Shown in pieces: positions 1-64,000 of a stretch of 64,000 nucleotides of DNA; position 1 is the first letter of the stretch; each line of letters begins with the position of its first letter. Origin of the DNA: Streptomyces iakyrus (GTDB lineage: Bacteria; Actinomycetota; Actinomycetes; Streptomycetales; Streptomycetaceae); the NCBI RefSeq assembly GCF_000717055.1, contig NZ_JNXI01000009.1, positions 62,001 through 126,000 on the forward strand. Direction: 5' to 3'. A program made the position numbers and the translations under genes. Under the pieces are notes generated by a model, which ran no database searches, was not told the origin of the DNA, and saw only the letters and a program-made list of their open reading frames with translations.

Positions 1-1306
1 CACCCTTGTGGAACGCGGTACGACCGGTGAGGCTGCCAACGTCTTCGTACAGTGCACCTGCAAGCACATCTCGGCCCGTTCCATGGCCGAGGCGATGGGC
101 CGCCGAGGCGAGCAGGAACTTCCTGCGTGCCGCGGTCATCACCCGCACCTGGGCAGCTTCGAGGAGTGCGGCGAGACAGTCCGCACGATCGCCCTGGGGG
201 CGACCAACAGCTGGTTCGCCTCCCAGCTCAGAGTGTTCAGCCTGCCCCGCGCCGACGAGCCCCTGGCCCAGGCGGTCCGCGAGCATTGGGGCTCCCTGCA
301 ACTGCTGGCCGCCGTTCCGGCCGAGGCGGCCAAGATGCTGCTCCCCACCCAGGCGTGCTGGCCCGAACTGGAGCCGTACGGCGTGGAAGCGGTGTGGAAG
401 GCGGTGACAGCGGAGGCAGCTGCTGTGGCGGAGCCGGCGGCCCATGAGTCCGAGGACGACGACTTCGACCTCTCCACACCCGAATGGCAGGCCTTCACGG
501 CCCCGCACAGGCACGAACTTCCCGACTTCACCACCGAGCACGAACGACTGCCCGAGAGCGCCAACGGGTGGCTTGAGCGCGTGGTCCTCGTCAACCGGCT
601 GCGAGAAGTCTCCGCGCTCACCGGCTTCACCAGAATCGACGCACCGGAGTGGCTGCCCCAGGAAGAGGATCTCTCGTCACCCGCCGCGCGTCTGAGCCGT
701 GAAGCGCCCACCTGGGTGCCCTGCGCGGAGCTCAGAGGGGAAGGCGTCTTCCTCTCCTTCCGCGAGGATCTGATCGCTGATTGGGAGAAGAGAACCGACG
801 TCAAGGCCCGTGAGAGGGTGCTGAAGGAGGGACACCGGAAGTGGTGTCGGGCCCGCGGCATCGACCATGAGTGGCCCGGAATCCGCTACGTACTGCTGCA
901 CACCTTCGCCCATGTCCTGATCCGCCAGTTCGCTCTGGAGTGCGGTTACGGTGCCTCCGGCATAGCGGAGCGCATCTACGCCCGTACCGGCAAGAACCCC
1001 ATGGCCGGGGTGCTCCTCTACACGGCGGCCCCGGACAGTGAAGGGACACTAGGCGGCCTGGTCTCCCTGGGCCGCAGGGAGCGTCTTGGCCCAGCCATTT
1101 CCCAGGCCTTCGAAGAGGCGAGACTGTGCAGCTCCGACCCCATGTGCTCGGAACACGACCCCCGTGTCCACGGACGCCTGCACGGCGCGGCGTGCCACGC
1201 CTGTCTCTTCGCTGCCGAAACGTCCTGCGAAAGAGGCAACCACTACCTGGACCGTGCCGTACTCGTCGAAACTCTGGCGGGTGATTTCGGAGCCTTCCGG
1301 CCGTGA
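1..1306 (+). CDS. drmB: DrmB-like DISARM protein with DUF1998 domain (5' truncated by window)
   Basis: The frame is open from base 2, so the true start lies upstream; the GTG at 8 is only the first start codon visible. About 434 residues remain. The N-terminal part has paired cysteines and a Cys/His cluster (CRGHHPHLG, residues 41-49 counted from that GTG) typical of a zinc-binding segment, followed by TNSWFASQLRVFSLP, which resembles the conserved segment before DUF1998. The C-terminal third matches DUF1998: HTFAHVLIRQF, GYGASGIAERIY, GVLLYTA and a late Cys-rich stretch (CHACLFAAETSCERGNHYLDR). In known DISARM systems drmB follows the helicase gene drmA and precedes the phospholipase-D-like drmC; here it overlaps a PLD-family gene by 4 nt (GTGA), which supports the call. 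The helicase and methyltransferase genes would lie left of the window. Function as anti-phage defence is inferred from family and context. Confidence 0.8.
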   Translation, partial: TLVERGTTGEAANVFVQCTCKHISARSMAEAMGRRGEQELPACRGHHPHLGSFEECGETVRTIALGATNSWFASQLRVFSLPRADEPLAQAVREHWGSLQLLAAVPAEAAKMLLPTQACWPELEPYGVEAVWKAVTAEAAAVAEPAAHESEDDDFDLSTPEWQAFTAPHRHELPDFTTEHERLPESANGWLERVVLVNRLREVSALTGFTRIDAPEWLPQEEDLSSPAARLSREAPTWVPCAELRGEGVFLSFREDLIADWEKRTDVKARERVLKEGHRKWCRARGIDHEWPGIRYVLLHTFAHVLIRQFALECGYGASGIAERIYARTGKNPMAGVLLYTAAPDSEGTLGGLVSLGRRERLGPAISQAFEEARLCSSDPMCSEHDPRVHGRLHGAACHACLFAAETSCERGNHYLDRAVLVETLAGDFGAFRP

Positions 1307-2046
1307 GCAGCCGCCTGCCCGCTCTTCTCGCCGAGCTGGGGGAGCGGCTCCCGGCCGAGCGGCTTGCGGCGTGGGCAACCGCACTGAGAGCGGCGGAGCA
1401 TCCCTACGACGTAGCACTCGACCAACTCGTGGAGGCTACTCCCGCCGCCGGTCTCGCTGTGGAGCTGAGGCGACTACGGCGGACTTGGCGGGAGGAGGCT
1501 CCCGAGCTGCCCGGCGCGGCACTCGCCCTGGCGCTTGACACAGTTGCTCGGACCGAGCTGTTCGATGCCGCGCGAAGTGATCTCGTCGTCAGCGGGCCGA
1601 CCAGTCCAGCCATTCCGGTCCGGCTCACACGGGGCATCGCCATCGACGTCATACGCTCAGCGCAGCAGACACTCCTCCTTGCCAGCTTCGCTGCCTACGG
1701 CATTACCGACCTGGTAACGGAACTCGGACAGGCAGTACAGCGTGGGGTCCTCATAGACGTCCTACTCGACGGCTCGACCGCGGCAGCACGCCCTTTCACA
1801 CCACTCAGGGACCAGATCCAGGTGTGGCTCCCGGCCGAAGGCTCGTCGATCGGCAGACTGCACGCGAAGGTCATCGCCGCTGATCGGCACACTGCCCTCT
1901 TGGGCAGCGCCAATCTCACGAACCGGGCCCTTGACGAGAACGTAGAAGTAGGCGTGATGCTGCGTGACCCGCGCCTTGTGGGCCGTCTGGTTGATCACTT
2001 TCGATGGTTGTCCAACAGGAGTACAGGCTTGCTGCGCCCCGGCTGA
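1303..2046 (+). CDS. drmC: DrmC-like phospholipase D family protein of DISARM
   Basis: This 247-residue protein starts at a GTG overlapping the drmB stop (GTGA), so it is translationally coupled. The C-terminal half is a PLD-fold domain with one HKD motif: H187, K189 and D194 in LHAKVIAADRHTALLGSANL, followed by TNRALDENVEVGV, the usual GSAN/E region. An upstream strand-rich segment (residues 115-160) fits the first half of the domain. A single HKD motif implies dimerisation, as in other single-motif PLD proteins. The N-terminal 100 residues are helical and unassigned. DrmC accompanies DrmA and DrmB in DISARM but has been reported as dispensable for protection in at least one system. It appears to be the last gene of the operon. 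Confidence 0.78.
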   Translation: MSSRLPALLAELGERLPAERLAAWATALRAAEHPYDVALDQLVEATPAAGLAVELRRLRRTWREEAPELPGAALALALDTVARTELFDAARSDLVVSGPTSPAIPVRLTRGIAIDVIRSAQQTLLLASFAAYGITDLVTELGQAVQRGVLIDVLLDGSTAAARPFTPLRDQIQVWLPAEGSSIGRLHAKVIAADRHTALLGSANLTNRALDENVEVGVMLRDPRLVGRLVDHFRWLSNRSTGLLRPG

Positions 2047-2251
2047 CGACCCCATCCAGAACGGTTCAGGCGTCGTCAAGCACAAATTGCCCTGTGCGCA
2101 GCGCACGCGCAAGGCCCGCGAGGCGCGGTCGCAAGCACCCACCAACACTTGAACCGCAGTGACAACTGCGAAATGGCGCGAAGGCCAACGTGTTCAGTGG
2201 GGAGTGAACGCGTACTGCTGTTGGTCGGATTCGGCTGCGAGCAGCAGGGCG

Positions 2252-3223
2252 TCACGTAACAGTCGGCTGGACCCTGTTGGTGAGCTTCCGCAAGGCCTCG
2301 TCTGGTGTGGGGGCCAGCAGCCAGACGCTGTCCATGCCGGCATGGACCGAGCCATCCTCCGCCATGGCCAGGTGCTGGTTCCCGCGGTCGCGCATGCCGA
2401 TCGGGTACAGATCGACGCCTGCCTGCTCAGCGAGGTCATCAATGATCTCCGCGTCCCAGAACGCGAGCAGCGGATCAAGCGAGAACTCCATCCACGGCAT
2501 CGAGTCCCGCGGCTCGCGGTAGGGCACGCCCACTGCTCCGAACTCCGCCAGGAAGCACCGCGCCGCGTCATGCATCTCGAACTCGCCGGTCTGCAGGAGG
2601 ATGCCCTCCCAGGTGTCCGTCGGAACCGAACGGCCCGGGAACCAGCCGCCCGCCCGCAGCACCCGGTCCGTCTCCTCGGACCAGCGAGTCCCGGCCTCCG
2701 GGCCGGTCTCCACCGTGTGCAGTCGCCTCCAGAAGGGGTGCTGGGGCGCTGGAGCGCCGGGCACCCAGAGGGCGGACCGGGCGCTCTGCGCCTCAACCAG
2801 GTAGGCCATCGCCTGGTCGATGGTCGAGGCCAGCAGTTCCACACCGTCCCTCACGAGGTAAAGGGCTCCGTCTTCGGTGATGCCCAGGAAACTGGCGCCC
2901 TCGTCCGCCGTGCCCACGGGGTAGAGGAGAGCTCCGGCTTCCCGGCTCGCCTTCGCGAAGCGCTCGTCCTGCCACTGGGCCTGGAGGGGATCGAACCGCA
3001 CGGCAGACGACGTGGTGATCGAGTCGGAGGGCAGGCCGTACGTCACCAGACCGCCGAATTCGGACATGAACCGGCGCGTGGCATCGTGGGCCAGGAAAGA
3101 GCCGCGCTCACCGAGGATCGCCTCCCAGGTGCCCGTCGGCACGGAACGGCCGGGCCGCCAACCGACGCGCCTCAGCACTTCCTCGGTCTGTGGGGACCAG
3201 CTCCGTGTCTGATCAGCACTCAC
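2252..3223 (-). CDS. Tandem-domain SUKH-3 family immunity-like protein
   Basis: This 323-residue protein has two homologous halves. Residues 7-145 and 179-315 both begin with W-S-x-x-T-x-x-V-L-R-x-x-G-W-x-P-G-R-S-V-P-T-x-T-W-E-x-I-L and contain an H-D-A-x-R-x-F-x-x-E-F-G segment, an FDPL/LDPL segment and a YPIG/YPVG segment. These are signatures of the SUKH-3 group of the SMI1/KNR4 superfamily. SUKH proteins commonly serve as immunity proteins against contact-dependent or polymorphic toxins, and tandem immunity domains are known. The GTG start overlaps the preceding small gene by 4 nt (GTGA). No toxin gene is visible next to it. Role as an immunity protein is inferred from the family. Confidence 0.75.
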   Translation of the reverse strand: MSADQTRSWSPQTEEVLRRVGWRPGRSVPTGTWEAILGERGSFLAHDATRRFMSEFGGLVTYGLPSDSITTSSAVRFDPLQAQWQDERFAKASREAGALLYPVGTADEGASFLGITEDGALYLVRDGVELLASTIDQAMAYLVEAQSARSALWVPGAPAPQHPFWRRLHTVETGPEAGTRWSEETDRVLRAGGWFPGRSVPTDTWEGILLQTGEFEMHDAARCFLAEFGAVGVPYREPRDSMPWMEFSLDPLLAFWDAEIIDDLAEQAGVDLYPIGMRDRGNQHLAMAEDGSVHAGMDSVWLLAPTPDEALRKLTNRVQPTVT

Positions 3224-3456
3224 TCACACCACCGTCCAAAACCGGACCGCTGCGGCTTCACCGGATCCCAGGGGCGTTCGCGCTCCGCGTCCCCAGCCCA
3301 GGCAGTGCCGTACGCGACCCCGCGCTGACCGGCGTCCGGCAGCTGCATCGCCCTCACGATCCGCGGAGACACCTCCGCCAGCGTGCAATGAAATGTCAGT
3401 CCGATCACCGTCCCGAGACCCGCCTCACCACTCTGCCGGGCCCACTTCCGGGACAT
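3220..3456 (-). CDS. Small hypothetical protein coupled to the SUKH gene
   Basis: A 78-residue ORF starting at ATG 3456, three bases after the stop of the upstream gene, and ending in a GTGA overlap with the SUKH-3 gene. The tight spacing on both sides supports real translation as part of a three-gene unit. I do not recognise the product. It is basic, ends in a Trp- and Cys-containing tail (FGRWCE), and has no signal peptide or membrane segment. It could be a truncated remnant that keeps translation coupled. Confidence 0.5.
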   Translation of the reverse strand: MSRKWARQSGEAGLGTVIGLTFHCTLAEVSPRIVRAMQLPDAGQRGVAYGTAWAGDAERERPWDPVKPQRSGFGRWCE

Positions 3457-3459
3457 CGA

Positions 3460-4107
3460 TCAACCCGTGAACCGGAACGTGGACGTGATCGCGTCGAAGA
3501 TGTCGAAGAAAGAGTCCGCGAGGTCCAGGACCTGGCTGCTGCCGGCGACCAGGGCGACCTTGCCCTCCTGCCCCGGCACCGGGATGTACGTCTGCATCAG
3601 CACGGCCCTGATCGTGCGGTTGAGCGCGTCGCCCGGTACGGCGATGTCCTCGATTCCGTGTGTGCGCGCGGCCGGGCCCACACCGGGGATGTCGACCGTC
3701 GTCACCTTGCGCCAGGAGTCGCCCTCCCGCTTGGCTTCCTTGACCGCGAGCTGGCTCGCGATGACCGACGGGTCGTTCGACAGCGGCTCGCCGCGCTGGT
3801 TGCGGCCGCCGACCAGGGAGACGGTCACCGAGCCGGTGATCGGCGTGTCCCCGCCGAAGTTCTCCGCCATACAGCCGCAGTACATTGCGCCCGACTTCCA
3901 GGCATCGGCAGCGGCCTTCTGGAGGAAGTCGACGTAGGTGCCCCGGTGCTGCTCCAACTCCGGGCGCTGCTGCACCCGTTCGTTCACCATCCGCCGGATC
4001 GAGTCGTCCCGCGACTCCGGCCGTACGTCGAACTCCCACCACGACTCCGGCACCTTGATCCGGAACCCGCCTCGCTCGACGGTCAGTGTCTCCATGTAGC
4101 GGGCCAT
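3460..4107 (-). CDS. Hypothetical protein of polymorphic-toxin-cluster type
   Basis: A 215-residue protein from ATG 4107, chosen because GGGGAG lies about 9 nt upstream; a longer start at 4146 has no site. Features seen: an N-terminal FRIKVPESWWEFDV, a central segment ITGSVTVSLV, and a C-terminal FFDIFDAITSTFRF tail. The combination (W after VPxS, a repeated beta-rich middle, a final FD-hydrophobic-TFRF) resembles a group of actinobacterial proteins found near type VII secretion and polymorphic toxin genes, perhaps with a PsbP/Mog1-like fold, but I cannot name the family with confidence. No signal peptide. It heads the unit leading into the 78-residue ORF and the SUKH-3 gene. Confidence 0.55.
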   Translation of the reverse strand: MARYMETLTVERGGFRIKVPESWWEFDVRPESRDDSIRRMVNERVQQRPELEQHRGTYVDFLQKAAADAWKSGAMYCGCMAENFGGDTPITGSVTVSLVGGRNQRGEPLSNDPSVIASQLAVKEAKREGDSWRKVTTVDIPGVGPAARTHGIEDIAVPGDALNRTIRAVLMQTYIPVPGQEGKVALVAGSSQVLDLADSFFDIFDAITSTFRFTG

Positions 4108-4155
4108 GACGCCGGTCTCCCCGTTCGCTCGATCACACGTGCGCACATCGTGCCA

Positions 4156-4434
4156 CTACTCGTCCAGCGTCCAGAACGGTGAGTCCCTCGGGGGTGCCGG
4201 CCGTACGGGATGCGTGCTGAAGTCGATGTCCGCGTCCGCATACGGATCTCCGACCGGGAGGCGCTTCCGGTGATCCGGAATGTAGTACGTCCCGTACGCC
4301 CAGTACTCCGGCAGCTCGTGGCCCATCAACTCCACGCCCCAGGCGGCCGACTCCCGCGTTCCGTACATCGCGTTGATCCTGGCGACCGCCTCCGCGCGGG
4401 AGACACCGTTCCGCTCCACCAGGACGTCCGTCAT
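4156..4434 (-). CDS. Small hypothetical protein
   Basis: Start taken at ATG 4434, giving 92 residues ([17 protein letters not shown]...). The longer frame extending to 4614 runs through the tuf terminator and has shadow-like composition. The N-terminal helix [14 protein letters not shown] looks like a small helical domain, followed by a Tyr/Trp-rich stretch (WAYGTYYIP) and a proline-rich, acidic tail. It lies 48 nt upstream of the next gene on the same strand and about 135 nt after the tuf terminator, so it probably heads the accessory operon. No function recognised. Confidence 0.5.
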
Positions 4435-4569
4435 CTCGCGGAAGCGTCTCGACAAAGGCCGGCGACTCCCGGGGGGAGCATTCCGGGGCCCCGCTCCCGG
4501 CCACTGCGCGACTGCCGCTCCGGCCCGGCCAAGCTGTCGGCAACCCGCCGGAGCAGGGCCGGAAACGGC

Positions 4570-4605
4570 AAAAGGACCCGCACGACCGAAGTCGTACGGG
4601 CCCCT
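4570..4605 (-). terminator. Rho-independent terminator after tuf
   Basis: On the minus strand a GC-rich stem (GGCCCGTACGAC pairing with its near-complement, loop TTCG) is followed by GGTCCTTTTG. It lies about 45 nt after the tuf stop and closes the str operon. Confidence 0.75.
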
Positions 4606-4648
4606 TCGAGCCACTCAGGTCAGTAGACCCTCAAGCCAGTCCGAAGAC

Positions 4649-5842
4649 TCACTTGTTGATCTTGGTGACCTGGCCGGCGCCCACGGTCCGGCCACCCTCA
4701 CGGATGGCGAACTTCAGGCCCTCCTCCATGGCGACGGGCTGGATGAGCTCCACCTTCATCTCGGTGTTGTCACCCGGCATGACCATCTCGGTGCCCTCGG
4801 GGAGGGTCACCACGCCGGTCACGTCCGTCGTACGGAAGTAGAACTGCGGGCGGTAGTTGTTGAAGAACGGCGTGTGGCGGCCACCCTCGTCCTTGGACAG
4901 GATGTAGGCCTGCGCCTCGAACTCGGTGTGCGGGGTGACCGAGCCCGGCTTGATGATGACCTGGCCGCGCTCGACGTCCTCGCGCTTGATGCCACGGAGG
5001 AGCAGACCGACGTTCTCACCGGCCTGGCCCTCGTCGAGGAGCTTCCGGAACATCTCGATACCGGTGACCGTGGTGGTGGTCTTCTCGGTCTTGATGCCGA
5101 TGATGTCGACGGTCTCGTTGACCTTCAGGACACCACGCTCGATACGGCCGGTGACGACCGTACCGCGACCGGTGATCGTGAAGACGTCCTCGATCGGCAT
5201 GAGGAACGGCTTGTCGACGTCACGCTCGGGCTCCGGGATCGCCGTGTCGACGGCGTTCATGAGCTCGAGAACCGAGTTGCCCCACTCCTTGTCGCCCTCA
5301 AGGGCCTTCAGAGCGGAGACCTTGACGACGGGAACGTCGTCGCCCGGGAACTCGTACTCGGAGAGGAGCTCACGGACCTCGAGCTCGACGAGCTCCAGGA
5401 TCTCCTCGTCGTCCACCATGTCGGCCTTGTTCAGGGCGACGACGATGTACGGAACGCCGACCTGGCGGGCCAGGAGCACGTGCTCCTTGGTCTGCGGCAT
5501 CGGGCCGTCGGTGGCGGCGACCACGAGGATGGCGCCGTCCATCTGCGCCGCACCCGTGATCATGTTCTTGATGTAGTCCGCGTGACCGGGGCAGTCGACG
5601 TGGGCGTAGTGACGCGTCTCGGTCTGGTACTCGACGTGCGCGATGGAGATGGTGATACCGCGCTGGCGCTCCTCAGGAGCCTTGTCGATCTGGTCGAAGG
5701 CCGAGGCCTCGTTCAGGTCCGGGTACGCGTCGTGCAGCACCTTGGTAATGGCGGCCGTGAGGGTCGTCTTACCGTGGTCGATGTGACCGATGGTGCCGAT
5801 GTTGACGTGCGGCTTAGTCCGCTCGAACTTCGCCTTCGCCAC
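4649..5842 (-). CDS. tuf: Elongation factor Tu
   Basis: This 397-residue GTPase delivers aminoacyl-tRNA to the ribosomal A site. Seen directly: P-loop GHIDHGKT (residues 19-26), the switch region with [14 protein letters not shown], the guanine-specificity motif NKAD, and C-terminal beta-barrel domains ending [10 protein letters not shown]. It is the last gene of the rpsL-rpsG-fusA-tuf order. The 156-nt gap after fusA contains a stem-loop and leaves room for the separate tuf promoter described in streptomycetes. The usual GHVDHGKT is GHIDHGKT here, as is common in actinobacteria. Length is normal. A second tuf-like gene, as in some Streptomyces, is not in this window. Confidence 0.98.
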
Positions 5843-5920
5843 TGGGGTCCTCCTGTGGAGTGGTTCTGGTACGCCTTACTCATCGGCGCCAGGTGATCTT
5901 TGCTGGAAAGCCCGGGCCCC

Positions 5921-5955
5921 GGGGCACTCTCACCGCGATTGCGGCGGAATGCCCC
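5921..5955 (-). other. Stem-loop in the fusA-tuf gap
   Basis: On the minus strand TGGGGC-type and CGCCGC arms pair across an AATC loop (GGGGCA/TGCCCC and CACCGC/GCGGCG on the plus strand, one G-U pair in RNA). There is no clear U-tract. It could be a partial terminator or processing site between fusA and tuf. Confidence 0.45.
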
Positions 5956-5998
5956 TCAAGGCTCCGGAGTCAAGCCTACGGCGTGTAGACGCGGTGCG

Positions 5999-8125
5999 TT
6001 ACTCGCCCTTGGCCTTCGCGATGATCTCCTCGGCGACGTTCCGGGGAACCTCGGCGTAGGAGTCGAACTGCATGGAGTAGCTCGCACGGCCGGACGTCTT
6101 GCTGCGCAGGTCGCCGACGTAGCCGAACATCTCCGAGAGGGGCACGAGGCCCTTCACGACGCGGGCACCGGCCCGCTCCTCCATGGCCTGGATCTGACCA
6201 CGGCGGGAGTTGATGTCGCCGATGACCTCACCCATGTAGTCCTCGGGCGTGGTGACCTCGACGGCCATCATCGGCTCAAGGAGCACGGGGGACGCCTTAC
6301 GCGCGGCCTCCTTGAAGGCCTGCGAACCGGCGATCTTGAACGCGAGCTCGGAGGAGTCGACCTCGTGGTAGCCACCGTCGATGAGCGTGACGCGGACGCC
6401 CGTCATCTCGTAGCCGGCCAGGATGCCGAACTGCATGGCCTCCTGCGCACCGGCGTCCACCGAAGGGATGTACTCCTTCGGGATGCGGCCACCGGTGACC
6501 TTGTTCACGAACTCGTAGGAGGCGTCGCCGCCCTCGATCGGCTCGATCGCGATCTGCACCTTGGCGAACTGGCCGGTACCACCAGTCTGCTTCTTGTGCG
6601 TGTAGTCGACGCGCTCGACGGCCTTGCGGATCGTCTCACGGTAGGCGACCTGCGGCTTGCCGACGTTGGCCTCGACCTTGAACTCACGGCGCATACGGTC
6701 GACCAGCACCTCGAGGTGCAGCTCGCCCATACCACCGATGATGGTCTGGCCGGTCTCCTCGTCCGAGTGGACCTGGAAGGACGGGTCCTCCTCGGCCAGG
6801 CGCTGGATGGCGACACCCAGCTTCTCCTGGTCACCCTTGGACTTGGGCTCGATGGCGACCTGGATGACCGGCGCCGGGAAGTCCATGGACTCCAGGATCA
6901 CCGGGTTCTTGTCGTCGGACAGCGTCTCACCGGTGGTGGTCTGCTTCAGGCCCATGACGGCGACGATGTCGCCGGCGCCCACCGACTCGATCTCCTCACG
7001 CTTGTTCGCGTGCATACGGTAGATCTTGCCGATGCGCTCCTTCTTGCCCTTGACGGAGTTCAGCACGGCGGTGCCGGACTCCAGGCGGCCCGAGTAGACC
7101 CGGACGAAGGTGAGCTTGCCGAGGTGCGGGTCGCTCATGATCTTGAACGCGAGCGCGGCGAGGGGCTCGTCCTCCGACGGCTTGCGCGCGATGACCTGCT
7201 CCGGGTCCTTGACGTCGTGGCCCTCGATGGCCTCGACGTCGAGCGGGGTGGGCAGGTAGCGCACGACCGCGTCGAGCAGGGGCTGAACGCCCTTGTTCTT
7301 GAACGCGGTGCCGCAGAACACGGGGGTGACGGTGGTGCCGCCGCCCTTGCCGGACGCGATCGTGATACGGCGGATCGCGGCGTAGAGCTGCTCCACGGTG
7401 GGCTCGGTGCCCTCCAGGTACAGCTCCATCAGCTCTTCGTCGTTCTCGGCGACGGCCTCGAGCAGCTTGCCGCGGTACTCCTCGGCAGCCTCGGCGTGGG
7501 TGTCCGGGATGTCGACGGTGTCGTACATCTCGCCCTTGGTCGCCTCGGCCGACCAGACCAGGGCCTTCATCGTCACGAGGTCGATGACGCCCTTGAAGTC
7601 CGCCTCCGCACCGATCGGCAGCTGCATGACCAGCGGCTGCGCGCCCAGGCGGTCCGAGATCATGTCCACGCAGCGGTGGAACTCGGCGCCGGTACGGTCC
7701 AGCTTGTTGACGAAGCAGATACGCGGCACGCCGTAACGGTCGGCCTGACGCCACACCGTCTCGGACTGCGGCTCGACACCGGCGACACCGTCGAACACCG
7801 TCACGGCACCGTCGAGCACACGCAGGGAGCGCTCCACCTCGACGGTGAAGTCGACGTGACCCGGGGTGTCGATGATGTTGATGGTGTAGTCGTTGTCCTC
7901 GAGCGGCCAGTGACAGGTGGTCGCAGCAGACGTGATCGTGATGCCACGCTCCTGCTCCTGCTCCATCCAGTCCATGGTGGCGGCGCCGTCGTGGACCTCA
8001 CCGATCTTGTACGACACGCCCGTGTAGAACAGGATCCGCTCGGTGGTGGTCGTCTTGCCCGCGTCGATGTGGGCCATGATCCCGATGTTGCGGACCTTGG
8101 CCAGGTCAAGTGAAGTGGTAGCCAT
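5999..8125 (-). CDS. fusA: Elongation factor G
   Basis: This 708-residue ribosomal translocase GTPase has the P-loop [19 protein letters not shown] near residue 20, RGITIT in switch I, DTPGHVDF, and NKLDR for guanine recognition, followed by domains II-V ending in a canonical EF-G C-terminus ([16 protein letters not shown]). Start ATG 8125. It follows rpsG by 39 nt and precedes tuf, the normal str operon arrangement. Length and motifs are standard, so it is the main EF-G rather than a ribosome-protection paralogue such as TetM. Confidence 0.98.
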
Positions 8126-8164
8126 AAGGCTTCAGTCTTCTCTCGGTCTCGATGTGGGTAGCGA

Positions 8165-8635
8165 CTACCAGCGGTAGTGCGCGAAGGCCTTGTTGGACTC
8201 GGCCATCTTGTGGGTGTCCTCGCGCTTCTTCACAGCGGCACCGAGGCCGTTGGAGGCGTCGAGAAGCTCGTTGAGCAGACGCTCGGTCATGGTCTTCTCG
8301 CGACGGGCGCGGGAGTAACCGACCAGCCAGCGCAGCGCGAGCGTGTTGGCGCGACCGGGCTTGACCTCGATCGGAACCTGGTACGTCGCACCACCGACAC
8401 GGCGGGACTTGACCTCAAGGGTCGGCTTGATGTTCTCCAGCGCGCGCTTCAGCGTGATGATCGGGTCGTTGCCCGTCTTCTCACGCAGACCCTCCATGGC
8501 GCCGTAGACGATGCGCTCGGCGGTGGAGCGCTTGCCGTTCAGCAGCACCTTGTTGATGAGGGAGGTCACCAGAGGAGAACCGTAGACCGGGTCGATGATG
8601 ACCGGGCGCTTCGGGGCGGGGCCCTTACGAGGCAT
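8165..8635 (-). CDS. rpsG: 30S ribosomal protein S7
   Basis: A 156-residue protein beginning [12 protein letters not shown], matching bacterial S7, an early-assembling 16S rRNA head protein and the usual translational repressor of its own operon in other bacteria. The [20 protein letters not shown] segment and the basic C-terminus ([15 protein letters not shown]) are typical. It starts two nt after the rpsL stop, so the two are likely translationally coupled. Confidence 0.98.
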
Positions 8636-8637
8636 TC

Positions 8638-9009
8638 TTACTTCTCCTTCTTGGCGCCGTAGCGGCTGCGGGCCTGCTTGCGGTTCTTGACACCCTGGGT
8701 GTCGAGCGAACCACGGATGATCTTGTAGCGAACACCCGGCAGGTCCTTCACACGGCCGCCGCGCACGAGCACGATGGAGTGCTCCTGCAGGTTGTGTCCC
8801 TCACCCGGAATGTAAGCGGTGACCTCGATCCCGCTGGTCAGACGCACACGCGCGACCTTACGCAGGGCCGAGTTCGGCTTCTTCGGGGTGGTCGTGAACA
8901 CACGCGTGCAGACGCCACGACGCTGAGGGGAACCCTCGAGTGCGGGCGTCTTGTTCTTCTCGACCTTGTCCTGCCGGCCCTTCCGGACCAGCTGCTGGAT
9001 CGTAGGCAC
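8638..9009 (-). CDS. rpsL: 30S ribosomal protein S12
   Basis: A 123-residue decoding-centre protein. The start is GTG 9009 ([12 protein letters not shown]), preceded by GGAG at a good distance; an ATG at 9057 would add 16 residues not found in S12. Lys43 (in TTPKKPNSA) and Lys88 (in GGRVKDLPG) are wild type, so no classical streptomycin-resistance change is present. First gene of the rpsL-rpsG-fusA-tuf operon. Confidence 0.97.
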
Positions 9010-9201
9010 TACTTCTCCGGTTTCTGTGTGCCGAATGGTGAAGCTAACCTGGAACATCTCCGACCCACGCGGTCGGGTGTGTCGAACCCGCGGACTCCCG
9101 CCGCGAGGCAGAAACAGCGCAGATTACGGTGGCCAGTGTCGGCCCGCCGTGCGGTTCATGGCACACACGCGAGCCAGGGCACACCCCAGGCACAAGGTCT
9201 G

Positions 9202-9230
9202 AGCGTACCTACCGCATTCGCTGCGGTCAA
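9202..9230 (-). promoter_or_regulatory. Candidate rpsL operon promoter
   Basis: On the minus strand TTGACC is followed after 17 nt by TACGCT, a plausible HrdB-type -35/-10 pair. It lies about 190 nt upstream of the rpsL start and just after a T-rich end of the upstream gene. Identified by eye only. Confidence 0.45.
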
Positions 9231-9262
9231 AACAAATGGGCACCGCCCGCATCGCCAGGCGG
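9231..9262 (-). terminator. Weak terminator of the DUF1707 gene
   Basis: On the minus strand CCGCC/GGCGG arms (9243-9262) are followed by TGCCCATTTGTTTT. The stem is short, but the T-rich tail sits between the upstream gene and the rpsL promoter candidate. Confidence 0.35.
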
Positions 9263-9328
9263 GACATGTCAAGCCCCTCGGCCGTTGTCGATCTTCAATT
9301 CGTCGGCGAGTGTCCGATATGCATACCT

Positions 9329-9847
9329 TCAGGATGCTACGACGGACACCACGGTCAGCAACACCAGAACGAGTGCCCAACCTGCCGTCGACAACCATCC
9401 GAGCACCAGACCGGTCAGCGCGAGCCCGTCCCCCAGCTCTCCCCGGCTGCGGATCTCGGCCCGGGCCACATGCCCCAGCACGACCGCCGGGATCCCGGTC
9501 AGCCCCATCGTGGGCACGCACAGCAGCCCGCACACCCCGGCCGCCACGGCCTTCCCGTTGGTCCGTGGCCGCGGCGCGGGCAGGAACGACGCCGGCACGG
9601 GCGCGAACGAGGCCGGCCGCGGCAGCGGCCCCTGCGGCAGATCCGCGACGAGCAGCGCCAGCTCCCCCACGGTCCGTGCCGCATACGCCCGCCCGACCCG
9701 CTTCTCGAACTCGCCGTGCTCCAGGCGCCCCTCGCCGTACCCGGCTCTGAGCACGTCCACGGCCCGCTCCCGGTCTGCGTGCGACGCGAGCATCGAAGGG
9801 GCGCCGGAGCCCTGCCAGGGCTGCCAGGACGGATAGGGCTGCGACAC
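9329..9847 (-). CDS. DUF1707/DUF4190-type membrane protein
   Basis: The start is set at GTG 9847 because GGAGGT lies 5 nt upstream; the ATG at 9970 would run back through the rpoC terminator. This gives 172 residues. Residues about 19-70 form a DUF1707 (SHOCT-like) domain: ASHADRERAVDVLRAGYGEG, then L-x-H-G-E-F-E-x-R-V and A-R-T-V-G-E-L-A-L-L-V-A-D-L-P. After a proline-rich linker come two hydrophobic segments flanking a G-H-V-A-R-A-E-I-R-S-R-G motif, the DUF4190 pattern of two membrane helices. It sits alone between rpoC and rpsL. Function unknown; DUF1707 proteins are abundant in actinomycetes and may bind or scaffold at the membrane. Confidence 0.82.
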   Translation of the reverse strand: MSQPYPSWQPWQGSGAPSMLASHADRERAVDVLRAGYGEGRLEHGEFEKRVGRAYAARTVGELALLVADLPQGPLPRPASFAPVPASFLPAPRPRTNGKAVAAGVCGLLCVPTMGLTGIPAVVLGHVARAEIRSRGELGDGLALTGLVLGWLSTAGWALVLVLLTVVSVVAS

Positions 9848-9956
9848 GGAGCACCTCCCCGGGGGCCGGAGTCCTTCCATGATGCGCCGAAGCACCGGTT
9901 CCGGCACAGGTGCGTCCACGACGGGGTACCGCGTGTCGGCCAGACGGCGGACACGC

Positions 9957-9992
9957 CGAAGGGCGGCCACCCCGTAGGGTGACCGCCCTTCG
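9957..9992 (-). terminator. rpoC terminator
   Basis: A 16-bp stem with one mismatch (CGAAGGGCGG and its complement) and a CGTA loop lies 16 nt after the rpoC stop. There is no U-tract, as is usual for many Streptomyces terminators. Confidence 0.75.
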
Positions 9993-10007
9993 ACACAAGC
10001 GACTCGT

Positions 10008-13907
<3,900 letters not shown>

Positions 13908-13965
13908 TATGCGTCAATCCCTCTCAGGGTTGTAAGTCATGGGGTCTGATACGGGGGTCCTGGGG

Positions 13966-13994
13966 CCGGAGGCCTTCATCGCGAAGGCCTCCGG
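13966..13994 (-). other. rpoB-rpoC intergenic stem-loop
   Basis: A perfect 12-bp stem (CCGGAGGCCTTC / GAAGGCCTCCGG) with a 5-nt loop starts 8 nt after the rpoB stop. No U-tract follows, so it more likely marks RNA processing or partial attenuation than full termination. Confidence 0.7.
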
Positions 13995-14001
13995 ACTCCC
14001 G

Positions 14002-17000
14002 TCAGACCTCTTCGACGCTGCTCGGCTCACGCCGGGACAGGTCGATGCCAAGCTCCTCCGCAGCGCGGAAGACGTCCTCGTCGGTGTCGCGCATCTCGAT
14101 GGACATGCCGTCCGAGGACAGCACCTCCACGTTGAGGCACAGGGACTGCATCTCCTTGATGAGCACCTTGAAGGACTCGGGGATGCCGGGCTCGGGGATG
14201 TTCTCGCCCTTGACGATGGCCTCGTAGACCTTCACGCGGCCGGTGACGTCGTCGGACTTGATGGTCAGCAGCTCCTGGAGGGCGTACGCGGCGCCGTAAG
14301 CCTCCAGCGCCCACACCTCCATCTCACCGAAGCGCTGGCCACCGAACTGGGCCTTACCACCCAGCGGCTGCTGGGTGATCATCGAGTACGGACCGGTCGA
14401 CCGGGCGTGCAGCTTGTCGTCGACCAGGTGGTGCAGCTTGAGGATGTACATGTAGCCGACCGAGATCGGCTCCGGGAACGGCTCGCCGGAGCGGCCGTCG
14501 AACAGCGGCGCCTTACCGGTCGGGAGCACCATGCGCTCGCCGTCGCGGTTCGGGATGGTGTGGTTCAGCAGACCGGCCAGCTCGTCCTCACGCGCACCGT
14601 CGAAGACGGGGGTGGCGACGTTGGTGCCCGGGGCGACCTGGTCGGCCTCGATGGCCTGCAGGCGCTGCGCCCAGTCGTCCGCGAGGCCGGAGACGTCCCA
14701 GCCGCGGCTGGCGAGCCAGCCGAGGTGGATCTCCAGGACCTGTCCCGGGTTCATTCGGGACGGCACACCGAGCGGGTTGAGGATGATGTCGACCGGGGTG
14801 CCGTCCTCCAGGAACGGCATGTCCTCGATCGGCAGGATCTTCGAGATGACGCCCTTGTTGCCGTGACGGCCGGCGAGCTTGTCACCGTCGGTGATCTTGC
14901 GCTTCTGCGCGACGTAGACGCGCACCAGCTGGTTCACACCGGGGGGAAGCTCGTCGCCCTCCTCGCGGTCGAAGACGCGGACGCCGATGACCTTGCCGAT
15001 CTCGCCGTGCGGGACCTTCAGGGAGGTGTCACGGACCTCACGGGCCTTCTCACCGAAGATGGCACGCAGCAGTCGCTCCTCGGGCGTCAGCTCGGTCTCA
15101 CCCTTGGGCGTGACCTTGCCGACGAGGATGTCACCGGCGACGACCTCGGCACCGATGCGGATGATGCCGCGCTCGTCGAGGTCGGCGAGGACCTCCTCGG
15201 AGACGTTCGGGATGTCCCGGGTGATCTCCTCGGGGCCGAGCTTGGTGTCACGGGCGTCGACCTCGTGCTCCTCGATGTGGATCGAGGAGAGGACGTCGTC
15301 CTGCACGAGGCGCTGCGACAGGATGATCGCGTCCTCGTAGTTGTGACCCTCCCACGGCATGAACGCCACGAGCAGGTTCTTGCCCAGCGCCATCTCGCCG
15401 TTCTGGGTGGCCGGACCGTCGGCCAGGACCTGGCCCTCGATGATCCGGTCGCCCTCGTTGACGATGACCTTCTGGTTGACCGAGGTGCCCTGGTTGGAGC
15501 GGGCGAACTTGGCCAGCCGGTACGTGATGTACGTGCCGTCGTCGTTGGCGGTGGTGATGTAGTCCGCGGAGACCTCCTGGACCACACCGGGCTTCTCGGC
15601 CTTGACGACGTCGCCGGCGTCGACGGCGGAGCGGTACTCCATGCCGGTGCCGACGAGCGGGGCCTCGGACTTAATCAGCGGCACGGCCTGACGCATCATG
15701 TTCGCGCCCATGAGGGCACGGTTGGCGTCGTCGTGCTCCAGGAAGGGGATCATGGCCGTCGCGACCGACACCATCTGGCGCGGCGAGACGTCCATGTAGT
15801 CCACGTCCTCGCCACCGACGTAGTCGACCTCGCCGCCCTTACGGCGGACCAGCACCCGGGCCTCGGCGAAGCGGAGGTCGTCCGTCAGCTGCGCGTTGGC
15901 CTGCGCGATGACGAAGCGGTCCTCCTCGTCGGCGGTCAGGTAGTCGACCTCGTCGGTGACCTGCCCCTCGAACACCTTGCGGTAAGGGGTCTCCACGAAA
16001 CCGAACGCGTTGACCCGGCCGTAGGAGGCGAGCGAGCCGATCAGACCGATGTTCGGGCCTTCGGGCGTCTCGATCGGGCACATGCGGCCGTAGTGCGAGG
16101 GGTGCACGTCACGAACCTCGAAGCCGGCCCGCTCACGGGACAGACCACCCGGGCCAAGAGCCGACAGACGGCGCTTGTGGGTGAGACCCGACAGCGGGTT
16201 GTTCTGGTCCATGAACTGCGACAGCTGGCTGGTGCCGAAGAACTCCTTGATGGAGGCGACGACCGGCCGGATGTTGATCAGGGTCTGCGGCGTGATCGCC
16301 TCGACGTCCTGGGTCGTCATCCGCTCGCGGACGACACGCTCCATACGCGCCAGACCCGTGCGGACCTGGTTCTGGATGAGCTCGCCGACGCTGCGCAGGC
16401 GGCGGTTGCCGAAGTGGTCGATGTCGTCGGTCTCGACGACGATGTTCGTACCACTGTCGCCGACCGTCTCGGTCTCGCCCGCGTGCAGCTTCACCAGGTA
16501 CTTGATCGTCGAGATGATGTCCTCGACGGTCAGGATGCCCGCGTCCAGCGGAGCGTCCGCACCCAGCTTCTTGTTGACCTTGTAGCGGCCGACCTTGGCC
16601 AGGTCGTAACGCTTGGGGTTGAAGTAGAGGTTCTCCAGCAGCGTCTGCGCGGCCTCACGCGTGGGGGGCTCGCCCGGACGCAGCTTGCGGTAGATGTCGA
16701 GCAGCGCGTCGTCCTGGCCCTGGGTGTGGTCCTTCTCCAGGGTGGCGCGCATGGACTCGTACTCGCCGAACTCCTCGAGGATCTGCTCGGTGGTCCAGCC
16801 GAGCGCCTTGAGCAGGACGGTGACGGACTGCTTGCGCTTGCGGTCGATGCGGACACCGACCATGTCGCGCTTGTCGATCTCCATCTCCAGCCAGGCGCCC
16901 CGGGACGGGATGATCTTGGCGGAGAAGATGTCCTTGTCGGACGTCTTGTCGATGGAGGAGTCGAAGTAGACACCGGGCGAACGGACGAGCTGCGACACCA

Positions 17001-17487
17001 CGACACGCTCGGTGCCGTTGATGACGAAGGTGCCCTTGTTCGTCATGAGCGGGAAGTCGCCCATGAAGACCGTCTGGGACTTGATCTCGCCGGTCTCGTT
17101 GTTGGTGAACTCGGCGGTGACGAAGAGCGGGGCCGCGTACGTGAAGTCACGGTCCTTGCACTCGTCGATGGAGTTCTTCGGCGGCTCGAAGCGGTGGTCG
17201 CGGAAGGTCAGCGACATCGACCCGCTGAAGTCCTCGATCGGGGAGATCTCCTCGAAGATCTCCTCGAGCCCGGACTTGGTGGGGACGTCCTGACCGTTCT
17301 CGAGAGCCTCCTCGACCCGACTCTGCCAGGCGGTGTTGCCGAGCAGCCAGTCGAAGCTCTCGGTCTGCAGCGCGAGCAGGTTCGGAACCTCGAGAGGCTC
17401 CTTGATCTTTGCAAAAGAGATGCGCAGCGGGGCAGTGCTGGCGGCGTTGTTCGTATTCGCGGTCGAGGCGTTGCGCGAGGCGGCCAA
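14002..17487 (-). CDS. rpoB: DNA-directed RNA polymerase subunit beta
   Basis: The start is taken at TTG 17487 ([17 protein letters not shown]), with GGAAGG upstream, giving 1161 residues, the standard Streptomyces length; an upstream ATG at 17547 adds 20 residues not expected. The rifampicin pocket reads [20 protein letters not shown] followed by [10 protein letters not shown], i.e. wild-type Asp, His and Ser at the common resistance positions (516, 526 and 531 in E. coli numbering). The sequence covers the full subunit to the C-terminus contacting beta'. It is separated from rplL by a long gap with several stem-loops. Confidence 0.98.
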
Positions 17488-18058
17488 GAGGGGGTCCTTC
17501 CGAGGGCTCGGACTCACTACGCGCGTACCGGCCCCTCTCCCGAACACGGAGACAAGCTGTGCCTTGAGGGCCGAAAGGCCAGGTCAGGCATGTCTTGTCA
17601 TCGATGCTCGGGCGAGGGCAGACCCCTGGTGACGGGCAGGGGACAGCTAACAGGCAGCGCAAAGGGTCAGTGTAGCCACTTGGCACACTGATGTCCAGTG
17701 CGGGTCCTGGAACCCGTGTTCACCCTCGTTGTTCCACTCCTGCGACAAGGCGCTGCCCTCAACGCACGTTAGTACTGCCCTCTTCGTCGTCGATCCATGC
17801 CTCGGATTCGGATCCTGTGACGACGCGTCCTGAGAATTGCGCGCTGCGTGCGGTTCGTCAAGGCCCCTCTGCCCGATCCGGGGCCGCCCGGAGACACGAC
17901 GAAGATCACCATACCCCCCGTCACCGGGGCTTCAAGGCAACCGTGGCCCACCCCCGAGAACGCCGAAGAGCGACCACCCGGATGGATGATCGCTCTTCCG
18001 CGCTTACGCGTTACACGTCCGGTGGGACGTGTTGTGGATCCTGACGGATCCGAGGGTC
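17488..18058 (-). promoter_or_regulatory. rplL-rpoB intergenic region with a stack of stem-loops
   Basis: This 571-nt gap has no convincing gene. In minus-strand order after rplL it holds GGATCC/GGATCC (18036-18051), ACACGTCC/GGACGTGT with a 4-nt loop (18013-18032) and GAAGAGCGA/TCGCTCTTC (17965-17998). In E. coli the same gap carries an attenuator and RNase III site that lower rpoBC relative to L7/L12; a similar role is inferred here. The remaining 470 nt up to rpoB could hold an rpoB promoter, but I cannot pick one with confidence. Confidence 0.55.
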
Positions 18059-18448
18059 TTACTTGACCTCGACGGAGGCGCCGGCGCCCTTGAGGGACTC
18101 GGCGGCCTTCTCGGCGGCGTCCTTGGCGACCTTCTCGAGAACGGGCTTCGGGGCGCCGTCCACGAGGTCCTTGGCCTCCTTCAGACCCAGGGAGGTCAGC
18201 TCACGCACGACCTTGATGACCTGGATCTTCTTGTCGCCGGCACCGGTGAGGATGACGTCGAACTCGTCCTGCTCCTCAGCGGCCTCGGCGGCGGCGCCAC
18301 CAGCGGCACCACCGGCGACGACGACCGGCGCGGCAGCGGCGGCGGTGACGTCGAACTTCTCCTCGAACGCCTTCACGAACTCGGAGAGCTCGATGAGGGT
18401 CATCTCCTCGAACTGCGCGAGCAGGTCTTCCTGGCTGAGCTTCGCCAT
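18059..18448 (-). CDS. rplL: 50S ribosomal protein L7/L12
   Basis: A 129-residue stalk protein starting [16 protein letters not shown] at ATG 18448; a six-residue upstream extension is not used in the family. The N-terminal dimerisation helices are followed by an Ala/Gly-rich hinge (residues 40-60) and the factor-binding C-terminal domain ([36 protein letters not shown]). It follows rplJ by 115 nt. Multiple copies bind L10 and recruit EF-Tu and EF-G, whose genes lie downstream in this same cluster. Confidence 0.98.
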
Positions 18449-18563
18449 GATTGGCGGTCCTTCCACTAAATCGGCAGGTGCCGGATGTACATGTGAGGCG
18501 GGCGTACTACTGGCCCGCGACGGTCGCCGCGTTCAGGCAGCGGCGGCCGGGATGCGAGCCGAG

Positions 18564-19094
18564 TTACTCGGCACCGCCCTGCTCGTCCTGCTTGGCACGG
18601 AGCGCGTCCACGGTGCGGACGAGCTTCGACGGCAGCGCCTGGAAGACAGAGGCAGCCTGGGACTGCTTGCCCTTCATGGCACCGGCCAGCTTGGAGAGCA
18701 GAACCTCGCGGGACTCGAGGTCCGCAAGCTTCTTGATCTCATCGGCGGACAACGCCTTGCCGTCAAGGACGCCGCCCTTGATGACGAGGTTGGGGTTGTC
18801 CTTGGCGAAGTCACGGAGACCCTTCGCCGCCTCGACCGGGTCACCGGTCACGAAGGCGACGGCCGACGAACCCGCAAAGAGGTCGTCCAGCGTCGTGATC
18901 CCGGCCTCGTTGGCCGCAATCTTGGTCAGCGTGTTCTTCGCCACACGGTACTGAGCGTTCTCACCGAGTGAACGACGCAGCTGCTGGAGCTGCGCGACGG
19001 TGAGACCGGTGTACGCGGTAACGACAGCAGCGTTGGAGTTGCGGAACTTGTCCCGCATCTCCTCGACGGCATCGACCTTGTCAGGCCTCGCCAT
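18564..19094 (-). CDS. rplJ: 50S ribosomal protein L10
   Basis: A 176-residue protein starting [13 protein letters not shown] at ATG 19094 with AGGAGG upstream; the frame open to 19193 extends into the mRNA leader. The N-terminal rRNA-binding domain includes the [17 protein letters not shown] signature, and the C-terminal helix that binds L7/L12 dimers is Ala/Lys-rich. L10 with L12 represses its own message in many bacteria through a leader; a structured leader is present here. Confidence 0.97.
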
Positions 19095-19160
19095 GAGCCT
19101 CGGCCTCCTTCCGGGTGATTCGGACCGCGCGGACCCGAAGGAGGACTGGGGAAAACGAAA

Positions 19161-19185
19161 CGCCCCGGCGCAAGCGCACGGGGCG
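19161..19185 (-). ncRNA. Hairpin in rplJ mRNA leader (possible L10 leader)
   Basis: On the minus strand CGCCCCG and CGGGGCG arms with inner GCG/CGC pairs enclose a short CTTG-type loop, about 70 nt upstream of the L10 start. L10-binding leaders are known at this place in other bacteria. Structure seen; the regulatory role is inference. Confidence 0.4.
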
Positions 19186-19339
19186 TAGCTCAACCGGCTT
19201 CACGCACGCACGAGGCAGCGGACTCCGGGAGCTTCTCCAGTGTCACCTGCGCGGGTCGTCCGCCGTTCAGCGGATCCTTCGGCCACCGCGCCCTCAGATG
19301 AGCGCGCGGTAACGACCAGCGGTCTTTGGCTTCTGTAGG

Positions 19340-19369
19340 AGAGTACGGGAACGGATCGCCGACAGGCAA
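19340..19369 (-). promoter_or_regulatory. Candidate rplJ-rplL promoter
   Basis: On the minus strand TTGCCT is followed after 18 nt by TACTCT, about 250 nt upstream of rplJ and right after the lipoprotein gene. The 308-nt gap 19095-19402 otherwise holds only the leader hairpin. Confidence 0.3.
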
Positions 19370-19402
19370 ATCCGCCCGTACGGCTGATCAGCGCGGGGCG
19401 GT

Positions 19403-20230
19403 TCAGCCCTGGTCCAGCTCCTTGAACATCTCACCCAGGTCCGCGACTTCGCCGGCCGGCGGGGCCTTGACGGTGACCGGCTTGTTGTAGTCGAGGAAGG
19501 TGATGGTCATGTCCATCGGGCCCTTGTCGGCCTGGCCCTTCATGCGGAACTGCTTGGTGTGCTCGTCGCCGTCGACCCACATGTCCATCGTGAGCTTGTC
19601 GACGCCGAGCTTCTCGAACTGCTTGAGGCTCTTCTCGCGCTGCTCGCGGGTCTCGCCCTTGCTGTCCTTGAGCGAAGCACGCAGGTCGGCGAGGGTGGCC
19701 GTGCCCGTGTAGTGGGTGGTCTCGACGCCGTCGACCTTCTCGCTGCCGACCTTCTTCACGTCCTTGGCGCCCGTGAGGAAGGTGGACTGCGCCGCCGGGT
19801 TCTGCTCGGCCTGGCTCGTGGACCCCATCTTGTCCAGGTCCTTGGCCGCCTCGGAGCCGGAGAGATCGAACTTCAGCCAGCGCTTGCCGTCCATCTGCTT
19901 GGCCATCTCGGCTCCCCCACCGAGATACATGGCCTTGTCGACGAGGCGGATCTCCACGGATTCACCGGCGGCCTGATCGGGCGCCTGCATCTTCATGCTC
20001 ATGGCGATCGTGGGCTTCAGACGCATGGACGCCTCGCCCTCGACGCGGCCCGACTCCGGGACCGTGCCCTTCATGCGGTACTGGAGGGACGTGATGTCCT
20101 CCGTGTTCTTCGCCGCCTTGGCGACGGCCGCCGCGGGCGTCATCTCGGGCGACTCCTCGGAGCCGCAGCCGACGGCGCCGGCGGCGAGAAGCAGAGCGCC
20201 CAGCCCGGCGGCAGGTATGGATGTCCTCAT
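19403..20230 (-). CDS. LppX/LprAFG-like lipoprotein
   Basis: A 275-residue exported lipoprotein: basic start, hydrophobic stretch, and lipobox AVGC with the lipidated Cys at 22. The mature part, rich in Lys/Asp and Met, shows [25 protein letters not shown] and M-D-M-W-V-D, the pattern of the LolA-like/LppX-LprG fold that binds lipids in a half-barrel. Start ATG 20230 follows a Gly-rich GGGG ribosome site. It lies between rplA and rplJ next to a diverged paralogue; two such lipoproteins are found at the same place in S. coelicolor (from memory). Ligand unknown. Confidence 0.8.
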
Positions 20231-20324
20231 TTGATTCCCCCCAAGGAATACATGCTTGCTTCACAGCAAGGCCGTGAGCTTATCCCAGCGGGGCACAAGT
20301 GATCTATCCGAATTGACGGGGGCC

Positions 20325-21182
20325 TCAGGGCGTTCCGGGCCGCTTCCGCATCAGGTCCTCGAAGTCGCCGGTGTCGGACGCCGGGGGCCGTTCGGCCCGG
20401 ACCTCGACGCCGTAGTCGGCGTAGTGCGCGGTCTGGGTCATCAGGCCCGTGGCCATCCGCGCCTTCTCGACCTTCTTGACCAGCAGGTTCCGCTTGTCGA
20501 CCCAGATGTCGACGGTCTCCGTGGTGACCCCGGCCTCGGTGAGCTGCTTCCGCAGTCCCGCGTCGGCGACGTCGGCCGCCGCCACGGTGCCGGACCAGTG
20601 CGTGGCGGCCTTGCCGCGGACGGTCTCCTCGCCGACCTTCCTGACGTCGCCGGAGGACAGCAGGAGCTTCACCGACTGGTTGGGGGTGGTACTGCGCATC
20701 TGGTCGCCGAGGTGGGAACCGGAGCCTCCGGTGAGGGCTCCGAGGTCCTCGTACGCGTACCGGATCCAGTGCTTGCCGCCGGTCTGCTGGGCGAACTTCG
20801 GGCCCATGCGCGCGTAGTACGCGTCGGGCAGGTAGCGGGCCTCCATCGAGGTGGTGCCGAGCCGGCGCATGGTGTCGGCCACGGTGCCGCCGGTGTAGGT
20901 GATGGTGAGGGTGCCGGTAATGCCGTCGCTCCAGCCGAGGGTGCCGTCGGCTGTCATGGACATCAGCGAGCCCATGGTGGTCGTCGACTCGACCCGGGCG
21001 GACTCGGCGTGCTCGGTGGCGCGCTCGGCGGAGCGCAGGGCCGCCAGGGACCGGCCGCGGGCGGCGCGGTCGCCTGGGCCAGGGCCGTCGGAGGAGTCCT
21101 GGGACGTGCAGGCCGCCACCCCCGTCAGAGCGGTCGCCGCCGCGAGCATCAGGCCCACGCGGCGCACGGTCGTGCCCTGCAT
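20325..21182 (-). CDS. LppX-like lipoprotein, paralogue of its neighbour
   Basis: Start ATG 21182 (MQGTTVRRVGLMLAAATAL) with GGGGGA just upstream gives 285 residues; a longer frame runs into the rplA terminator. Lipobox VAAC places the lipidated Cys at 25. The mature domain repeats the neighbour's logic: V-E-S-T-T-T-M-G, R-K-V-G-E-E-T-V-R-G-K-A-A-T-H-W-S-G-T-V and T-V-D-I-W-V-D-K-R-N-L, consistent with a LolA-like lipid-binding fold. It is separated from its paralogue by 94 nt. The two are diverged enough that a tandem duplication would be old. Function unknown. Confidence 0.78.
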   Translation of the reverse strand: MQGTTVRRVGLMLAAATALTGVAACTSQDSSDGPGPGDRAARGRSLAALRSAERATEHAESARVESTTTMGSLMSMTADGTLGWSDGITGTLTITYTGGTVADTMRRLGTTSMEARYLPDAYYARMGPKFAQQTGGKHWIRYAYEDLGALTGGSGSHLGDQMRSTTPNQSVKLLLSSGDVRKVGEETVRGKAATHWSGTVAAADVADAGLRKQLTEAGVTTETVDIWVDKRNLLVKKVEKARMATGLMTQTAHYADYGVEVRAERPPASDTGDFEDLMRKRPGTP

Positions 21183-21240
21183 ACGTCCCCCGTTCGTATC
21201 CGGTTCCCGCACGTTAACCCAGGCCACCGGCGTACGTACC

Positions 21241-21285
21241 GGAAAAGGGAACGGGCCCCGCACCTGTAAGAGGTGCGGGGCCCGT
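21241..21285 (-). terminator. rplK-rplA terminator
   Basis: A perfect 15-bp stem (ACGGGCCCCGCACCT and its complement) with a GTAAG-type loop, followed on the minus strand by TCCCTTTTCC, 24 nt after the rplA stop. One of the clearest intrinsic terminators in the window. Confidence 0.88.
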
Positions 21286-21308
21286 GACCGGTTGGGTGAG
21301 CCTCAGGC

Positions 21309-22034
21309 TCAGACCGCAGCCGGGTCCTCCTCGACGAGGAGGTTGCGGGTGCGGTTCGGGTCGACCGGAATGCCGGGGCCCATCGTGGTGCTGATGGCGG
21401 CCTTCTTGATGTAGCGACCCTTGGCGGCGGACGGCTTCAGACGGAGGATCTCCTCCAGCGCGGCGCCGTAGTTCTCCACCAGCTTGGTGTCGTCGAAGGA
21501 CGACTTGCCGATGATGAAGTGCAGGTTCGAGTGCTTGTCGACGCGGAACTCGATCTTGCCGCCCTTGATCTCGGTGACGGCCTTGGCCACGTCGGGGGTG
21601 ACGGTGCCGGTCTTCGGGTTCGGCATCAGACCACGCGGACCGAGCACGCGGCCGAGGCGGCCGACCTTGCCCATGAGGTCCGGGGTGGCGACGACGGCGT
21701 CGAAGTCCAGACGGCCCTTCGACACCTCGTCGATCAGTTCGTCGGAGCCGACGATGTCGGCGCCCGCGGCCTCCGCGGCCGCAGCACGGTCACCGGTCGC
21801 GAAGACCAGGACCCGGGCGGTCTTGCCGGTGCCGTGCGGAAGGTTCACGGTGCCACGGACCATCTGGTCGGCCTTGCGCGGGTCGACACCCAGGCGGAAG
21901 GCGACCTCGACGGTGCCGTCGAACTTGGTCGTGGAGGTGTCCTTGGCGAGACGGACGGCCTCGAGCGGGGCGTAGAGCTTCTCCCGGTCGACCTTGGCGT
22001 CCGCAGCGCGAAGGGACTTGCTGCGCTTGCTCAC
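21309..22034 (-). CDS. rplA: 50S ribosomal protein L1
   Basis: A 241-residue protein starting at GTG 22034 ([16 protein letters not shown]). It contains the L1 signature [19 protein letters not shown] and the C-terminal NFxxxLxxI-like segment [19 protein letters not shown]. It binds 23S rRNA at the L1 stalk and, in other bacteria, represses the rplK-rplA message. It follows rplK by 77 nt and ends at a strong terminator. Confidence 0.98.
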
Positions 22035-22111
22035 TACTGCTCCTGTGGATTCTTAGGAGTCGTGGTCCGGGCCGAGCAGGCCCTGCCACTTCTGCTGATG
22101 GAGGTTGGGGC

Positions 22112-22546
22112 TCAGCCCTCGACCGTGACGCCCATGGAACGGGCGGTGCCGGCGATGATCTTCTCGGCGGCGTCCAGGTCGTTGGCGTTGAGGTCGGGCA
22201 TCTTGGTCGTGGCGATCTCACGGACCTGGTCACGCGTGATCTTCGCGACCTTGGTCTTGTGCGGCTCGCCGGAGCCCTTCTCGATGCCCGCGGCCTTCAG
22301 GATCATCTTCGCGGCCGGCGGCGTCTTGGTGATGAAGGTGAAGGAACGGTCCTCGTAGACCGTGATCTCCACCGGGATCACCCAGCCACGCTGCGACTCG
22401 GTCGCGGCGTTGTAGGCCTTGCAGAACTCCATGATGTTCACGCCGTGCTGACCCAGCGCGGGGCCGACCGGCGGGGCCGGGTTGGCGGCACCGGCCTGGA
22501 TCTGGAGCTTGATGAGCCCCGTGACCTTCTTCTTCTTGGGAGGCAT
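22112..22546 (-). CDS. rplK: 50S ribosomal protein L11
   Basis: A 144-residue protein starting [19 protein letters not shown] at ATG 22546; the upstream frame to 22645 overlaps the promoter region. The proline-rich N-terminal domain ([20 protein letters not shown]) is the region that contacts thiopeptides and is needed for RelA activation in other bacteria. The C-terminal rRNA-binding domain includes [20 protein letters not shown]. Conserved partner of rplA. Confidence 0.98.
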
Positions 22547-22617
22547 AGCTCTCCGGGTCCTTTCGATTCGGGTCCTGCCTGCGCCCGGGGACCACCCGGA
22601 TGCAGGCATACCGCACA

Positions 22618-22645
22618 ACGATAACGGGTATAGATGCGCGGCCAA
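22618..22645 (-). promoter_or_regulatory. Candidate rplK promoter
   Basis: On the minus strand TTGGCC and TATCGT are 16 nt apart, directly after the T-tract of the nusG terminator and about 70 nt before rplK. Visual call only; an alternative -10 is TATACC at 22626-22631. Confidence 0.3.
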
Positions 22646-22690
22646 AAACCGAGCAGGTCAGGCAAGCGCCGGAGCGATCGCCTGACCTGC
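22644..22690 (-). terminator. Terminator/attenuator between nusG and rplK
   Basis: An 11-bp perfect stem (GCAGGTCAGGC / GCCTGACCTGC) is followed on the minus strand by CTCGGTTTTTGG. It separates secE-nusG from rplK-rplA. Confidence 0.8.
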
Positions 22691-22712
22691 GCGGAAGCGG
22701 TGAGTCCGGAAG

Positions 22713-23540
22713 TTAGTTCTTCTGGATCTGGTCGAAGGACAGCTCGACCGGCGTCTCGCGACCGAAGATCTCGACGAGGCCCTTGACCTTCTTCGAGTCC
22801 GGGTTGATCTCGTTGATGGTCGCCTGCAGCGTGGCGAACGGGCCGTCGGTGACGGTGACCGAGTCGCCGACCTCGAAGTCCAGCACCTGGACCTCGACCT
22901 TGCGCTGCGGAGCCGGCTTGCCCTCGGCCTCGGCGGCCTCGCGGGCGGCCTTCTCCTCGGCCTCGGGGGCGAGCATCTTGACGATCTCGTCCAGGGTCAG
23001 CGGGTACGGGTCGTAGGCGTTGCCCACGAAGCCGGTGACGCCGGGGGTGTTGCGGACGACGCCCCAGGACTCGTTCGTCAGGTCCATGCGGACGAGGACG
23101 TAGCCCGGGAGCTTGTTCTGCTTGATCGTCTTGCGGTCGCCGTTCTTGATCTGGACGACCTCTTCCTGCGGCACCTCGGCCTGGAAAATGTAGTCCTCGA
23201 CGTTCAGCGAGACGGCGCGCTGCTCCAGGTTGGTCTTCACGCGGTTCTCGTAGCCGGCGTAGGTGTGGATGACGTACCACTCGCCGGGCAGGACGCGCAG
23301 TTCCTCGCGGAGCTTCTCGATCGGGTCGCGGTCGTCCTCGGGCTCTTCCTCGACGAGTTCTTCCGCGGCCTCTTCGCCGTCCTCGGTCTCCGCCTCGGCG
23401 GCGTCGTCCGCGACGGCGTCGGCAGCCTCGACCTCGGCGGAGGCCTCGGTGTCCTCGTTGTCCGCGCCCTCGACGATGTCGAGCTCGTCCTCGACGGACT
23501 CGACCGGCTCGATGGCGTCGTTCACGTTCGGGTCAGACAC
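22713..23540 (-). CDS. nusG: Transcription termination/antitermination protein NusG
   Basis: This 275-residue protein has an acidic N-terminal extension of about 85 residues (nearly all Glu, Asp, Ala), typical of streptomycete NusG. The NGN domain follows ([48 protein letters not shown]), then a charged linker and the KOW domain ([20 protein letters not shown] ... [20 protein letters not shown]). It binds RNA polymerase and Rho or S10. It lies 80 nt after secE in the conserved secE-nusG pair. Confidence 0.98.
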
Positions 23541-23620
23541 GGTGGCTGCTTCTTCCTGGATACATGGGGGTGGAACATGCGAAAGGAGCGCCGGGTACCT
23601 CGGCGCTCTTCGCGGACTGC

Positions 23621-23905
23621 TCAGCCGAACACGTACTTGGCGGCGTTGCTGAGCCCATAGTCAATCACGGTGACCAGGCCGATCATGATGACGACGAAGA
23701 TGATCACCACGGTCGTGTAGGTCGTCAGCTGGTTGCGGGTCGGCCAGACGACCTTGCGCAGTTCCGCGACGATCTGGCGGTAGAAGAGGGCAAGGCGCTT
23801 CAGCGGGCCCTTCTTGCCACGCTTACCACCCTTGCGGGTCTTCTTCGACTCAGGCGCCTCGTCCTGGGCATCAGGCATGTCGATGGAGCCCACGGCGTCC
23901 GTCAC
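23621..23905 (-). CDS. secE: Preprotein translocase subunit SecE
   Basis: A 94-residue single-span subunit of the SecYEG channel. After a charged N-terminal stretch ([14 protein letters not shown]) comes the conserved amphipathic helix with [15 protein letters not shown], then one membrane helix ([20 protein letters not shown]). The extension before the conserved part is normal in streptomycetes. tRNA-Trp lies 109 nt upstream on the same strand, as in mycobacteria. Confidence 0.97.
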
Positions 23906-24013
23906 TCGTCCTCACCTGATTCCGGGTCGTGGCCGTGCCGCGCCCGGTCTGAGCCGCACGGCGGTGCATTGCTGTACGTACATGCGCACACATCCTGGCG
24001 ATGGTGTGTGTAG

Positions 24014-24086
24014 CAGGGCCGGAGGGACTTGAACCCCCAACCGCTGGTTTTGGAGACCAGTGCTCTACCAATTGAGCTACGACCCT
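24014..24086 (-). tRNA. trnW: tRNA-Trp (CCA)
   Basis: A 73-nt cloverleaf: acceptor AGGGTCG pairs with CGGCCCT, D-stem GCTC, anticodon stem CTGGT/ACCAG around CCA, T-loop GTTCAAGTCC. CCA end not encoded. Immediately upstream of secE. Confidence 0.97.
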
Positions 24087-24391
24087 TTGTGTGCCACCCA
24101 ACGTACCGCATCCGTCCGGATGCTTGGTGTGCACCGAACGGGCGCGGCCTGCGAGAGGCCAACGAGGTGAGAGTGTACGTGCTCCACGGCCGGTCGTCGA
24201 ACAGAAAGGGCCCGCGGGAGGGGTCGTTGGCGGAAGATCGCCTCCGGAGCGGGGGGCCGACTGACGGGAATCCGCTGAAGATCGCGCAGGCCGTGCGGGC
24301 GTTCCGCACTGTTGTTCAGGGATTTGCCCGACGTTGTTCAGTCTGTGAAACCCCCGTGCCGCGCGCGTTTCCGGTCTGAAACGATGGACCC
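24087..24391. other. Divergent intergenic region tRNA-Trp / aminotransferase
   Basis: The 305 nt between tRNA-Trp and the aminotransferase hold no supported gene; overlapping frames on both strands have shadow composition. Promoters for both directions must lie here, but I cannot single them out. Confidence 0.5.
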
Positions 24392-25618
24392 ATGAGCGCT
24401 GCAACCCCTCCCACCGAGCGCCGGGTCTCCGCCCGAGTCGGCGCGATCTCCGAGTCCGCCACCCTCGCCGTGGACGCCAAGGCCAAGGCCCTCAAGGCCG
24501 CCGGGCGGCCGGTGATCGGCTTCGGCGCCGGTGAGCCCGACTTCCCGACCCCGGACTACATCGTCCAGGCCGCGATCGAGGCCTGCTCGAACCCGAAGTT
24601 CCACCGCTACACCCCGGCCGGCGGCCTCCCCGAGCTGAAGGCCGCGATCGCCGCGAAGACGCTGCGCGACTCGGGCTACGAGCCGGACGTCTCGCAGATC
24701 CTCGTCACCAACGGTGGCAAGCAGGCCATCTACGAGGCCTTCGCCGCGATCCTCGACCCGGGCGACGAGGTCATCGTCCCCGCGCCGTACTGGACGACCT
24801 ACCCGGAGTCGATCCGGCTGGCCGGGGGTGTCCCGGTGGAGGTCGTCGCCGACGAGACGACCGGCTACCGGGTGTCCGTCGAGCAGTTGGAGGCCGCGCG
24901 CACGGAGAAGACGAAGGTCGTCCTCTTCGTCTCGCCCTCCAACCCGACCGGCGCGGTCTACAGCGAGCAGGAGACCGAGGCCATCGGCCGCTGGGCCGTG
25001 GAGCATGGCCTGTGGGTGCTGACCGACGAGATCTACGAGCACCTCGTCTACGGCGACGCGTCCGCCGTGTCGCTGCCGGCGGTGCTGCCCGAGCTGCGCG
25101 ACAAGTGCGTCGTGGTCAACGGTGTCGCGAAGACGTACGCGATGACCGGCTGGCGTGTCGGGTGGGTCATCGGCCCGAAGGACGTGATCAAGGCCGCGAC
25201 GAACCTCCAGTCGCACGCCACGTCCAACGTGTCCAACGTCGCGCAGGCGGCCGCGCTGGCCGCCGTCTCCGGTGACCTGGACGCCGTGGCGACGATGCGT
25301 GAGGCGTTCGACCGGCGCCGCAAGACCATCGTGCGGATGCTGAACGAGATCGACGGCGTGGTGTGCCCGGAGCCGGAGGGCGCGTTCTACGCGTACCCGT
25401 CGGTGAAGGCGCTGGTCGGCAAGGAGATCCGGGGCCGGCGGCCGAAGGACACGGTCGAGCTGGCCGCGCTGATCCTGGAGGAGTCCGAGGTCGCGGTGGT
25501 CCCCGGTGAGGCGTTCGGCACGCCCGGGTACCTGCGGCTGTCGTACGCGCTGGGTGACGAGGACCTGGTCGAGGGCGTGAGCCGGATCCAGAAGCTGCTG
25601 GCGGAGGCCAGGGACTGA
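24392..25618 (+). CDS. aspC: Aspartate-type PLP aminotransferase
   Basis: A 408-residue fold-type I aminotransferase. Seen: [15 protein letters not shown] near the N-terminus, [40 protein letters not shown] with the carboxylate-binding Asn, [12 protein letters not shown] with the cofactor-binding Asp and Tyr, and [20 protein letters not shown] with the Schiff-base Lys (about residue 250). The C-terminal [14 protein letters not shown] has the substrate-binding Arg. This is class Ib aspartate aminotransferase. Some close relatives act on other amino acids or on prephenate, so substrate range is not certain. Start ATG 24392; a strong hairpin follows the stop. Confidence 0.88.
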
Positions 25619-25641
25619 GCTGTGCCTCACGTGAGGCGGTG

Positions 25642-25673
25642 GCGGGCCGTTCCCCTTGCGGGGAGCGGCCCGC
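25642..25673 (+). terminator. Terminator of the aminotransferase gene
   Basis: Arms GCGGGCCG/CGGCCCGC and TTCCCC/GGGGA with a small loop, followed by TTCTCTC, 24 nt after the stop. Confidence 0.7.
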
Positions 25674-25755
25674 TTCTCTCGCGTACGCGTGCGAGCAAGA
25701 CCACGTTCGGGGAAACAGCTACCGGGACGGCTGGGACGTACGGCAGGATCTTTGG

Positions 25756-26787
25756 ATGGAGCGTGTACGTGATGTCTCTGAGCTGCCGAAAGCCCATCTG
25801 CACCTGCACTTCACCGGGTCGATGCGACCCTCGACCGTGCTGGAACTGGCCGACAAGTACGGGGTGCGGCTGCCCGACGCGCTGACCGAGGCGCTGGTCG
25901 GCGGGGAGCCGCCGAGACTGCGGGCCACGGACGAGCGGGGCTGGTTCCGCTTCCAGCGGCTGTACGACGCTGCGCGCTCGTGCCTGCGGGAGCCGGAGGA
26001 CATCCAGCGGCTGGTGCGGGAGGCCGCGGAGGAGGACGTGCGGGACGGGTCGGGGTGGCTGGAGATCCAGGTCGACCCGACGTCGTACGCGCCGCGGCTG
26101 GGCGGGCTGATCCCGGCGCTGGAGGTCATCCTGGACGCCGTGGAGACCACGTCGCGGGAGACCGGGCTCGGGATGCGGGTGCTGGTCGCGGCGAACCGGA
26201 TGAAGCACCCGCTGGACGCGCGGACGCTGGCCCGGCTGGCCGTGCGGTACGCGGACCGGGGCGTGGTCGGGTTCGGACTGTCGAACGACGAGCGGCGCGG
26301 GATGGCGCGGGACTTCGACCGGGCGTTCGGGATCGCGCGCGAGGCCGGACTGCTGTCGGCGCCGCACGGCGGTGAGCTGGCGGGGCCTTCGTCGGTGCGG
26401 GACTGCCTCGACGACCTCGGGGCGAACCGGGTGGGGCACGGGGTGCGGGCCGCGGAGGACCCGCGGCTGCTGAAGCGGCTGGCGGACCGGCAGGTGACGT
26501 GCGAGGTGTGCCCGGCGTCGAACGTGGCGCTGGGGGTGTACGAGAAGCCGGAGGACGTGCCGCTGCGGACGCTGTTCGAGGCGGGCGTGCCGTTGGCGCT
26601 GGGCGCGGACGACCCGCTGCTGTTCGGATCGCGTCTCGCCGCGCAGTACGAGATCGCGCGACGGCATCACGGGTTCACGGACGCGGAGCTGGCGGAGGTG
26701 GCCCGGCAGTCGGTCCGGGGTTCGGCGGCCCCGGAGGACGTGAAGACGAAGCTGCTGTCGGGCGTGGACGACTGGTTGATGTCCTAG
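25756..26787 (+). CDS. add: Adenosine deaminase family protein
   Basis: The start is taken at ATG 25756 (MERVRDVSELPKAHLHLHF), where family similarity begins; an upstream frame from 25639 covers the preceding terminator. It has 343 residues. Metal ligands and catalytic residues: HLHLHFTGS near residue 15, PHGGEL (ADA-type H-x-G-E), RVGHGVRA, and LGADDPLLFGS with the Zn-binding Asp. These define the adenosine/adenine deaminase branch of amidohydrolases. The R-F-Q-R-L-Y-D-A-A-R region fits adenosine deaminase. Conversion of adenosine to inosine is the likely role; aminodeoxyfutalosine or adenine deamination cannot be excluded. Confidence 0.82.
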   Translation: MERVRDVSELPKAHLHLHFTGSMRPSTVLELADKYGVRLPDALTEALVGGEPPRLRATDERGWFRFQRLYDAARSCLREPEDIQRLVREAAEEDVRDGSGWLEIQVDPTSYAPRLGGLIPALEVILDAVETTSRETGLGMRVLVAANRMKHPLDARTLARLAVRYADRGVVGFGLSNDERRGMARDFDRAFGIAREAGLLSAPHGGELAGPSSVRDCLDDLGANRVGHGVRAAEDPRLLKRLADRQVTCEVCPASNVALGVYEKPEDVPLRTLFEAGVPLALGADDPLLFGSRLAAQYEIARRHHGFTDAELAEVARQSVRGSAAPEDVKTKLLSGVDDWLMS

Positions 26788-26896
26788 GCGATGCGGCTCG
26801 TTACCTGGGGAGCGGAATTCCGGTGCGGGTGCCTGCGGCGGCCTCCGCGGCCTCGGCCCGGGCCGCGGTCCCGCCCCGGCACCGGCATGACACGGG

Positions 26897-27487
26897 TCAG
26901 CTCGCGATACCGGCCAGCAGCGTGCGGGCCAGACCCGCGGCGAACGACTCCACCGGCGGCCGGCCCCCCTGTGCCGCGTCGTACGCGAACGCCCGCTGTG
27001 CGCACGCGCCCATCAGCAACGACGCCGCAGCGAACGTGTCCACGTCGGCCCTCACCCGCCCAGCGGCCCGCTCGGCCCGCAGATAGTCGTCGAGGCACGC
27101 GATCGGCACATGCGGGCCCGTGCCCAGCTCCCGCATCATCTCGTCGTGCCGCCGCTTCAACTGCGTCTCGGCGTACAGCGACGCGGCGATCGGAAAGCTC
27201 TGCTCGTAGAACAGCGCCGCCTGGTGGGCGATCTCCCTGAGGTTCGCCTCCAGCGTGCCCTGCCCGGGCTCCGCGGCCAGTCCCCGCAGCAACGGGCCGA
27301 GTTGGGGCAGCCGCTCCGAGAGGACGCGGATGAACAGGTCCTCCTTGCTCGTGAAGTGCTTGTAGAGGGCGGCCTCGGAGCAACCGGCGGCCCGGGCGAT
27401 CTCCTTCGTGGTGGCGCGGGCGAGCCCGACGGTGCGCATCAGCTGATGCGCAGCGTCCAGGACGCGCTCCCGGACCGGTGGCTGCAT
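26897..27487 (-). CDS. TetR family transcriptional regulator
   Basis: A 196-residue repressor. The N-terminal helix-turn-helix reads RVLDAAHQLMRTVG, then TTKEIARAAGCSEAALYKHF (residues 26-45) and TSKEDLF. The C-terminal ligand domain (F-Y-E-Q-S-F-P-I-A-A-S-L-Y-A-E) resembles TetR_C_11-like effector domains. Divergent from an NAD(P)-binding protein, with two palindromes in the 107-nt gap that look like its operators; autoregulation and control of the neighbour are inferred. Confidence 0.88.
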   Translation of the reverse strand: MQPPVRERVLDAAHQLMRTVGLARATTKEIARAAGCSEAALYKHFTSKEDLFIRVLSERLPQLGPLLRGLAAEPGQGTLEANLREIAHQAALFYEQSFPIAASLYAETQLKRRHDEMMRELGTGPHVPIACLDDYLRAERAAGRVRADVDTFAAASLLMGACAQRAFAYDAAQGGRPPVESFAAGLARTLLAGIAS

Positions 27488-27513
27488 GGCGGCTCCTTAA
27501 GGGCTTGACGGGT

Positions 27514-27533
27514 GGGTGAGTGCTTACTCACCC
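27514..27533. promoter_or_regulatory. TetR operator 1
   Basis: Inverted repeat GGGTGAGT-GCTT-ACTCACCC, 19 nt after the TTG-type -35 candidate TTGACG at 27505 and 27 nt upstream of the tetR start. Confidence 0.75.
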
Positions 27534-27549
27534 TAGGGGGAAGAGTATT

Positions 27550-27567
27550 GGTGAGTGAACACTCACC
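27550..27567. promoter_or_regulatory. TetR operator 2
   Basis: Inverted repeat GGTGAGTG-AA-CACTCACC, centre 35 bp from operator 1 and sharing its GGTGAGT half-site, 28 nt before the plus-strand gene. Confidence 0.75.
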
Positions 27568-27594
27568 CACCATCCGGCAGGGGGGAAGTACCTC

Positions 27595-28227
27595 ATGAAG
27601 CTGACTGTGTTCGGTGCCACCGGCGGCGTCGGGCAGGAAATCGTGCGGCAGGCGCTGACGGCGGGCCACCAGGTCACGGCGGTCGTCCGCGACCCGGCCC
27701 GGCTGACCGTGACCGGCGCCGGCCTGGACGTGTTCCGGGCAGACCTGGCCGATGCCGAGGCGTTACGCCCGGCCGTGAGCGGGCGGGACGCCGTGCTGTC
27801 GGGGCTCGGGGCCCGCAGCCGCAAGCACGCCGGAGACGCGACCCGGCTGACCCGGACGGTGCTGGACGCCATGGAGGCGGAGGGCGTGCGGCGGCTGCTG
27901 GCGATCAGCGCCGCCCCGATCGGGCCCGTGCCCGAGGGCGACGCGGCGCTCGACCGTGTCGCGCGCCGCATCGTCTCCCGGATCTACAAGGACGTCTACG
28001 CCGACCTGCGCGCCATGGAGGCGGGGATCGCCGGCAGTGCCACCGACTGGACCGTGGTACGGCCCCCGAAACTGCTGAACCGGCCGGTCAGCGGGATGTA
28101 CCGGGTGGCCGTCGGGGGAACGCCGCCCAAGGCCCGCTCGCTGGGGCGCGCCGACGTCGCGCACGCGATGCTGGCGATGGTCGGCGACGCGACCACCGTC
28201 AAACAGGGCGTGGGTCTCGCCTATTAG
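27595..28227 (+). CDS. NAD(P)H-binding (NmrA-like) oxidoreductase
   Basis: A 210-residue Rossmann protein. The N-terminal GATGGVGQEIVRQAL (residues 7-21) is the atypical-SDR glycine motif, followed by T-A-V-V-R-D-P-A-R and D-L-A-D-A-E. Unlike classical SDRs it lacks a YxxxK catalytic pair; D-W-T-V-V-R-P-P-K is the usual atypical-SDR segment. Start ATG 27595 with GGGGGAA upstream. Leu57 is a TTA codon (27763-27765), so translation may need the bldA tRNA. Its stop overlaps the convergent murB stop. Controlled by the divergent TetR by inference. Enzyme substrate unknown. Confidence 0.82.
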   Translation: MKLTVFGATGGVGQEIVRQALTAGHQVTAVVRDPARLTVTGAGLDVFRADLADAEALRPAVSGRDAVLSGLGARSRKHAGDATRLTRTVLDAMEAEGVRRLLAISAAPIGPVPEGDAALDRVARRIVSRIYKDVYADLRAMEAGIAGSATDWTVVRPPKLLNRPVSGMYRVAVGGTPPKARSLGRADVAHAMLAMVGDATTVKQGVGLAY

Positions 28228-29279
28228 AGGCTGACGCCCACCGTGACCGGCTCGTTGAGCAGCGTGATGCCGAAGGCCTCATGGACCCCGGCCACGACCT
28301 CGCGGGCCAGGGCCAGGAGGTCTTCCGTCGTCGCGCTCCCCCGGTTCGTCAGGGCCAGCGTGTGTTTCGTGGAGATGCGGGCCGGACCGTCGCCGTAGCC
28401 CTTCGGGAAGCCCGCCTTGTCGATCAGCCAGGCCGCGGAGGTCTTGGTGTGGCCCTCACCCGCCGGGTACGCCGGGGGCTCCACCCCTTCGCCGAGCCGC
28501 TCGTGCACGCGGGCGCGGAACGCCGCGAAGTCCGTGTCCGTGAGGATCGGGTTGGTGAAGAAGGACCCGGCCGACCAGGTGTCGTGGTCCTCGGGGTCCA
28601 GGACCATGCCCTTGCCGGCGCGCAGCTTGAGCACCGTCTCCCGGGCCTGCGCCAGCGGGACGCGGTCGCCCGCTTCCACTCCGAGGGCCCGGGCCGTCTC
28701 GGCGTACCGGAGGGGGGCGGAGAGGCCCTCGGCGTCCTCCAGGGCGAAGCGGACGCGCAGGACCACATAGCGCTCGGGGTCGGACTTGAAGCGGCTGTGG
28801 CGGTAGGAGAAGGCGCAGTCCTCATTGGCCAGGGTGACCGTCTCACCGGTGTGGCGGTCGTACGCGACGACCTCGGTGATCGTCGAGGAGACCTCCTGGC
28901 CGTACGCCCCGACGTTCTGGATGGGGGTCGCGCCCGCCGAGCCGGGGATGCCGGCCAGGCACTCGATGCCGGCCAGACCCGCCTCGACCGTACGGGCGAC
29001 CGCCTCGGTCCAGATCTCGCCGGCCGCGAGCTCCAGGCGGGTGCCGTCGAGGGAGAAGCCCTTCGTGGCGATGACGAGGGCGGTGCCCTCGAAGCCCTTG
29101 TCGCCGATGACCAGGTTCGAGCCGCCGCCGATGAGCAGCAGCGGGGTGCCCGCCTCGTCGGCTTCGCGGACGGCGGCGATCACCTCGTCGTCCGTCGTCG
29201 CGGTGACCAGCCGGGTCGCGGGGCCGCCCAGCCGGAAGGTCGTCAGCGGGGCGAGGGGGGCGTCGTGGAGTTCCTGCAC
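28224..29279 (-). CDS. murB: UDP-N-acetylmuramate dehydrogenase
   Basis: Start GTG 29279 (VQELHDAPLAPLTTFRLGG) gives 351 residues; an upstream frame crosses a terminator. This FAD enzyme reduces UDP-GlcNAc-enolpyruvate to UDP-MurNAc in peptidoglycan synthesis. Seen: FAD-binding GGGSNLVIGDKGF, GSAGATPIQNVGAYGQE, SYRHSRFK, the active-site GSFFTNPIL with the catalytic Ser, and KTSAAWLIDKAGFPKG. It looks like a standard actinobacterial MurB. The terminal 4 bp overlap the convergent NmrA-like gene (stop codons interleaved). Confidence 0.96.
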   Translation of the reverse strand: MQELHDAPLAPLTTFRLGGPATRLVTATTDDEVIAAVREADEAGTPLLLIGGGSNLVIGDKGFEGTALVIATKGFSLDGTRLELAAGEIWTEAVARTVEAGLAGIECLAGIPGSAGATPIQNVGAYGQEVSSTITEVVAYDRHTGETVTLANEDCAFSYRHSRFKSDPERYVVLRVRFALEDAEGLSAPLRYAETARALGVEAGDRVPLAQARETVLKLRAGKGMVLDPEDHDTWSAGSFFTNPILTDTDFAAFRARVHERLGEGVEPPAYPAGEGHTKTSAAWLIDKAGFPKGYGDGPARISTKHTLALTNRGSATTEDLLALAREVVAGVHEAFGITLLNEPVTVGVSL

Positions 29280-29325
29280 GGGCTCAAGAGTACGAGACGG
29301 CACTGACGGCTCCGGGCAGGTGTGG

Positions 29326-29360
29326 GTGCGGCCCCCTTTCGCCGGGGAAGGGGGCCGCAC
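29326..29360 (-). terminator. Terminator of the MFS/monooxygenase operon
   Basis: A perfect 13-bp stem (GTGCGGCCCCCTT and complement) with a 9-nt loop, 17 nt after the stop of the 29377-29757 gene, insulating murB. Confidence 0.75.
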
Positions 29361-29376
29361 GCGCGCGTGGTGGCTC

Positions 29377-29757
29377 TCAGGGCAGACGCCGGAGCGCCTC
29401 GGACCAGGAGAGCGGGAGGTCGTCGCTGCTCGCCTGCCAGGTGGTGAAGGCCGAGTCCTTCATCTGCGGGGCGAGACCCCGGGAGGAGGAGCCGTGGGCA
29501 CCCGCGCGGACGAAGGCGTGCAGCGCGTCCTTGGACTCCCAGGCCGACAGGGTCCAGAAGGTCCGCTTGAAGGGCTTCGCCCTCAGGGTGGCTCCGTAGG
29601 CGCCGGGGCTCCGGCGGACCTGCCGCCAGACGGCGGGCGTTCCGGCGAGGAACCTCAGGGCTCCCCACAGCGTGCGGGTCTCGAAGCGGGAGGCGAAGAC
29701 GTGCACCTCCGTGTCGCGGGGCGGGGTGTTCGGGACGGTCCAGGGAAGAGTGGGCAT
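29377..29757 (-). CDS. Monooxygenase-like (dimeric alpha/beta barrel, DUF3291-type) protein
   Basis: A 126-residue protein with an N-terminal V-H-V-F-A-S-R-F-E strand and R-T-F-W-T-L-S-A-W-E-S-K-D-A-L-H-A-F-V-R-x-x-x-H, the core pattern of DUF3291/antibiotic-biosynthesis-monooxygenase-type ferredoxin-like barrels. It follows the MFS transporter by 31 nt, so it belongs to the TetR-regulated module. Such proteins may modify or bind small aromatic compounds, which fits a drug-response module, but no substrate can be assigned. Start ATG 29757 with GGAGAAG upstream. Confidence 0.65.
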   Translation of the reverse strand: MPTLPWTVPNTPPRDTEVHVFASRFETRTLWGALRFLAGTPAVWRQVRRSPGAYGATLRAKPFKRTFWTLSAWESKDALHAFVRAGAHGSSSRGLAPQMKDSAFTTWQASSDDLPLSWSEALRRLP

Positions 29758-29788
29758 GGCCGCTTCTCCTTGTTCGGGTCCTTCGGGG

Positions 29789-31225
29789 TCAGTGGGCGGC
29801 CGTCTCCAGCACCGGTGCCGGCTCGGCCGACTGCGCCTGCCGTTCCGCGCGCCGCCGGGTCGGTATGAGCAGGGCGGCGATGCCCGCGAGGGCGACCACC
29901 GCGGAGCCCGTCACCAGGGCCGGCCGCATGCCGTCGACGAAGGTCTGGCCGGTCTCGTAGCCGCCCTGGGCCGCGAAGATCGACCCCATGACGGCGATGC
30001 CGAGCGCCCCGCCCACCTCGCGCAGGGCGTTGTTGGCGCCGGAGGCGATGCCCTGCTCCGAGGGCCGCACGCTGGACATGACCAGGTGCGAGGCGGGGGC
30101 GAAGAACAGCGCCATGCCGACACCGCTGACGATCAGGGCGGGCAGCTGGGACACGTAGGAGGAGTCGGCCGTGGCCACCACCGCCATGTAGCCGAGGCCC
30201 AGCGCCTGCAGGAAGAGGCCCGCTGCGACGACCGGGCGGCCGCCGATGCGGTCGGCCAGGATGCCGGCGATCGGGGCGACCAGCATCGGCATGCCGGTCC
30301 AGGGCAGCATCCTCAGGCCCGCCTCGGTGGGCGAGTAGCCGAGGACGCCCTGCATGTACTGGCTGAGCAGGAAGATCGAGCCGAACATGCCGAGGAACAT
30401 CAGCAGGCTCGCCGCGTTGATGCCGGAGAACGCCCGGGAGCGGAACAGCCGCATCGGCAGCATCGGGTTCTTGGCGCGCGTGCTGTAGAGGATGAAGCCG
30501 ACGAGCAGCGCTCCGCCCGCGAACAGTCCGGTCAGGACGAGGGCGGAGGTCCAGCCGTCGGCGGGGCCGCGCACCAGTCCGTAGACGATGCCGAACAGGC
30601 CGCCGCTGGCGAGCAGGGTGCCGGGGACGTCGAGCGGCGCTCCGGTGCCGTGGGACTCCGCGAGGCGGAGGCGGGCGAGCGGCAGCAGGGCCAGACCCAG
30701 CGGAACGTTCAGCCAGAAGATCCACTGCCAGGAGATGTGCTCGGTGAGGGTGCCGCCGACGAGGGGTCCGGAGGCGACGGCGAGTCCGTTGACCGCGCCC
30801 CAGATGCCGTACGCCATCCCGCGCTTGGCGACGGGCACGGCGGCGGTCAGCAGGGTCAGCGTCAGCGGCATCATCACCGCCGCGCCGGCGCCCTGGACCG
30901 CGCGGGCGGCGATGAGGGAGTCGATGCCGGGCGCCATGGCAGCGGCGGCGGAGGCTCCGGTGAAGACGGTGAGGCCTGCGATGAAGAGCCGGCGGCGGCC
31001 GAAACGGTCGCCGAGGGCCGCGCCGAACATCAGCAGGACGGCGAAGGTGAGCGTGTAGGCGCTCACCGTCCATTCCAGGTCGTGCAGTCCCCCGCCGAGG
31101 TCCTCCCGGATGGAGGGCAGGGCGGTGGTGACGACGAGGTTGTCGAGGGCCGCCATGAATCCGGCGACGCTGGTGATGACGAGGGCCCAGGCGGCTCCCC
31201 CGCGACGTGCGGTCTGCTGTGACAT
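29789..31225 (-). CDS. DHA2-family MFS drug efflux transporter
   Basis: A 478-residue integral membrane protein with about 14 hydrophobic segments, the DHA2 (EmrB/QacA) topology. Motif A appears as GDRFGRRRLF after TM2 and motif C-like GAVNGLAVASGPLVGG in TM5. The start W-A-L-V-I-T-S-V-A-G-F-M-A-A-L-D-N-L-V-V-T-T-A-L-P is the typical first helix with Asp. Likely exports hydrophobic drugs using the proton gradient. It lies downstream of a TetR gene with matching palindromes before both genes, the usual arrangement for an inducible efflux pump. Confidence 0.9.
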   Translation of the reverse strand: MSQQTARRGGAAWALVITSVAGFMAALDNLVVTTALPSIREDLGGGLHDLEWTVSAYTLTFAVLLMFGAALGDRFGRRRLFIAGLTVFTGASAAAAMAPGIDSLIAARAVQGAGAAVMMPLTLTLLTAAVPVAKRGMAYGIWGAVNGLAVASGPLVGGTLTEHISWQWIFWLNVPLGLALLPLARLRLAESHGTGAPLDVPGTLLASGGLFGIVYGLVRGPADGWTSALVLTGLFAGGALLVGFILYSTRAKNPMLPMRLFRSRAFSGINAASLLMFLGMFGSIFLLSQYMQGVLGYSPTEAGLRMLPWTGMPMLVAPIAGILADRIGGRPVVAAGLFLQALGLGYMAVVATADSSYVSQLPALIVSGVGMALFFAPASHLVMSSVRPSEQGIASGANNALREVGGALGIAVMGSIFAAQGGYETGQTFVDGMRPALVTGSAVVALAGIAALLIPTRRRAERQAQSAEPAPVLETAAH

Positions 31226-31255
31226 CGCTCCCCCATGGAGTGTGTGCCGTGATCG

Positions 31256-31275
31256 ATTAGTTATTGATTACTAAC
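31256..31275. promoter_or_regulatory. TetR operator upstream of the MFS gene
   Basis: Near-palindrome ATTAGT-N8-ACTAAC, 31 nt before the MFS start. Same 20-bp spacing and half-sites as the palindrome before the tetR gene. Confidence 0.7.
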
Positions 31276-31317
31276 TTTCGTGGTCATGAAAATGTGCTGC
31301 ATCCTCGCCCTTCCCTG

Positions 31318-31887
31318 TCAGTCCTCCGGCCGGGCCTTGCGGCGCGCCGAGGGGTACATGCCTTCCCAGACGCGGTGCTCGGGCGGGAATCCCATGGCCG
31401 TCAGACAGTTGATGAGCATTCCGTACGCCATGAACATCGTGGTCTCACCGGCGTCCGCCCCCAGCGGGAGGTGGACGGTGTCCCACAGTCGCATCCAGCC
31501 GGCCCGCACCGACTCGCCGAACTCATGGTCGCCCTCCTCCTCGGCGGCCTTCACGGCGACGTACATCTGCATCTGCATCATGAGCCGCTCGGGGCGCTCC
31601 TCGATGACCTTGGTGTACGCCTCCCCCATCGCATGCAGGGCGTCTTCGCCCTCAAGCCCCTCGGAGGCATCCGCGAACGTGCGGATGGTGTCCTCCACAC
31701 AGCGCTCCGCCGCCGCCAGGAAGATCGCCTTCTTGCCCGGGAAGAGGCGGAAGAGATACGGCTGCGAGACGCCGACCCGGCGGGCGATCGCCTCGGTCGA
31801 GGTGCCGTGGTAACCACCGCGGGCGAACTCGGTCGTCGCGGCCCGGATGACGCTCTCACGTCGCTCTTCCGCACTCATCCTTGCCAT
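31318..31887 (-). CDS. TetR family regulator of the efflux module
   Basis: The start is set at ATG 31887 (MARMSAEERRESVIRAA) with AAGGG upstream; an in-frame TTG at 31908 lies inside the operator. It has 189 residues. The HTH region is ATTEFARGGYHGTSTEAIAR, then RVGVSQPYLFRLFPGKKAIF. The Met-rich central helix (MMQMQMYVAV) is typical of some drug-responsive TetR ligand pockets. It transcribes toward the MFS gene 92 nt downstream. Operators in front of both suggest autoregulation and control of the pump. Confidence 0.87.
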   Translation of the reverse strand: MARMSAEERRESVIRAATTEFARGGYHGTSTEAIARRVGVSQPYLFRLFPGKKAIFLAAAERCVEDTIRTFADASEGLEGEDALHAMGEAYTKVIEERPERLMMQMQMYVAVKAAEEEGDHEFGESVRAGWMRLWDTVHLPLGADAGETTMFMAYGMLINCLTAMGFPPEHRVWEGMYPSARRKARPED

Positions 31888-31896
31888 GCCCTTGAA

Positions 31897-31916
31897 GTTA
31901 GTGCTCAATCACTAAC
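31897..31916. promoter_or_regulatory. TetR operator upstream of its own gene
   Basis: Palindrome GTTAGTG-CTCAAT-CACTAAC, ending 10 nt before the chosen start of the tetR gene. Confidence 0.75.
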
Positions 31917-31946
31917 CATGTCAAGCGATGGCGTACCGGAGCTACG

Positions 31947-31982
31947 CGTAAGGGGCGCCCCCCGTGGAGAGCGCCCCTTACG
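31947..31982 (-). terminator. Terminator of rpmG-hadA-hadB transcript
   Basis: A 12-bp perfect stem (CGTAAGGGGCGC / GCGCCCCTTACG), loop 12 nt, 16 nt after the hadB-like stop. Confidence 0.75.
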
Positions 31983-31997
31983 TCGTGTCGCTGTGCC

Positions 31998-32438
31998 TCA
32001 GGCCAGTCGCACGACCGCCCGGGACATGCCCAGCACCTTCTGCCCGGCGCTGGTCGCGGTCAGGTCCACGCGGACCGTGTTGTCGTCGAGCTTGGCGGCG
32101 ACCTTGCCGGCGACCTCGATCACGGCGCCCTGGTCGTCGTTCGGCACGACGACCGGCTTGGTGAAGCGGACGCCGTACTCGACGACCGCGCCCGGGTCGC
32201 CGGTCCAGTCGGTGACCACACGGATCGCCTCGGCCATGGTGAACATGCCGTGCGCGATGACGTCCGGCAGGCCGACCTCCTTGGCGAACTTCTCGTTCCA
32301 GTGGATCGGGTTGAAGTCGCCGGAGGCGCCCGCGTAGCGGACGAGGGTCGCGCGGGTCACAGGGAAGGTCCGGGCGGGCAGTTCGGTGCCGACCTCGACG
32401 TCGGAGTAGGAGATCTTCGCGGTCATGGGGTCGCTCAC
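31998..32438 (-). CDS. MaoC-family hot-dog dehydratase, HadB-like
   Basis: A 146-residue R-hydratase-type protein. The hydratase 2 motif is intact, GDFNPIHW with Asp41 and His46, and is followed by GLPDVIAHGMFTMA. GTG 32438 overlaps the stop of the preceding gene (GTGA); an internal ATG at 32426 is an alternative start. In Mycobacterium the tRNA-Thr, tRNA-Met, rpmG, hadA, hadB order is the same, and HadB is the catalytic partner of the (3R)-hydroxyacyl-ACP dehydratase in FAS-II. Streptomyces makes no mycolic acids, so the substrate here is unknown. Confidence 0.85.
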   Translation of the reverse strand: MSDPMTAKISYSDVEVGTELPARTFPVTRATLVRYAGASGDFNPIHWNEKFAKEVGLPDVIAHGMFTMAEAIRVVTDWTGDPGAVVEYGVRFTKPVVVPNDDQGAVIEVAGKVAAKLDDNTVRVDLTATSAGQKVLGMSRAVVRLA

Positions 32439-32887
32439 GCCTCCTCGGCCGCGCGGGCCACGAGCTTGGTCCAGGCGGTCACGACGTGCTCGCCCGCCTC
32501 GTCGTGCACCTCACCGCGGATGTCCACGATGTCGTTGCCCGCGAGGGACTTGACGGCCTCGATGGTCGAGGTGACCGTGAGCCGGTCGCCGGCCCGGACC
32601 GGGCGGCGGTAGGCGAACTTCTGGTCGCCGTGCACCACGCGGCTGTAGTCCAGGCCGAGCTGCGGGTCCTGGACGACCTGGCCGGCGGCCTTGAAGGTGA
32701 TCGCGAAGACGAAGGTCGGCGGGGCGATCACGTCGGGGTGCCCGAGTGCCTTGGCGGCCTCCGCGTCCGTGTACGCCGGGCTGTCGTCCCCGATCGCCTC
32801 GGCGAACTCACGGATCTTCTCCCGGCCCACCTCGTAAGGCGCGGTGGGCGGGTACGTCCGCCCCACGAAGGACTGGTCGAGCGCCAT
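32435..32887 (-). CDS. Hot-dog fold protein, HadA-like (UPF0336)
   Basis: A 150-residue MaoC N-terminal-type protein. At the place of the catalytic motif it reads GDDSPAYTD, so the His is missing, as in mycobacterial HadA, which pairs with HadB to form the active heterodimer. PPTFVFAITF and V-H-G-D-Q-K-F-A-Y-R-R-P-V-R-A-G-D are conserved structural segments. Start ATG 32887 with GGAGGT nearby. Translational coupling to the catalytic partner supports obligate 1:1 assembly. Confidence 0.85.
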   Translation of the reverse strand: MALDQSFVGRTYPPTAPYEVGREKIREFAEAIGDDSPAYTDAEAAKALGHPDVIAPPTFVFAITFKAAGQVVQDPQLGLDYSRVVHGDQKFAYRRPVRAGDRLTVTSTIEAVKSLAGNDIVDIRGEVHDEAGEHVVTAWTKLVARAAEEA

Positions 32888-32938
32888 GGCTCGGCACCTC
32901 CTGGTAGCTCTACTGACCGGTACGGGTCCCTCAACGAC

Positions 32939-32974
32939 GCGAGGCCGCCCCCGATCACTCGGGAACGGCCTCGC
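32939..32974 (-). terminator. Stem-loop after rpmG
   Basis: GCGAGGCCG/CGGCCTCGC arms with an inner CCCGA/TCGGG pair start 13 nt after rpmG and may attenuate transcription into the hadA-like gene. No U-tract. Confidence 0.5.
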
Positions 32975-32987
32975 GTACGAGCCTGAT

Positions 32988-33152
32988 TTATCGCGTTTCG
33001 CGGTGCGCGGTGTGCGCGTTGCAACGCGGGCAGTGCTTCTTCATCTCCAGACGATCCGGGTTGTTACGCCGGTTCTTCTTGGTGATGTAGTTCCGCTCCT
33101 TGCACTCCACGCAGGCCAGCGTGATCTTCGGGCGGACGTCGGTGGCAGCCAC
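32988..33152 (-). CDS. rpmG: 50S ribosomal protein L33 (zinc-binding form)
   Basis: Start GTG 33152 with AGGAGC upstream gives 54 residues ([18 protein letters not shown]). It keeps the two CxxC pairs, CVEC and CPRC, so it is the C+ zinc-ribbon form; zinc-independent C- copies, if present, are elsewhere. The longer frame to 33269 overlaps tRNA-Met. Confidence 0.96.
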
Positions 33153-33239
33153 GTGAGTGCTCCTAAGACGAACGGATGGACATTTAACGCAAGAAGAGTA
33201 GCCGATCGAAGGACCGACCCCGCAATCGGCTACTGTCAG

Positions 33240-33312
33240 TAGCGGTGACCGGACTTGAACCGGTGACACAGCGATTATGAGCCGCTTGCTCTACCGACTG
33301 AGCTACACCGCT
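33240..33312 (-). tRNA. trnM: tRNA-Met (CAT), elongator type
   Basis: 73 nt: acceptor AGCGGTG/CACCGCT, anticodon stem AGCGG/TCGCT-type around CAT, T-loop GTTCAAGTCC. The paired first base (A-T) fits an elongator rather than initiator tRNA. Confidence 0.95.
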
Positions 33313-33359
33313 TTGATGTGGTCCGGACCCCGTCTTGCGACGGGAGCCAGTCACACCAG

Positions 33360-33432
33360 AGCCCCAAAACGGAATCGAACCGTTGACCTTCTCCTTACCA
33401 TGGAGACGCTCTGCCGACTGAGCTATTGGGGC
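33360..33432 (-). tRNA. trnT: tRNA-Thr (GGT)
   Basis: 73 nt: acceptor GCCCCAA/TTGGGGC, anticodon stem TCTCC/GGAGA around GGT, T-loop GTTCGATTCC. 47 nt upstream of tRNA-Met, so probably co-transcribed. Confidence 0.95.
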
Positions 33433-33668
33433 GAGCGATGAAGACATTACACGCTCCGCCGCCGTTCACCCAAATCCGTTTCGAGGCACCCGCCCGGGGC
33501 GCCCGGACCGTCCTCCCGGCGGCCTCGTGGACCCCTTCCGTTCCGTGAGCGGACCACGCCGGTACGACTATTGCGCTCCTCCCCGCCGTGAGCGGGGGGC
33601 CGTCCTAGGCTCGTCTCACTCTGCGTGATCATGCGTCCTCCCGTGCCAGCCCGAGCCCCTGGAGTGCG

Positions 33669-34928
33669 ATGCCCGACAGCCGGCCGCAGCCACCCCCGCC
33701 CCCGTCGTCCTCGCCGGGTCCGGCCGACCCGTCGTCGCTGCTGCTGTGCGGGGCGCGGCTCACCGACGGCCGGACCGTGGACGTACGGCTGGGCGGCGGG
33801 CGTATCGAGGCGGTCGGCACGGCCGGCAGCCTGGGGGCGGGCGGCACGCGCGCGTGCGGGGCGCGCGTGGACCTCAGTGGCTATCTGCTGCTGCCGGCTC
33901 CCGCCGAGCCGCACGCCCACGCCGACACGGCCCTGTCGGCGGAGACCGGTGGACCGGTCTCGTACGAGCCGCAGGACGTGCAGCGCCGGGCGACGGAGGC
34001 CGCACTGCTCCAGCTCGGGCACGGGGCGACGGCGCTGCGGGCGCACGTGCGCGTGGGGGACGTCCAGGGCCTGGGCGCGCTCGCGGCCGTGCTCCAGGCG
34101 CGGCGCGCGCTGCGCGGGCTGGTGGAGCTGACGACGGTGGCGATGCCCCGGGTGCTGACCGGGGCCGCCGGTGCCGACGGGCTCGCGATGCTGCGGGACG
34201 CGGTGAAGATGGGCGCCTCGGTGGTGGGCGGCCGGCCGGACCTGGACCCCGACCCGACCGGGTATGTGGAGGCGGTCCTGGAGATGGCCTCCGAGCACGG
34301 CTGCCCCGTCGACCTGCACACGGACGCCGGGGATCCGGCCCGGCTGGCCCGGCTCGCGGCCATGGCGGGCGGGCTGCGCCCCGGGGTGTCCCTCAGCCCC
34401 TGCGGCGATCTCGGCCGGCTGCCCTCCGAAGTGGCCTCGCGGACGGCCGACCAACTCGCGGCGGCCGGGGTGGCGGTGGTGTGCCTGCCCCAGGGTGGCT
34501 GCGGCGGCGTCGACCGGCGCGGGGCGGCCCCCGTCCGGCTGCTGCGTGCGGCGGGGGTGCGGGTGGCCGCCGGGAGCGGGGCGCTGCGGGACGTGTCCAA
34601 CCCCGTGGGGCGCGGCGACCCGCTGGAGGCGGCCTTCCTGCTGGCCTCGCGTTACGGGCTGCCGCCCGACGAGGCGTACGACGCGGTGAGCTCGTCGGCG
34701 CGGGCGGCACTGGGGCTGCCCGAGGTGCGGGTGGAGGCGGGTTTCCCGGCCGAGTTGCTCGCGGTGCGCGGGGACCGGCTCTCAGGGGTGCTGTCCCTGG
34801 CGTACAGCCGCATCGTCGTGCACCAGGGGCGCGTGGTGGCACGGACCAGCGCGGTGCGGGAGTACTGCAGTTCGGCGGCTTCGGTGGAGCTGGGGCTGCC
34901 GCGGCAGGGGCGGGGGGAAGTGCCGTAG
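33669..34928 (+). CDS. Amidohydrolase-fold protein, probable inactive cytosine-deaminase relative
   Basis: A 419-residue protein with the amidohydrolase layout: small N-terminal beta domain (LLLCGARLTDGRTVDVRLGG), TIM barrel, C-terminal beta segment. The first metal motif HAH is kept (H82, H84) and H217 is present in DLHTDAGD. Aligned by eye to cytosine deaminase (CodA) other key positions differ: the catalytic Glu after that His is replaced (DLHxDE becomes DLHTDAG), the third His site reads LSPCGDLG (P244), the substrate Gln motif reads AMPRVLTG, and the final metal Asp motif (GxDD) reads GSGA (G304). It may therefore be a pseudoenzyme with a binding or regulatory role. Start ATG 33669. Proline-rich N-terminus. 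Confidence 0.7.
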   Translation: MPDSRPQPPPPPSSSPGPADPSSLLLCGARLTDGRTVDVRLGGGRIEAVGTAGSLGAGGTRACGARVDLSGYLLLPAPAEPHAHADTALSAETGGPVSYEPQDVQRRATEAALLQLGHGATALRAHVRVGDVQGLGALAAVLQARRALRGLVELTTVAMPRVLTGAAGADGLAMLRDAVKMGASVVGGRPDLDPDPTGYVEAVLEMASEHGCPVDLHTDAGDPARLARLAAMAGGLRPGVSLSPCGDLGRLPSEVASRTADQLAAAGVAVVCLPQGGCGGVDRRGAAPVRLLRAAGVRVAAGSGALRDVSNPVGRGDPLEAAFLLASRYGLPPDEAYDAVSSSARAALGLPEVRVEAGFPAELLAVRGDRLSGVLSLAYSRIVVHQGRVVARTSAVREYCSSAASVELGLPRQGRGEVP

Positions 34929-34958
34929 GGCTGGGGTTGCAGGTGAAGTGCCATGGGG

Positions 34959-34979
34959 CCTGCCGCCCGCGGCGGCAGG
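34959..34979 (+). terminator. Terminator of the amidohydrolase-like gene
   Basis: CCTGCCGCC-CGC-GGCGGCAGG, 31 nt after the stop. A second stem, CCCGCCCCT/AGGGGCGGG at 35001-35029, follows. Confidence 0.6.
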
Positions 34980-35140
34980 GACGTGTGAGGTGCCGTTGGG
35001 CCCGCCCCTGCCGCCGCGGGAGGGGCGGGGCGCTGTGTCGTGAGGCCTGCGGCGGGGTGTTCCGCCGGGCCGGTCGGCGTGGCACAGGCGTGGCCCAGGC
35101 CGTGCGGCGGACGGTGCTGTCGAGGCGTACGGTCGAAGGC

Positions 35141-35797
35141 ATGCGCATTGTCATCGCTGGTGGTCATGGTCAGATCGCGTTGCGGCTGGAGCGGCTGCTC
35201 GCCGCGCGCGGGGACGAGGTAGCGGGAATCATCCGGAAGGCCGAGCAGGCGGACGACCTGCGGCAGGCCGGTGCCGAACCGGTCGTGCTCGACCTGGAGT
35301 CTGCGTCCGTGGACGAGGTCGCGGAGCGGCTGAGGGGCGCCGACGCCGCGGTCTTCGCGGCGGGCGCGGGCCCGGGCAGCGGAGCGACCCGCAAGGAGAC
35401 GGTGGACAAGGCCGCGGCGGTCCTCTTCGCGGACGCGGCGGTGCGGGCGGGCGTACGGCGCTTCGTGGTCGTGTCGTCCATGGGCGCCGATCCGCGCCAC
35501 GAGGGTGACGAGATCTTCGACGTCTACCTGCGCGCCAAGGGCGAGGCGGACGCGTACGTGCGCGGGCTGGACGCCCTGGACTGGACGATCCTGCGCCCCG
35601 GGCAGCTCACCGACGACGCCGGTACCGGTCTCGTACGCCTGGAGGCCGGCACCGGACGCGGCCCGGTCCCGCGCGACGACGTGGCCGCCGTGCTGGCGGA
35701 ACTGGTGGACACCCCGGCGACGGCCGGGCTCACTCTGGAGCTCATCAGCGGGTCGGCGCCGGTCTCGGTGGCGGTGAAGTCGGTGGCCGGGAACTGA
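35141..35797 (+). CDS. NAD(P)-binding atypical SDR protein
   Basis: Start ATG 35141 (MRIVIAGGHGQIALRLERLL) gives 218 residues. The glycine motif GGHGQIA, F-V-V-V-S-S-M-G-A and L-D-W-T-I-L-R-P-G-Q-L-T are the NAD(P)H-binding/NmrA-like pattern (SDR_a5), similar to yeast YMR090W-type and bacterial YwnB-type proteins. No catalytic YxxxK pair; Y-L-R-A-K is the closest match. Substrate unknown; redox sensing or NAD(P)H-dependent reduction are family possibilities. No operon partner on this strand. Confidence 0.82.
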   Translation: MRIVIAGGHGQIALRLERLLAARGDEVAGIIRKAEQADDLRQAGAEPVVLDLESASVDEVAERLRGADAAVFAAGAGPGSGATRKETVDKAAAVLFADAAVRAGVRRFVVVSSMGADPRHEGDEIFDVYLRAKGEADAYVRGLDALDWTILRPGQLTDDAGTGLVRLEAGTGRGPVPRDDVAAVLAELVDTPATAGLTLELISGSAPVSVAVKSVAGN

Positions 35798-35825
35798 GGT
35801 TCGCGGCCGGCCGCGCGGTCGGGGC

Positions 35826-36038
35826 CTAGAACAGGGGCAGTTGGCCGGGGAAGTCCGGGACCGTGTAGCCGTCCAGGGACGGTTGCTCGGGGCCCGGGCG
35901 GGCCTGACGGCGGGAGCCCGGGCACGAGGTGAGTTCGCCGTGCTCGCGGGCGCCGGGAGGGTCGTGGCGCGCGTACCGCCCGGCGACGACGGCGATCTCG
36001 CGGCGGCACTCGGGGCAGACTCTGCGACGGGAGGACAT
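35826..36038 (-). CDS. Small Cys-containing hypothetical protein
   Basis: A 70-residue protein from ATG 36038: an N-terminal CPEC pair (Cys8, Cys11), His25 and Cys39 that could bind zinc, and a hydrophobic C-terminus PDFPGQLPLF. Composition and small size fit a conserved streptomycete protein, but I cannot name it. Stop codon 28 nt from the convergent NAD(P)-binding gene. Confidence 0.6.
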   Translation of the reverse strand: MSSRRRVCPECRREIAVVAGRYARHDPPGAREHGELTSCPGSRRQARPGPEQPSLDGYTVPDFPGQLPLF

Positions 36039-36099
36039 GGGGGTCAGTGTGCCGCGATCGTCGCGTGCACACCTCCATCAGGTTGCTTAAGACAATCAA

Positions 36100-36124
36100 T
36101 TGGCTTGGCTTGGCTTGGCTTGGT
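36100..36124. repeat. TTGGC short tandem repeat
   Basis: Four perfect TTGGC units and a fifth TTGGT unit in tandem. Tandem pentamers are unusual for this GC-rich chromosome. It lies at the left edge of the decayed Ig-like coding fragment. Confidence 0.85.
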
Positions 36125-36125
36125 C

Positions 36126-36250
36126 GGGTCGAGGAGCCGCTGGCGTACGACGCGCTGCTGAGCGGCACCAGCGGCCTCACCGGCGTGGTGCGCTCCGCCG
36201 ACGGCGGGACACCCGTCGCCGGGGCCGCGGTCATCGTCTGCTCAGCCATG
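36126..36250 (+). pseudogene. Fragment of a carboxypeptidase-regulatory-like/MSCRAMM-type repeat domain
   Basis: The frame encodes LAYDALLSGTSGLTGVVRSA then DGGTPVAGAAVIVC, resembling the common actinobacterial repeat (x-V-L-x-G-T-x-G-L-x-G-x-V-R-x-A-D-G-G-x-P-V-x-G-A-x-V). There is no start codon or signal peptide, and similarity ends after about 40 residues. It is probably the relic of a larger protein, such as an MFS-fusion or surface protein carrying these repeats. The rest of the 36039-36424 gap shows nothing else. Confidence 0.4.
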
Positions 36251-36424
36251 CCGAGGATGGGGGGGCGCGGCCGGGTAGCCGGGTGGTCGGGTGGATCGTG
36301 CGTCGCCGCGACGTCCCGACCCACCGGCCGCTTCACGACCTTCAGCCGGCTGCCGTTCCGGACCATCTCGGCAGCCGGCTGAGTCAGCTGAAGCAGCAAG
36401 ACCGGCAGAACCGGCAGATCGGCG

Positions 36425-37252
36425 TCAGCTCACGTCGACGTAGTCGGCCGCGCTGGTGGCCACGCCCGTCGTGGAGTTGCCGTAGTACACCCAGCGGTAG
36501 TAGCCGTCGACCGAGGCGGTGACCGTGGTCTTCAGCCCCCCGGTGCTGCTGGTGGTGGCCTTCTTGAGCGTCTTGTAGGTGTCGGTGCCCTTGGCGCGGA
36601 ACTGGAGGCTGACCGTACGGCCGCTGTAGGCGTCGTACTTCTTCGTGCTCCAGTTCGCCCGGGTCAGCTTGCCCGTGACGGTGATCGGCTTGCCCTTGGT
36701 GACCGGCTCCGGCGTGGCGTTGGTGGTGATCTTGGCCGCGCGCTTGAGCTGGGCGGTCGCGGACCGCGTCTCCAGCTCCCCGGTCTTGAGGCCGCCGTCG
36801 GCCTTCCACAGCCGCAGCGCGACGCCGACCTTCCAGGTCGTGGCGTCGCTGTTGGAGTCGACGTGCTCCTGGCTCGGGTGCGGGTCGATGTAGAGGTTGC
36901 CCTCGCAGCGAGCGTGCTTGGAGTCGGTCTCGTAGCAGGTGTAGCTGCCCGGCTGGATGAAGTTCTCCCCCGTGTCGGCCGCCGTCTTGATGGTGCCGCG
37001 GTAGAGGAAGGGGTACGCGTCGTAGCGGGAGGGGTCTGAGGTGCTGTATCCGGAGGGCAACGCGATATTGAAACTGACGGGCGGCTCCACCGTCTGCGTT
37101 GTACCGACGACGATCGGCTTGCCCTTGTTGATGACGATGTCCGACACGGTGATACCGGTATCCGCCGCCTGAGCCGCCGGCGCGTTCAGCACCGAGAGCC
37201 CCAACGCCCCCACGAGCGTGGCCACCGCGGCGGTTCGTCTGCCTGTTTTCAT
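36425..37252 (-). CDS. Secreted protein with C-terminal Ig-like domain
   Basis: A 275-residue secreted protein: signal peptide (MKTGRRTAAVATLVGALGLS, cleavage after AAQA near 29). The mature N-terminal half (ITVSDIVINKGKPIVVG; FLYRGTIKTAADTGENFIQP) looks beta-rich. The C-terminal 110 residues (residues about 165-275) match the Streptomyces Ig-like domain: A-T-P-E-P-V-T-K-G-K-P-I-T-V-T-G-K-L, S-L-Q-F-R-A-K-G-T-D-T-Y-K-T and D-G-Y-Y-R-W-V-Y-Y-G. Homologues are often labelled calcium-binding protein without proof. No membrane anchor. Function unknown. Confidence 0.78.
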   Translation of the reverse strand: MKTGRRTAAVATLVGALGLSVLNAPAAQAADTGITVSDIVINKGKPIVVGTTQTVEPPVSFNIALPSGYSTSDPSRYDAYPFLYRGTIKTAADTGENFIQPGSYTCYETDSKHARCEGNLYIDPHPSQEHVDSNSDATTWKVGVALRLWKADGGLKTGELETRSATAQLKRAAKITTNATPEPVTKGKPITVTGKLTRANWSTKKYDAYSGRTVSLQFRAKGTDTYKTLKKATTSSTGGLKTTVTASVDGYYRWVYYGNSTTGVATSAADYVDVS

Positions 37253-37456
37253 TCACACCTCATCAGGAAAATGCCGTTACAAGAGGCGGCAGCGTATCCG
37301 ACGAGTTCATGCCCCTCGACGAGCTCCCGGCAGAAGTTGTGAACCACCCGTCGGCGGGCTGCCGTTGGGGTGCTTGCGTGGGTGGGCCCGGAGGCGGAGA
37401 GATCATGCTCACCCCCGGCGGACGCCCCGGGGGACACGCGTTCGGATGACGGAAAG

Positions 37457-37490
37457 CCCCTCTCGCCTGCATCTCCGCAGGTGAGAGGGG
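37457..37490 (-). terminator. Likely ancestral tRNA-Tyr terminator
   Basis: A 14-bp stem with one G-U pair (CCCCTCTCgCCTGC ...) lies directly outside the partial tRNA-Tyr copy. On the minus strand CTTTCC follows. If the element inserted between the tRNA and its flank, this would be the original terminator, now 3.5 kb from the gene. Confidence 0.55.
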
Positions 37491-37500
37491 GTCTTCCCCA

Positions 37501-37555
37501 GTGTGGCGGCGCCAGAATTCGAACCTGGGAAGGCTGAGCCGGCAGATTTGCAGTC
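37501..37555 (-). repeat. Partial tRNA-Tyr copy (distal attachment-site repeat)
   Basis: Matches 41003-41057 at 53 of 55 positions (differences at 37516 and 37550). It covers the acceptor 3' strand, T-arm, variable arm and part of the anticodon arm, then similarity ends. One mismatch changes the GTA anticodon to GCA. Not a functional tRNA. Confidence 0.88.
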
Positions 37556-37845
37556 CCCTCGCGAGCAACCAGCAATCCAGCCCGTGACCTGCGCACTGGT
37601 TCTCAAGGCGGCTCGCTCCGCCCACCGCGCGCCGCCCGGTCCCCGGAGGCAAGGCGGTACCCAGACATGTATCAGGACCGGTGGAGGCGGTTCGTCACTA
37701 CGCTCGCGCTCGGTTTCGGCTGCGGAACGGTTGCAGGCGTGACCCGAGCCGATCCGTGCTCTTTCTGCAGAGGTGAAGATGATCGCGTCCAGGGTGTTCC
37801 GCCGGACCGCTGGTCCGCCACGGCGGTCCGGCTGGTGCACAGGGC

Positions 37846-37872
37846 AACGGAGGGCCCTGAGGGCCCTCCGTT
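37846..37872 (-). terminator. Terminator of the I36-like gene
   Basis: Perfect 12-bp stem AACGGAGGGCCC-TGA-GGGCCCTCCGTT, 15 nt after the stop. The stretch 37556-37845 left of it shows no supported gene. Confidence 0.85.
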
Positions 37873-37886
37873 GTTCGCGTGAACGG

Positions 37887-38351
37887 TCAGCAGCTGTCCG
37901 TCCAGCTGTGGGAGGAGATGTTGTCGTTCACGGACTCGCCATAGCCGTCCCACCAAGGCAAGCCGTGGCTGAAGACTTCGCGTCCGAGTGTCAGGTCCAA
38001 CCACATGTCGCCGTTGCCGAGGCAGGCGTACACACCGCTCTGGTCCTCGTTGTAGTACAGGTCGACGTCGTCGTAGCCGCCGGCGTATCCCCGGTTCTCC
38101 ACCGAGGAAGCGAGGTTGCGCATGTGCGGGCACCCAGGGCCCGGATAGTCCCAGTTACGGTTGTTCCCTTCCCATGCACAGTGGCCGCCGCCTCGGTAGG
38201 GGTCGATCCAGGCGTGGAGCTTGCCGTCTGCCGCGGCCGCGGTGAGCGTGCGGGCCTCCGCCGGGCTCGGTTCAGCGGCCTGAGCCGTGGGGGCGGCGAG
38301 TGCGACGGCCGTCAGGGCGACCACGCCGGCGAGTGAAGCGAACTTGCTCAT
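37887..38351 (-). CDS. Secreted peptidase-inhibitor I36-like protein
   Basis: A 154-residue secreted protein: signal peptide MSKFASLAGVVALTAVALAA with cleavage near AQA-A. The mature domain has Cys residues in GHCAWEGNN, GCPHM, VYACLGNG and a final WTDSC, and ends with V-N-D-N-I-S-S-H-S-W, the typical closing strand of small crystallin-like/inhibitor I36 domains of streptomycetes. These proteins are exported, disulfide-rich and sometimes inhibit metalloproteases. Inhibition is a family possibility, not shown here. Cargo of the tRNA-Tyr element. Confidence 0.7.
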   Translation of the reverse strand: MSKFASLAGVVALTAVALAAPTAQAAEPSPAEARTLTAAAADGKLHAWIDPYRGGGHCAWEGNNRNWDYPGPGCPHMRNLASSVENRGYAGGYDDVDLYYNEDQSGVYACLGNGDMWLDLTLGREVFSHGLPWWDGYGESVNDNISSHSWTDSC

Positions 38352-38389
38352 GTCCTGTCCTCTCGTTCTGTTGTGTGCTGTCGGGTTGA

Positions 38390-39364
38390 TCAGCCGCGGC
38401 GGACGATGTCGCGGGCACGGCTGAGCGCCTTGTGTTCGAGCAGGGCGCGGTTCTTCACCTCAGTGGGATGGCGGGAGTCCATCCGCTGGCGATGCGCACG
38501 GCTCAGCTCTCGGAGCGTTGCGGCCAGGCCTGTTGATCGCGCGCACTCGGCCTCGGCCTGAGCCGTGGCGAACTCATCCGCCTCGGGGCGAAGCGCGAAC
38601 TGTTCACGTGTCTTCTGAGGCATGTCATAGGGGAGGCCCCGTTCATGCATGCAGGTGGCCCACTGCCGGGTTACGGGACGAAGTTCGGGATCAGCCACGA
38701 CCGCCGCCGTGGTCGTTCGGTCAAGGGCCTCGGTGACCTTCTTGGCCCGGTACCAGGCAGGCAGGTCGGTGTAGAGCTCACGCTGGGCGTGGGAGACGCA
38801 TCCTTTGTCGCTGTGCCGGATCCTGCCCATCCCGGGGACGTCAGCTTCCAGCCCTTCCGGGGTCGGCCCGTTGAGTGCCGTGATCGCGGCCGCTTTGCGG
38901 TCGGCGGAGAGCCGGTCGAAATAGCGGCGGTTGGGGTCGTTGCGAGCCGATGCCTCCCGGCGTTCTCGGATGCCGCGGCCGTAACCGTTCGCGGCGGCCC
39001 ACTGCTTGTCGTCGATGACGTACGGGAACCGGCGCTCCAGAGGTTCGGGGAGTTCCGGGGTGACCCAGAAAGAGAAACCCTGTCTTTTCATACAGTCACG
39101 CGTGAGAATCTTCTCCGCCTGGACCAGAACTTCTCGTTCCGCCATGGTGAGGTGTCGTGACGCTTCCTGCTGCCCCTGAGATTTCTGCGAATCGTTGGGT
39201 TCGCAGGCCGTACTCCAGGCGACCACCACGGACAGGAGCGCAACAAGGAACACCTTTCGGCCAGAACGCCGGATGCGATGGGCGCGCCAGGTTGCGTCGC
39301 TGTTGCCGGCGAATCGCCGGGATATGCGGTCATGGGCTTTGTGCAGGCGAAGTTGCGCGGACAT
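38390..39364 (-). CDS. Probable membrane-anchored lipoprotein of unknown function
   Basis: A 324-residue protein. After a long basic N-terminus comes a hydrophobic stretch (VFLVALLSVVVAWSTAC, residues 38-54) ending in a lipobox-like WSTAC, so it may be a lipoprotein with an unusually long leader or may start further downstream. The mature part is charged and has conserved-looking Cys pairs (DCMKRQGF, GCVSHAQRELY, TCMHERGLPY, ECARS) repeated with Met/His/Arg, a pattern I have seen in hypothetical exported streptomycete proteins. It is 38 nt upstream of the I36-like gene on the same strand. Divergent from the LysR gene. Confidence 0.6.
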   Translation of the reverse strand: MSAQLRLHKAHDRISRRFAGNSDATWRAHRIRRSGRKVFLVALLSVVVAWSTACEPNDSQKSQGQQEASRHLTMAEREVLVQAEKILTRDCMKRQGFSFWVTPELPEPLERRFPYVIDDKQWAAANGYGRGIRERREASARNDPNRRYFDRLSADRKAAAITALNGPTPEGLEADVPGMGRIRHSDKGCVSHAQRELYTDLPAWYRAKKVTEALDRTTTAAVVADPELRPVTRQWATCMHERGLPYDMPQKTREQFALRPEADEFATAQAEAECARSTGLAATLRELSRAHRQRMDSRHPTEVKNRALLEHKALSRARDIVRRG

Positions 39365-39571
39365 TAGTGGCGGCCCCCTGTGTCACCATCCCCGGATCGG
39401 TCAGGGGACATTCGCAACCGTCTGTCGACTGATGACAAAGTGCCGTCCCCCGCGCATTGACTATCACATGGTCGACTCAGCCATGTCACCGAAGCCGGGA
39501 GACGTTATGTCTGCTGATCGATAAGGAACTGATTATGGCTGCACGTGGCACCGGCGAAAGGGTTCACGGTA

Positions 39572-40498
39572 ATGGGAGCTTCCCTGGCGAGGGAACCGAG
39601 CATCCATCAGCTTCGGCTCTACCTCACCCTGAGCGAGGAGCTTCATTTCGGAAACGCCGCGGCGCGCCTGTTCATCACTCAGCCGGCACTCAGTCAGCAG
39701 ATCAGAGAGCTGGAGAAGCGCCTGGGGGTGCGTGTGATCGAGCGCACGAGTAGGACGCTCGCCCTGACCGAGGAAGGAAGAGCCCTGCTTCCTGAAGCCC
39801 GTGCCGTGGTCGAAGCCGTCGATCGGCTGAAGCGTGTCGCCGGTGCGCAGCAGCGACAGATCTCCGGCCGAGTCATAGTGGGAACCATCGGTGCTGAGGC
39901 CTCAATGGCGCACACCCGCGCAGTGCTGGGCCTGCTCAGAGATCGCCACCCTCAACTGACCCTGCGTCTGATCAACCTCAGTTTCGCCGATCACATGACG
40001 GCGCTGGCACATCAGGAGGTCGATGTGGTTTTCCTCCGTCCTCCCGTGACGGACGACATGGAACTGCACCACCTGGCCACCGAACCGCGAGTGGCCTGCC
40101 TCCCCGCCGACCACCCGTTAGCGGCCTTTCCCCAACTTACTCTGGCCCAACTCGCCGGCATCCCCGTGGTCGGCATGCCCGAGCAGGTTCCACGGCTGTG
40201 GCGGGACTTCTGGGCGGTTGACCCACGCCCGGACGGCAGCCGCGTTCGATACGGTCCCGTGGTCACCGACATGGAATCGCTGATGCACACGGTGGCTACC
40301 GGAGAAGCCATGTACTTTCTGCCGGCGGCCGCCCGCGAATACTTCCCACGCCCAGGTATCCGATACAGCACGGTGGTTGACCTCTCGCCCTCGACATCCG
40401 CTCTCGCCTGGCTACGGCGAAGACGTTCCGAACCCACGATCAGAGCTGTGCGCCATGCTGCGCGACACGTCACCTTCAAAGCTGAAGCCGGCCGGTAG
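39572..40498 (+). CDS. LysR family transcriptional regulator (TTA codon)
   Basis: Start ATG 39572 gives 308 residues. The LysR HTH is LRLYLTLSEELHFGNAAARL followed by FITQPALSQQIRELEKRLG (residues 13-50), then the effector-binding domain. Leu183 is encoded by TTA (40118-40120), the codon read only by bldA tRNA in streptomycetes. So this regulator is probably made in late growth. The 207-nt gap to the divergent lipoprotein-like gene would hold its usual LysR binding site, but no clear T-N11-A motif stands out. Cargo of the tRNA-Tyr element. Confidence 0.88.
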   Translation: MGASLAREPSIHQLRLYLTLSEELHFGNAAARLFITQPALSQQIRELEKRLGVRVIERTSRTLALTEEGRALLPEARAVVEAVDRLKRVAGAQQRQISGRVIVGTIGAEASMAHTRAVLGLLRDRHPQLTLRLINLSFADHMTALAHQEVDVVFLRPPVTDDMELHHLATEPRVACLPADHPLAAFPQLTLAQLAGIPVVGMPEQVPRLWRDFWAVDPRPDGSRVRYGPVVTDMESLMHTVATGEAMYFLPAAAREYFPRPGIRYSTVVDLSPSTSALAWLRRRRSEPTIRAVRHAARHVTFKAEAGR

Positions 40499-40542
40499 AC
40501 ACGTCCCGTTGCTGAGGTTGAACATCTCGCGAGGGCATCCGG

Positions 40543-40857
40543 ATGATGGCCGCTGAGCGGTTCGTCCGGGGTGAGCTGGGCCCGATGATCGCGAAGGAGT
40601 TACGGGTCAGTGTCCGGGCGGTCCAGCGGTGGCGGCGGTGCGGGGAACCACTGAGGCTCCGGCTCCGGGAGACTCATTATGATCTTCGTCACGCTGCGGT
40701 GTCCACCTGGCTTGGCTCCGGTGCCGAGCCTCAGCTTGTCGCCGAGCGCGCTGGCCACAGCGTGGCCCTGCTGTTCCGCGTGTACGCCAAGTTCCGGAAG
40801 GACGGAGACGAGGCAGCGAATGCCAAGATCTCTGCGCGCCTGAAGGGGCACGGCTGA
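40543..40857 (+). pseudogene. Transposase/integrase chimeric remnant
   Basis: A 104-codon frame made of two unrelated pieces. Residues 2-32 (AAERFVRGELGPMIAKELRV, then SVRAVQRWRR) look like the N-terminal HTH of an IS630-type transposase. Residues 44-85 (THYDLRHAAVSTWLGSGAEP, then QLVAERAGHSVALLFRVYAK) are the C-terminal core of a phage/plasmid tyrosine integrase with the second catalytic Arg, His and the Tyr. The integrase N-terminus and first Arg are lost. It also has a TTA codon (40600-40602). Probably an IS insertion followed by deletion killed the integrase. Confidence 0.7.
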
Positions 40858-40952
40858 ACGCGTGGACGGCCGTCCACGCCCCGTCCACGCAGCCCGAGAG
40901 CGGTCGAACACGCGACACAGTGAGACAGTGGACTGATCTCGTGACCCCATGA

Positions 40953-40997
40953 CGAAGGGCCCGTGACCTGCGAAGATTGCAGGTCACGGGCCCTTCG
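40953..40997 (-). terminator. Terminator of tRNA-Tyr (element-borne)
   Basis: A perfect 19-bp stem (CGAAGGGCCCGTGACCTGC) with a 7-nt loop, 9 nt after the tRNA 3' end. By position it came with the element. Confidence 0.85.
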
Positions 40998-41005
40998 TTC
41001 CCGTG

Positions 41006-41087
41006 TGGCGGCGCCAGGATTCGAACCTGGGAAGGCTGAGCCGGCAGATTTACAGTCTGCTCCCTTTGGCCGCTCGGGCACACCGCC
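41006..41087 (-). tRNA. trnY: tRNA-Tyr (GTA)
   Basis: 82 nt with a long variable arm: acceptor GGCGGTG/CGCCGCC, anticodon GTA at 41051-41053, T-loop GTTCGAATCC. CCA not encoded. Its 3' half is repeated 3.5 kb to the left. Confidence 0.96.
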
Positions 41088-41307
41088 GGGGTTGCTGCCT
41101 GGTGAGCCGCTCTTCCGCGGCGCTCCGTGGCAACGACGTAAACAATACCTGATGTGGCGGGGTGCTCCGCCACCCGATTGATCGGCCCCCGGAGGGCCGG
41201 GGGTGGCTAGGCTTGTCCGGATGCGGCCCGGGACCTGAACGGGCCCTGCGACCGCCCGCATACGCCGGTACGCACGATACGCACCCCGATACAAGGAGCC
41301 ACAGGAC

Positions 41308-41796
41308 ATGGCCGACTCCAGTTTCGACATCGTCTCGAAGGTCGAGCGGCAGGAGGTCGACAACGCACTCAACCAGGCCGCCAAGGAGATCTCGCAGCGC
41401 TACGACTTCAAGGGCGTGGGTGCCTCGATCTCGTGGTCCGGTGAGCAGATCCTCATGGAGGCGAACTCCGAGGACCGGGTGAAGGCCATCCTCGACGTCT
41501 TCCAGTCCAAGCTGATCAAGCGGGGCATCTCGCTGAAGGCTCTGGACGCGGGCGAGCCCCAGCTCTCCGGCAAGGAGTACAAGATCTTCTCTTCGATCAA
41601 GGAGGGGATCTCCCAGGAGAACGCCAAGAAGGTGGCGAAGACCATCCGCGACGAGGGCCCCAAGGGCGTGAAGGCGCAGGTGCAGGGCGAAGAGCTGCGG
41701 GTCAGCTCCAAGAGCCGTGACGATCTGCAGGCCGTCATCACCCTGCTGAAGGGCAAGGACTTCGACTTCGCGATGCAGTTCGTGAACTACCGGTAG
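41308..41796 (+). CDS. yajQ: YajQ family (UPF0234) nucleotide-binding protein
   Basis: A 162-residue protein with [20 protein letters not shown], the signature of YajQ/UPF0234, and [22 protein letters not shown] near the C-terminus. The family has two tandem ferredoxin-like domains; Xanthomonas members bind cyclic di-GMP, but that role is unproved in Streptomyces. RBS AAGGAG upstream of ATG 41308. Standing alone between tRNA-Tyr and low-complexity sequence. Confidence 0.93.
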
Positions 41797-42057
41797 GTCC
41801 GGCCCCCGGGCTCCCGCCCACAGGGATACGGGGAGGGGTGGGTACCAGCGATGCCCACCCTTCCCGCCCCGCCTGCCGCCATCGCGATCTCACCCGATGC
41901 CGCCATCGGCTCGTCGCCGGCTGCCATCGGCCGCCGCCCTGCCGCCCACCTGCCGTCACCGCCTCGGCTGCCCGACTGTTGGCCGTCGGCTGCCGGCTGC
42001 CGGCTGTCGGCTCGGCTGCACCAGCTGTCGGCCGCCGGCCTGCGTCGGTGGGCCCGG
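41797..42057. repeat. Low-complexity GC-rich interspersed repeats
   Basis: Between yajQ and the GlsB-like gene lies an imperfect array of GCCATCG/CTGCCGGCTG/GTCGGCTG elements, with GCTGCCGGCTGCCGGCTGTC at 41988-42007. Frames here have no stable start or family. No gene supported. Confidence 0.6.
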
Positions 42058-42324
42058 TCAGTCGCGCGAGTTGCCGAACAGCAGGCGGTAGGCGATCAGC
42101 AGGACGAGCGATCCGCCGATGGCCGCCGCCCACGTCGCACCGTCGTAGAAGCCCTTGGTGATCGGGTGGTCCATCCAACGGGCCGATATCCAGCCGCCGA
42201 TGAACGCGCCCGCGATGCCGATCAGGGTCGTGCCGATGAGGCCGCCCGGGTCACGCCCCGGCAGCAGGAACTTCGCGATGGCTCCGGCCAACAGTCCCAG
42301 GATGATCCAGCTGATGATGGTCAT
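42058..42324 (-). CDS. GlsB/YeaQ/YmgE family membrane protein
   Basis: Start ATG 42324 (MTIISWIILGLLAGAIAKFL) with AAGGGCAGG upstream gives 88 residues. Three membrane helices and the signature GLLAGAIAKFLLPGRDPGG and GIAGAFIGGWI mark the transglycosylase-associated/stress-response family. Function poorly known; in other bacteria members are general-stress induced. Confidence 0.88.
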   Translation of the reverse strand: MTIISWIILGLLAGAIAKFLLPGRDPGGLIGTTLIGIAGAFIGGWISARWMDHPITKGFYDGATWAAAIGGSLVLLIAYRLLFGNSRD

Positions 42325-42517
42325 GCCGTGAACCTGCCCTTTCACGCTGTGCCCGCACTGTCCCGGCCCTGTGATCCTGCTCCCGGCAGGCCGAGCACGT
42401 GCGTCGTACGTCGGGCGTTCCGCGCGCGGCCTCCTCGCCGAGCGCGTTCACGCCGTGTTGGTGGGAAGGACGTGCTGGCCGCACCCGCTGGTTGCACTGA
42501 TCAGTAGGGTGCGACGC

Positions 42518-43774
42518 ATGACAGCCTCCGCACCTGGACTGCGCCGCACCCTCGGCGTGGGTGACGCCGTCGTCATCGGACTCGGCTCGATGGTGGGGGC
42601 CGGGATCTTCGCCGCCCTCGCCCCGGCCGCGTACGCGGCGGGAACCGGGCTGCTCATCGGACTCGCCGTCGCCGCCGTCGTCGCGTACTGCAACGCCATG
42701 TCGTCGGCTCGCCTCGCTGCCCTGTATCCCGCCTCGGGCGGCACGTACGTGTACGGGCGGAAGCGGCTCGGGGAGTTCTGGGGGTATCTCGCGGGCTGGT
42801 CGTTCGTGGTCGGGAAGACGGCCTCCTGTGCGGCGATGGCGCTCACCGTGGGTACGTACGTCTGGCCGGGGCAGGCGCACGCGGTGGCGGTCGGGGCCGT
42901 GGTGGCGCTGACCTCGGTGAACTACGGCGGTGTCCAGAAGTCAGCGTGGCTGACGCGGGTGATCGTGGCGCTGGTCCTGGCTGTCCTCGCCTTCGTGGTG
43001 GTCGTATGTCTCGTCTCCGGTGAGTCCGATGCCGGGCGGCTGGACATCGGGGCCTCGGGTGGTGCGGACGGCGTGCTGCAGGCGGCCGGTCTGCTGTTCT
43101 TCGCCTTCGCCGGGTACGCCCGGATCGCCACCCTCGGCGAGGAGGTGCGGGATCCGGCGCGCACCATTCCGCGTGCGATCCCGCTGGCGCTGGGCATCGC
43201 GCTGGTGGTGTACGCGTGTGTGGCTGTGGCTGTCCTTTCGGTGCTCGGACCGGGCGGTCTCGGGGAAGCGACGGCGCCGCTGACCGACGCGGTGCGGGCG
43301 GCCGGAGCGCCCTGGCTCGTGCCGGTGGTGCGGATCGGTGCGGCGGTGGCCGCGATGGGCTCGCTGCTGGCGCTGATCCTGGGGGTGTCACGGACGACGC
43401 TGGCCATGGCCCGGGACCGGCATCTGCCGGGGGTGCTGGCCGCTGTGCATCCGCGTTTTCAGGTGCCGCACCGGGCGGAGCTCGCCGTGGGTGCGGTGGT
43501 CGCGGTTCTGGCGGCCACGGTGGATGTCCGCGGCGCGATCGGGTTCTCCTCCTTCGGTGTGCTGGCGTATTACGCCGTGGCCAACGCTTCGGCGTGGACG
43601 CTGTCTTCGGCGCCGGCGGCGCGGGTGGTGCCGGCGGTGGGGCTGGCCGGGTGTGTGGTGCTGGCGTTCTCGCTGCCCGGGGTGTCGGTGATCGTGGGCG
43701 CGGGAGTGCTGGTGGTCGGCGCCGTTGCGTACGCGGTACGGCGGCGGGTGGGGGGCGGGGCGGCGAGGGAGTAG
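42518..43774 (+). CDS. APC superfamily amino-acid permease
   Basis: Start ATG 42518 (MTASAPGLRRTLGVGDAVVI) gives 418 residues, 10-12 membrane helices. The first helix carries the APC motif G-L-G-S-M-V-G-A-G-I-F. LYPASGGTYVYGRK and FFAFAGYARIATLGEEVRDP are the conserved intracellular loops; TM6 and TM8 complete the family pattern. It is short for the family at the C-terminus (usually 430-480), where the last helices are followed by a basic tail. Likely proton-coupled amino-acid or cationic amine uptake. Confidence 0.87.
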   Translation: MTASAPGLRRTLGVGDAVVIGLGSMVGAGIFAALAPAAYAAGTGLLIGLAVAAVVAYCNAMSSARLAALYPASGGTYVYGRKRLGEFWGYLAGWSFVVGKTASCAAMALTVGTYVWPGQAHAVAVGAVVALTSVNYGGVQKSAWLTRVIVALVLAVLAFVVVVCLVSGESDAGRLDIGASGGADGVLQAAGLLFFAFAGYARIATLGEEVRDPARTIPRAIPLALGIALVVYACVAVAVLSVLGPGGLGEATAPLTDAVRAAGAPWLVPVVRIGAAVAAMGSLLALILGVSRTTLAMARDRHLPGVLAAVHPRFQVPHRAELAVGAVVAVLAATVDVRGAIGFSSFGVLAYYAVANASAWTLSSAPAARVVPAVGLAGCVVLAFSLPGVSVIVGAGVLVVGAVAYAVRRRVGGGAARE

Positions 43775-44084
43775 GGCCGGTTACCGGTCGCCCACCATGC
43801 TGTCCGTCAATGCCTTGATCTGCGGCCTGCGGGAGCATCTCGGCTCGGAGCTGTCAGGACCTCTCGGCTCAGGTCTCTCGCCGCTTCTCACGGGCGCGGC
43901 AGGCTCAGGACGCGAGCGCGAAGGTTCGGCCGTCAAGCGGGAGTTGTAGGGCTCGGCCATCACTCGGGTCGGCAACTGCTCGATCGCGGTCATGGGTTCA
44001 TCATGCAGACCGCCGCCGACAGCCGGGCGGGCCTGTGGATAACCACTGGCCTGTGGACATCGAGGGAGGAGAGGCTCCGCTGCG
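43775..44084. other. Intergenic region without supported gene
   Basis: Between the permease and YccF genes the sequence has only short frames of shadow composition; a 70-codon minus-strand ORF (43781-43993) is too low-complexity to accept. Confidence 0.5.
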
Positions 44085-44477
44085 TCAGCGCACCGCGAAC
44101 GGCTCGTTCGTCCGCACGATGTCGCGGCCGAGCGGGAGCAGCGAGACCGGGATGAGTTTGAAGTTGGCGATGCCCAGCGGGATGCCGATGATCGTCACGC
44201 ACAGGGCGATGCCGGTGGCGATGTGGCCGAGGGTGAGCCACCAGCCCGCGAGGACGAGCCAGAGCACGTTGCCCACGCAGGACGGTGCGCCGGCGTCATG
44301 GCGCTCGACCGTCGTGTACCCGAAGGGCCACAGGGCGTAGACACCGATGCGGAAGGCCGCGATACCGAACGGGATGCCGATGATGGTGATGCAGAGGAGC
44401 AGGCCCGCGAGCATGTAGGCGAGGAACAGCCAGAAGCCGCTCAGCACGAGCCATATGACGTTGAGTACGGTCCTCAT
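44085..44477 (-). CDS. yccF: YccF domain membrane protein
   Basis: A 130-residue protein starting [16 protein letters not shown] at ATG 44477, overlapping htpX by 4 nt (ATGA). Two tandem YccF repeats are seen, each with a membrane helix and the motif T-I-I-G-I-P-F/L-G-I-A (residues 31-40 and 95-104). A conserved membrane family of unknown function, here translationally coupled to htpX. Confidence 0.9.
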
Positions 44478-45337
44478 TGGTTCCCACCTGCCATCTTCTC
44501 GAGCCGGGCGATGCGTTCCGCCATCGGCGGGTGTGTGGAGAACATCTTCGAGAGGCCCTGGCCGGGCCGGAACGGGTTCGCGATCATCATGTGGCTGGCG
44601 GTCTCGATGCGCGGCTCGGGCGGCAGCGGGAGCTGCTTCGTGCCGAGTTCGAGCTTGCGCAGGGCGCTGGCCAGGGCGAGGGGGTCGCCGGTGAGCTGGG
44701 CGCCGGAGGCGTCCGCCTGGTACTCCCGGGAGCGGCTGATGGCCAGTTGGATGAGCGAGGCCGCGAGCGGGCCCAGCAGCATGATCAGCAGCATGCCGAG
44801 CAGCCCGGGGCCGTCGTCGTCGTCCGAGCGCCCGATGGGGATCAGCCAGGCGAAGTTGACCAGGAACATGATGACGGAGGCCAGGGCGCCCGCGACCGAC
44901 GAGATGAGGATGTCGCGGTTGTAGACGTGGCTCAGCTCGTGGCCGATGACGCCGCGCAGCTCGCGTTCGTCCAGCAGGCGGAGGATGCCGTCGGTGCAGC
45001 ACACGGCGGCGTTGCGTGGGTTGCGGCCCGTGGCGAAGGCGTTGGGGGCCTCCGTCGGGGAGATGTACAGGCGCGGCATGGGCTGGCGGGCCTGGGTGGA
45101 GAGCTCGCGGACCATGCGGTAGAGCGCGGGCGCCTCGAACTCGCTCACCGGGCGGGCACGCATCGCGCGCAGGGCCAGCTTGTCGCTGTTCCAGTACGCG
45201 TACGCGTTGGTGGCCAGCGCTACCAGGACGGCGATGACGAGCCCCATGCGGCCGAAGAAGCTGCCGATGACGATGATGAGTGCGGACAGTCCACCCAGGA
45301 GGATCGCTGTCCTGAGCCCGTTGTGCCGGCGGTGCAC
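44474..45337 (-). CDS. htpX: HtpX-type zinc metalloprotease
   Basis: A 287-residue M48 membrane protease. Zinc site HELSH at 133-137 with a third ligand Glu in [10 protein letters not shown]. Two N-terminal helices (residues 9-47) and two after the active site ([18 protein letters not shown] and [14 protein letters not shown]) place the active site at the cytoplasmic face. HtpX removes misfolded membrane proteins. It lies directly downstream of the nuo operon on the same strand, with a hairpin between. Confidence 0.95.
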
Positions 45338-45525
45338 GGTGCGCCCTCCAAGTGGTGCGGCAGGGGGACCCTTGCTTGTCGAATCTGCGGTGCCACTGGT
45401 GCCGCGTCCTCACGTCCAGTGGACCTTCCCGTACTGGTCAACGCCAGGCGGGGGACTCAAGTTCCCTGGTGCGCGCGGCGGCGGGTGTGGACCGTCCGGG
45501 TGACGGCGACCGGACGCGGCACGCA

Positions 45526-45550
45526 CGCGTGGGAGCGAGTGCCCCACGCG
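45526..45550 (-). terminator. Candidate nuo operon terminator
   Basis: CGCGTGGG/CCCACGCG arms with a 9-nt loop, 43 nt after the nuoN stop, in the 255-nt gap before htpX. Confidence 0.5.
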
Positions 45551-45592
45551 CGCGCGGTGTAAGCGGCCGGTTTTCAGGGCAGCCGGGCTCGT

Positions 45593-47116
45593 TCAGAAGA
45601 GCCCGGTGTCGGTGAAGACCAGGACAAGCTGGGGTGCGCCGGACAGGGCGATGCCGAGGACGCCGGTCAGGGCGATCGCTGCGGTGACCGGGCCGGGGAC
45701 GCGGTGCTTGACGGGCTCGCCCTCGGGGGCGCGGAAGAGCAGGGCCGTCCACTGGAGGTAGTAGAACAGCGCGATGACGACGTTGACGGCCATGATCACG
45801 GCCAGCCAGCCGAGGCCGGCGTCGACGGCCGCCGAGAAGACGGTGACCTTGGCGAACAGGCCGATGATGCCCGGCGGCAGCCCGGCGAGGCAGAGCAGGA
45901 AGAACGCCAGGAGCAGCGCGGACAGGGGGCTGGAGGCGTACAGGCCGCGGTAGTCGGCGACGCGGTTGAGGGACTTCGTCCGGCCGACAAGGGCGGCCAC
46001 CGCGAAGGCGCCGAGGTTCACGGCCCCGTACATCAGGGCGTAGGCGACGGTGGAGCCGATCGACTTCTCGGCGTCCCCGGAGTACGCGGCGGCGGCGATC
46101 GGGACCAGGAGGTAGCCGGCCTGGCCGACGGAGGACCAGGCGAGGAGGCGTACCGCGCTGTACGCGCGCGTGGCTTGCTGACGCAGGGCTCCGACGTTGC
46201 CCACGGTCATGGTCAGCGCGGCGAGGGCCGCCAGGGCGGGACCCCAGACGTCGGCGTAGGACGGCAGGGCCACGACCGTGACCAGGATCAGGCCGCTGAA
46301 GCCGACCGCCTTGCCGATGACCGACAGGTACGCCGCGATCGGCAGGGGCGCTCCCACGTAGGTGTCGGGCACCCAGAAGTGGAAGGGCACGGCGGCCGTC
46401 TTGAAGGCGAAGCCGACGAGGGTGAGCACGACGCCGGTCTGGGCGAGCGTGTGGAACTGCCCGTCGACGTCCTGGATACGGTGGGCGACCTGGGTGAGGT
46501 AGAGGGTGCCCGTGGTGGCGTACAGGAAGCTGATGCCCATCAGGCTGACCGCGGTCGCGGTGACCGAGGACAGGAAGAACTTCAGGGCCGCTTCGGATGA
46601 CTTCCGGTCGCCGTACCGCAGGCCGACCAGCGCGAAGGCGGGCAGGGAGGCGACCTCCAGGGCGACGATCAGGGTCGCTAGGTCGCGGGAGGCGGGCAGG
46701 AGGGCGGCTCCGGCCGCGGAGGACAGCAGCAGGAACCAGTACTCCCCTTCGGGCAGCTCCTTGCGGGCGTCCTTCAGGGCGGTGACCGACAGGAGCGCGG
46801 AGAGCAGGGCGCCGCCGAGGACCAGGAACTGGATGACCAGGGAGAAGCGGTCGGCCGTGTAGCTGCACACGGCGGTGTCGCCGGTCAGGCAGAACGTGCT
46901 GCGGTCGCCGTCCAGCAGGGGCAGCAGCATCGCTGTCGCGGCGGCCAGGCCCGCCACCGACGTCCAGCCGAGCAGGGCCTTGCGGTGCTCGGGAAGGAAC
47001 AGGTCGGCGACCAGGACGACGAGTCCGGCGACCGCCGTGATGGTGGGCGGCGCGATCGCGAGCCAGTCGACGGACTGGACCAGCGAGGCGGCCAGGGGCT
47101 GGGCCGGGGAGCTCAT
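45593..47116 (-). CDS. nuoN: NADH-quinone oxidoreductase subunit N
   Basis: A 507-residue Mrp-type antiporter-like subunit, one of three proton-pumping modules with L and M. Start ATG 47116 overlaps the nuoM stop (ATGA). Seen: about 14 helices, the proton_antipo_M region with LPAFALVGLRYGDRKSSEAA, Lys in F-K-T-A-A-V-P-F-H-F-W-V-P-D-T, and TVGNVGALRQQ. Last gene of the operon. Confidence 0.95.
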   Translation of the reverse strand: MSSPAQPLAASLVQSVDWLAIAPPTITAVAGLVVLVADLFLPEHRKALLGWTSVAGLAAATAMLLPLLDGDRSTFCLTGDTAVCSYTADRFSLVIQFLVLGGALLSALLSVTALKDARKELPEGEYWFLLLSSAAGAALLPASRDLATLIVALEVASLPAFALVGLRYGDRKSSEAALKFFLSSVTATAVSLMGISFLYATTGTLYLTQVAHRIQDVDGQFHTLAQTGVVLTLVGFAFKTAAVPFHFWVPDTYVGAPLPIAAYLSVIGKAVGFSGLILVTVVALPSYADVWGPALAALAALTMTVGNVGALRQQATRAYSAVRLLAWSSVGQAGYLLVPIAAAAYSGDAEKSIGSTVAYALMYGAVNLGAFAVAALVGRTKSLNRVADYRGLYASSPLSALLLAFFLLCLAGLPPGIIGLFAKVTVFSAAVDAGLGWLAVIMAVNVVIALFYYLQWTALLFRAPEGEPVKHRVPGPVTAAIALTGVLGIALSGAPQLVLVFTDTGLF

Positions 47117-48687
47117 CGGGTGCCTCCTGCGAGGAGCTGCTGGACGGCCGGGTCGCTCAGGCCGAGGAGAGCCTTGGGCCACAGGCCCGCGACGACGGTG
47201 AGGACGACGAGCGGCGTCCACGCCGCGAACTCGTACGAGCGGACGTCCGTGAGCCTGGGTGCGTCATGGGGCAGGGCACCCATGCAGACGCGGCGGACCA
47301 CGATCAGCAGGTACGCGGCCGTCAGCAGCGTGCCGAACGCGCCGATCGCCATGAAGGTGAGGAAGGCCGCACGGTTGAGGCCCGCGGCGGGCTGGAACGC
47401 GCCGAACAGGGCCAGCATCTCGCCCCAGAATCCGGCCAGGCCCGGCAGGCCGAGCGAGGCGACGGCGGCGAAGGCGAGCAGGCCGCCGAGGCGCGGCGCC
47501 TTGCCGTAGAGGGCGGCGCCGGTTTCCTCGGCGAGGGTGTCGAGGTCGGTGGTGCCGGTGCGGTCCTTCAGAGCGCCGACCAGGAAGAACAGCAGGCCGG
47601 TGATGAGGCCGTGGGCGATGTTGGCGAAGAGGGCGCCGTTCACGCCGGTCGGGGTCATCGTCGAGATGCCGAGCAGCACGAAGCCCATGTGGCCGACGGA
47701 GGAGTAGGCGATGAGGCGCTTCAGGTCGCCCTTCGCTCCCTGTTTGGCGAGGGCCAGGCAGGCCAGGGATCCGTAGATGATGCCCACGACGGCGAGGGCG
47801 GCGAGGTAGGGCGCGAAGGTGCGGAACCCGTCCGGCGCGATGGGGAGCAGGATCCGGACGAACCCGTACGTACCCATCTTCAGCAGGACGCCGGCCAGGA
47901 GGACGGAGCCGACGGTGGGGGCGGCGGTGTGGGCGTCGGGCAGCCAGCTGTGCAGAGGCCACATCGGCGTCTTCACCGCGAGCCCGATCCCGATCGCCAG
48001 AACGGCGATGACCTGCACGGATGTGGTCAGCGACCGGCCGTTGTCAGTGGCGAGTGCCATCATGTCGAACGTGCCCGCCTTGATCCCGATCAGGAGCAGG
48101 CCGAGCAGCATGACCACGGAGCCGAGCAGCGTGTACAGGATGAACCGCCACGCCGCTTGGCTCCGGCCCTCGCCGCCCCAGCGGGCGATGAGGAAGTACA
48201 TCGGGATGAGGACCATCTCGAAGGCCAGGAAGAACAGCAGCAGGTCGAGGACGGCGAAGGTCGCGAGCGTGCCGGATTCGAGAACGAGCAGCAGGGCGAC
48301 GAAAGCCTTCGGGGTCGGCCCCGCGGGCATCTTGAAGTACGAGTAGAGCGCGCAGAGGAAGGTCAGCAGCGCGGTCAGGACCAGAAGGGGGAGGGAGATG
48401 CCGTCGATGCCGAGGTGGATGCGTACGTCGAGTGCGGGGATCCAGCTGATGTCAGTACTGGCCTGCATCTTCGACGGCTGGTCGTGGTCGAAGCCGAGCG
48501 CGAGGACGATCGCCGCGATGAGGACCGTGCCGGTCACGGTGACCCCGTGCCGGAGCACGGCCTGCTCGGGTGACTTCCCCTTCAGCCCGGGCGGGGCGGG
48601 CAGGAGAGCCGCGACGGCGCCGAGGAGCGGGCCGACGACGATGAACGCCAGAAGGAACTGCATCACGGACTCGCTGATATCGATCAC
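47113..48687 (-). CDS. nuoM: NADH-quinone oxidoreductase subunit M
   Basis: A 524-residue membrane subunit with the core proton-channel signature: FVALLLVLESGTLATFAVLD followed by E-M-V-L-I-P-M-Y, K-T-P-M-W-P-L-H-S-W-L-P-D-A-H-T-A-A-P-T-V-G-S-V and G-H-M-G-F-V-L-L-G. Lys and Glu on the broken helices are in place. GTG start at 48687, six nt after the nuoL stop. Confidence 0.96.
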   Translation of the reverse strand: MIDISESVMQFLLAFIVVGPLLGAVAALLPAPPGLKGKSPEQAVLRHGVTVTGTVLIAAIVLALGFDHDQPSKMQASTDISWIPALDVRIHLGIDGISLPLLVLTALLTFLCALYSYFKMPAGPTPKAFVALLLVLESGTLATFAVLDLLLFFLAFEMVLIPMYFLIARWGGEGRSQAAWRFILYTLLGSVVMLLGLLLIGIKAGTFDMMALATDNGRSLTTSVQVIAVLAIGIGLAVKTPMWPLHSWLPDAHTAAPTVGSVLLAGVLLKMGTYGFVRILLPIAPDGFRTFAPYLAALAVVGIIYGSLACLALAKQGAKGDLKRLIAYSSVGHMGFVLLGISTMTPTGVNGALFANIAHGLITGLLFFLVGALKDRTGTTDLDTLAEETGAALYGKAPRLGGLLAFAAVASLGLPGLAGFWGEMLALFGAFQPAAGLNRAAFLTFMAIGAFGTLLTAAYLLIVVRRVCMGALPHDAPRLTDVRSYEFAAWTPLVVLTVVAGLWPKALLGLSDPAVQQLLAGGTR

Positions 48688-48693
48688 GCCTGC

Positions 48694-50688
48694 TCACGCT
48701 CCCGTGGCGACGAGGACGACGGCGACCGCGAGGACGACGGTGCCGGCGAGCAGCGCGCTCACATAGGTCTGGACGTTGCCGGTCTGGGCGCGCCGTACGG
48801 CGGTGCCGAGCCAGCGGGGCAGCGCACCCGCACCCCGCACGTAGGTCTCGACGACCTCCCGGTCGAGGAACCGGACGAGGCTCGCTCCGGCCTGGACCGG
48901 GCGGACGAAGAGGGTCGTGTACACGGCGTCCAGGTGGAAGCCCGCGGCTGCGTGCCGGTGCAGGGGGCCGAGGAGCAGCCGTCCGGGGTCGGCGGGGTCG
49001 GGCGCGTAGGCGATGTCGCCGTAGGCGGGCTCGTGGCTGGCGATGGCCTCGGCCTCGACCCGGGCGGCGTCTCCCTCGGGGTGGGCCGCGACCGCGCCGA
49101 GCGGGACACGGGCGGTGAGCGCGGTGGTGTGCCGCCAGGCGGCGTAGGTGACGATGCCGCCGACCAGGGCCACGCCCGTGCCGAGCACGGAGGTGGTCAC
49201 GGTCGGGCTGAGGTCCCGGCCGTCGAACCAGTCGGGAAGCAGGCGGAACGCGAATGCGCCCAGGGCCAGCGACGGCACGGCCAGCACCCACAGCACGACG
49301 GTCATCGTCAGCGGCTGCCTGCCGTGGTCGGGGGCTTCGGTGCCCCGGCCCCGGAAGGCCAGCAGCCACAGGCGCATGGCGTAGGCGGCGGTGAGCACGG
49401 CCGTGAGCAGGCCCGCGACGAGGACGATCCAGCCCGCCGCGGCGGGGGCGTGCTCGGTGTGGCCGGTGACGACGTGCTCGGCGACGCCGAGCACGGCCTC
49501 CTTGGAGAAGAAGCCGCTGAACGGCGGGATCGCGGCGAGCGCGAGCAGCGCCACGGTCATCGTCCAGTACGCGTCGGGGATGCGGTCGCGCAGGTTCCGC
49601 ATGCGGGACATGGCGGCGAGCGAATTGGTGCCGGCGGCGTGGATGATCACGCCGGCGGCGAGGAACAGCAGCGCCTTGAAGGCGCCGTGGGACAGGAGGT
49701 GGAAGACGGCGGCCCCGCGGTCGCCGACGGCGAGGGCGCCGGTCATGTAGCCGAGCTGGCCGATCGTCGAATAGGCGAGGACGCGCTTGATGTCGTCCTG
49801 GGCGAGCGCGGTGAGCGCCGAGCCGGCCATCGTGACGGCGGCCATGACGGCGAGGACGACCATCGCGGCCTGGGAGGCCTCGAAGACCGGGAGGAGCCGG
49901 GCGATGAAGTAGACACCGGCGGCGACCATCGTCGCGGCGTGGATCAGCGCGGAGACGGGGGTCGGGCCCGCCATCGCGTCGGGGAGCCAGGTGTGCAGCG
50001 GGAACTGTGCCGACTTGCCCGCAACGCCCGCGAGGAGGAGCAGGGCGATCAGCGTCGGGTGGTCGAGGCCGCCGCTCGCGACGGTGCCGAGGATCTTCGT
50101 GATGCGGAACGACCCGGCGTCGGTGGCCAGCGCGAACAGGCCGATGAGGAAGGGGACGTCGCCGAGCTTGGTGACCAGGAAGGCCTTGAGGGAGGCGGCG
50201 CGGGCCTCCGGGGTCTCCCAGTAGTGGCCGACGAGGAAGTAGGAGCAGATGCCCATGACCTCCCAGCCGACCAGCAGCACCATCAGGTCGCCCGCGTAGA
50301 CGACGAGGAGCATCGCGGAGGTGAACAGCGAGACGAGGGCGGCGTAGGACGGGTAGCGCGGGTCGTCGCGCAGGTAGCCCGTCGAGTAGATCTGCACGCA
50401 GGAGGCGACCAGGCCGACCAGGACGGCGACGAGGGCGGCGAAGCCGTCGATGTGCAGGGCGAGCTCGATCGGGACCGAGCCGGTGGGGGTGAGCTCGGTG
50501 GCCGAGTCGACGGCCGCGTCGCCGCCCTGACGTACGGCGACGAGCGCGGCCAGTACGAGTGAGGTGAGGGTCGGCAGGACGGCGAGCGGGCGGACGAAGC
50601 CCGGGGCCGTGCGGCCCAGGAGCAGCCCGGCGACGGCGCCGAGGAACGGAAGGAGGGGAACGAGGACGGCGAGGGTGGTCGTGGTCAC
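48694..50688 (-). CDS. nuoL: NADH-quinone oxidoreductase subunit L
   Basis: A 664-residue distal membrane subunit. The N-terminal domain I helices and the channel [31 protein letters not shown] are intact, as is [17 protein letters not shown]; the C-terminal lateral helix region ends near residue 660. Start GTG 50688 overlaps nuoK by 4 nt (GTGA). Confidence 0.96.
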
Positions 50689-51083
50689 GCGGTGGCCTCA
50701 GCCTTCTGGGCCTCGTCGGACGGCTCGGCCGTGCGGGCGTCGTGGCCGGTGCCGTCGGGGTCGTGCCGTTCGGAGGTGTCGCGCAGCCGGTCGATGTCCG
50801 CGGTGCCGCGGTTGCGGTGGACGGCGAGGACGATCGCCAGGCCGATGCCGATCTCGGCGGCGGCGATGGCGATGGTGAACAGGGTCAGGGCCTGTCCGGA
50901 GTGCAGGGTCTCCTCGGCGGTCCTGCTGAGCCAGACGTCGAAGGCGACCAGGTTGAGGTTGACGGCGTTGAGCATCAGCTCGACCGACATCAGGACCAGG
51001 ATCGCGTTGCGGCGGGCGAGGACGCCGTACAGGCCCGTGCAGAAGAGGAGGGCGGAGAGCACGGCGGGATAGGCGAGGTGCAT
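50685..51083 (-). CDS. nuoK: NADH-quinone oxidoreductase subunit K (extended tail)
   Basis: A 132-residue protein. Three helices with the two conserved membrane glutamates ([13 protein letters not shown] and A-A-E-I-G-I-G-L-A) are typical. Residues about 93-132 are an added charged tail ([13 protein letters not shown] ...) beyond the usual 100-residue end. Start ATG 51083 overlaps nuoJ (ATGA). Confidence 0.94.
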
Positions 51084-51721
51084 CAGCGGGCCCCTTCCGT
51101 GTCGCGCCCGGTGTCCTGGCCGGACCGGGTGGCGGTCTCGGCCTTCGCCTTGCGGGACAGGACAATCGCGCCGACCAGGGCGGCGAGGAGGAGGACGGAG
51201 AGTGCCTCGAAGGGGAGGACCCAGTTCTGGAAGAGGCTCGCGCCGGTAGCCTCGGTGGAGCCGGCGGCGGGCCCGTCCAGGTCGATCCAGGTGGTGCGGA
51301 ACGCGTCCACGACGACCCAGACCAGGGCGGCCGCGGCGGCGACGGCCACGGTGAGGGCGGCCCAGCGGTTGCCCGAGTCGGCGTCCGGGGAGCGGCCGAT
51401 GGGAGCCCGGGTGAGCATCAGTCCGAACAGGAGGAGGACGACCACGGAACCGACGTAGATGAGGACCTGCACCCACGCGATGAACTCGGCGGTGAGCAGG
51501 AGGTACTCGACGGCGAGGCCGCCGAGGGTGATCACCAGCCACAGGGCGGCGTGCACCAGCTGCCGGGTGGTGACGGTGACGAGCGCGGCGCCGAAGGTCA
51601 CCAGGCCGACGAGGAGGAAGGCGATCTCGACGCCGGTCGGGGAGAGGAAGCCGTGGGTTCCGGCGGCGGCCTCGGTGGCCGGGCCGGTCGCGAGGTGGGC
51701 GGCGGTTGCGGCGAGGGTCAT
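51083..51721 (-). CDS. nuoJ: NADH-quinone oxidoreductase subunit J
   Basis: A 212-residue membrane subunit with five helices. The conserved core [20 protein letters not shown] and [20 protein letters not shown] includes the pi-bulge helix needed for coupling. Its N-terminus has a 25-residue leader ([21 protein letters not shown]). Start ATG 51721 overlaps nuoI by 4 nt. Confidence 0.95.
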
Positions 51722-52392
51722 TCCGAGCCCTCCTGCCCCGGCTTCGGCTGATCGGTCTGCTGCTTGGAGTCGCCCTGGGGGCGGGTGGGCTGTTCGGCGG
51801 CGCGGGCCTGCTCGTCGGCGTGCGGTTCGGTGACCGGCGGGGCCTGCTGGGCGGCCAGCTTGTCGGCGGTCTTGCGGGCGGTGGCCAGTTCCTTCGGTTC
51901 CTCCGCGCCGGGGTCGAGGGCGGGCGGGGCCGGGACGGTCCACATCCACTCGCGGAGCTTGTCCCGCTCGTGGGTGAGCTCGCGGATGTCGGTCTCGGCG
52001 TACTCGAACTCGGGGGACCAGAACAGCGCGTCGAAAGGACAGACCTCGATGCAGATACCGCAGTACATGCACAGGGAGAAGTCGATGGCGAAGCGGTCGA
52101 GGACGTTGCGGCTGCGCTCGCGGCCGCCCGGGGTCGCCGCCGGGACCGTCTCCTTGTGGGAGTCGATGTAGATGCACCAGTCGGGGCACTCGCGGGCGCA
52201 CAGCATGCAGACCGTGCAGTTCTCCTCGAACAGGCCGATCACACCGCGGGTGCGGGGCGGGAGGTCGGGCTGGGCGTCCGGGTACTGCGCGGTGACGGAC
52301 TTCTTCGTCATCGTGCGGAGGGTGACGGCCAGGCCTTTGGCGAGCCCAGAGCCGGGGATGCGGGGCCGGGTGGGCGGGTGCGACTCAGCCAT
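51718..52392 (-). CDS. nuoI: NADH-quinone oxidoreductase subunit I (extended tail)
   Basis: A 224-residue iron-sulfur subunit with two 4Fe-4S clusters: [12 protein letters not shown] and [12 protein letters not shown], each with the ferredoxin CxxCxxCxxxCP spacing, carrying electrons to the quinone site. Residues about 160-224 are a Gln/Pro/Glu-rich low-complexity tail absent from E. coli NuoI. Start ATG 52392, two nt after nuoH. Confidence 0.95.
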
Positions 52393-52394
52393 GG

Positions 52395-53363
52395 TTACTG
52401 GATCACCACCTTGACGACGCCGGTGAGGGCGATCTGGGCGAGGGCGAGGGGGACGAGGAGGGTCCAGGAGAGCTTCTGGAGCTGGTCCTCGCGCAGACGG
52501 GGGTAGGTGACGCGCAGCCAGATCACGAGGAAGGCGAGGACCGCGGTCTTCAGCAGGGTCCAGACCCAGCCGAGGCCGTCGGCGCCCCAGGGGCCGTGCC
52601 AGCCGCCCAGGAAGAGGACGGTGGTCAGGCCGCACAGGACGACGATTCCGGCGTACTCGGCGAGGAGGAAGAGAGCGAAACGGAGGCCCGTGTACTCGGT
52701 GTAGGCACCGAAGATGATCTCCGAGTCGGCGACCGGCATGTCGAAGGGCGGGCGCTGGAGTTCGGCGAGGCCGGCCACGAAGAAGACGATCGCGCCGACG
52801 ATCTGCCAGGGCAGCCACCACCACTCGAAGGCGTCGAGGATGCCGGGGAGGGAGACGGTGCCGGCCGCCATCGCCACGGAGGCCGCCGTCAGCAGCATCG
52901 GGAGTTCGTAGGCGAGGAGCTGGGCCGCGGTGCGCAGACCTCCGAGCAGGGAGAACTTGTTCGCGGACGCCCAGCCGGCCATGAGCGAGCCGAGGACGCC
53001 GACGCCCATGACGGCCAGGACGAAGAAGACGCCCGCGTCGACCACCTGGCCGACGGCTCCCTCGCCGGGGCCGATGGGGATGGCGAGCAGGACGAGGAGG
53101 TAGGGCAGGAGGGCGACGGCGGGGGCCAGTTGGAAGATGCGGCGGTCGGCGCCCGCGGGGACGACGTCCTCCTTCTGCGCGAACTTCACGCCGTCGGCGA
53201 TCAGCTGGGCCCAGCCGTGGAAGCCGCCGGCGTACATGGGGCCGAGGCGGCCCTGCATGTGGGCCATGACCTTGTGTTCGGTCTGGCCGATGACCAGGGG
53301 GAAGGTGAGGAAGACGACGAAGACGACCAGGAGTCGCAGGGCGACGTCGAGCACGTCGTTCAC
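52395..53363 (-). CDS. nuoH: NADH-quinone oxidoreductase subunit H
   Basis: A 322-residue membrane subunit from GTG 53363, overlapping nuoC by 4 nt (GTGA). Seen: [29 protein letters not shown] near the quinone channel, and [16 protein letters not shown], the conserved acidic loop. It starts at the usual first helix and its C-terminus is normal. Confidence 0.95.
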
Positions 53364-54850
53364 CGCGGGCCTCCTGCGGGTTCCTCGGGGGTGTCTGGGT
53401 TCTCGGAGGTGTCCGTGTCCGGGCTGGCGGGAGCGTCCGGGGCTGCCTTCGAGTCGCCCGAGGGCTCCGGGGCGCCCGCGGGCTCGGAGGCCTGTGACCC
53501 GTTCGACGGTTCTGGATCCGGCAACTGCGCTGCCTCCGGCGACGGTTCGGGAGCCGGTTCGTCGAAGGCCGGACGGGCGTGGTGCCAGGGGGCGTCCGAG
53601 CCGCGGGCAGTGGTAGAGGTCCGGCCCGGACGGCTGTCCCCGCGGTCGGACCCGGCCCTCTGACTCGCGCTGCCCTCCGACACACTGCGCGCCCGGCGCG
53701 GTCCCGCGGACGGAGCCGATGCCCCGGGCGTCGGAGGCTCGGAGGTCGGCGCCTCGGACTCGGAGCCCGGCATCGCGGACTCGGAGCCCGGCGACGCGGA
53801 CGTCCGATCGCCGCTGGGCTGCTGATTCGCCGCCCCTTGCGACACCGCACCCTGCGACACCGAGCCCTCCGACACGGAGCGGTTGCGCCGCGGTCCCGTC
53901 GGGGCCGGAGCGGTCGGCTCGCCGGGCGGGGACTGGCTCGCCGACCCCTCCGCCGCGGAGCGCGAACGCCGCGCGGCAGCCGGAGCCTGCGCACCAGCAG
54001 CGGACTGACTCGCGGAACCCTCCGCAGCCGAACGCGAACGCCGCACCGAGGCTGAACCGTCCGCACCAGCGACTGGAGCCTCGCCCCCGGCAGCCGACGT
54101 ACCCGCACCGGCGGCCGGCGTCTCCACACCGGCGGCGGAAGTCGCCGGCCCGACGGCCGGAGCCTCCGTACCCGCGGCCGCCTGGCTCGCCGAGCCCCCT
54201 GATGCCGAGCGGGTACGACGCACCGGACGTTCCCCCGCCGCACGTGCCGCGCCGCGGGCCGGGCGGGCGGGGGCCGGGGGGAGCTGGCCCTTGAGGGGGC
54301 CCCATTCGTTGGGGTCGGGGACGCCGGGCGGGAGCATCTGGCGGCGCTTGGGGCCGCCGTGTTCCGACTCGCCCGGTTCCTTCGCACCGGGCCAGGCCTT
54401 GGCGACGCGGGCGGCCAGGACGAAGTCCTTGCGCAGGGGGTGCCCCTCGAAGTTCTCCGGCAGGAGCAGGTGGTCCAGCGCCGGGTGGCCTTCGAAGGTG
54501 ATGCCGAACATCTCGTACGTCTCGCGTTCGTGCCAGGCGGCACCGGCGTAGACACCGACGGCGGAGGGCAGGACGGGAGCCTCGTGCGGGACCGTCGTAC
54601 GCACGAGGAGGCGGCGCAGCGGGGACAGGGCCGCGACGTGGGCCGAGACACGGAAGCCGGTGCCCGGTTCGTCGACCGCGCTGAGCCAGTCGAAGTAGGT
54701 GCAGCCGAGGCGGTCGCGGGCGGTCTCCAGGGCGGTGATCCAGGAGGCCGGCGGTACGTCGACGGTCAGGACCTCGTAGGACTCCTCGGCCGTGGCGTCG
54801 GGGCCGAAGAGCTCCTCGGCGTCGGAGGGCAGCCAGCCGACGGCGGTCAT
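53360..54850 (-). CDS. nuoC: NADH-quinone oxidoreductase subunit C with long repeat tail
   Basis: Start ATG 54850, overlapping nuoB (ATGA). The 496-residue protein has a normal NuoC (30 kDa) domain in residues 1-150: [20 protein letters not shown] and [14 protein letters not shown] are the family signature. The rest, about residues 186-496, is a Ala/Ser/Pro/Glu-rich, probably disordered tail with five copies of RRxRS(A/V)xxGS(A/V)SQ at 211-223, 270-282, 294-306, 321-333 and 385-397. Typical NuoC is about 150-260 residues. No nuoD domain is fused here. Confidence 0.9.
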
Positions 54851-55461
54851 CGCCCCTCCCCCGAGGTCGGCTCCGGTGCGGGAGGCCGCACCAGTCCGCT
54901 CTGCAGTGCCGCCGCGGAAGGCCGGCCGGCGCCGCTGCCGTACCGCTCCCCCAGCGACTCGCGGGCGATCTTCTCCTGGAGCTTGAGGATGCCCTGGAGC
55001 AGCGCCTCGGGACGCGGCGGGCAGCCGGGCACGTACACGTCCACCGGAATGATCTGGTCGACGCCCTTGGTGACCGAGTAGGAGTCCCAGTAGGGGCCGC
55101 CGCAGTTGCTGCACGCGCCGAAGGAGATGACGTACTTCGGCTCCGGCATCTGTTCGTAGAGGCGCTTCACGGCCGGGGCCATCTTGTCCGTGACGGTGCC
55201 GGAGACCACCATCAGGTCGGCCTGGCGCGGGCCCGGGGCGAACGGGATGACGCCGAGGCGGATGAAGTCGTGGCGGGCCATCGACGCGGCGATGAACTCG
55301 ATCGCGCAGCAGGCGAGGCCGAAGTTGAAGACCCAGAGGGAGTAGCGGCGGCCCCAGTTGAGGACGACCTTCATCGGCTCGGGCGCGAGGCGGGCCAGGG
55401 CGCCCAGCCGCTTGGGCTCGGGCAGCAGGACGGGCTCGGGCGCCGAGGGGTTCACGTCCAT
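54847..55461 (-). CDS. nuoB: NADH-quinone oxidoreductase subunit B
   Basis: A 204-residue subunit binding cluster N2 next to the quinone site. The N2 ligands are the tandem Cys in G-L-A-C-C-A-I-E, the Cys in [18 protein letters not shown] and the Cys in [16 protein letters not shown]. Start ATG 55461 lies inside the nuoA frame (10-nt overlap). A 40-residue C-terminal extension after the core ends in a proline-rich stretch. Confidence 0.96.
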
Positions 55462-55859
55462 GTCAGGACGCCCTTCTTGTAGGCGTAGAGCAGGCCGACG
55501 GCCAGGAAGCCGAGGAAGATGAACATCTCGACCAGGGTCGTCGCGCCGTAGCCGGGGGCGGCGAAGACGGTCGCCCAGGGGAACAGGAAGATCGAGTCGA
55601 CGGCGAAGATCACGTAGAGGAAGGCGTACACGTAGTAGCGGACCTGGGTGTGGGCCCAGCCCTCGCCGACGGGGTCGACGCCGCACTCGTACGTCAGGAG
55701 CTTCTCCGGAGTGGGGACCACGGGCCGCAGCAGGCGGCCGGCCCCGAACGCGACGGCGACGAACAGCACGCCGACGACGGCGAGCAGTCCGACGACCGAA
55801 TAGGACTGGAAGTAGTCCGCCGCGACGACGGTCGTGGTGACGACGGTCGGTTCCGGCAC
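55452..55859 (-). CDS. nuoA: NADH-quinone oxidoreductase subunit A
   Basis: Start GTG 55859 with GAGGGA upstream gives 135 residues. Three helices with the conserved YECGVDPVG cysteine loop and [20 protein letters not shown]. First gene of the operon; the 225-nt region to the divergent kinase should hold its promoter. Confidence 0.94.
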
Positions 55860-56084
55860 GTCCGTCCCTCGCTCCCTCAGAATTCGGACCTGGATCGTGC
55901 GACGTTGCTGCGGCTCACGCGGATGCCGCCCGTTCGACGATCTGTACGCACGGGAGTCTAGGCCCTGATAAGGGCAGGGTAAGCAGCCCGTCACCGCCTG
56001 GCATGCGGGGGTGGGGTTTTCCTCAGTCGATCCTGGCGGTCCACCTCATGGCGCCGTCGCCCGCCGCCGGGCACGCTAACGCAT

Positions 56085-57293
56085 ATGACCCAACGCATCC
56101 CGTCCCCGGGCACGACGGCGGCCCGGGGGGCCGCCGGGCCGGACGACCGTCCGCCGCCCGCCCGGCTCGCCTGTGACCGGCACACCTGGAAAGAGATCGC
56201 GCACCTGCTGGCCAACCTGCCGGTCGCGCTGCTCGGTTTCACCTATGTCGTGACGATGATGTCCATCGGTTTCGGGCTGACCGTCACGGTGGTCGGATTC
56301 CCGCTGCTCGCGGCCGGACTCGTGGGTGCGCGGCAGTTGGGCAGGATGGAGCGGGCGCGGGCCCGGGCGCTGCTCGGGGTGCGGATCGAGGAGCCGAGCC
56401 GGCTGCGGCTGCGCGGCGGGGGCGGCTTCTTCCAGCGGTTGTGGATGCAGCTGAAGGACCCGGTGGGCTGGCGCACGGTGCTGTACGAGTTCATCCGGCT
56501 GCCGTGGGGCGTGCTCACCTTCACCGTCACGCTGGTGTCGCTGTTCGTGCTGTGGCCGGTGCTGCCGTTCATCGCGCGGGGGCTGTCCAACGCCGACCGG
56601 GCCATGGTGCGGGCTTTGTTGTCGCCCTCCGACGAGCTGGAGCGGCGGATCGCCGAGCTGGAGTCGGACCGGGGGGTCGTGGTCGATACGGCCGCGGCCG
56701 ACCTGCGGCGCATCGAGCGGGACCTGCACGACGGGGCGCAGGCGCGGCTGGTCAACCTGGCCATGGGTCTCGGCCTGGCCAAGGAGAAGGTGCTGGAGGA
56801 TCCGGACGCGGCGGCGGCGATGGTCGAGGAGGCGCACGGCGAGGTGAAGCTGGCGCTCCAGGAGCTGCGGGATCTGGCGCGCGGCATCCATCCGGCGGTC
56901 CTGACCGACCGGGGTCTGGACGCGGCCCTGTCCTCGGTCGCCTCGCGCTGCACGGTCCCGGTGAAGGTGACGGTCGATCTGCCGGAGCGGCCGGCCGCGG
57001 CCATCGAGGGCATCGCCTACTTCACGGTCTCGGAGCTGCTGCAGAACGTCAGCAAGCACAGCGGGGCGAGGTCGGCCTCGGTGGACGTGTGGCGGACGAA
57101 GACCCGGCTGCTCATCCAGGTGTGGGACGACGGGCGCGGGGGCGCGAGCCTCGACGGCGGTACGGGGATGAAGGGCCTGGCGGAGCGGCTGGACGCCGTC
57201 GACGGGCTGTTCGTCCTGGAGTCGCCCGTGGGCGGCCCGACGACGGTCACGGCGGAACTGCCCTGGCGGGACCGGTCCGGGGCCCGGGGGTAG
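56085..57293 (+). CDS. Two-component sensor histidine kinase (HisKA_3)
   Basis: A 402-residue kinase. Residues about 30-185 form the streptomycete membrane sensor domain: two N-terminal helices (L-P-V-A-L-L-G-F-T-Y-V-V-T-M-M-S-I-G-F-G), an amphipathic loop, and a third membrane segment. The dimerisation/phosphoacceptor helix is R-R-I-E-R-D-L-H-D-G-A-Q-A-R-L with the phospho-His. The ATPase domain has L-L-Q-N-V-S-K-H (N box) and D-G-R-G-G and G-T-G-M-K-G-L (G boxes). Divergent from nuoA. Paired with a similar kinase and one response regulator downstream. Confidence 0.92.
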   Translation: MTQRIPSPGTTAARGAAGPDDRPPPARLACDRHTWKEIAHLLANLPVALLGFTYVVTMMSIGFGLTVTVVGFPLLAAGLVGARQLGRMERARARALLGVRIEEPSRLRLRGGGGFFQRLWMQLKDPVGWRTVLYEFIRLPWGVLTFTVTLVSLFVLWPVLPFIARGLSNADRAMVRALLSPSDELERRIAELESDRGVVVDTAAADLRRIERDLHDGAQARLVNLAMGLGLAKEKVLEDPDAAAAMVEEAHGEVKLALQELRDLARGIHPAVLTDRGLDAALSSVASRCTVPVKVTVDLPERPAAAIEGIAYFTVSELLQNVSKHSGARSASVDVWRTKTRLLIQVWDDGRGGASLDGGTGMKGLAERLDAVDGLFVLESPVGGPTTVTAELPWRDRSGARG

Positions 57294-57403
57294 GGAAAAC
57301 CCCCCGCCCGAGACGCCGACGGACTCCATGGTCCGCCGGCCTGCGGTGGAGCAGGGTGGAGGTACCGGAGCACAGCCGCGGGACGAGGAGAAGGACGGCG
57401 CCG

Positions 57404-58765
57404 ATGGCCACGGAGTACGGACAGCGGTACGGGCTCGACAGCGGGCCCGGGTTCCCGGGGAGCACCGAACGGCGGCACCGGCTGCCCGCCGCGCTGCGGG
57501 CGCCGGTCGAGCCGCGCACCTGGCTGGAGCTCACCCACGTGCTGCTCAGCCTGCCCATCAGCATCCTGCTGTTCACCTACGCGGTCACGATGGTGTCGCT
57601 GGGGGCGGGACTGCTGGTCACGTTCCTCGGCATTCCGGTGCTGGCGGCGGGGCTCGCCGGGTGCCGCGGCTTCGGAGCGCTGGAGCGGATGCGGGCGCGG
57701 GGACTGCTGGGCCTGGAGGTGGCCGAACCGGAGCCGCTGCGGAGGAACGGGCCGGGCGCGATGGCGTGGATGGGGGCCGTGCTCAAGAGCGGGGCCTCGT
57801 GGCGGGCCCTGCTGTACGCGGTGCTGCACCTGCCCTGGGCGGTGTTCTCGTTCGTCGTCGCGGTGAACGTGTGGGTGCTGGGCTGGGCGCTGCTGACGTA
57901 CCCGCTGTGGTTCTGGGTGTTCCCGGTGTACGCAGGTCAGGACGGGATCCAGCTCTACGGCGACGAGACGCACCGGATCTACCTCGACAACCCCTTCGAG
58001 ATCACGGTGACCGCGCTGGTGGGGCTGCTGTTCACGATCGCCTCGCCGTGGATCGTGCGGGCGCTGACGATGGTGGACCGGCTGCTGGTGCACGGGCTGC
58101 TCGGGCCGTCGCGGCTGGCGTCGCGGGTGGTGGAGCTGGAGTCGGACCGGGGGGTCGTGGTGGACACGGCCGCGGCCGACCTGCGGCGCATCGAGCGGGA
58201 CCTGCACGACGGGGCGCAGGCCCGGCTGGTGGCGCTGGCGATGGACCTGGGGCTGGCGAAGGAGAAGCTGCAAGAGGATCCGCAGGCGGCCGCGCGGATG
58301 GTGGACGAGGCGCACGGCGAGGTGAAGACGGCGCTCCAGGAGCTGCGCGACCTGGCCCGGGGGATCCATCCCGCGGTGCTGACGGACCGGGGGCTGGACG
58401 CGGCGCTGTCGGCGGTGGCGTCGCGGTGCACGGTGCCGGTGCGGGTCGAGGTCGACCTGGCGGAGCGGCCGGCGCCGGCCATCGAGGGCATCGCGTACTT
58501 CACGGTGTCGGAGCTGCTGCAGAACGTCAGCAAGCACGCGCGGGCCACCTGGGCGGGCGTCGAGGTGTGGCGGACGGAGAACCGGCTGATGTTGCAGGTC
58601 GTGGACAACGGTGTGGGCGGGGCGGACGTCTCCGAGGGGTCGGGGCTCGCGGGGCTGGCGGACCGGCTCGACGCGGTGGACGGGATACTGGTGGTGGACT
58701 CGCCGGCGGGCGGGCCGACCCGGGTGACCGCGGAGCTGCCGTGGCGGGGGGAGCACGTGCGGTGA
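57404..58765 (+). CDS. Second sensor histidine kinase, paralogue of its neighbour
   Basis: Start ATG 57404 gives 453 residues. It repeats the neighbour's architecture with a longer sensor part: an added extracytoplasmic-like segment between helices (Y-A-G-Q-D-G-I-Q-L-Y-G-D-E-T-H-R-I-Y). The kinase core is almost identical, R-R-I-E-R-D-L-H-D-G-A-Q-A-R-L with the phospho-His, L-L-Q-N-V-S-K-H, and D-N-G-V-G-G / G-S-G-L-A-G-L. At DNA level 94 of 97 bases match across the H-box (56655-56751 vs 58133-58229). A terminator-like hairpin follows. Confidence 0.92.
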   Translation: MATEYGQRYGLDSGPGFPGSTERRHRLPAALRAPVEPRTWLELTHVLLSLPISILLFTYAVTMVSLGAGLLVTFLGIPVLAAGLAGCRGFGALERMRARGLLGLEVAEPEPLRRNGPGAMAWMGAVLKSGASWRALLYAVLHLPWAVFSFVVAVNVWVLGWALLTYPLWFWVFPVYAGQDGIQLYGDETHRIYLDNPFEITVTALVGLLFTIASPWIVRALTMVDRLLVHGLLGPSRLASRVVELESDRGVVVDTAAADLRRIERDLHDGAQARLVALAMDLGLAKEKLQEDPQAAARMVDEAHGEVKTALQELRDLARGIHPAVLTDRGLDAALSAVASRCTVPVRVEVDLAERPAPAIEGIAYFTVSELLQNVSKHARATWAGVEVWRTENRLMLQVVDNGVGGADVSEGSGLAGLADRLDAVDGILVVDSPAGGPTRVTAELPWRGEHVR

Positions 58766-58800
58766 CCTCCGCGGGGGCCCGGCCCCCGCGCGCCGTGACA

Positions 58801-58827
58801 GGGCCGGAGGCCGTCGCCTCCGGTCCC
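58801..58827 (+). terminator. Terminator after the second kinase
   Basis: GGGCCGGAGGC/GCCTCCGGTCCC arms with a CGTC loop and one bulge, followed by CCCGTCTTTCC, 36 nt after the stop. Confidence 0.55.
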
Positions 58828-58993
58828 CCGTCTTTCCCTCACCACCCGATCGGCCAGTCAAGAAGCCGCTCCCGTCCCCATTCACCCTCCGATCCTGAAA
58901 TGCTGGACCCGTCGCACGGGTGGGCGCGGAGCCGTTGTGGGCTGCGGACGGGCGGCATCGGGCTGTGGGGGGCCGGACATCGTGGAGGACAGG

Positions 58994-59653
58994 GTGCGGG
59001 TGGTCATCGCCGAGGATTCAGTGCTGCTCAGGGAGGGCCTGACCCGGTTGCTGACGGACCGCGGGCACGACGTCGTCGCCGGTGTCGGTGACGGTGAGGC
59101 GCTGATCAAGACCATCACGGAGCTGGACGCGCAGGGCGACCTGCCGGACGTGGTCGTGGCGGACGTGCGGATGCCGCCGACGCACACCGACGAGGGGGTG
59201 CGGGCGGCGGTGCAGCTGCGCAAGGCGCACCCGGGGCTCGGGGTACTGGTGCTGTCGCAGTACGTGGAGGAGCGCTACGCCACGGAGCTGCTCGCGGGCT
59301 CCAGCCGGGGTGTCGGCTATCTGCTGAAGGACCGGGTTGCCGAGGTGCGGGAGTTCGTGGACGCGGTGGTGCGGGTGGCGGAGGGCGGTACGGCGCTCGA
59401 CCCGGAGGTGGTCGCGCAGCTGCTGGGCCGCAGCCGTAAGCAGGACGTGCTGGCGGGGCTCACCCCGCGGGAGCGTGAGGTGCTGGGGCTGATGGCCGAG
59501 GGACGGACGAACTCGGCGATCGCGCGGCAGCTCGTGGTCAGCGACGGGGCGGTCGAGAAGCACGTCAGCAACATCTTCCTGAAGCTGGGGCTGTCCCCGA
59601 GCGACGGGGACCACCGCAGGGTGCTGGCCGTGCTCACGTACCTCAAGTCGTGA
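58994..59653 (+). CDS. NarL/FixJ family response regulator
   Basis: The start is chosen at GTG 58994, 6 nt after GGAGG; GTG 58982 is an alternative. It has 219 residues. Receiver domain with D57 as phospho-acceptor (VVVADVRMPPTHTDEG), a conserved Lys in LLKDRV and a switch Thr/Ser region. The C-terminal LuxR-type HTH reads LTPREREVLGLMAEGRTNSA then IARQLVVSDGAVEKHVSNIF. Probably the partner of the two upstream kinases. The 228-nt gap before it suggests its own promoter. Confidence 0.93.
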   Translation: MRVVIAEDSVLLREGLTRLLTDRGHDVVAGVGDGEALIKTITELDAQGDLPDVVVADVRMPPTHTDEGVRAAVQLRKAHPGLGVLVLSQYVEERYATELLAGSSRGVGYLLKDRVAEVREFVDAVVRVAEGGTALDPEVVAQLLGRSRKQDVLAGLTPREREVLGLMAEGRTNSAIARQLVVSDGAVEKHVSNIFLKLGLSPSDGDHRRVLAVLTYLKS

Positions 59654-59828
59654 CGTTTCACCCGCTGAGGCGGGAGACCCGGACATAACCGGACGCATGA
59701 TCGCCCCAAAGTCGTGTCCAAGATGCGAATGACACAAAGAAGGCGACCCCCGCGGTCGTAGGGTTGATCCTGGGAGGGCCTGCGGGAGGGCCTGTCCCGG
59801 ACAGCGTCCTCGAGGGAGGCCCAGTTCA

Positions 59829-61749
59829 GTGACCAGCCAGGTCAGTAGCCCAGCGGAGCAGGCCGACGGAGCAGTCGTAGGAGAGCAGCGCAAAGCGGCG
59901 GGCGCGAAGGATGTCCGTCGCCTCGACCGGGTGATCATCAGGTTCGCGGGGGACTCGGGTGACGGTATGCAGCTCACCGGTGACCGTTTCACCTCGGAGA
60001 CCGCGTCGTTCGGCAACGACCTGTCGACGCTGCCGAACTTCCCGGCCGAGATCAGGGCGCCCGCCGGGACCCTGCCGGGTGTGTCGTCCTTCCAGTTGCA
60101 CTTCGCCGACCACGACATCCTCACGCCCGGCGACGCGCCGAACGTGCTGGTGGCGATGAACCCGGCGGCACTGAAGGCGAACATCGGCGACCTGCCGCGC
60201 GGCGCCGAGGTGATCGTCAACACCGACGAGTTCACCAAGCGGGCGATGCAGAAGGTCGGCTACGAGACGTCCCCGCTGGAGGACGGGTCGCTGGACGGCT
60301 ACCACCTGCACCCCGTGCCGCTGACGACGCTCACGGTCGAGGCGCTGAAGGAGTTCGACCTCAGCCGCAAGGAGGCCGAGCGCAGCAAGAACATGTTCGC
60401 GCTGGGCCTGCTGAGCTGGATGTACCACCGGCCCACCGAGGGCACGGAGAAGTTCCTGAAGTCGAAGTTCGCGAAGAAGCCCGACATCGCGGCGGCCAAC
60501 ATCGCCGCGTTCCGGGCCGGCTGGAACTTCGGCGAGACGACGGAGGACTTCGCCGTCTCCTACGAGGTCGCCCCGGCGGCCACGGCGTTCCCGCCGGGTC
60601 TCTACCGCAACATCTCCGGCAACCTCGCCCTGTCGTACGGGCTGGTGGCGGCGAGCCGGCAGGCGGATCTGCCGCTGTACCTGGGGTCGTACCCGATCAC
60701 CCCGGCCTCGGACATCCTGCACGAGCTGAGCAAACACAAGAACTTCGGCGTGCGGACCTTCCAGGCGGAGGACGAGATCGCAGGCATCGGGGCCGCGCTG
60801 GGCGCGGCCTTCGGTGGTTCGCTGGCCGTGACCACGACGAGCGGTCCCGGTGTGGCGCTGAAGTCGGAGACGATCGGTCTGGCTGTCTCGCTGGAGCTGC
60901 CGCTGCTGGTCGTGGACATCCAGCGCGGCGGCCCGTCGACGGGCCTGCCGACCAAGACCGAGCAGGCGGACCTGCTGCAAGCGATGTACGGACGCAACGG
61001 CGAGGCGCCGGTGCCGGTGGTGGCGCCGCGCACCCCGGCGGACTGCTTCGACGCCGCGCTGGAGGCGGCGCGGATCGCGCTGACGTACCGCACGCCGGTG
61101 TTCCTGCTGTCCGACGGCTACCTGGCCAACGGCTCCGAGCCCTGGCGGATCCCGGACATCGAGGAGCTGCCGGATCTGCGGGTGCAGTTCGCGCAGGGGC
61201 CGAACCACACGCTCGACGACGGCTCCGAGGTGTTCTGGCCGTACAAGCGGGACCCGCAGACGCTGGCCCGCCCCTGGGCGATCCCGGGCACGCCGGGCCT
61301 GGAGCACCGGATCGGCGGCATCGAGAAGCAGGACGGCACGGGCAACATCTCCTACGACCCGGCCAACCACGACTTCATGGTGCGCACCCGGCAGGCGAAG
61401 ATCGACGGCATCGACGTCCCGGACGTCGAGGTGGACGATCCCCACGGGGCGAAGACGCTGGTCCTGGGGTGGGGCTCGACGTACGGGCCGATCACGGCGG
61501 CGGTACGGCGGCTGCGCAGGGCCGGGGAGTCCGTCGCGCAGGCGCACCTGCGCCATCTCAACCCCTTCCCGCGGAATCTGGGCTCCGTGCTGGAGCGTTA
61601 CGACAAGGTGGTGATCCCCGAGATGAACCTCGGGCAGCTCGCCACGCTCATCCGGGCGAAGTACCTGGTCGACGCCCACTCGTACACCCAGGTCAACGGC
61701 ATGCCGTTCAAGGCGGAGCAGCTCGCCGCGGCTCTGAAGGAGGCCATCG

Positions 61750-61757
<8 letters not shown>
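59829..61757 (+). CDS. korA: 2-oxoacid:ferredoxin oxidoreductase alpha subunit (gamma-alpha fusion)
   Basis: A 642-residue subunit from GTG 59829. The N-terminal gamma-like domain has GDSGDGMQLTGDRFTSE, then the pyrimidine-binding alpha domain contains YPITPASDILHELSKH, A-E-D-E-I-A-G-I-G-A-A-L-G-A and T-T-S-G-P-G-V-A-L-K-S-E; the last 150 residues form the transketolase C-terminal-like domain (G-S-T-Y-G-P). Such enzymes reduce ferredoxin by decarboxylating 2-oxoglutarate or pyruvate to the CoA thioester, oxygen-tolerant in actinobacteria. 2-oxoglutarate is likely, as in Mycobacterium KorAB. Confidence 0.9.
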
Positions 61758-62829
<1,072 letters not shown>

Positions 62830-62846
62830 CCTGCCGGACACCCGAC

Positions 62847-62880
62847 GAGGCCCGGGGCGCTAGGACGCGGCCCGGGTCTC
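62847..62880 (+). terminator. Terminator after korB
   Basis: GAGGCCCGGG/CCCGGGTCTC arms, 18 nt after the stop. They overlap the 3' end of the convergent HxlR gene, so the same stem may act from both sides. Confidence 0.5.
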
Positions 62881-63240
62881 GTCATAGGTCCGCCGCGCCT
62901 TCTCCACGTCGTCCATGCGGTCGTGCGTCCACTGCGACAGGGCCCGCACCTGCTCGGCGGCCTCGCGGCCCAGGCCGGTGAGGGAGTAGTCGACGCGCGG
63001 CGGGATGACCGGCTTGGCGTCGCGGTGGACGAGTCCGTCCCGCTCCAGGGTCTGGAGGGTCTGCGTGAGCATCTTCTCGCTGACGCCCCGGCCGCCGTAG
63101 GCGCTGATCGCGCGGCGCAGTTCGCTGAACCGGTACGGGCGGTCCAGGAGCTCGATCAGGACGAGCACGCCCCAGCGGCTGGTCACGTGCTCCAGGACGA
63201 GCCGGTACGGGCACAGGGCTTCGTTGTCACTTACCGCCAT
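62860..63240 (-). CDS. HxlR family transcriptional regulator
   Basis: A 126-residue winged-helix protein. Family signature: C-P-Y-R-L-V-L-E-H-V-T-S-R-W-G-V-L-V-L-I-E-L, R-F-S-E-L-R-R-A-I, V-S-E-K-M-L-T-Q-T-L-Q-T-L-E-R-D-G-L-V. Cys11 sits at the position of the redox- or aldehyde-sensing Cys in HxlR/QorR/HypR relatives. Start ATG 63240. It is divergent from an oxidoreductase, the usual target of HxlR regulators, with an inverted repeat in the gap. Confidence 0.92.
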   Translation of the reverse strand: MAVSDNEALCPYRLVLEHVTSRWGVLVLIELLDRPYRFSELRRAISAYGGRGVSEKMLTQTLQTLERDGLVHRDAKPVIPPRVDYSLTGLGREAAEQVRALSQWTHDRMDDVEKARRTYDETRAAS

Positions 63241-63243
63241 GCC

Positions 63244-63268
63244 AGTACCTTACTTCAAAGTGGGTACT
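63244..63268. promoter_or_regulatory. Candidate HxlR operator
   Basis: Inverted repeat AGTACC ... GGTACT with inner ACTT/AAGT arms, directly in front of the regulator's start and about 65 nt from the divergent oxidoreductase. Confidence 0.65.
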
Positions 63269-63331
63269 TTCCGATAGTTAGCGCATCTCCTAGGGTTAGT
63301 GCCAACGCACCCCACAAGGAGAGTCCTCACC

Positions 63332-64000
63332 ATGAGCATCGTCGTCACCGGAGCCACCGGGCACCTCGGCCGCCACGTCGTGGAGCAGCTGCTGGAGAAG
63401 GTCCCCGCCGAGCAGATCACCGCGGTCGTGCGCAATGCGGAGAAGGCCGCCGACTTCGCGGACCGCGGTGTGAAGATCGCCCTCGCCGACTACAACGACC
63501 CCGCCTCCTATGACAACCTCTTCTCCGCGGGCGACAAGGTGCTGCTGATCTCGGGCAACGAGTTCGACAAGGGCCGTGTGCAGCAGCACAAGGTCGTCAT
63601 CGACGCCGCCGAGGCCGCCGGTGTCGCCCTGCTCGCCTACACCAGCGCCCCCGGCACCCTGACCGCCGCGCTGGCGGACGACCACCGCGGCACCGAGGAG
63701 ATCCTGCTGGGCTCCGGCGTGCCCTACGCGCTGCTGCGCAACGGCTGGTACCACGAGAACTACACCGAGAACCTCGCCCCCGTGCTGGAGCACAACGCGG
63801 TCGTCGCCGCCGCCGGTGAGGGCAAGGTCTCCTCCGCCTCACGCGCCGACTACGCCGCTGCCGCCGTCGCCGTGCTGACCGGTGAGGGGCACGAGAACAA
63901 GACGTACGAGCTGGGCGGCGACACCCCCTGGAGCTTCGCCGAGTACGCGGCCGAGCTGAGCCGGCAGACCGGCAAGGACATCGCCTACAACGCCGTCTCC
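63332..64000 (+). CDS. NAD(P)-binding SDR, QorB-like (3' truncated by window)
   Basis: Starts at ATG 63332 (AAGGAG upstream) and runs off the window after 223 codons. The N-terminal VTGATGHLGRHVVEQLLEK is the SDR_a5/NmrA glycine motif; L-L-R-N-G-W-Y-H-E-N-Y and the absence of YxxxK are typical of quinone oxidoreductase 2 (QorB/YtfG) relatives. Reduction of quinones with NADPH is likely. Divergent HxlR regulators control such genes in Bacillus and others, so redox or electrophile induction is inferred. Confidence 0.88.
   Translation, partial: MSIVVTGATGHLGRHVVEQLLEKVPAEQITAVVRNAEKAADFADRGVKIALADYNDPASYDNLFSAGDKVLLISGNEFDKGRVQQHKVVIDAAEAAGVALLAYTSAPGTLTAALADDHRGTEEILLGSGVPYALLRNGWYHENYTENLAPVLEHNAVVAAAGEGKVSSASRADYAAAAVAVLTGEGHENKTYELGGDTPWSFAEYAAELSRQTGKDIAYNAVS

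Follow-up and report, generated by a model that had tools for sequence, protein, structure and literature searches.

An integrative-element remnant, very probably a decayed AICE, beside the tRNA-Tyr gene of Streptomyces iakyrus, and the conserved gene pair within it

The interval beside the tRNA-Tyr gene in a 64-kb window of Streptomyces iakyrus DNA (the window is the whole stretch of 64,000 nucleotides analysed; positions count from its first letter) is an insertion, and very probably a decayed actinomycete integrative and conjugative element (AICE) at the SLP1-type tRNA-Tyr site. The original prediction had placed a remnant of an integrative element at such a site, and that reading is upheld by empty sites in relatives and by integrases of the same family at tRNA-Tyr genes elsewhere. 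The features that it had listed between the repeats, namely an integrase scrap, a LysR regulator and two exported proteins, are all present (Table 1). From the distal copy of the repeat toward the tRNA, the order is a dispersed repeat, a gene scrap, the I36-like gene, the lipoprotein gene, the LysR gene, an IS630-like fragment, the integrase stub and an inverted repeat. The IS630-like fragment, which lies between the LysR gene and the stub, had been missed. No feature is assigned to positions 37556-37594, between the distal copy and the dispersed repeat, or to the two joints around the IS630-like fragment.

Table 1. Features of the insertion and its borders (positions in the window).
Feature	Position	Strand	Remark
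Native 3' flank of tRNA-Tyr with terminator-like hairpin, displaced by the insertion	37449-37500	-	contiguity in relatives
Distal attachment-site copy, tRNA-Tyr 3' part	37501-37555	-	53/55 identical
Dispersed Streptomyces non-coding repeat	37595-37646	+	87-93% identical, 8 copies compared
Start of a second secreted-protein gene, I36-like by eye (first codons and the region before them)	37656-37824	+	rest deleted relative to the G305 locus
Secreted I36-like protein, 154 aa, intact frame	37887-38351	-	signal peptide by eye
Lipoprotein, 324 aa, intact frame	38390-39364	-	lipobox by eye
LysR-family regulator, 317 aa, intact frame	39545-40498	+	divergent from lipoprotein gene
Joints either side of the IS630-like fragment	40499-40527 and 40649-40677		
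IS630-like transposase gene, internal fragment (HTH part), cut both sides	40528-40648	+	
Tyrosine integrase C-terminal stub, last ~59 of 454 residues	40678-40857	+	
Terminator-like perfect inverted repeat of 20 bp, carried by the element, immediately downstream of tRNA-Tyr	40952-40998	.	
tRNA-Tyr (GTA), intact	41005-41087	-	3' part = integrase-proximal attachment site

The tRNA-Tyr gene in the window is the only full copy in the genome, as judged by a whole-genome search in which 31 of 31 candidates were scored. The 55-bp repeat of its 3' part, said to bracket 3.5 kb with 53 identities, was confirmed by a recount by eye (53 of 55 bases between 37501-37555 and 41003-41057) and by a repeat search, which returned a direct repeat at 37498-37560 and 41000-41062 (92% over 63 nt, spacing 3502). 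When the 55-mer at 41005-41059 was scanned along both strands of the window, the sole other stretch with more than 34 matches was the distal copy (51/55); in the whole genome, the tRNA-Tyr sequence likewise matched only itself and that copy. Because the distal copy is the only other match in both the window and the genome, a chance repeat is excluded. One copy of this attachment-site repeat ends the intact tRNA. The GC content of the insert is 65.2%, vs. 69.1% for the window. For the region, the only Rfam hits were the tRNA and a weak one that fell short of the cut-off; another locus (L003), which includes a copy of the dispersed repeat, had no Rfam match.

Fourteen loci were compared for empty sites: 13 of the 35 that had been fetched for genomes G001-G036, plus one from G338. 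In 11 of them, a single alignment starts in the native flank (at 37448-37454) and continues through the 3' part of the tRNA (to 37560); for three of the 11 (G002, G003 and G021), the alignment reaches only 79% overall and the flank is weakly matched. In G001, G009 and G016, the stretch from the left flank (starting at 37436, 37452 and 37449, respectively) through 37555 is contiguous with tRNA-Tyr. The tRNA part alone matched in G027 and G036, and the tRNA-Tyr at the site in G026 is missing part of its length. The interval is an insertion, since relatives, G009 among them, have the flank running directly into tRNA-Tyr. The same contiguity means that the native flank and its hairpin now stand 3.5 kb from the tRNA, and that the 3' end of the tRNA and the adjoining inverted repeat arrived with the element. 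The proposed comparison with strains lacking the insert thus yielded empty sites, and the objection that the interval might be conserved in relatives without an element fails, for the interval is missing where the site is empty. Farther from tRNA-Tyr, the relatives' sites vary: a relative of the 70-aa gene at window positions 35826-36038 lies 78-88 bp from tRNA-Tyr in G007, G022 and G033, and 6.8 kb from it in G009.

The integrase ancestry of the insert is evident from the stub. Positions 40678-40842 correspond to residues 396-450 of a 454-residue tyrosine recombinase (91% amino-acid identity to that of locus L062), and residues ~396-454 alone remain of the complete integrase that an intact AICE would have. 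We compared the stub with the 12 loci of the genus that best matched its DNA (L057-L068; ~19-20 kb each, with the far end outside some, as in L060 and L063). It is 76-92% identical in amino-acid sequence to the integrase ends in these loci, where the integrase is near full length in ten cases and partial or broken in two (L059, L064). An intact tRNA-Tyr stands beside the integrase in six loci (L058, L060-L063, L066) and only a 38-52 nt piece of the tRNA 3' part in four (L057, L059, L064, L068); neither a tRNA-Tyr nor a 3' piece was found in L065 and L067. The tRNA piece occurs at both ends of 8/12 loci, and the inverted repeat of the present insert falls inside a stretch common to the elements of L057-L062. 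Several full-length relatives of the integrase reside in 14-18 kb elements with FtsK/TraB-type genes. Reduced forms were also observed: G153 has a similar remnant with 3.2 kb between tRNA pieces and a 30-residue integrase scrap, and L064 has 3.5 kb between two tRNA pieces and a broken integrase, without an intact tRNA beside it in the locus.

The wider distribution of this integrase family was surveyed in G001-G036, all of the same genus. Of the 35 loci obtained (G010 was not usable), 34 had a full tRNA-Tyr. The integrase family was found beside it in four of these relatives (G011, G013, G017 and G020; 53-80% amino-acid identity), and in two more (G024, G029) a second tRNA piece was present, the integrase family being absent. 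Neither was seen in the remaining 28 of 34, with less than 4 kb downstream covered in G001, G008, G028, G030 and G032; occupation of the site is therefore not the rule. A protein search with the integrase scored 7998 candidates and yielded 3684 relatives; among the 120 of these that were listed, the names shown were Streptomyces, bar one Actinacidiphila. Among plasmid records, 12 matched the integrase, with 50% as the highest identity across most of the query; none of the 12 was an SLP1 record.

The prediction that replication and transfer genes had been lost holds for transfer: the TraB protein of L062 gave no tblastn match in the whole 64-kb window (E ≤ 1e-5), and none of the four insert proteins compared with Pfam matched its FtsK model. 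The FtsK/TraB-type transfer protein of an intact AICE is thus missing. By comparison, relatives of that TraB (FtsK_SpoIIIE) are encoded in seven of the 12 integrase loci, L062 itself included (82-86% in L060 and L066; 25-28% in L057, L058, L065 and L067). A second L062 protein, which has 0 Pfam hits and was only tentatively taken to be Rep-like, had no match in the 64-kb window.

Decay of this kind is already known, and the present remnant is one more case. PMC9513070 describes decayed AICEs with a partial integrase, accessory genes, direct repeats and empty sites in other strains. The remnant resembles these in all four respects; it differs from the example given there, which lies in a glycosyltransferase gene, by its position in tRNA-Tyr, its IS630-like fragment and its genes that match a chromosomal locus elsewhere. 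The earlier description of the remnant as undescribed therefore applies to this copy but not to its kind. As for SLP1, which is named as an AICE integrase subfamily in PMC3218068, the S. coelicolor region Gi-11 (SCO4615-4631) is listed in PMC1934918 as a "Possible SLP1 insertion" at the Tyr-tRNA GTA. The window's insertion also occupies a tRNA-Tyr GTA gene and is flanked by a repeat, the comparison with SLP1 being one of site. The S. coelicolor insertion measures 15.9 kb, with a 112-bp repeat bearing 1 mismatch, vs. 3.5 kb and 55-63 bp for the present remnant. We use the label "SLP1-type" because of the shared insertion site.

Did the three complete genes between the sites enter with the element? 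The block that they form (37848-40493) has a counterpart with 83.5% identity on the chromosome of Streptomyces sp. 378 (G305; NZ_JASKMS010000001.1), and 37861-40474 is 78% identical to a locus in G256. A profile search of genome contigs with the I36-like alignment found one locus, in Streptomyces sp. 378, at the same place as the block match. In that strain, the block sits among chromosomal-looking genes (named by eye); in G256, it sits between protease-like and phosphatase-like genes (also by eye), ~0.18 Mb from the end of a 7.4-Mb contig. The gene scrap at 37656-37824 is 76.7% identical to positions 11294-11468 of the G305 locus (L069). Most of a further secreted-protein gene of G305 is deleted here, so the block itself has lost sequence; that second gene is I36-like by eye, without a Pfam match. 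Neither the three proteins nor the cassette DNA was found in the 12 integrase-selected loci (~19-20 kb each, not always with both ends). The tRNA-Tyr of Streptomyces sp. 378 holds a different insert, of 28 kb, with relatives of the integrase, TraB and the Rep-like protein, and the block was not found in it. The same cargo set was thus absent from all of the related tRNA-Tyr elements examined, and the claim of kept cargo found no direct support. Because the block is missing from these elements and matches chromosomal loci, we do not call its genes kept cargo.

Three alternatives bear on these observations. That the repeat is a chance or paralogous piece of tRNA, and the interval ordinary chromosome, has virtually no probability in our estimation: nothing was found in its favour, relatives have empty sites, and other elements are bordered by this piece of tRNA too, which is present at both ends in 8 of the 12 loci with this integrase family. 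This candidate was therefore ruled out. The two others concern the block. It may have joined the remnant later, through IS-mediated or illegitimate recombination, without ever having been part of the conjugative element, and we lean somewhat toward this account. An IS630-like fragment stands at the joint between the block and the integrase stub, and the affinity of the block to the Streptomyces sp. 378 chromosome, together with the different insert, lacking the block, at that strain's tRNA-Tyr, points the same way. Against it, neither a target duplication nor a clean joint could be recognised. The IS fragment is, moreover, internal to the transposase frame of L055 (87.6% over 121 columns), so that the joint could equally well be a deletion scar; the piece is in frame with the integrase stub, the two forming one open frame of 104 codons (40543-40857). 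Nor was a donor site or scar readable in G000 or G009. On contig C7 of G000, and at 8.90-8.92 Mb on the 9.41-Mb chromosome of G009, there are relatives of the genes that flank the block in G305, and no site could be read because gene order and orientation differ from those of G305.

Alternatively, the block could be true AICE cargo, present at integration and kept after the core genes were deleted, an account to which we give a little less than an even chance. Its position is between the attachment sites, its three frames are all intact, and published decayed AICEs (PMC9513070) retain cargo with a partial integrase. What speaks against true cargo is the absence of the block from the 12 loci and the 28-kb insert, and the scrap of the next G305 chromosomal gene that it carries, which makes it resemble a piece of chromosome. 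On the sequence evidence, capture of the block would be at least as likely as retention of cargo.

We propose that an AICE with a tyrosine integrase targeting the 3' half of tRNA-Tyr integrated here. The element would have restored the tRNA with a 3' end and a putative terminator that it brought along, so that the original 3' end, together with its hairpin, came to lie at a distance of 3.5 kb. Later decay, with deletions and an IS630-type insertion, would have left an integrase stub and two attachment sites. The block between them, probably derived from a chromosomal accessory locus, may be cargo that outlived the element or a capture made during decay. Without an integrase, the remnant cannot leave the site unaided; it might be mobilised if an element with the same integrase arrived later. 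The likely reason why the stub side survived is that the sole tRNA-Tyr gene of the genome takes its 3' end and presumed terminator from it.

Selection on the three genes was assessed by three-taxon parsimony counts (window, G305 and G256). On the window branch, the ratio of nonsynonymous to synonymous change was 0.11 (LysR), 0.39 (I36-like gene) and 0.83 (lipoprotein gene); the corresponding values on the G305 branch were 0.21, 0.54 and 0.25. One-sided binomial comparison of the window branch with neutrality gave P values of 3e-10, 0.036 and 0.45 in the same order. The surmise that these genes may be under selection is thus clearly borne out for LysR and marginally for the I36-like gene; the lipoprotein gene is indistinguishable from neutral on the window branch. 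For the latter gene, the window and G305 branches differ at P 0.046. Its pairwise ratios are 0.34-0.47; it was therefore constrained over a longer history and appears relaxed on the window branch only. These branch counts cannot date the change, as the window branch includes time before the block reached the site.

The lipoprotein gene is followed by an I36-like secreted-protein gene on the same strand in 50 of 52 loci. In the window, this pair adjoins the divergent LysR regulator, between the attachment sites of a mobile element. The I36-like protein of the window has the beta-gamma-crystallin fold of I36 according to its predicted structure, and it had no match to PF03995 at E ≤ 1. In the I36-like alignment, 20 of 38 members match PF03995 at E ≤ 0.01, and P0011, a relative 58% identical to the window protein, is named I36 by NCBI. 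The likeness to peptidase inhibitor family I36 thus lies in these members, in the name of P0011 and in the predicted fold, and the difference lies in the missing PF03995 match of the window protein, which is I36-like by predicted fold and relatives. The model of the lipoprotein is confident and mostly helical; a Foldseek search with it gave no credible PDB match (best E 0.35).

Streptomyces is a genus studied for its secreted proteins. We tentatively suggest, at slightly less than even chances, that the pair is a surface module of two genes, so far undescribed and common across Streptomyces, in which a membrane-anchored, mostly helical partner of possibly new fold accompanies a secreted I36-like inhibitor or toxin-like protein. 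The lipoprotein would possibly serve, for example, as the anchor, receptor or immunity protein of the I36-like protein. In the portion of the open-licence literature that was accessible, no paper was found on the pair or on this integrase family at tRNA-Tyr.

The remnant suggests how a genome's sole tRNA-Tyr gene can come to owe its 3' end and terminator to a dead element. Its main interest lies in two of the genes that it carries, which are paired in many Streptomyces. This conserved pair is the more useful lead: a secreted protein of predicted crystallin fold and a lipoprotein that belongs to no named family, whose partnership is testable.

The lipoprotein gene and the gene for the I36-like secreted protein are a conserved pair. 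The two adjoin on one strand in 50 of 52 loci (L025-L036 and L160-L199), and searches of open-licence papers listed none on the pair.

Relatives of the third remnant gene, the LysR regulator, are present at other loci with 72–81% amino acid identity; the relative in L105 is interrupted. By eye, small secreted-looking proteins that differ from one another are encoded on the opposite strand near the LysR relatives in four of the five fetched loci (L101, L102, L104 and L105), L103 being the exception. The region 5' of the regulator is kept in several such loci.

Many Streptomyces genomes carry a non-coding repeat of 44–52 bp, a copy of which is present in the window; identity among the eight copies compared was 87–93%. 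As judged by eye, the L003 copy adjoins an integrase fragment and the L099 copy has a GntR-like gene nearby.

Coordinates of the features (L numbers, fetched loci in their own coordinates)
Feature	Locus	Position	Remark
70-aa gene	window	35826-36038	beyond distal repeat
Exported-looking protein gene	window	36425-37252	immediately outside distal repeat
Non-coding repeat	window	37595-37646	
Non-coding repeat	L003	1501-1545	
Non-coding repeat	L093-L099		
I36-like/lipoprotein pair	window	37887-39364	
Region 5' of LysR	window	39457 onward	
DpdA-like gene	L062	5320-6246	E 1.2e-68
tRNA-Tyr copy	L125	14711-14780	genome G026

tRNA-Tyr lies 78–88 bp from the relative of the 70-aa gene in three genomes (G007, G022 and G033), and there is no space for the exported-looking protein gene at the corresponding place. 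In G026, a tRNA-Tyr copy that adjoins the YajQ gene lacks part of its middle. Among the genes of the related tRNA-Tyr element in G221 (L062) is one that resembles DpdA (deoxypurine in DNA).
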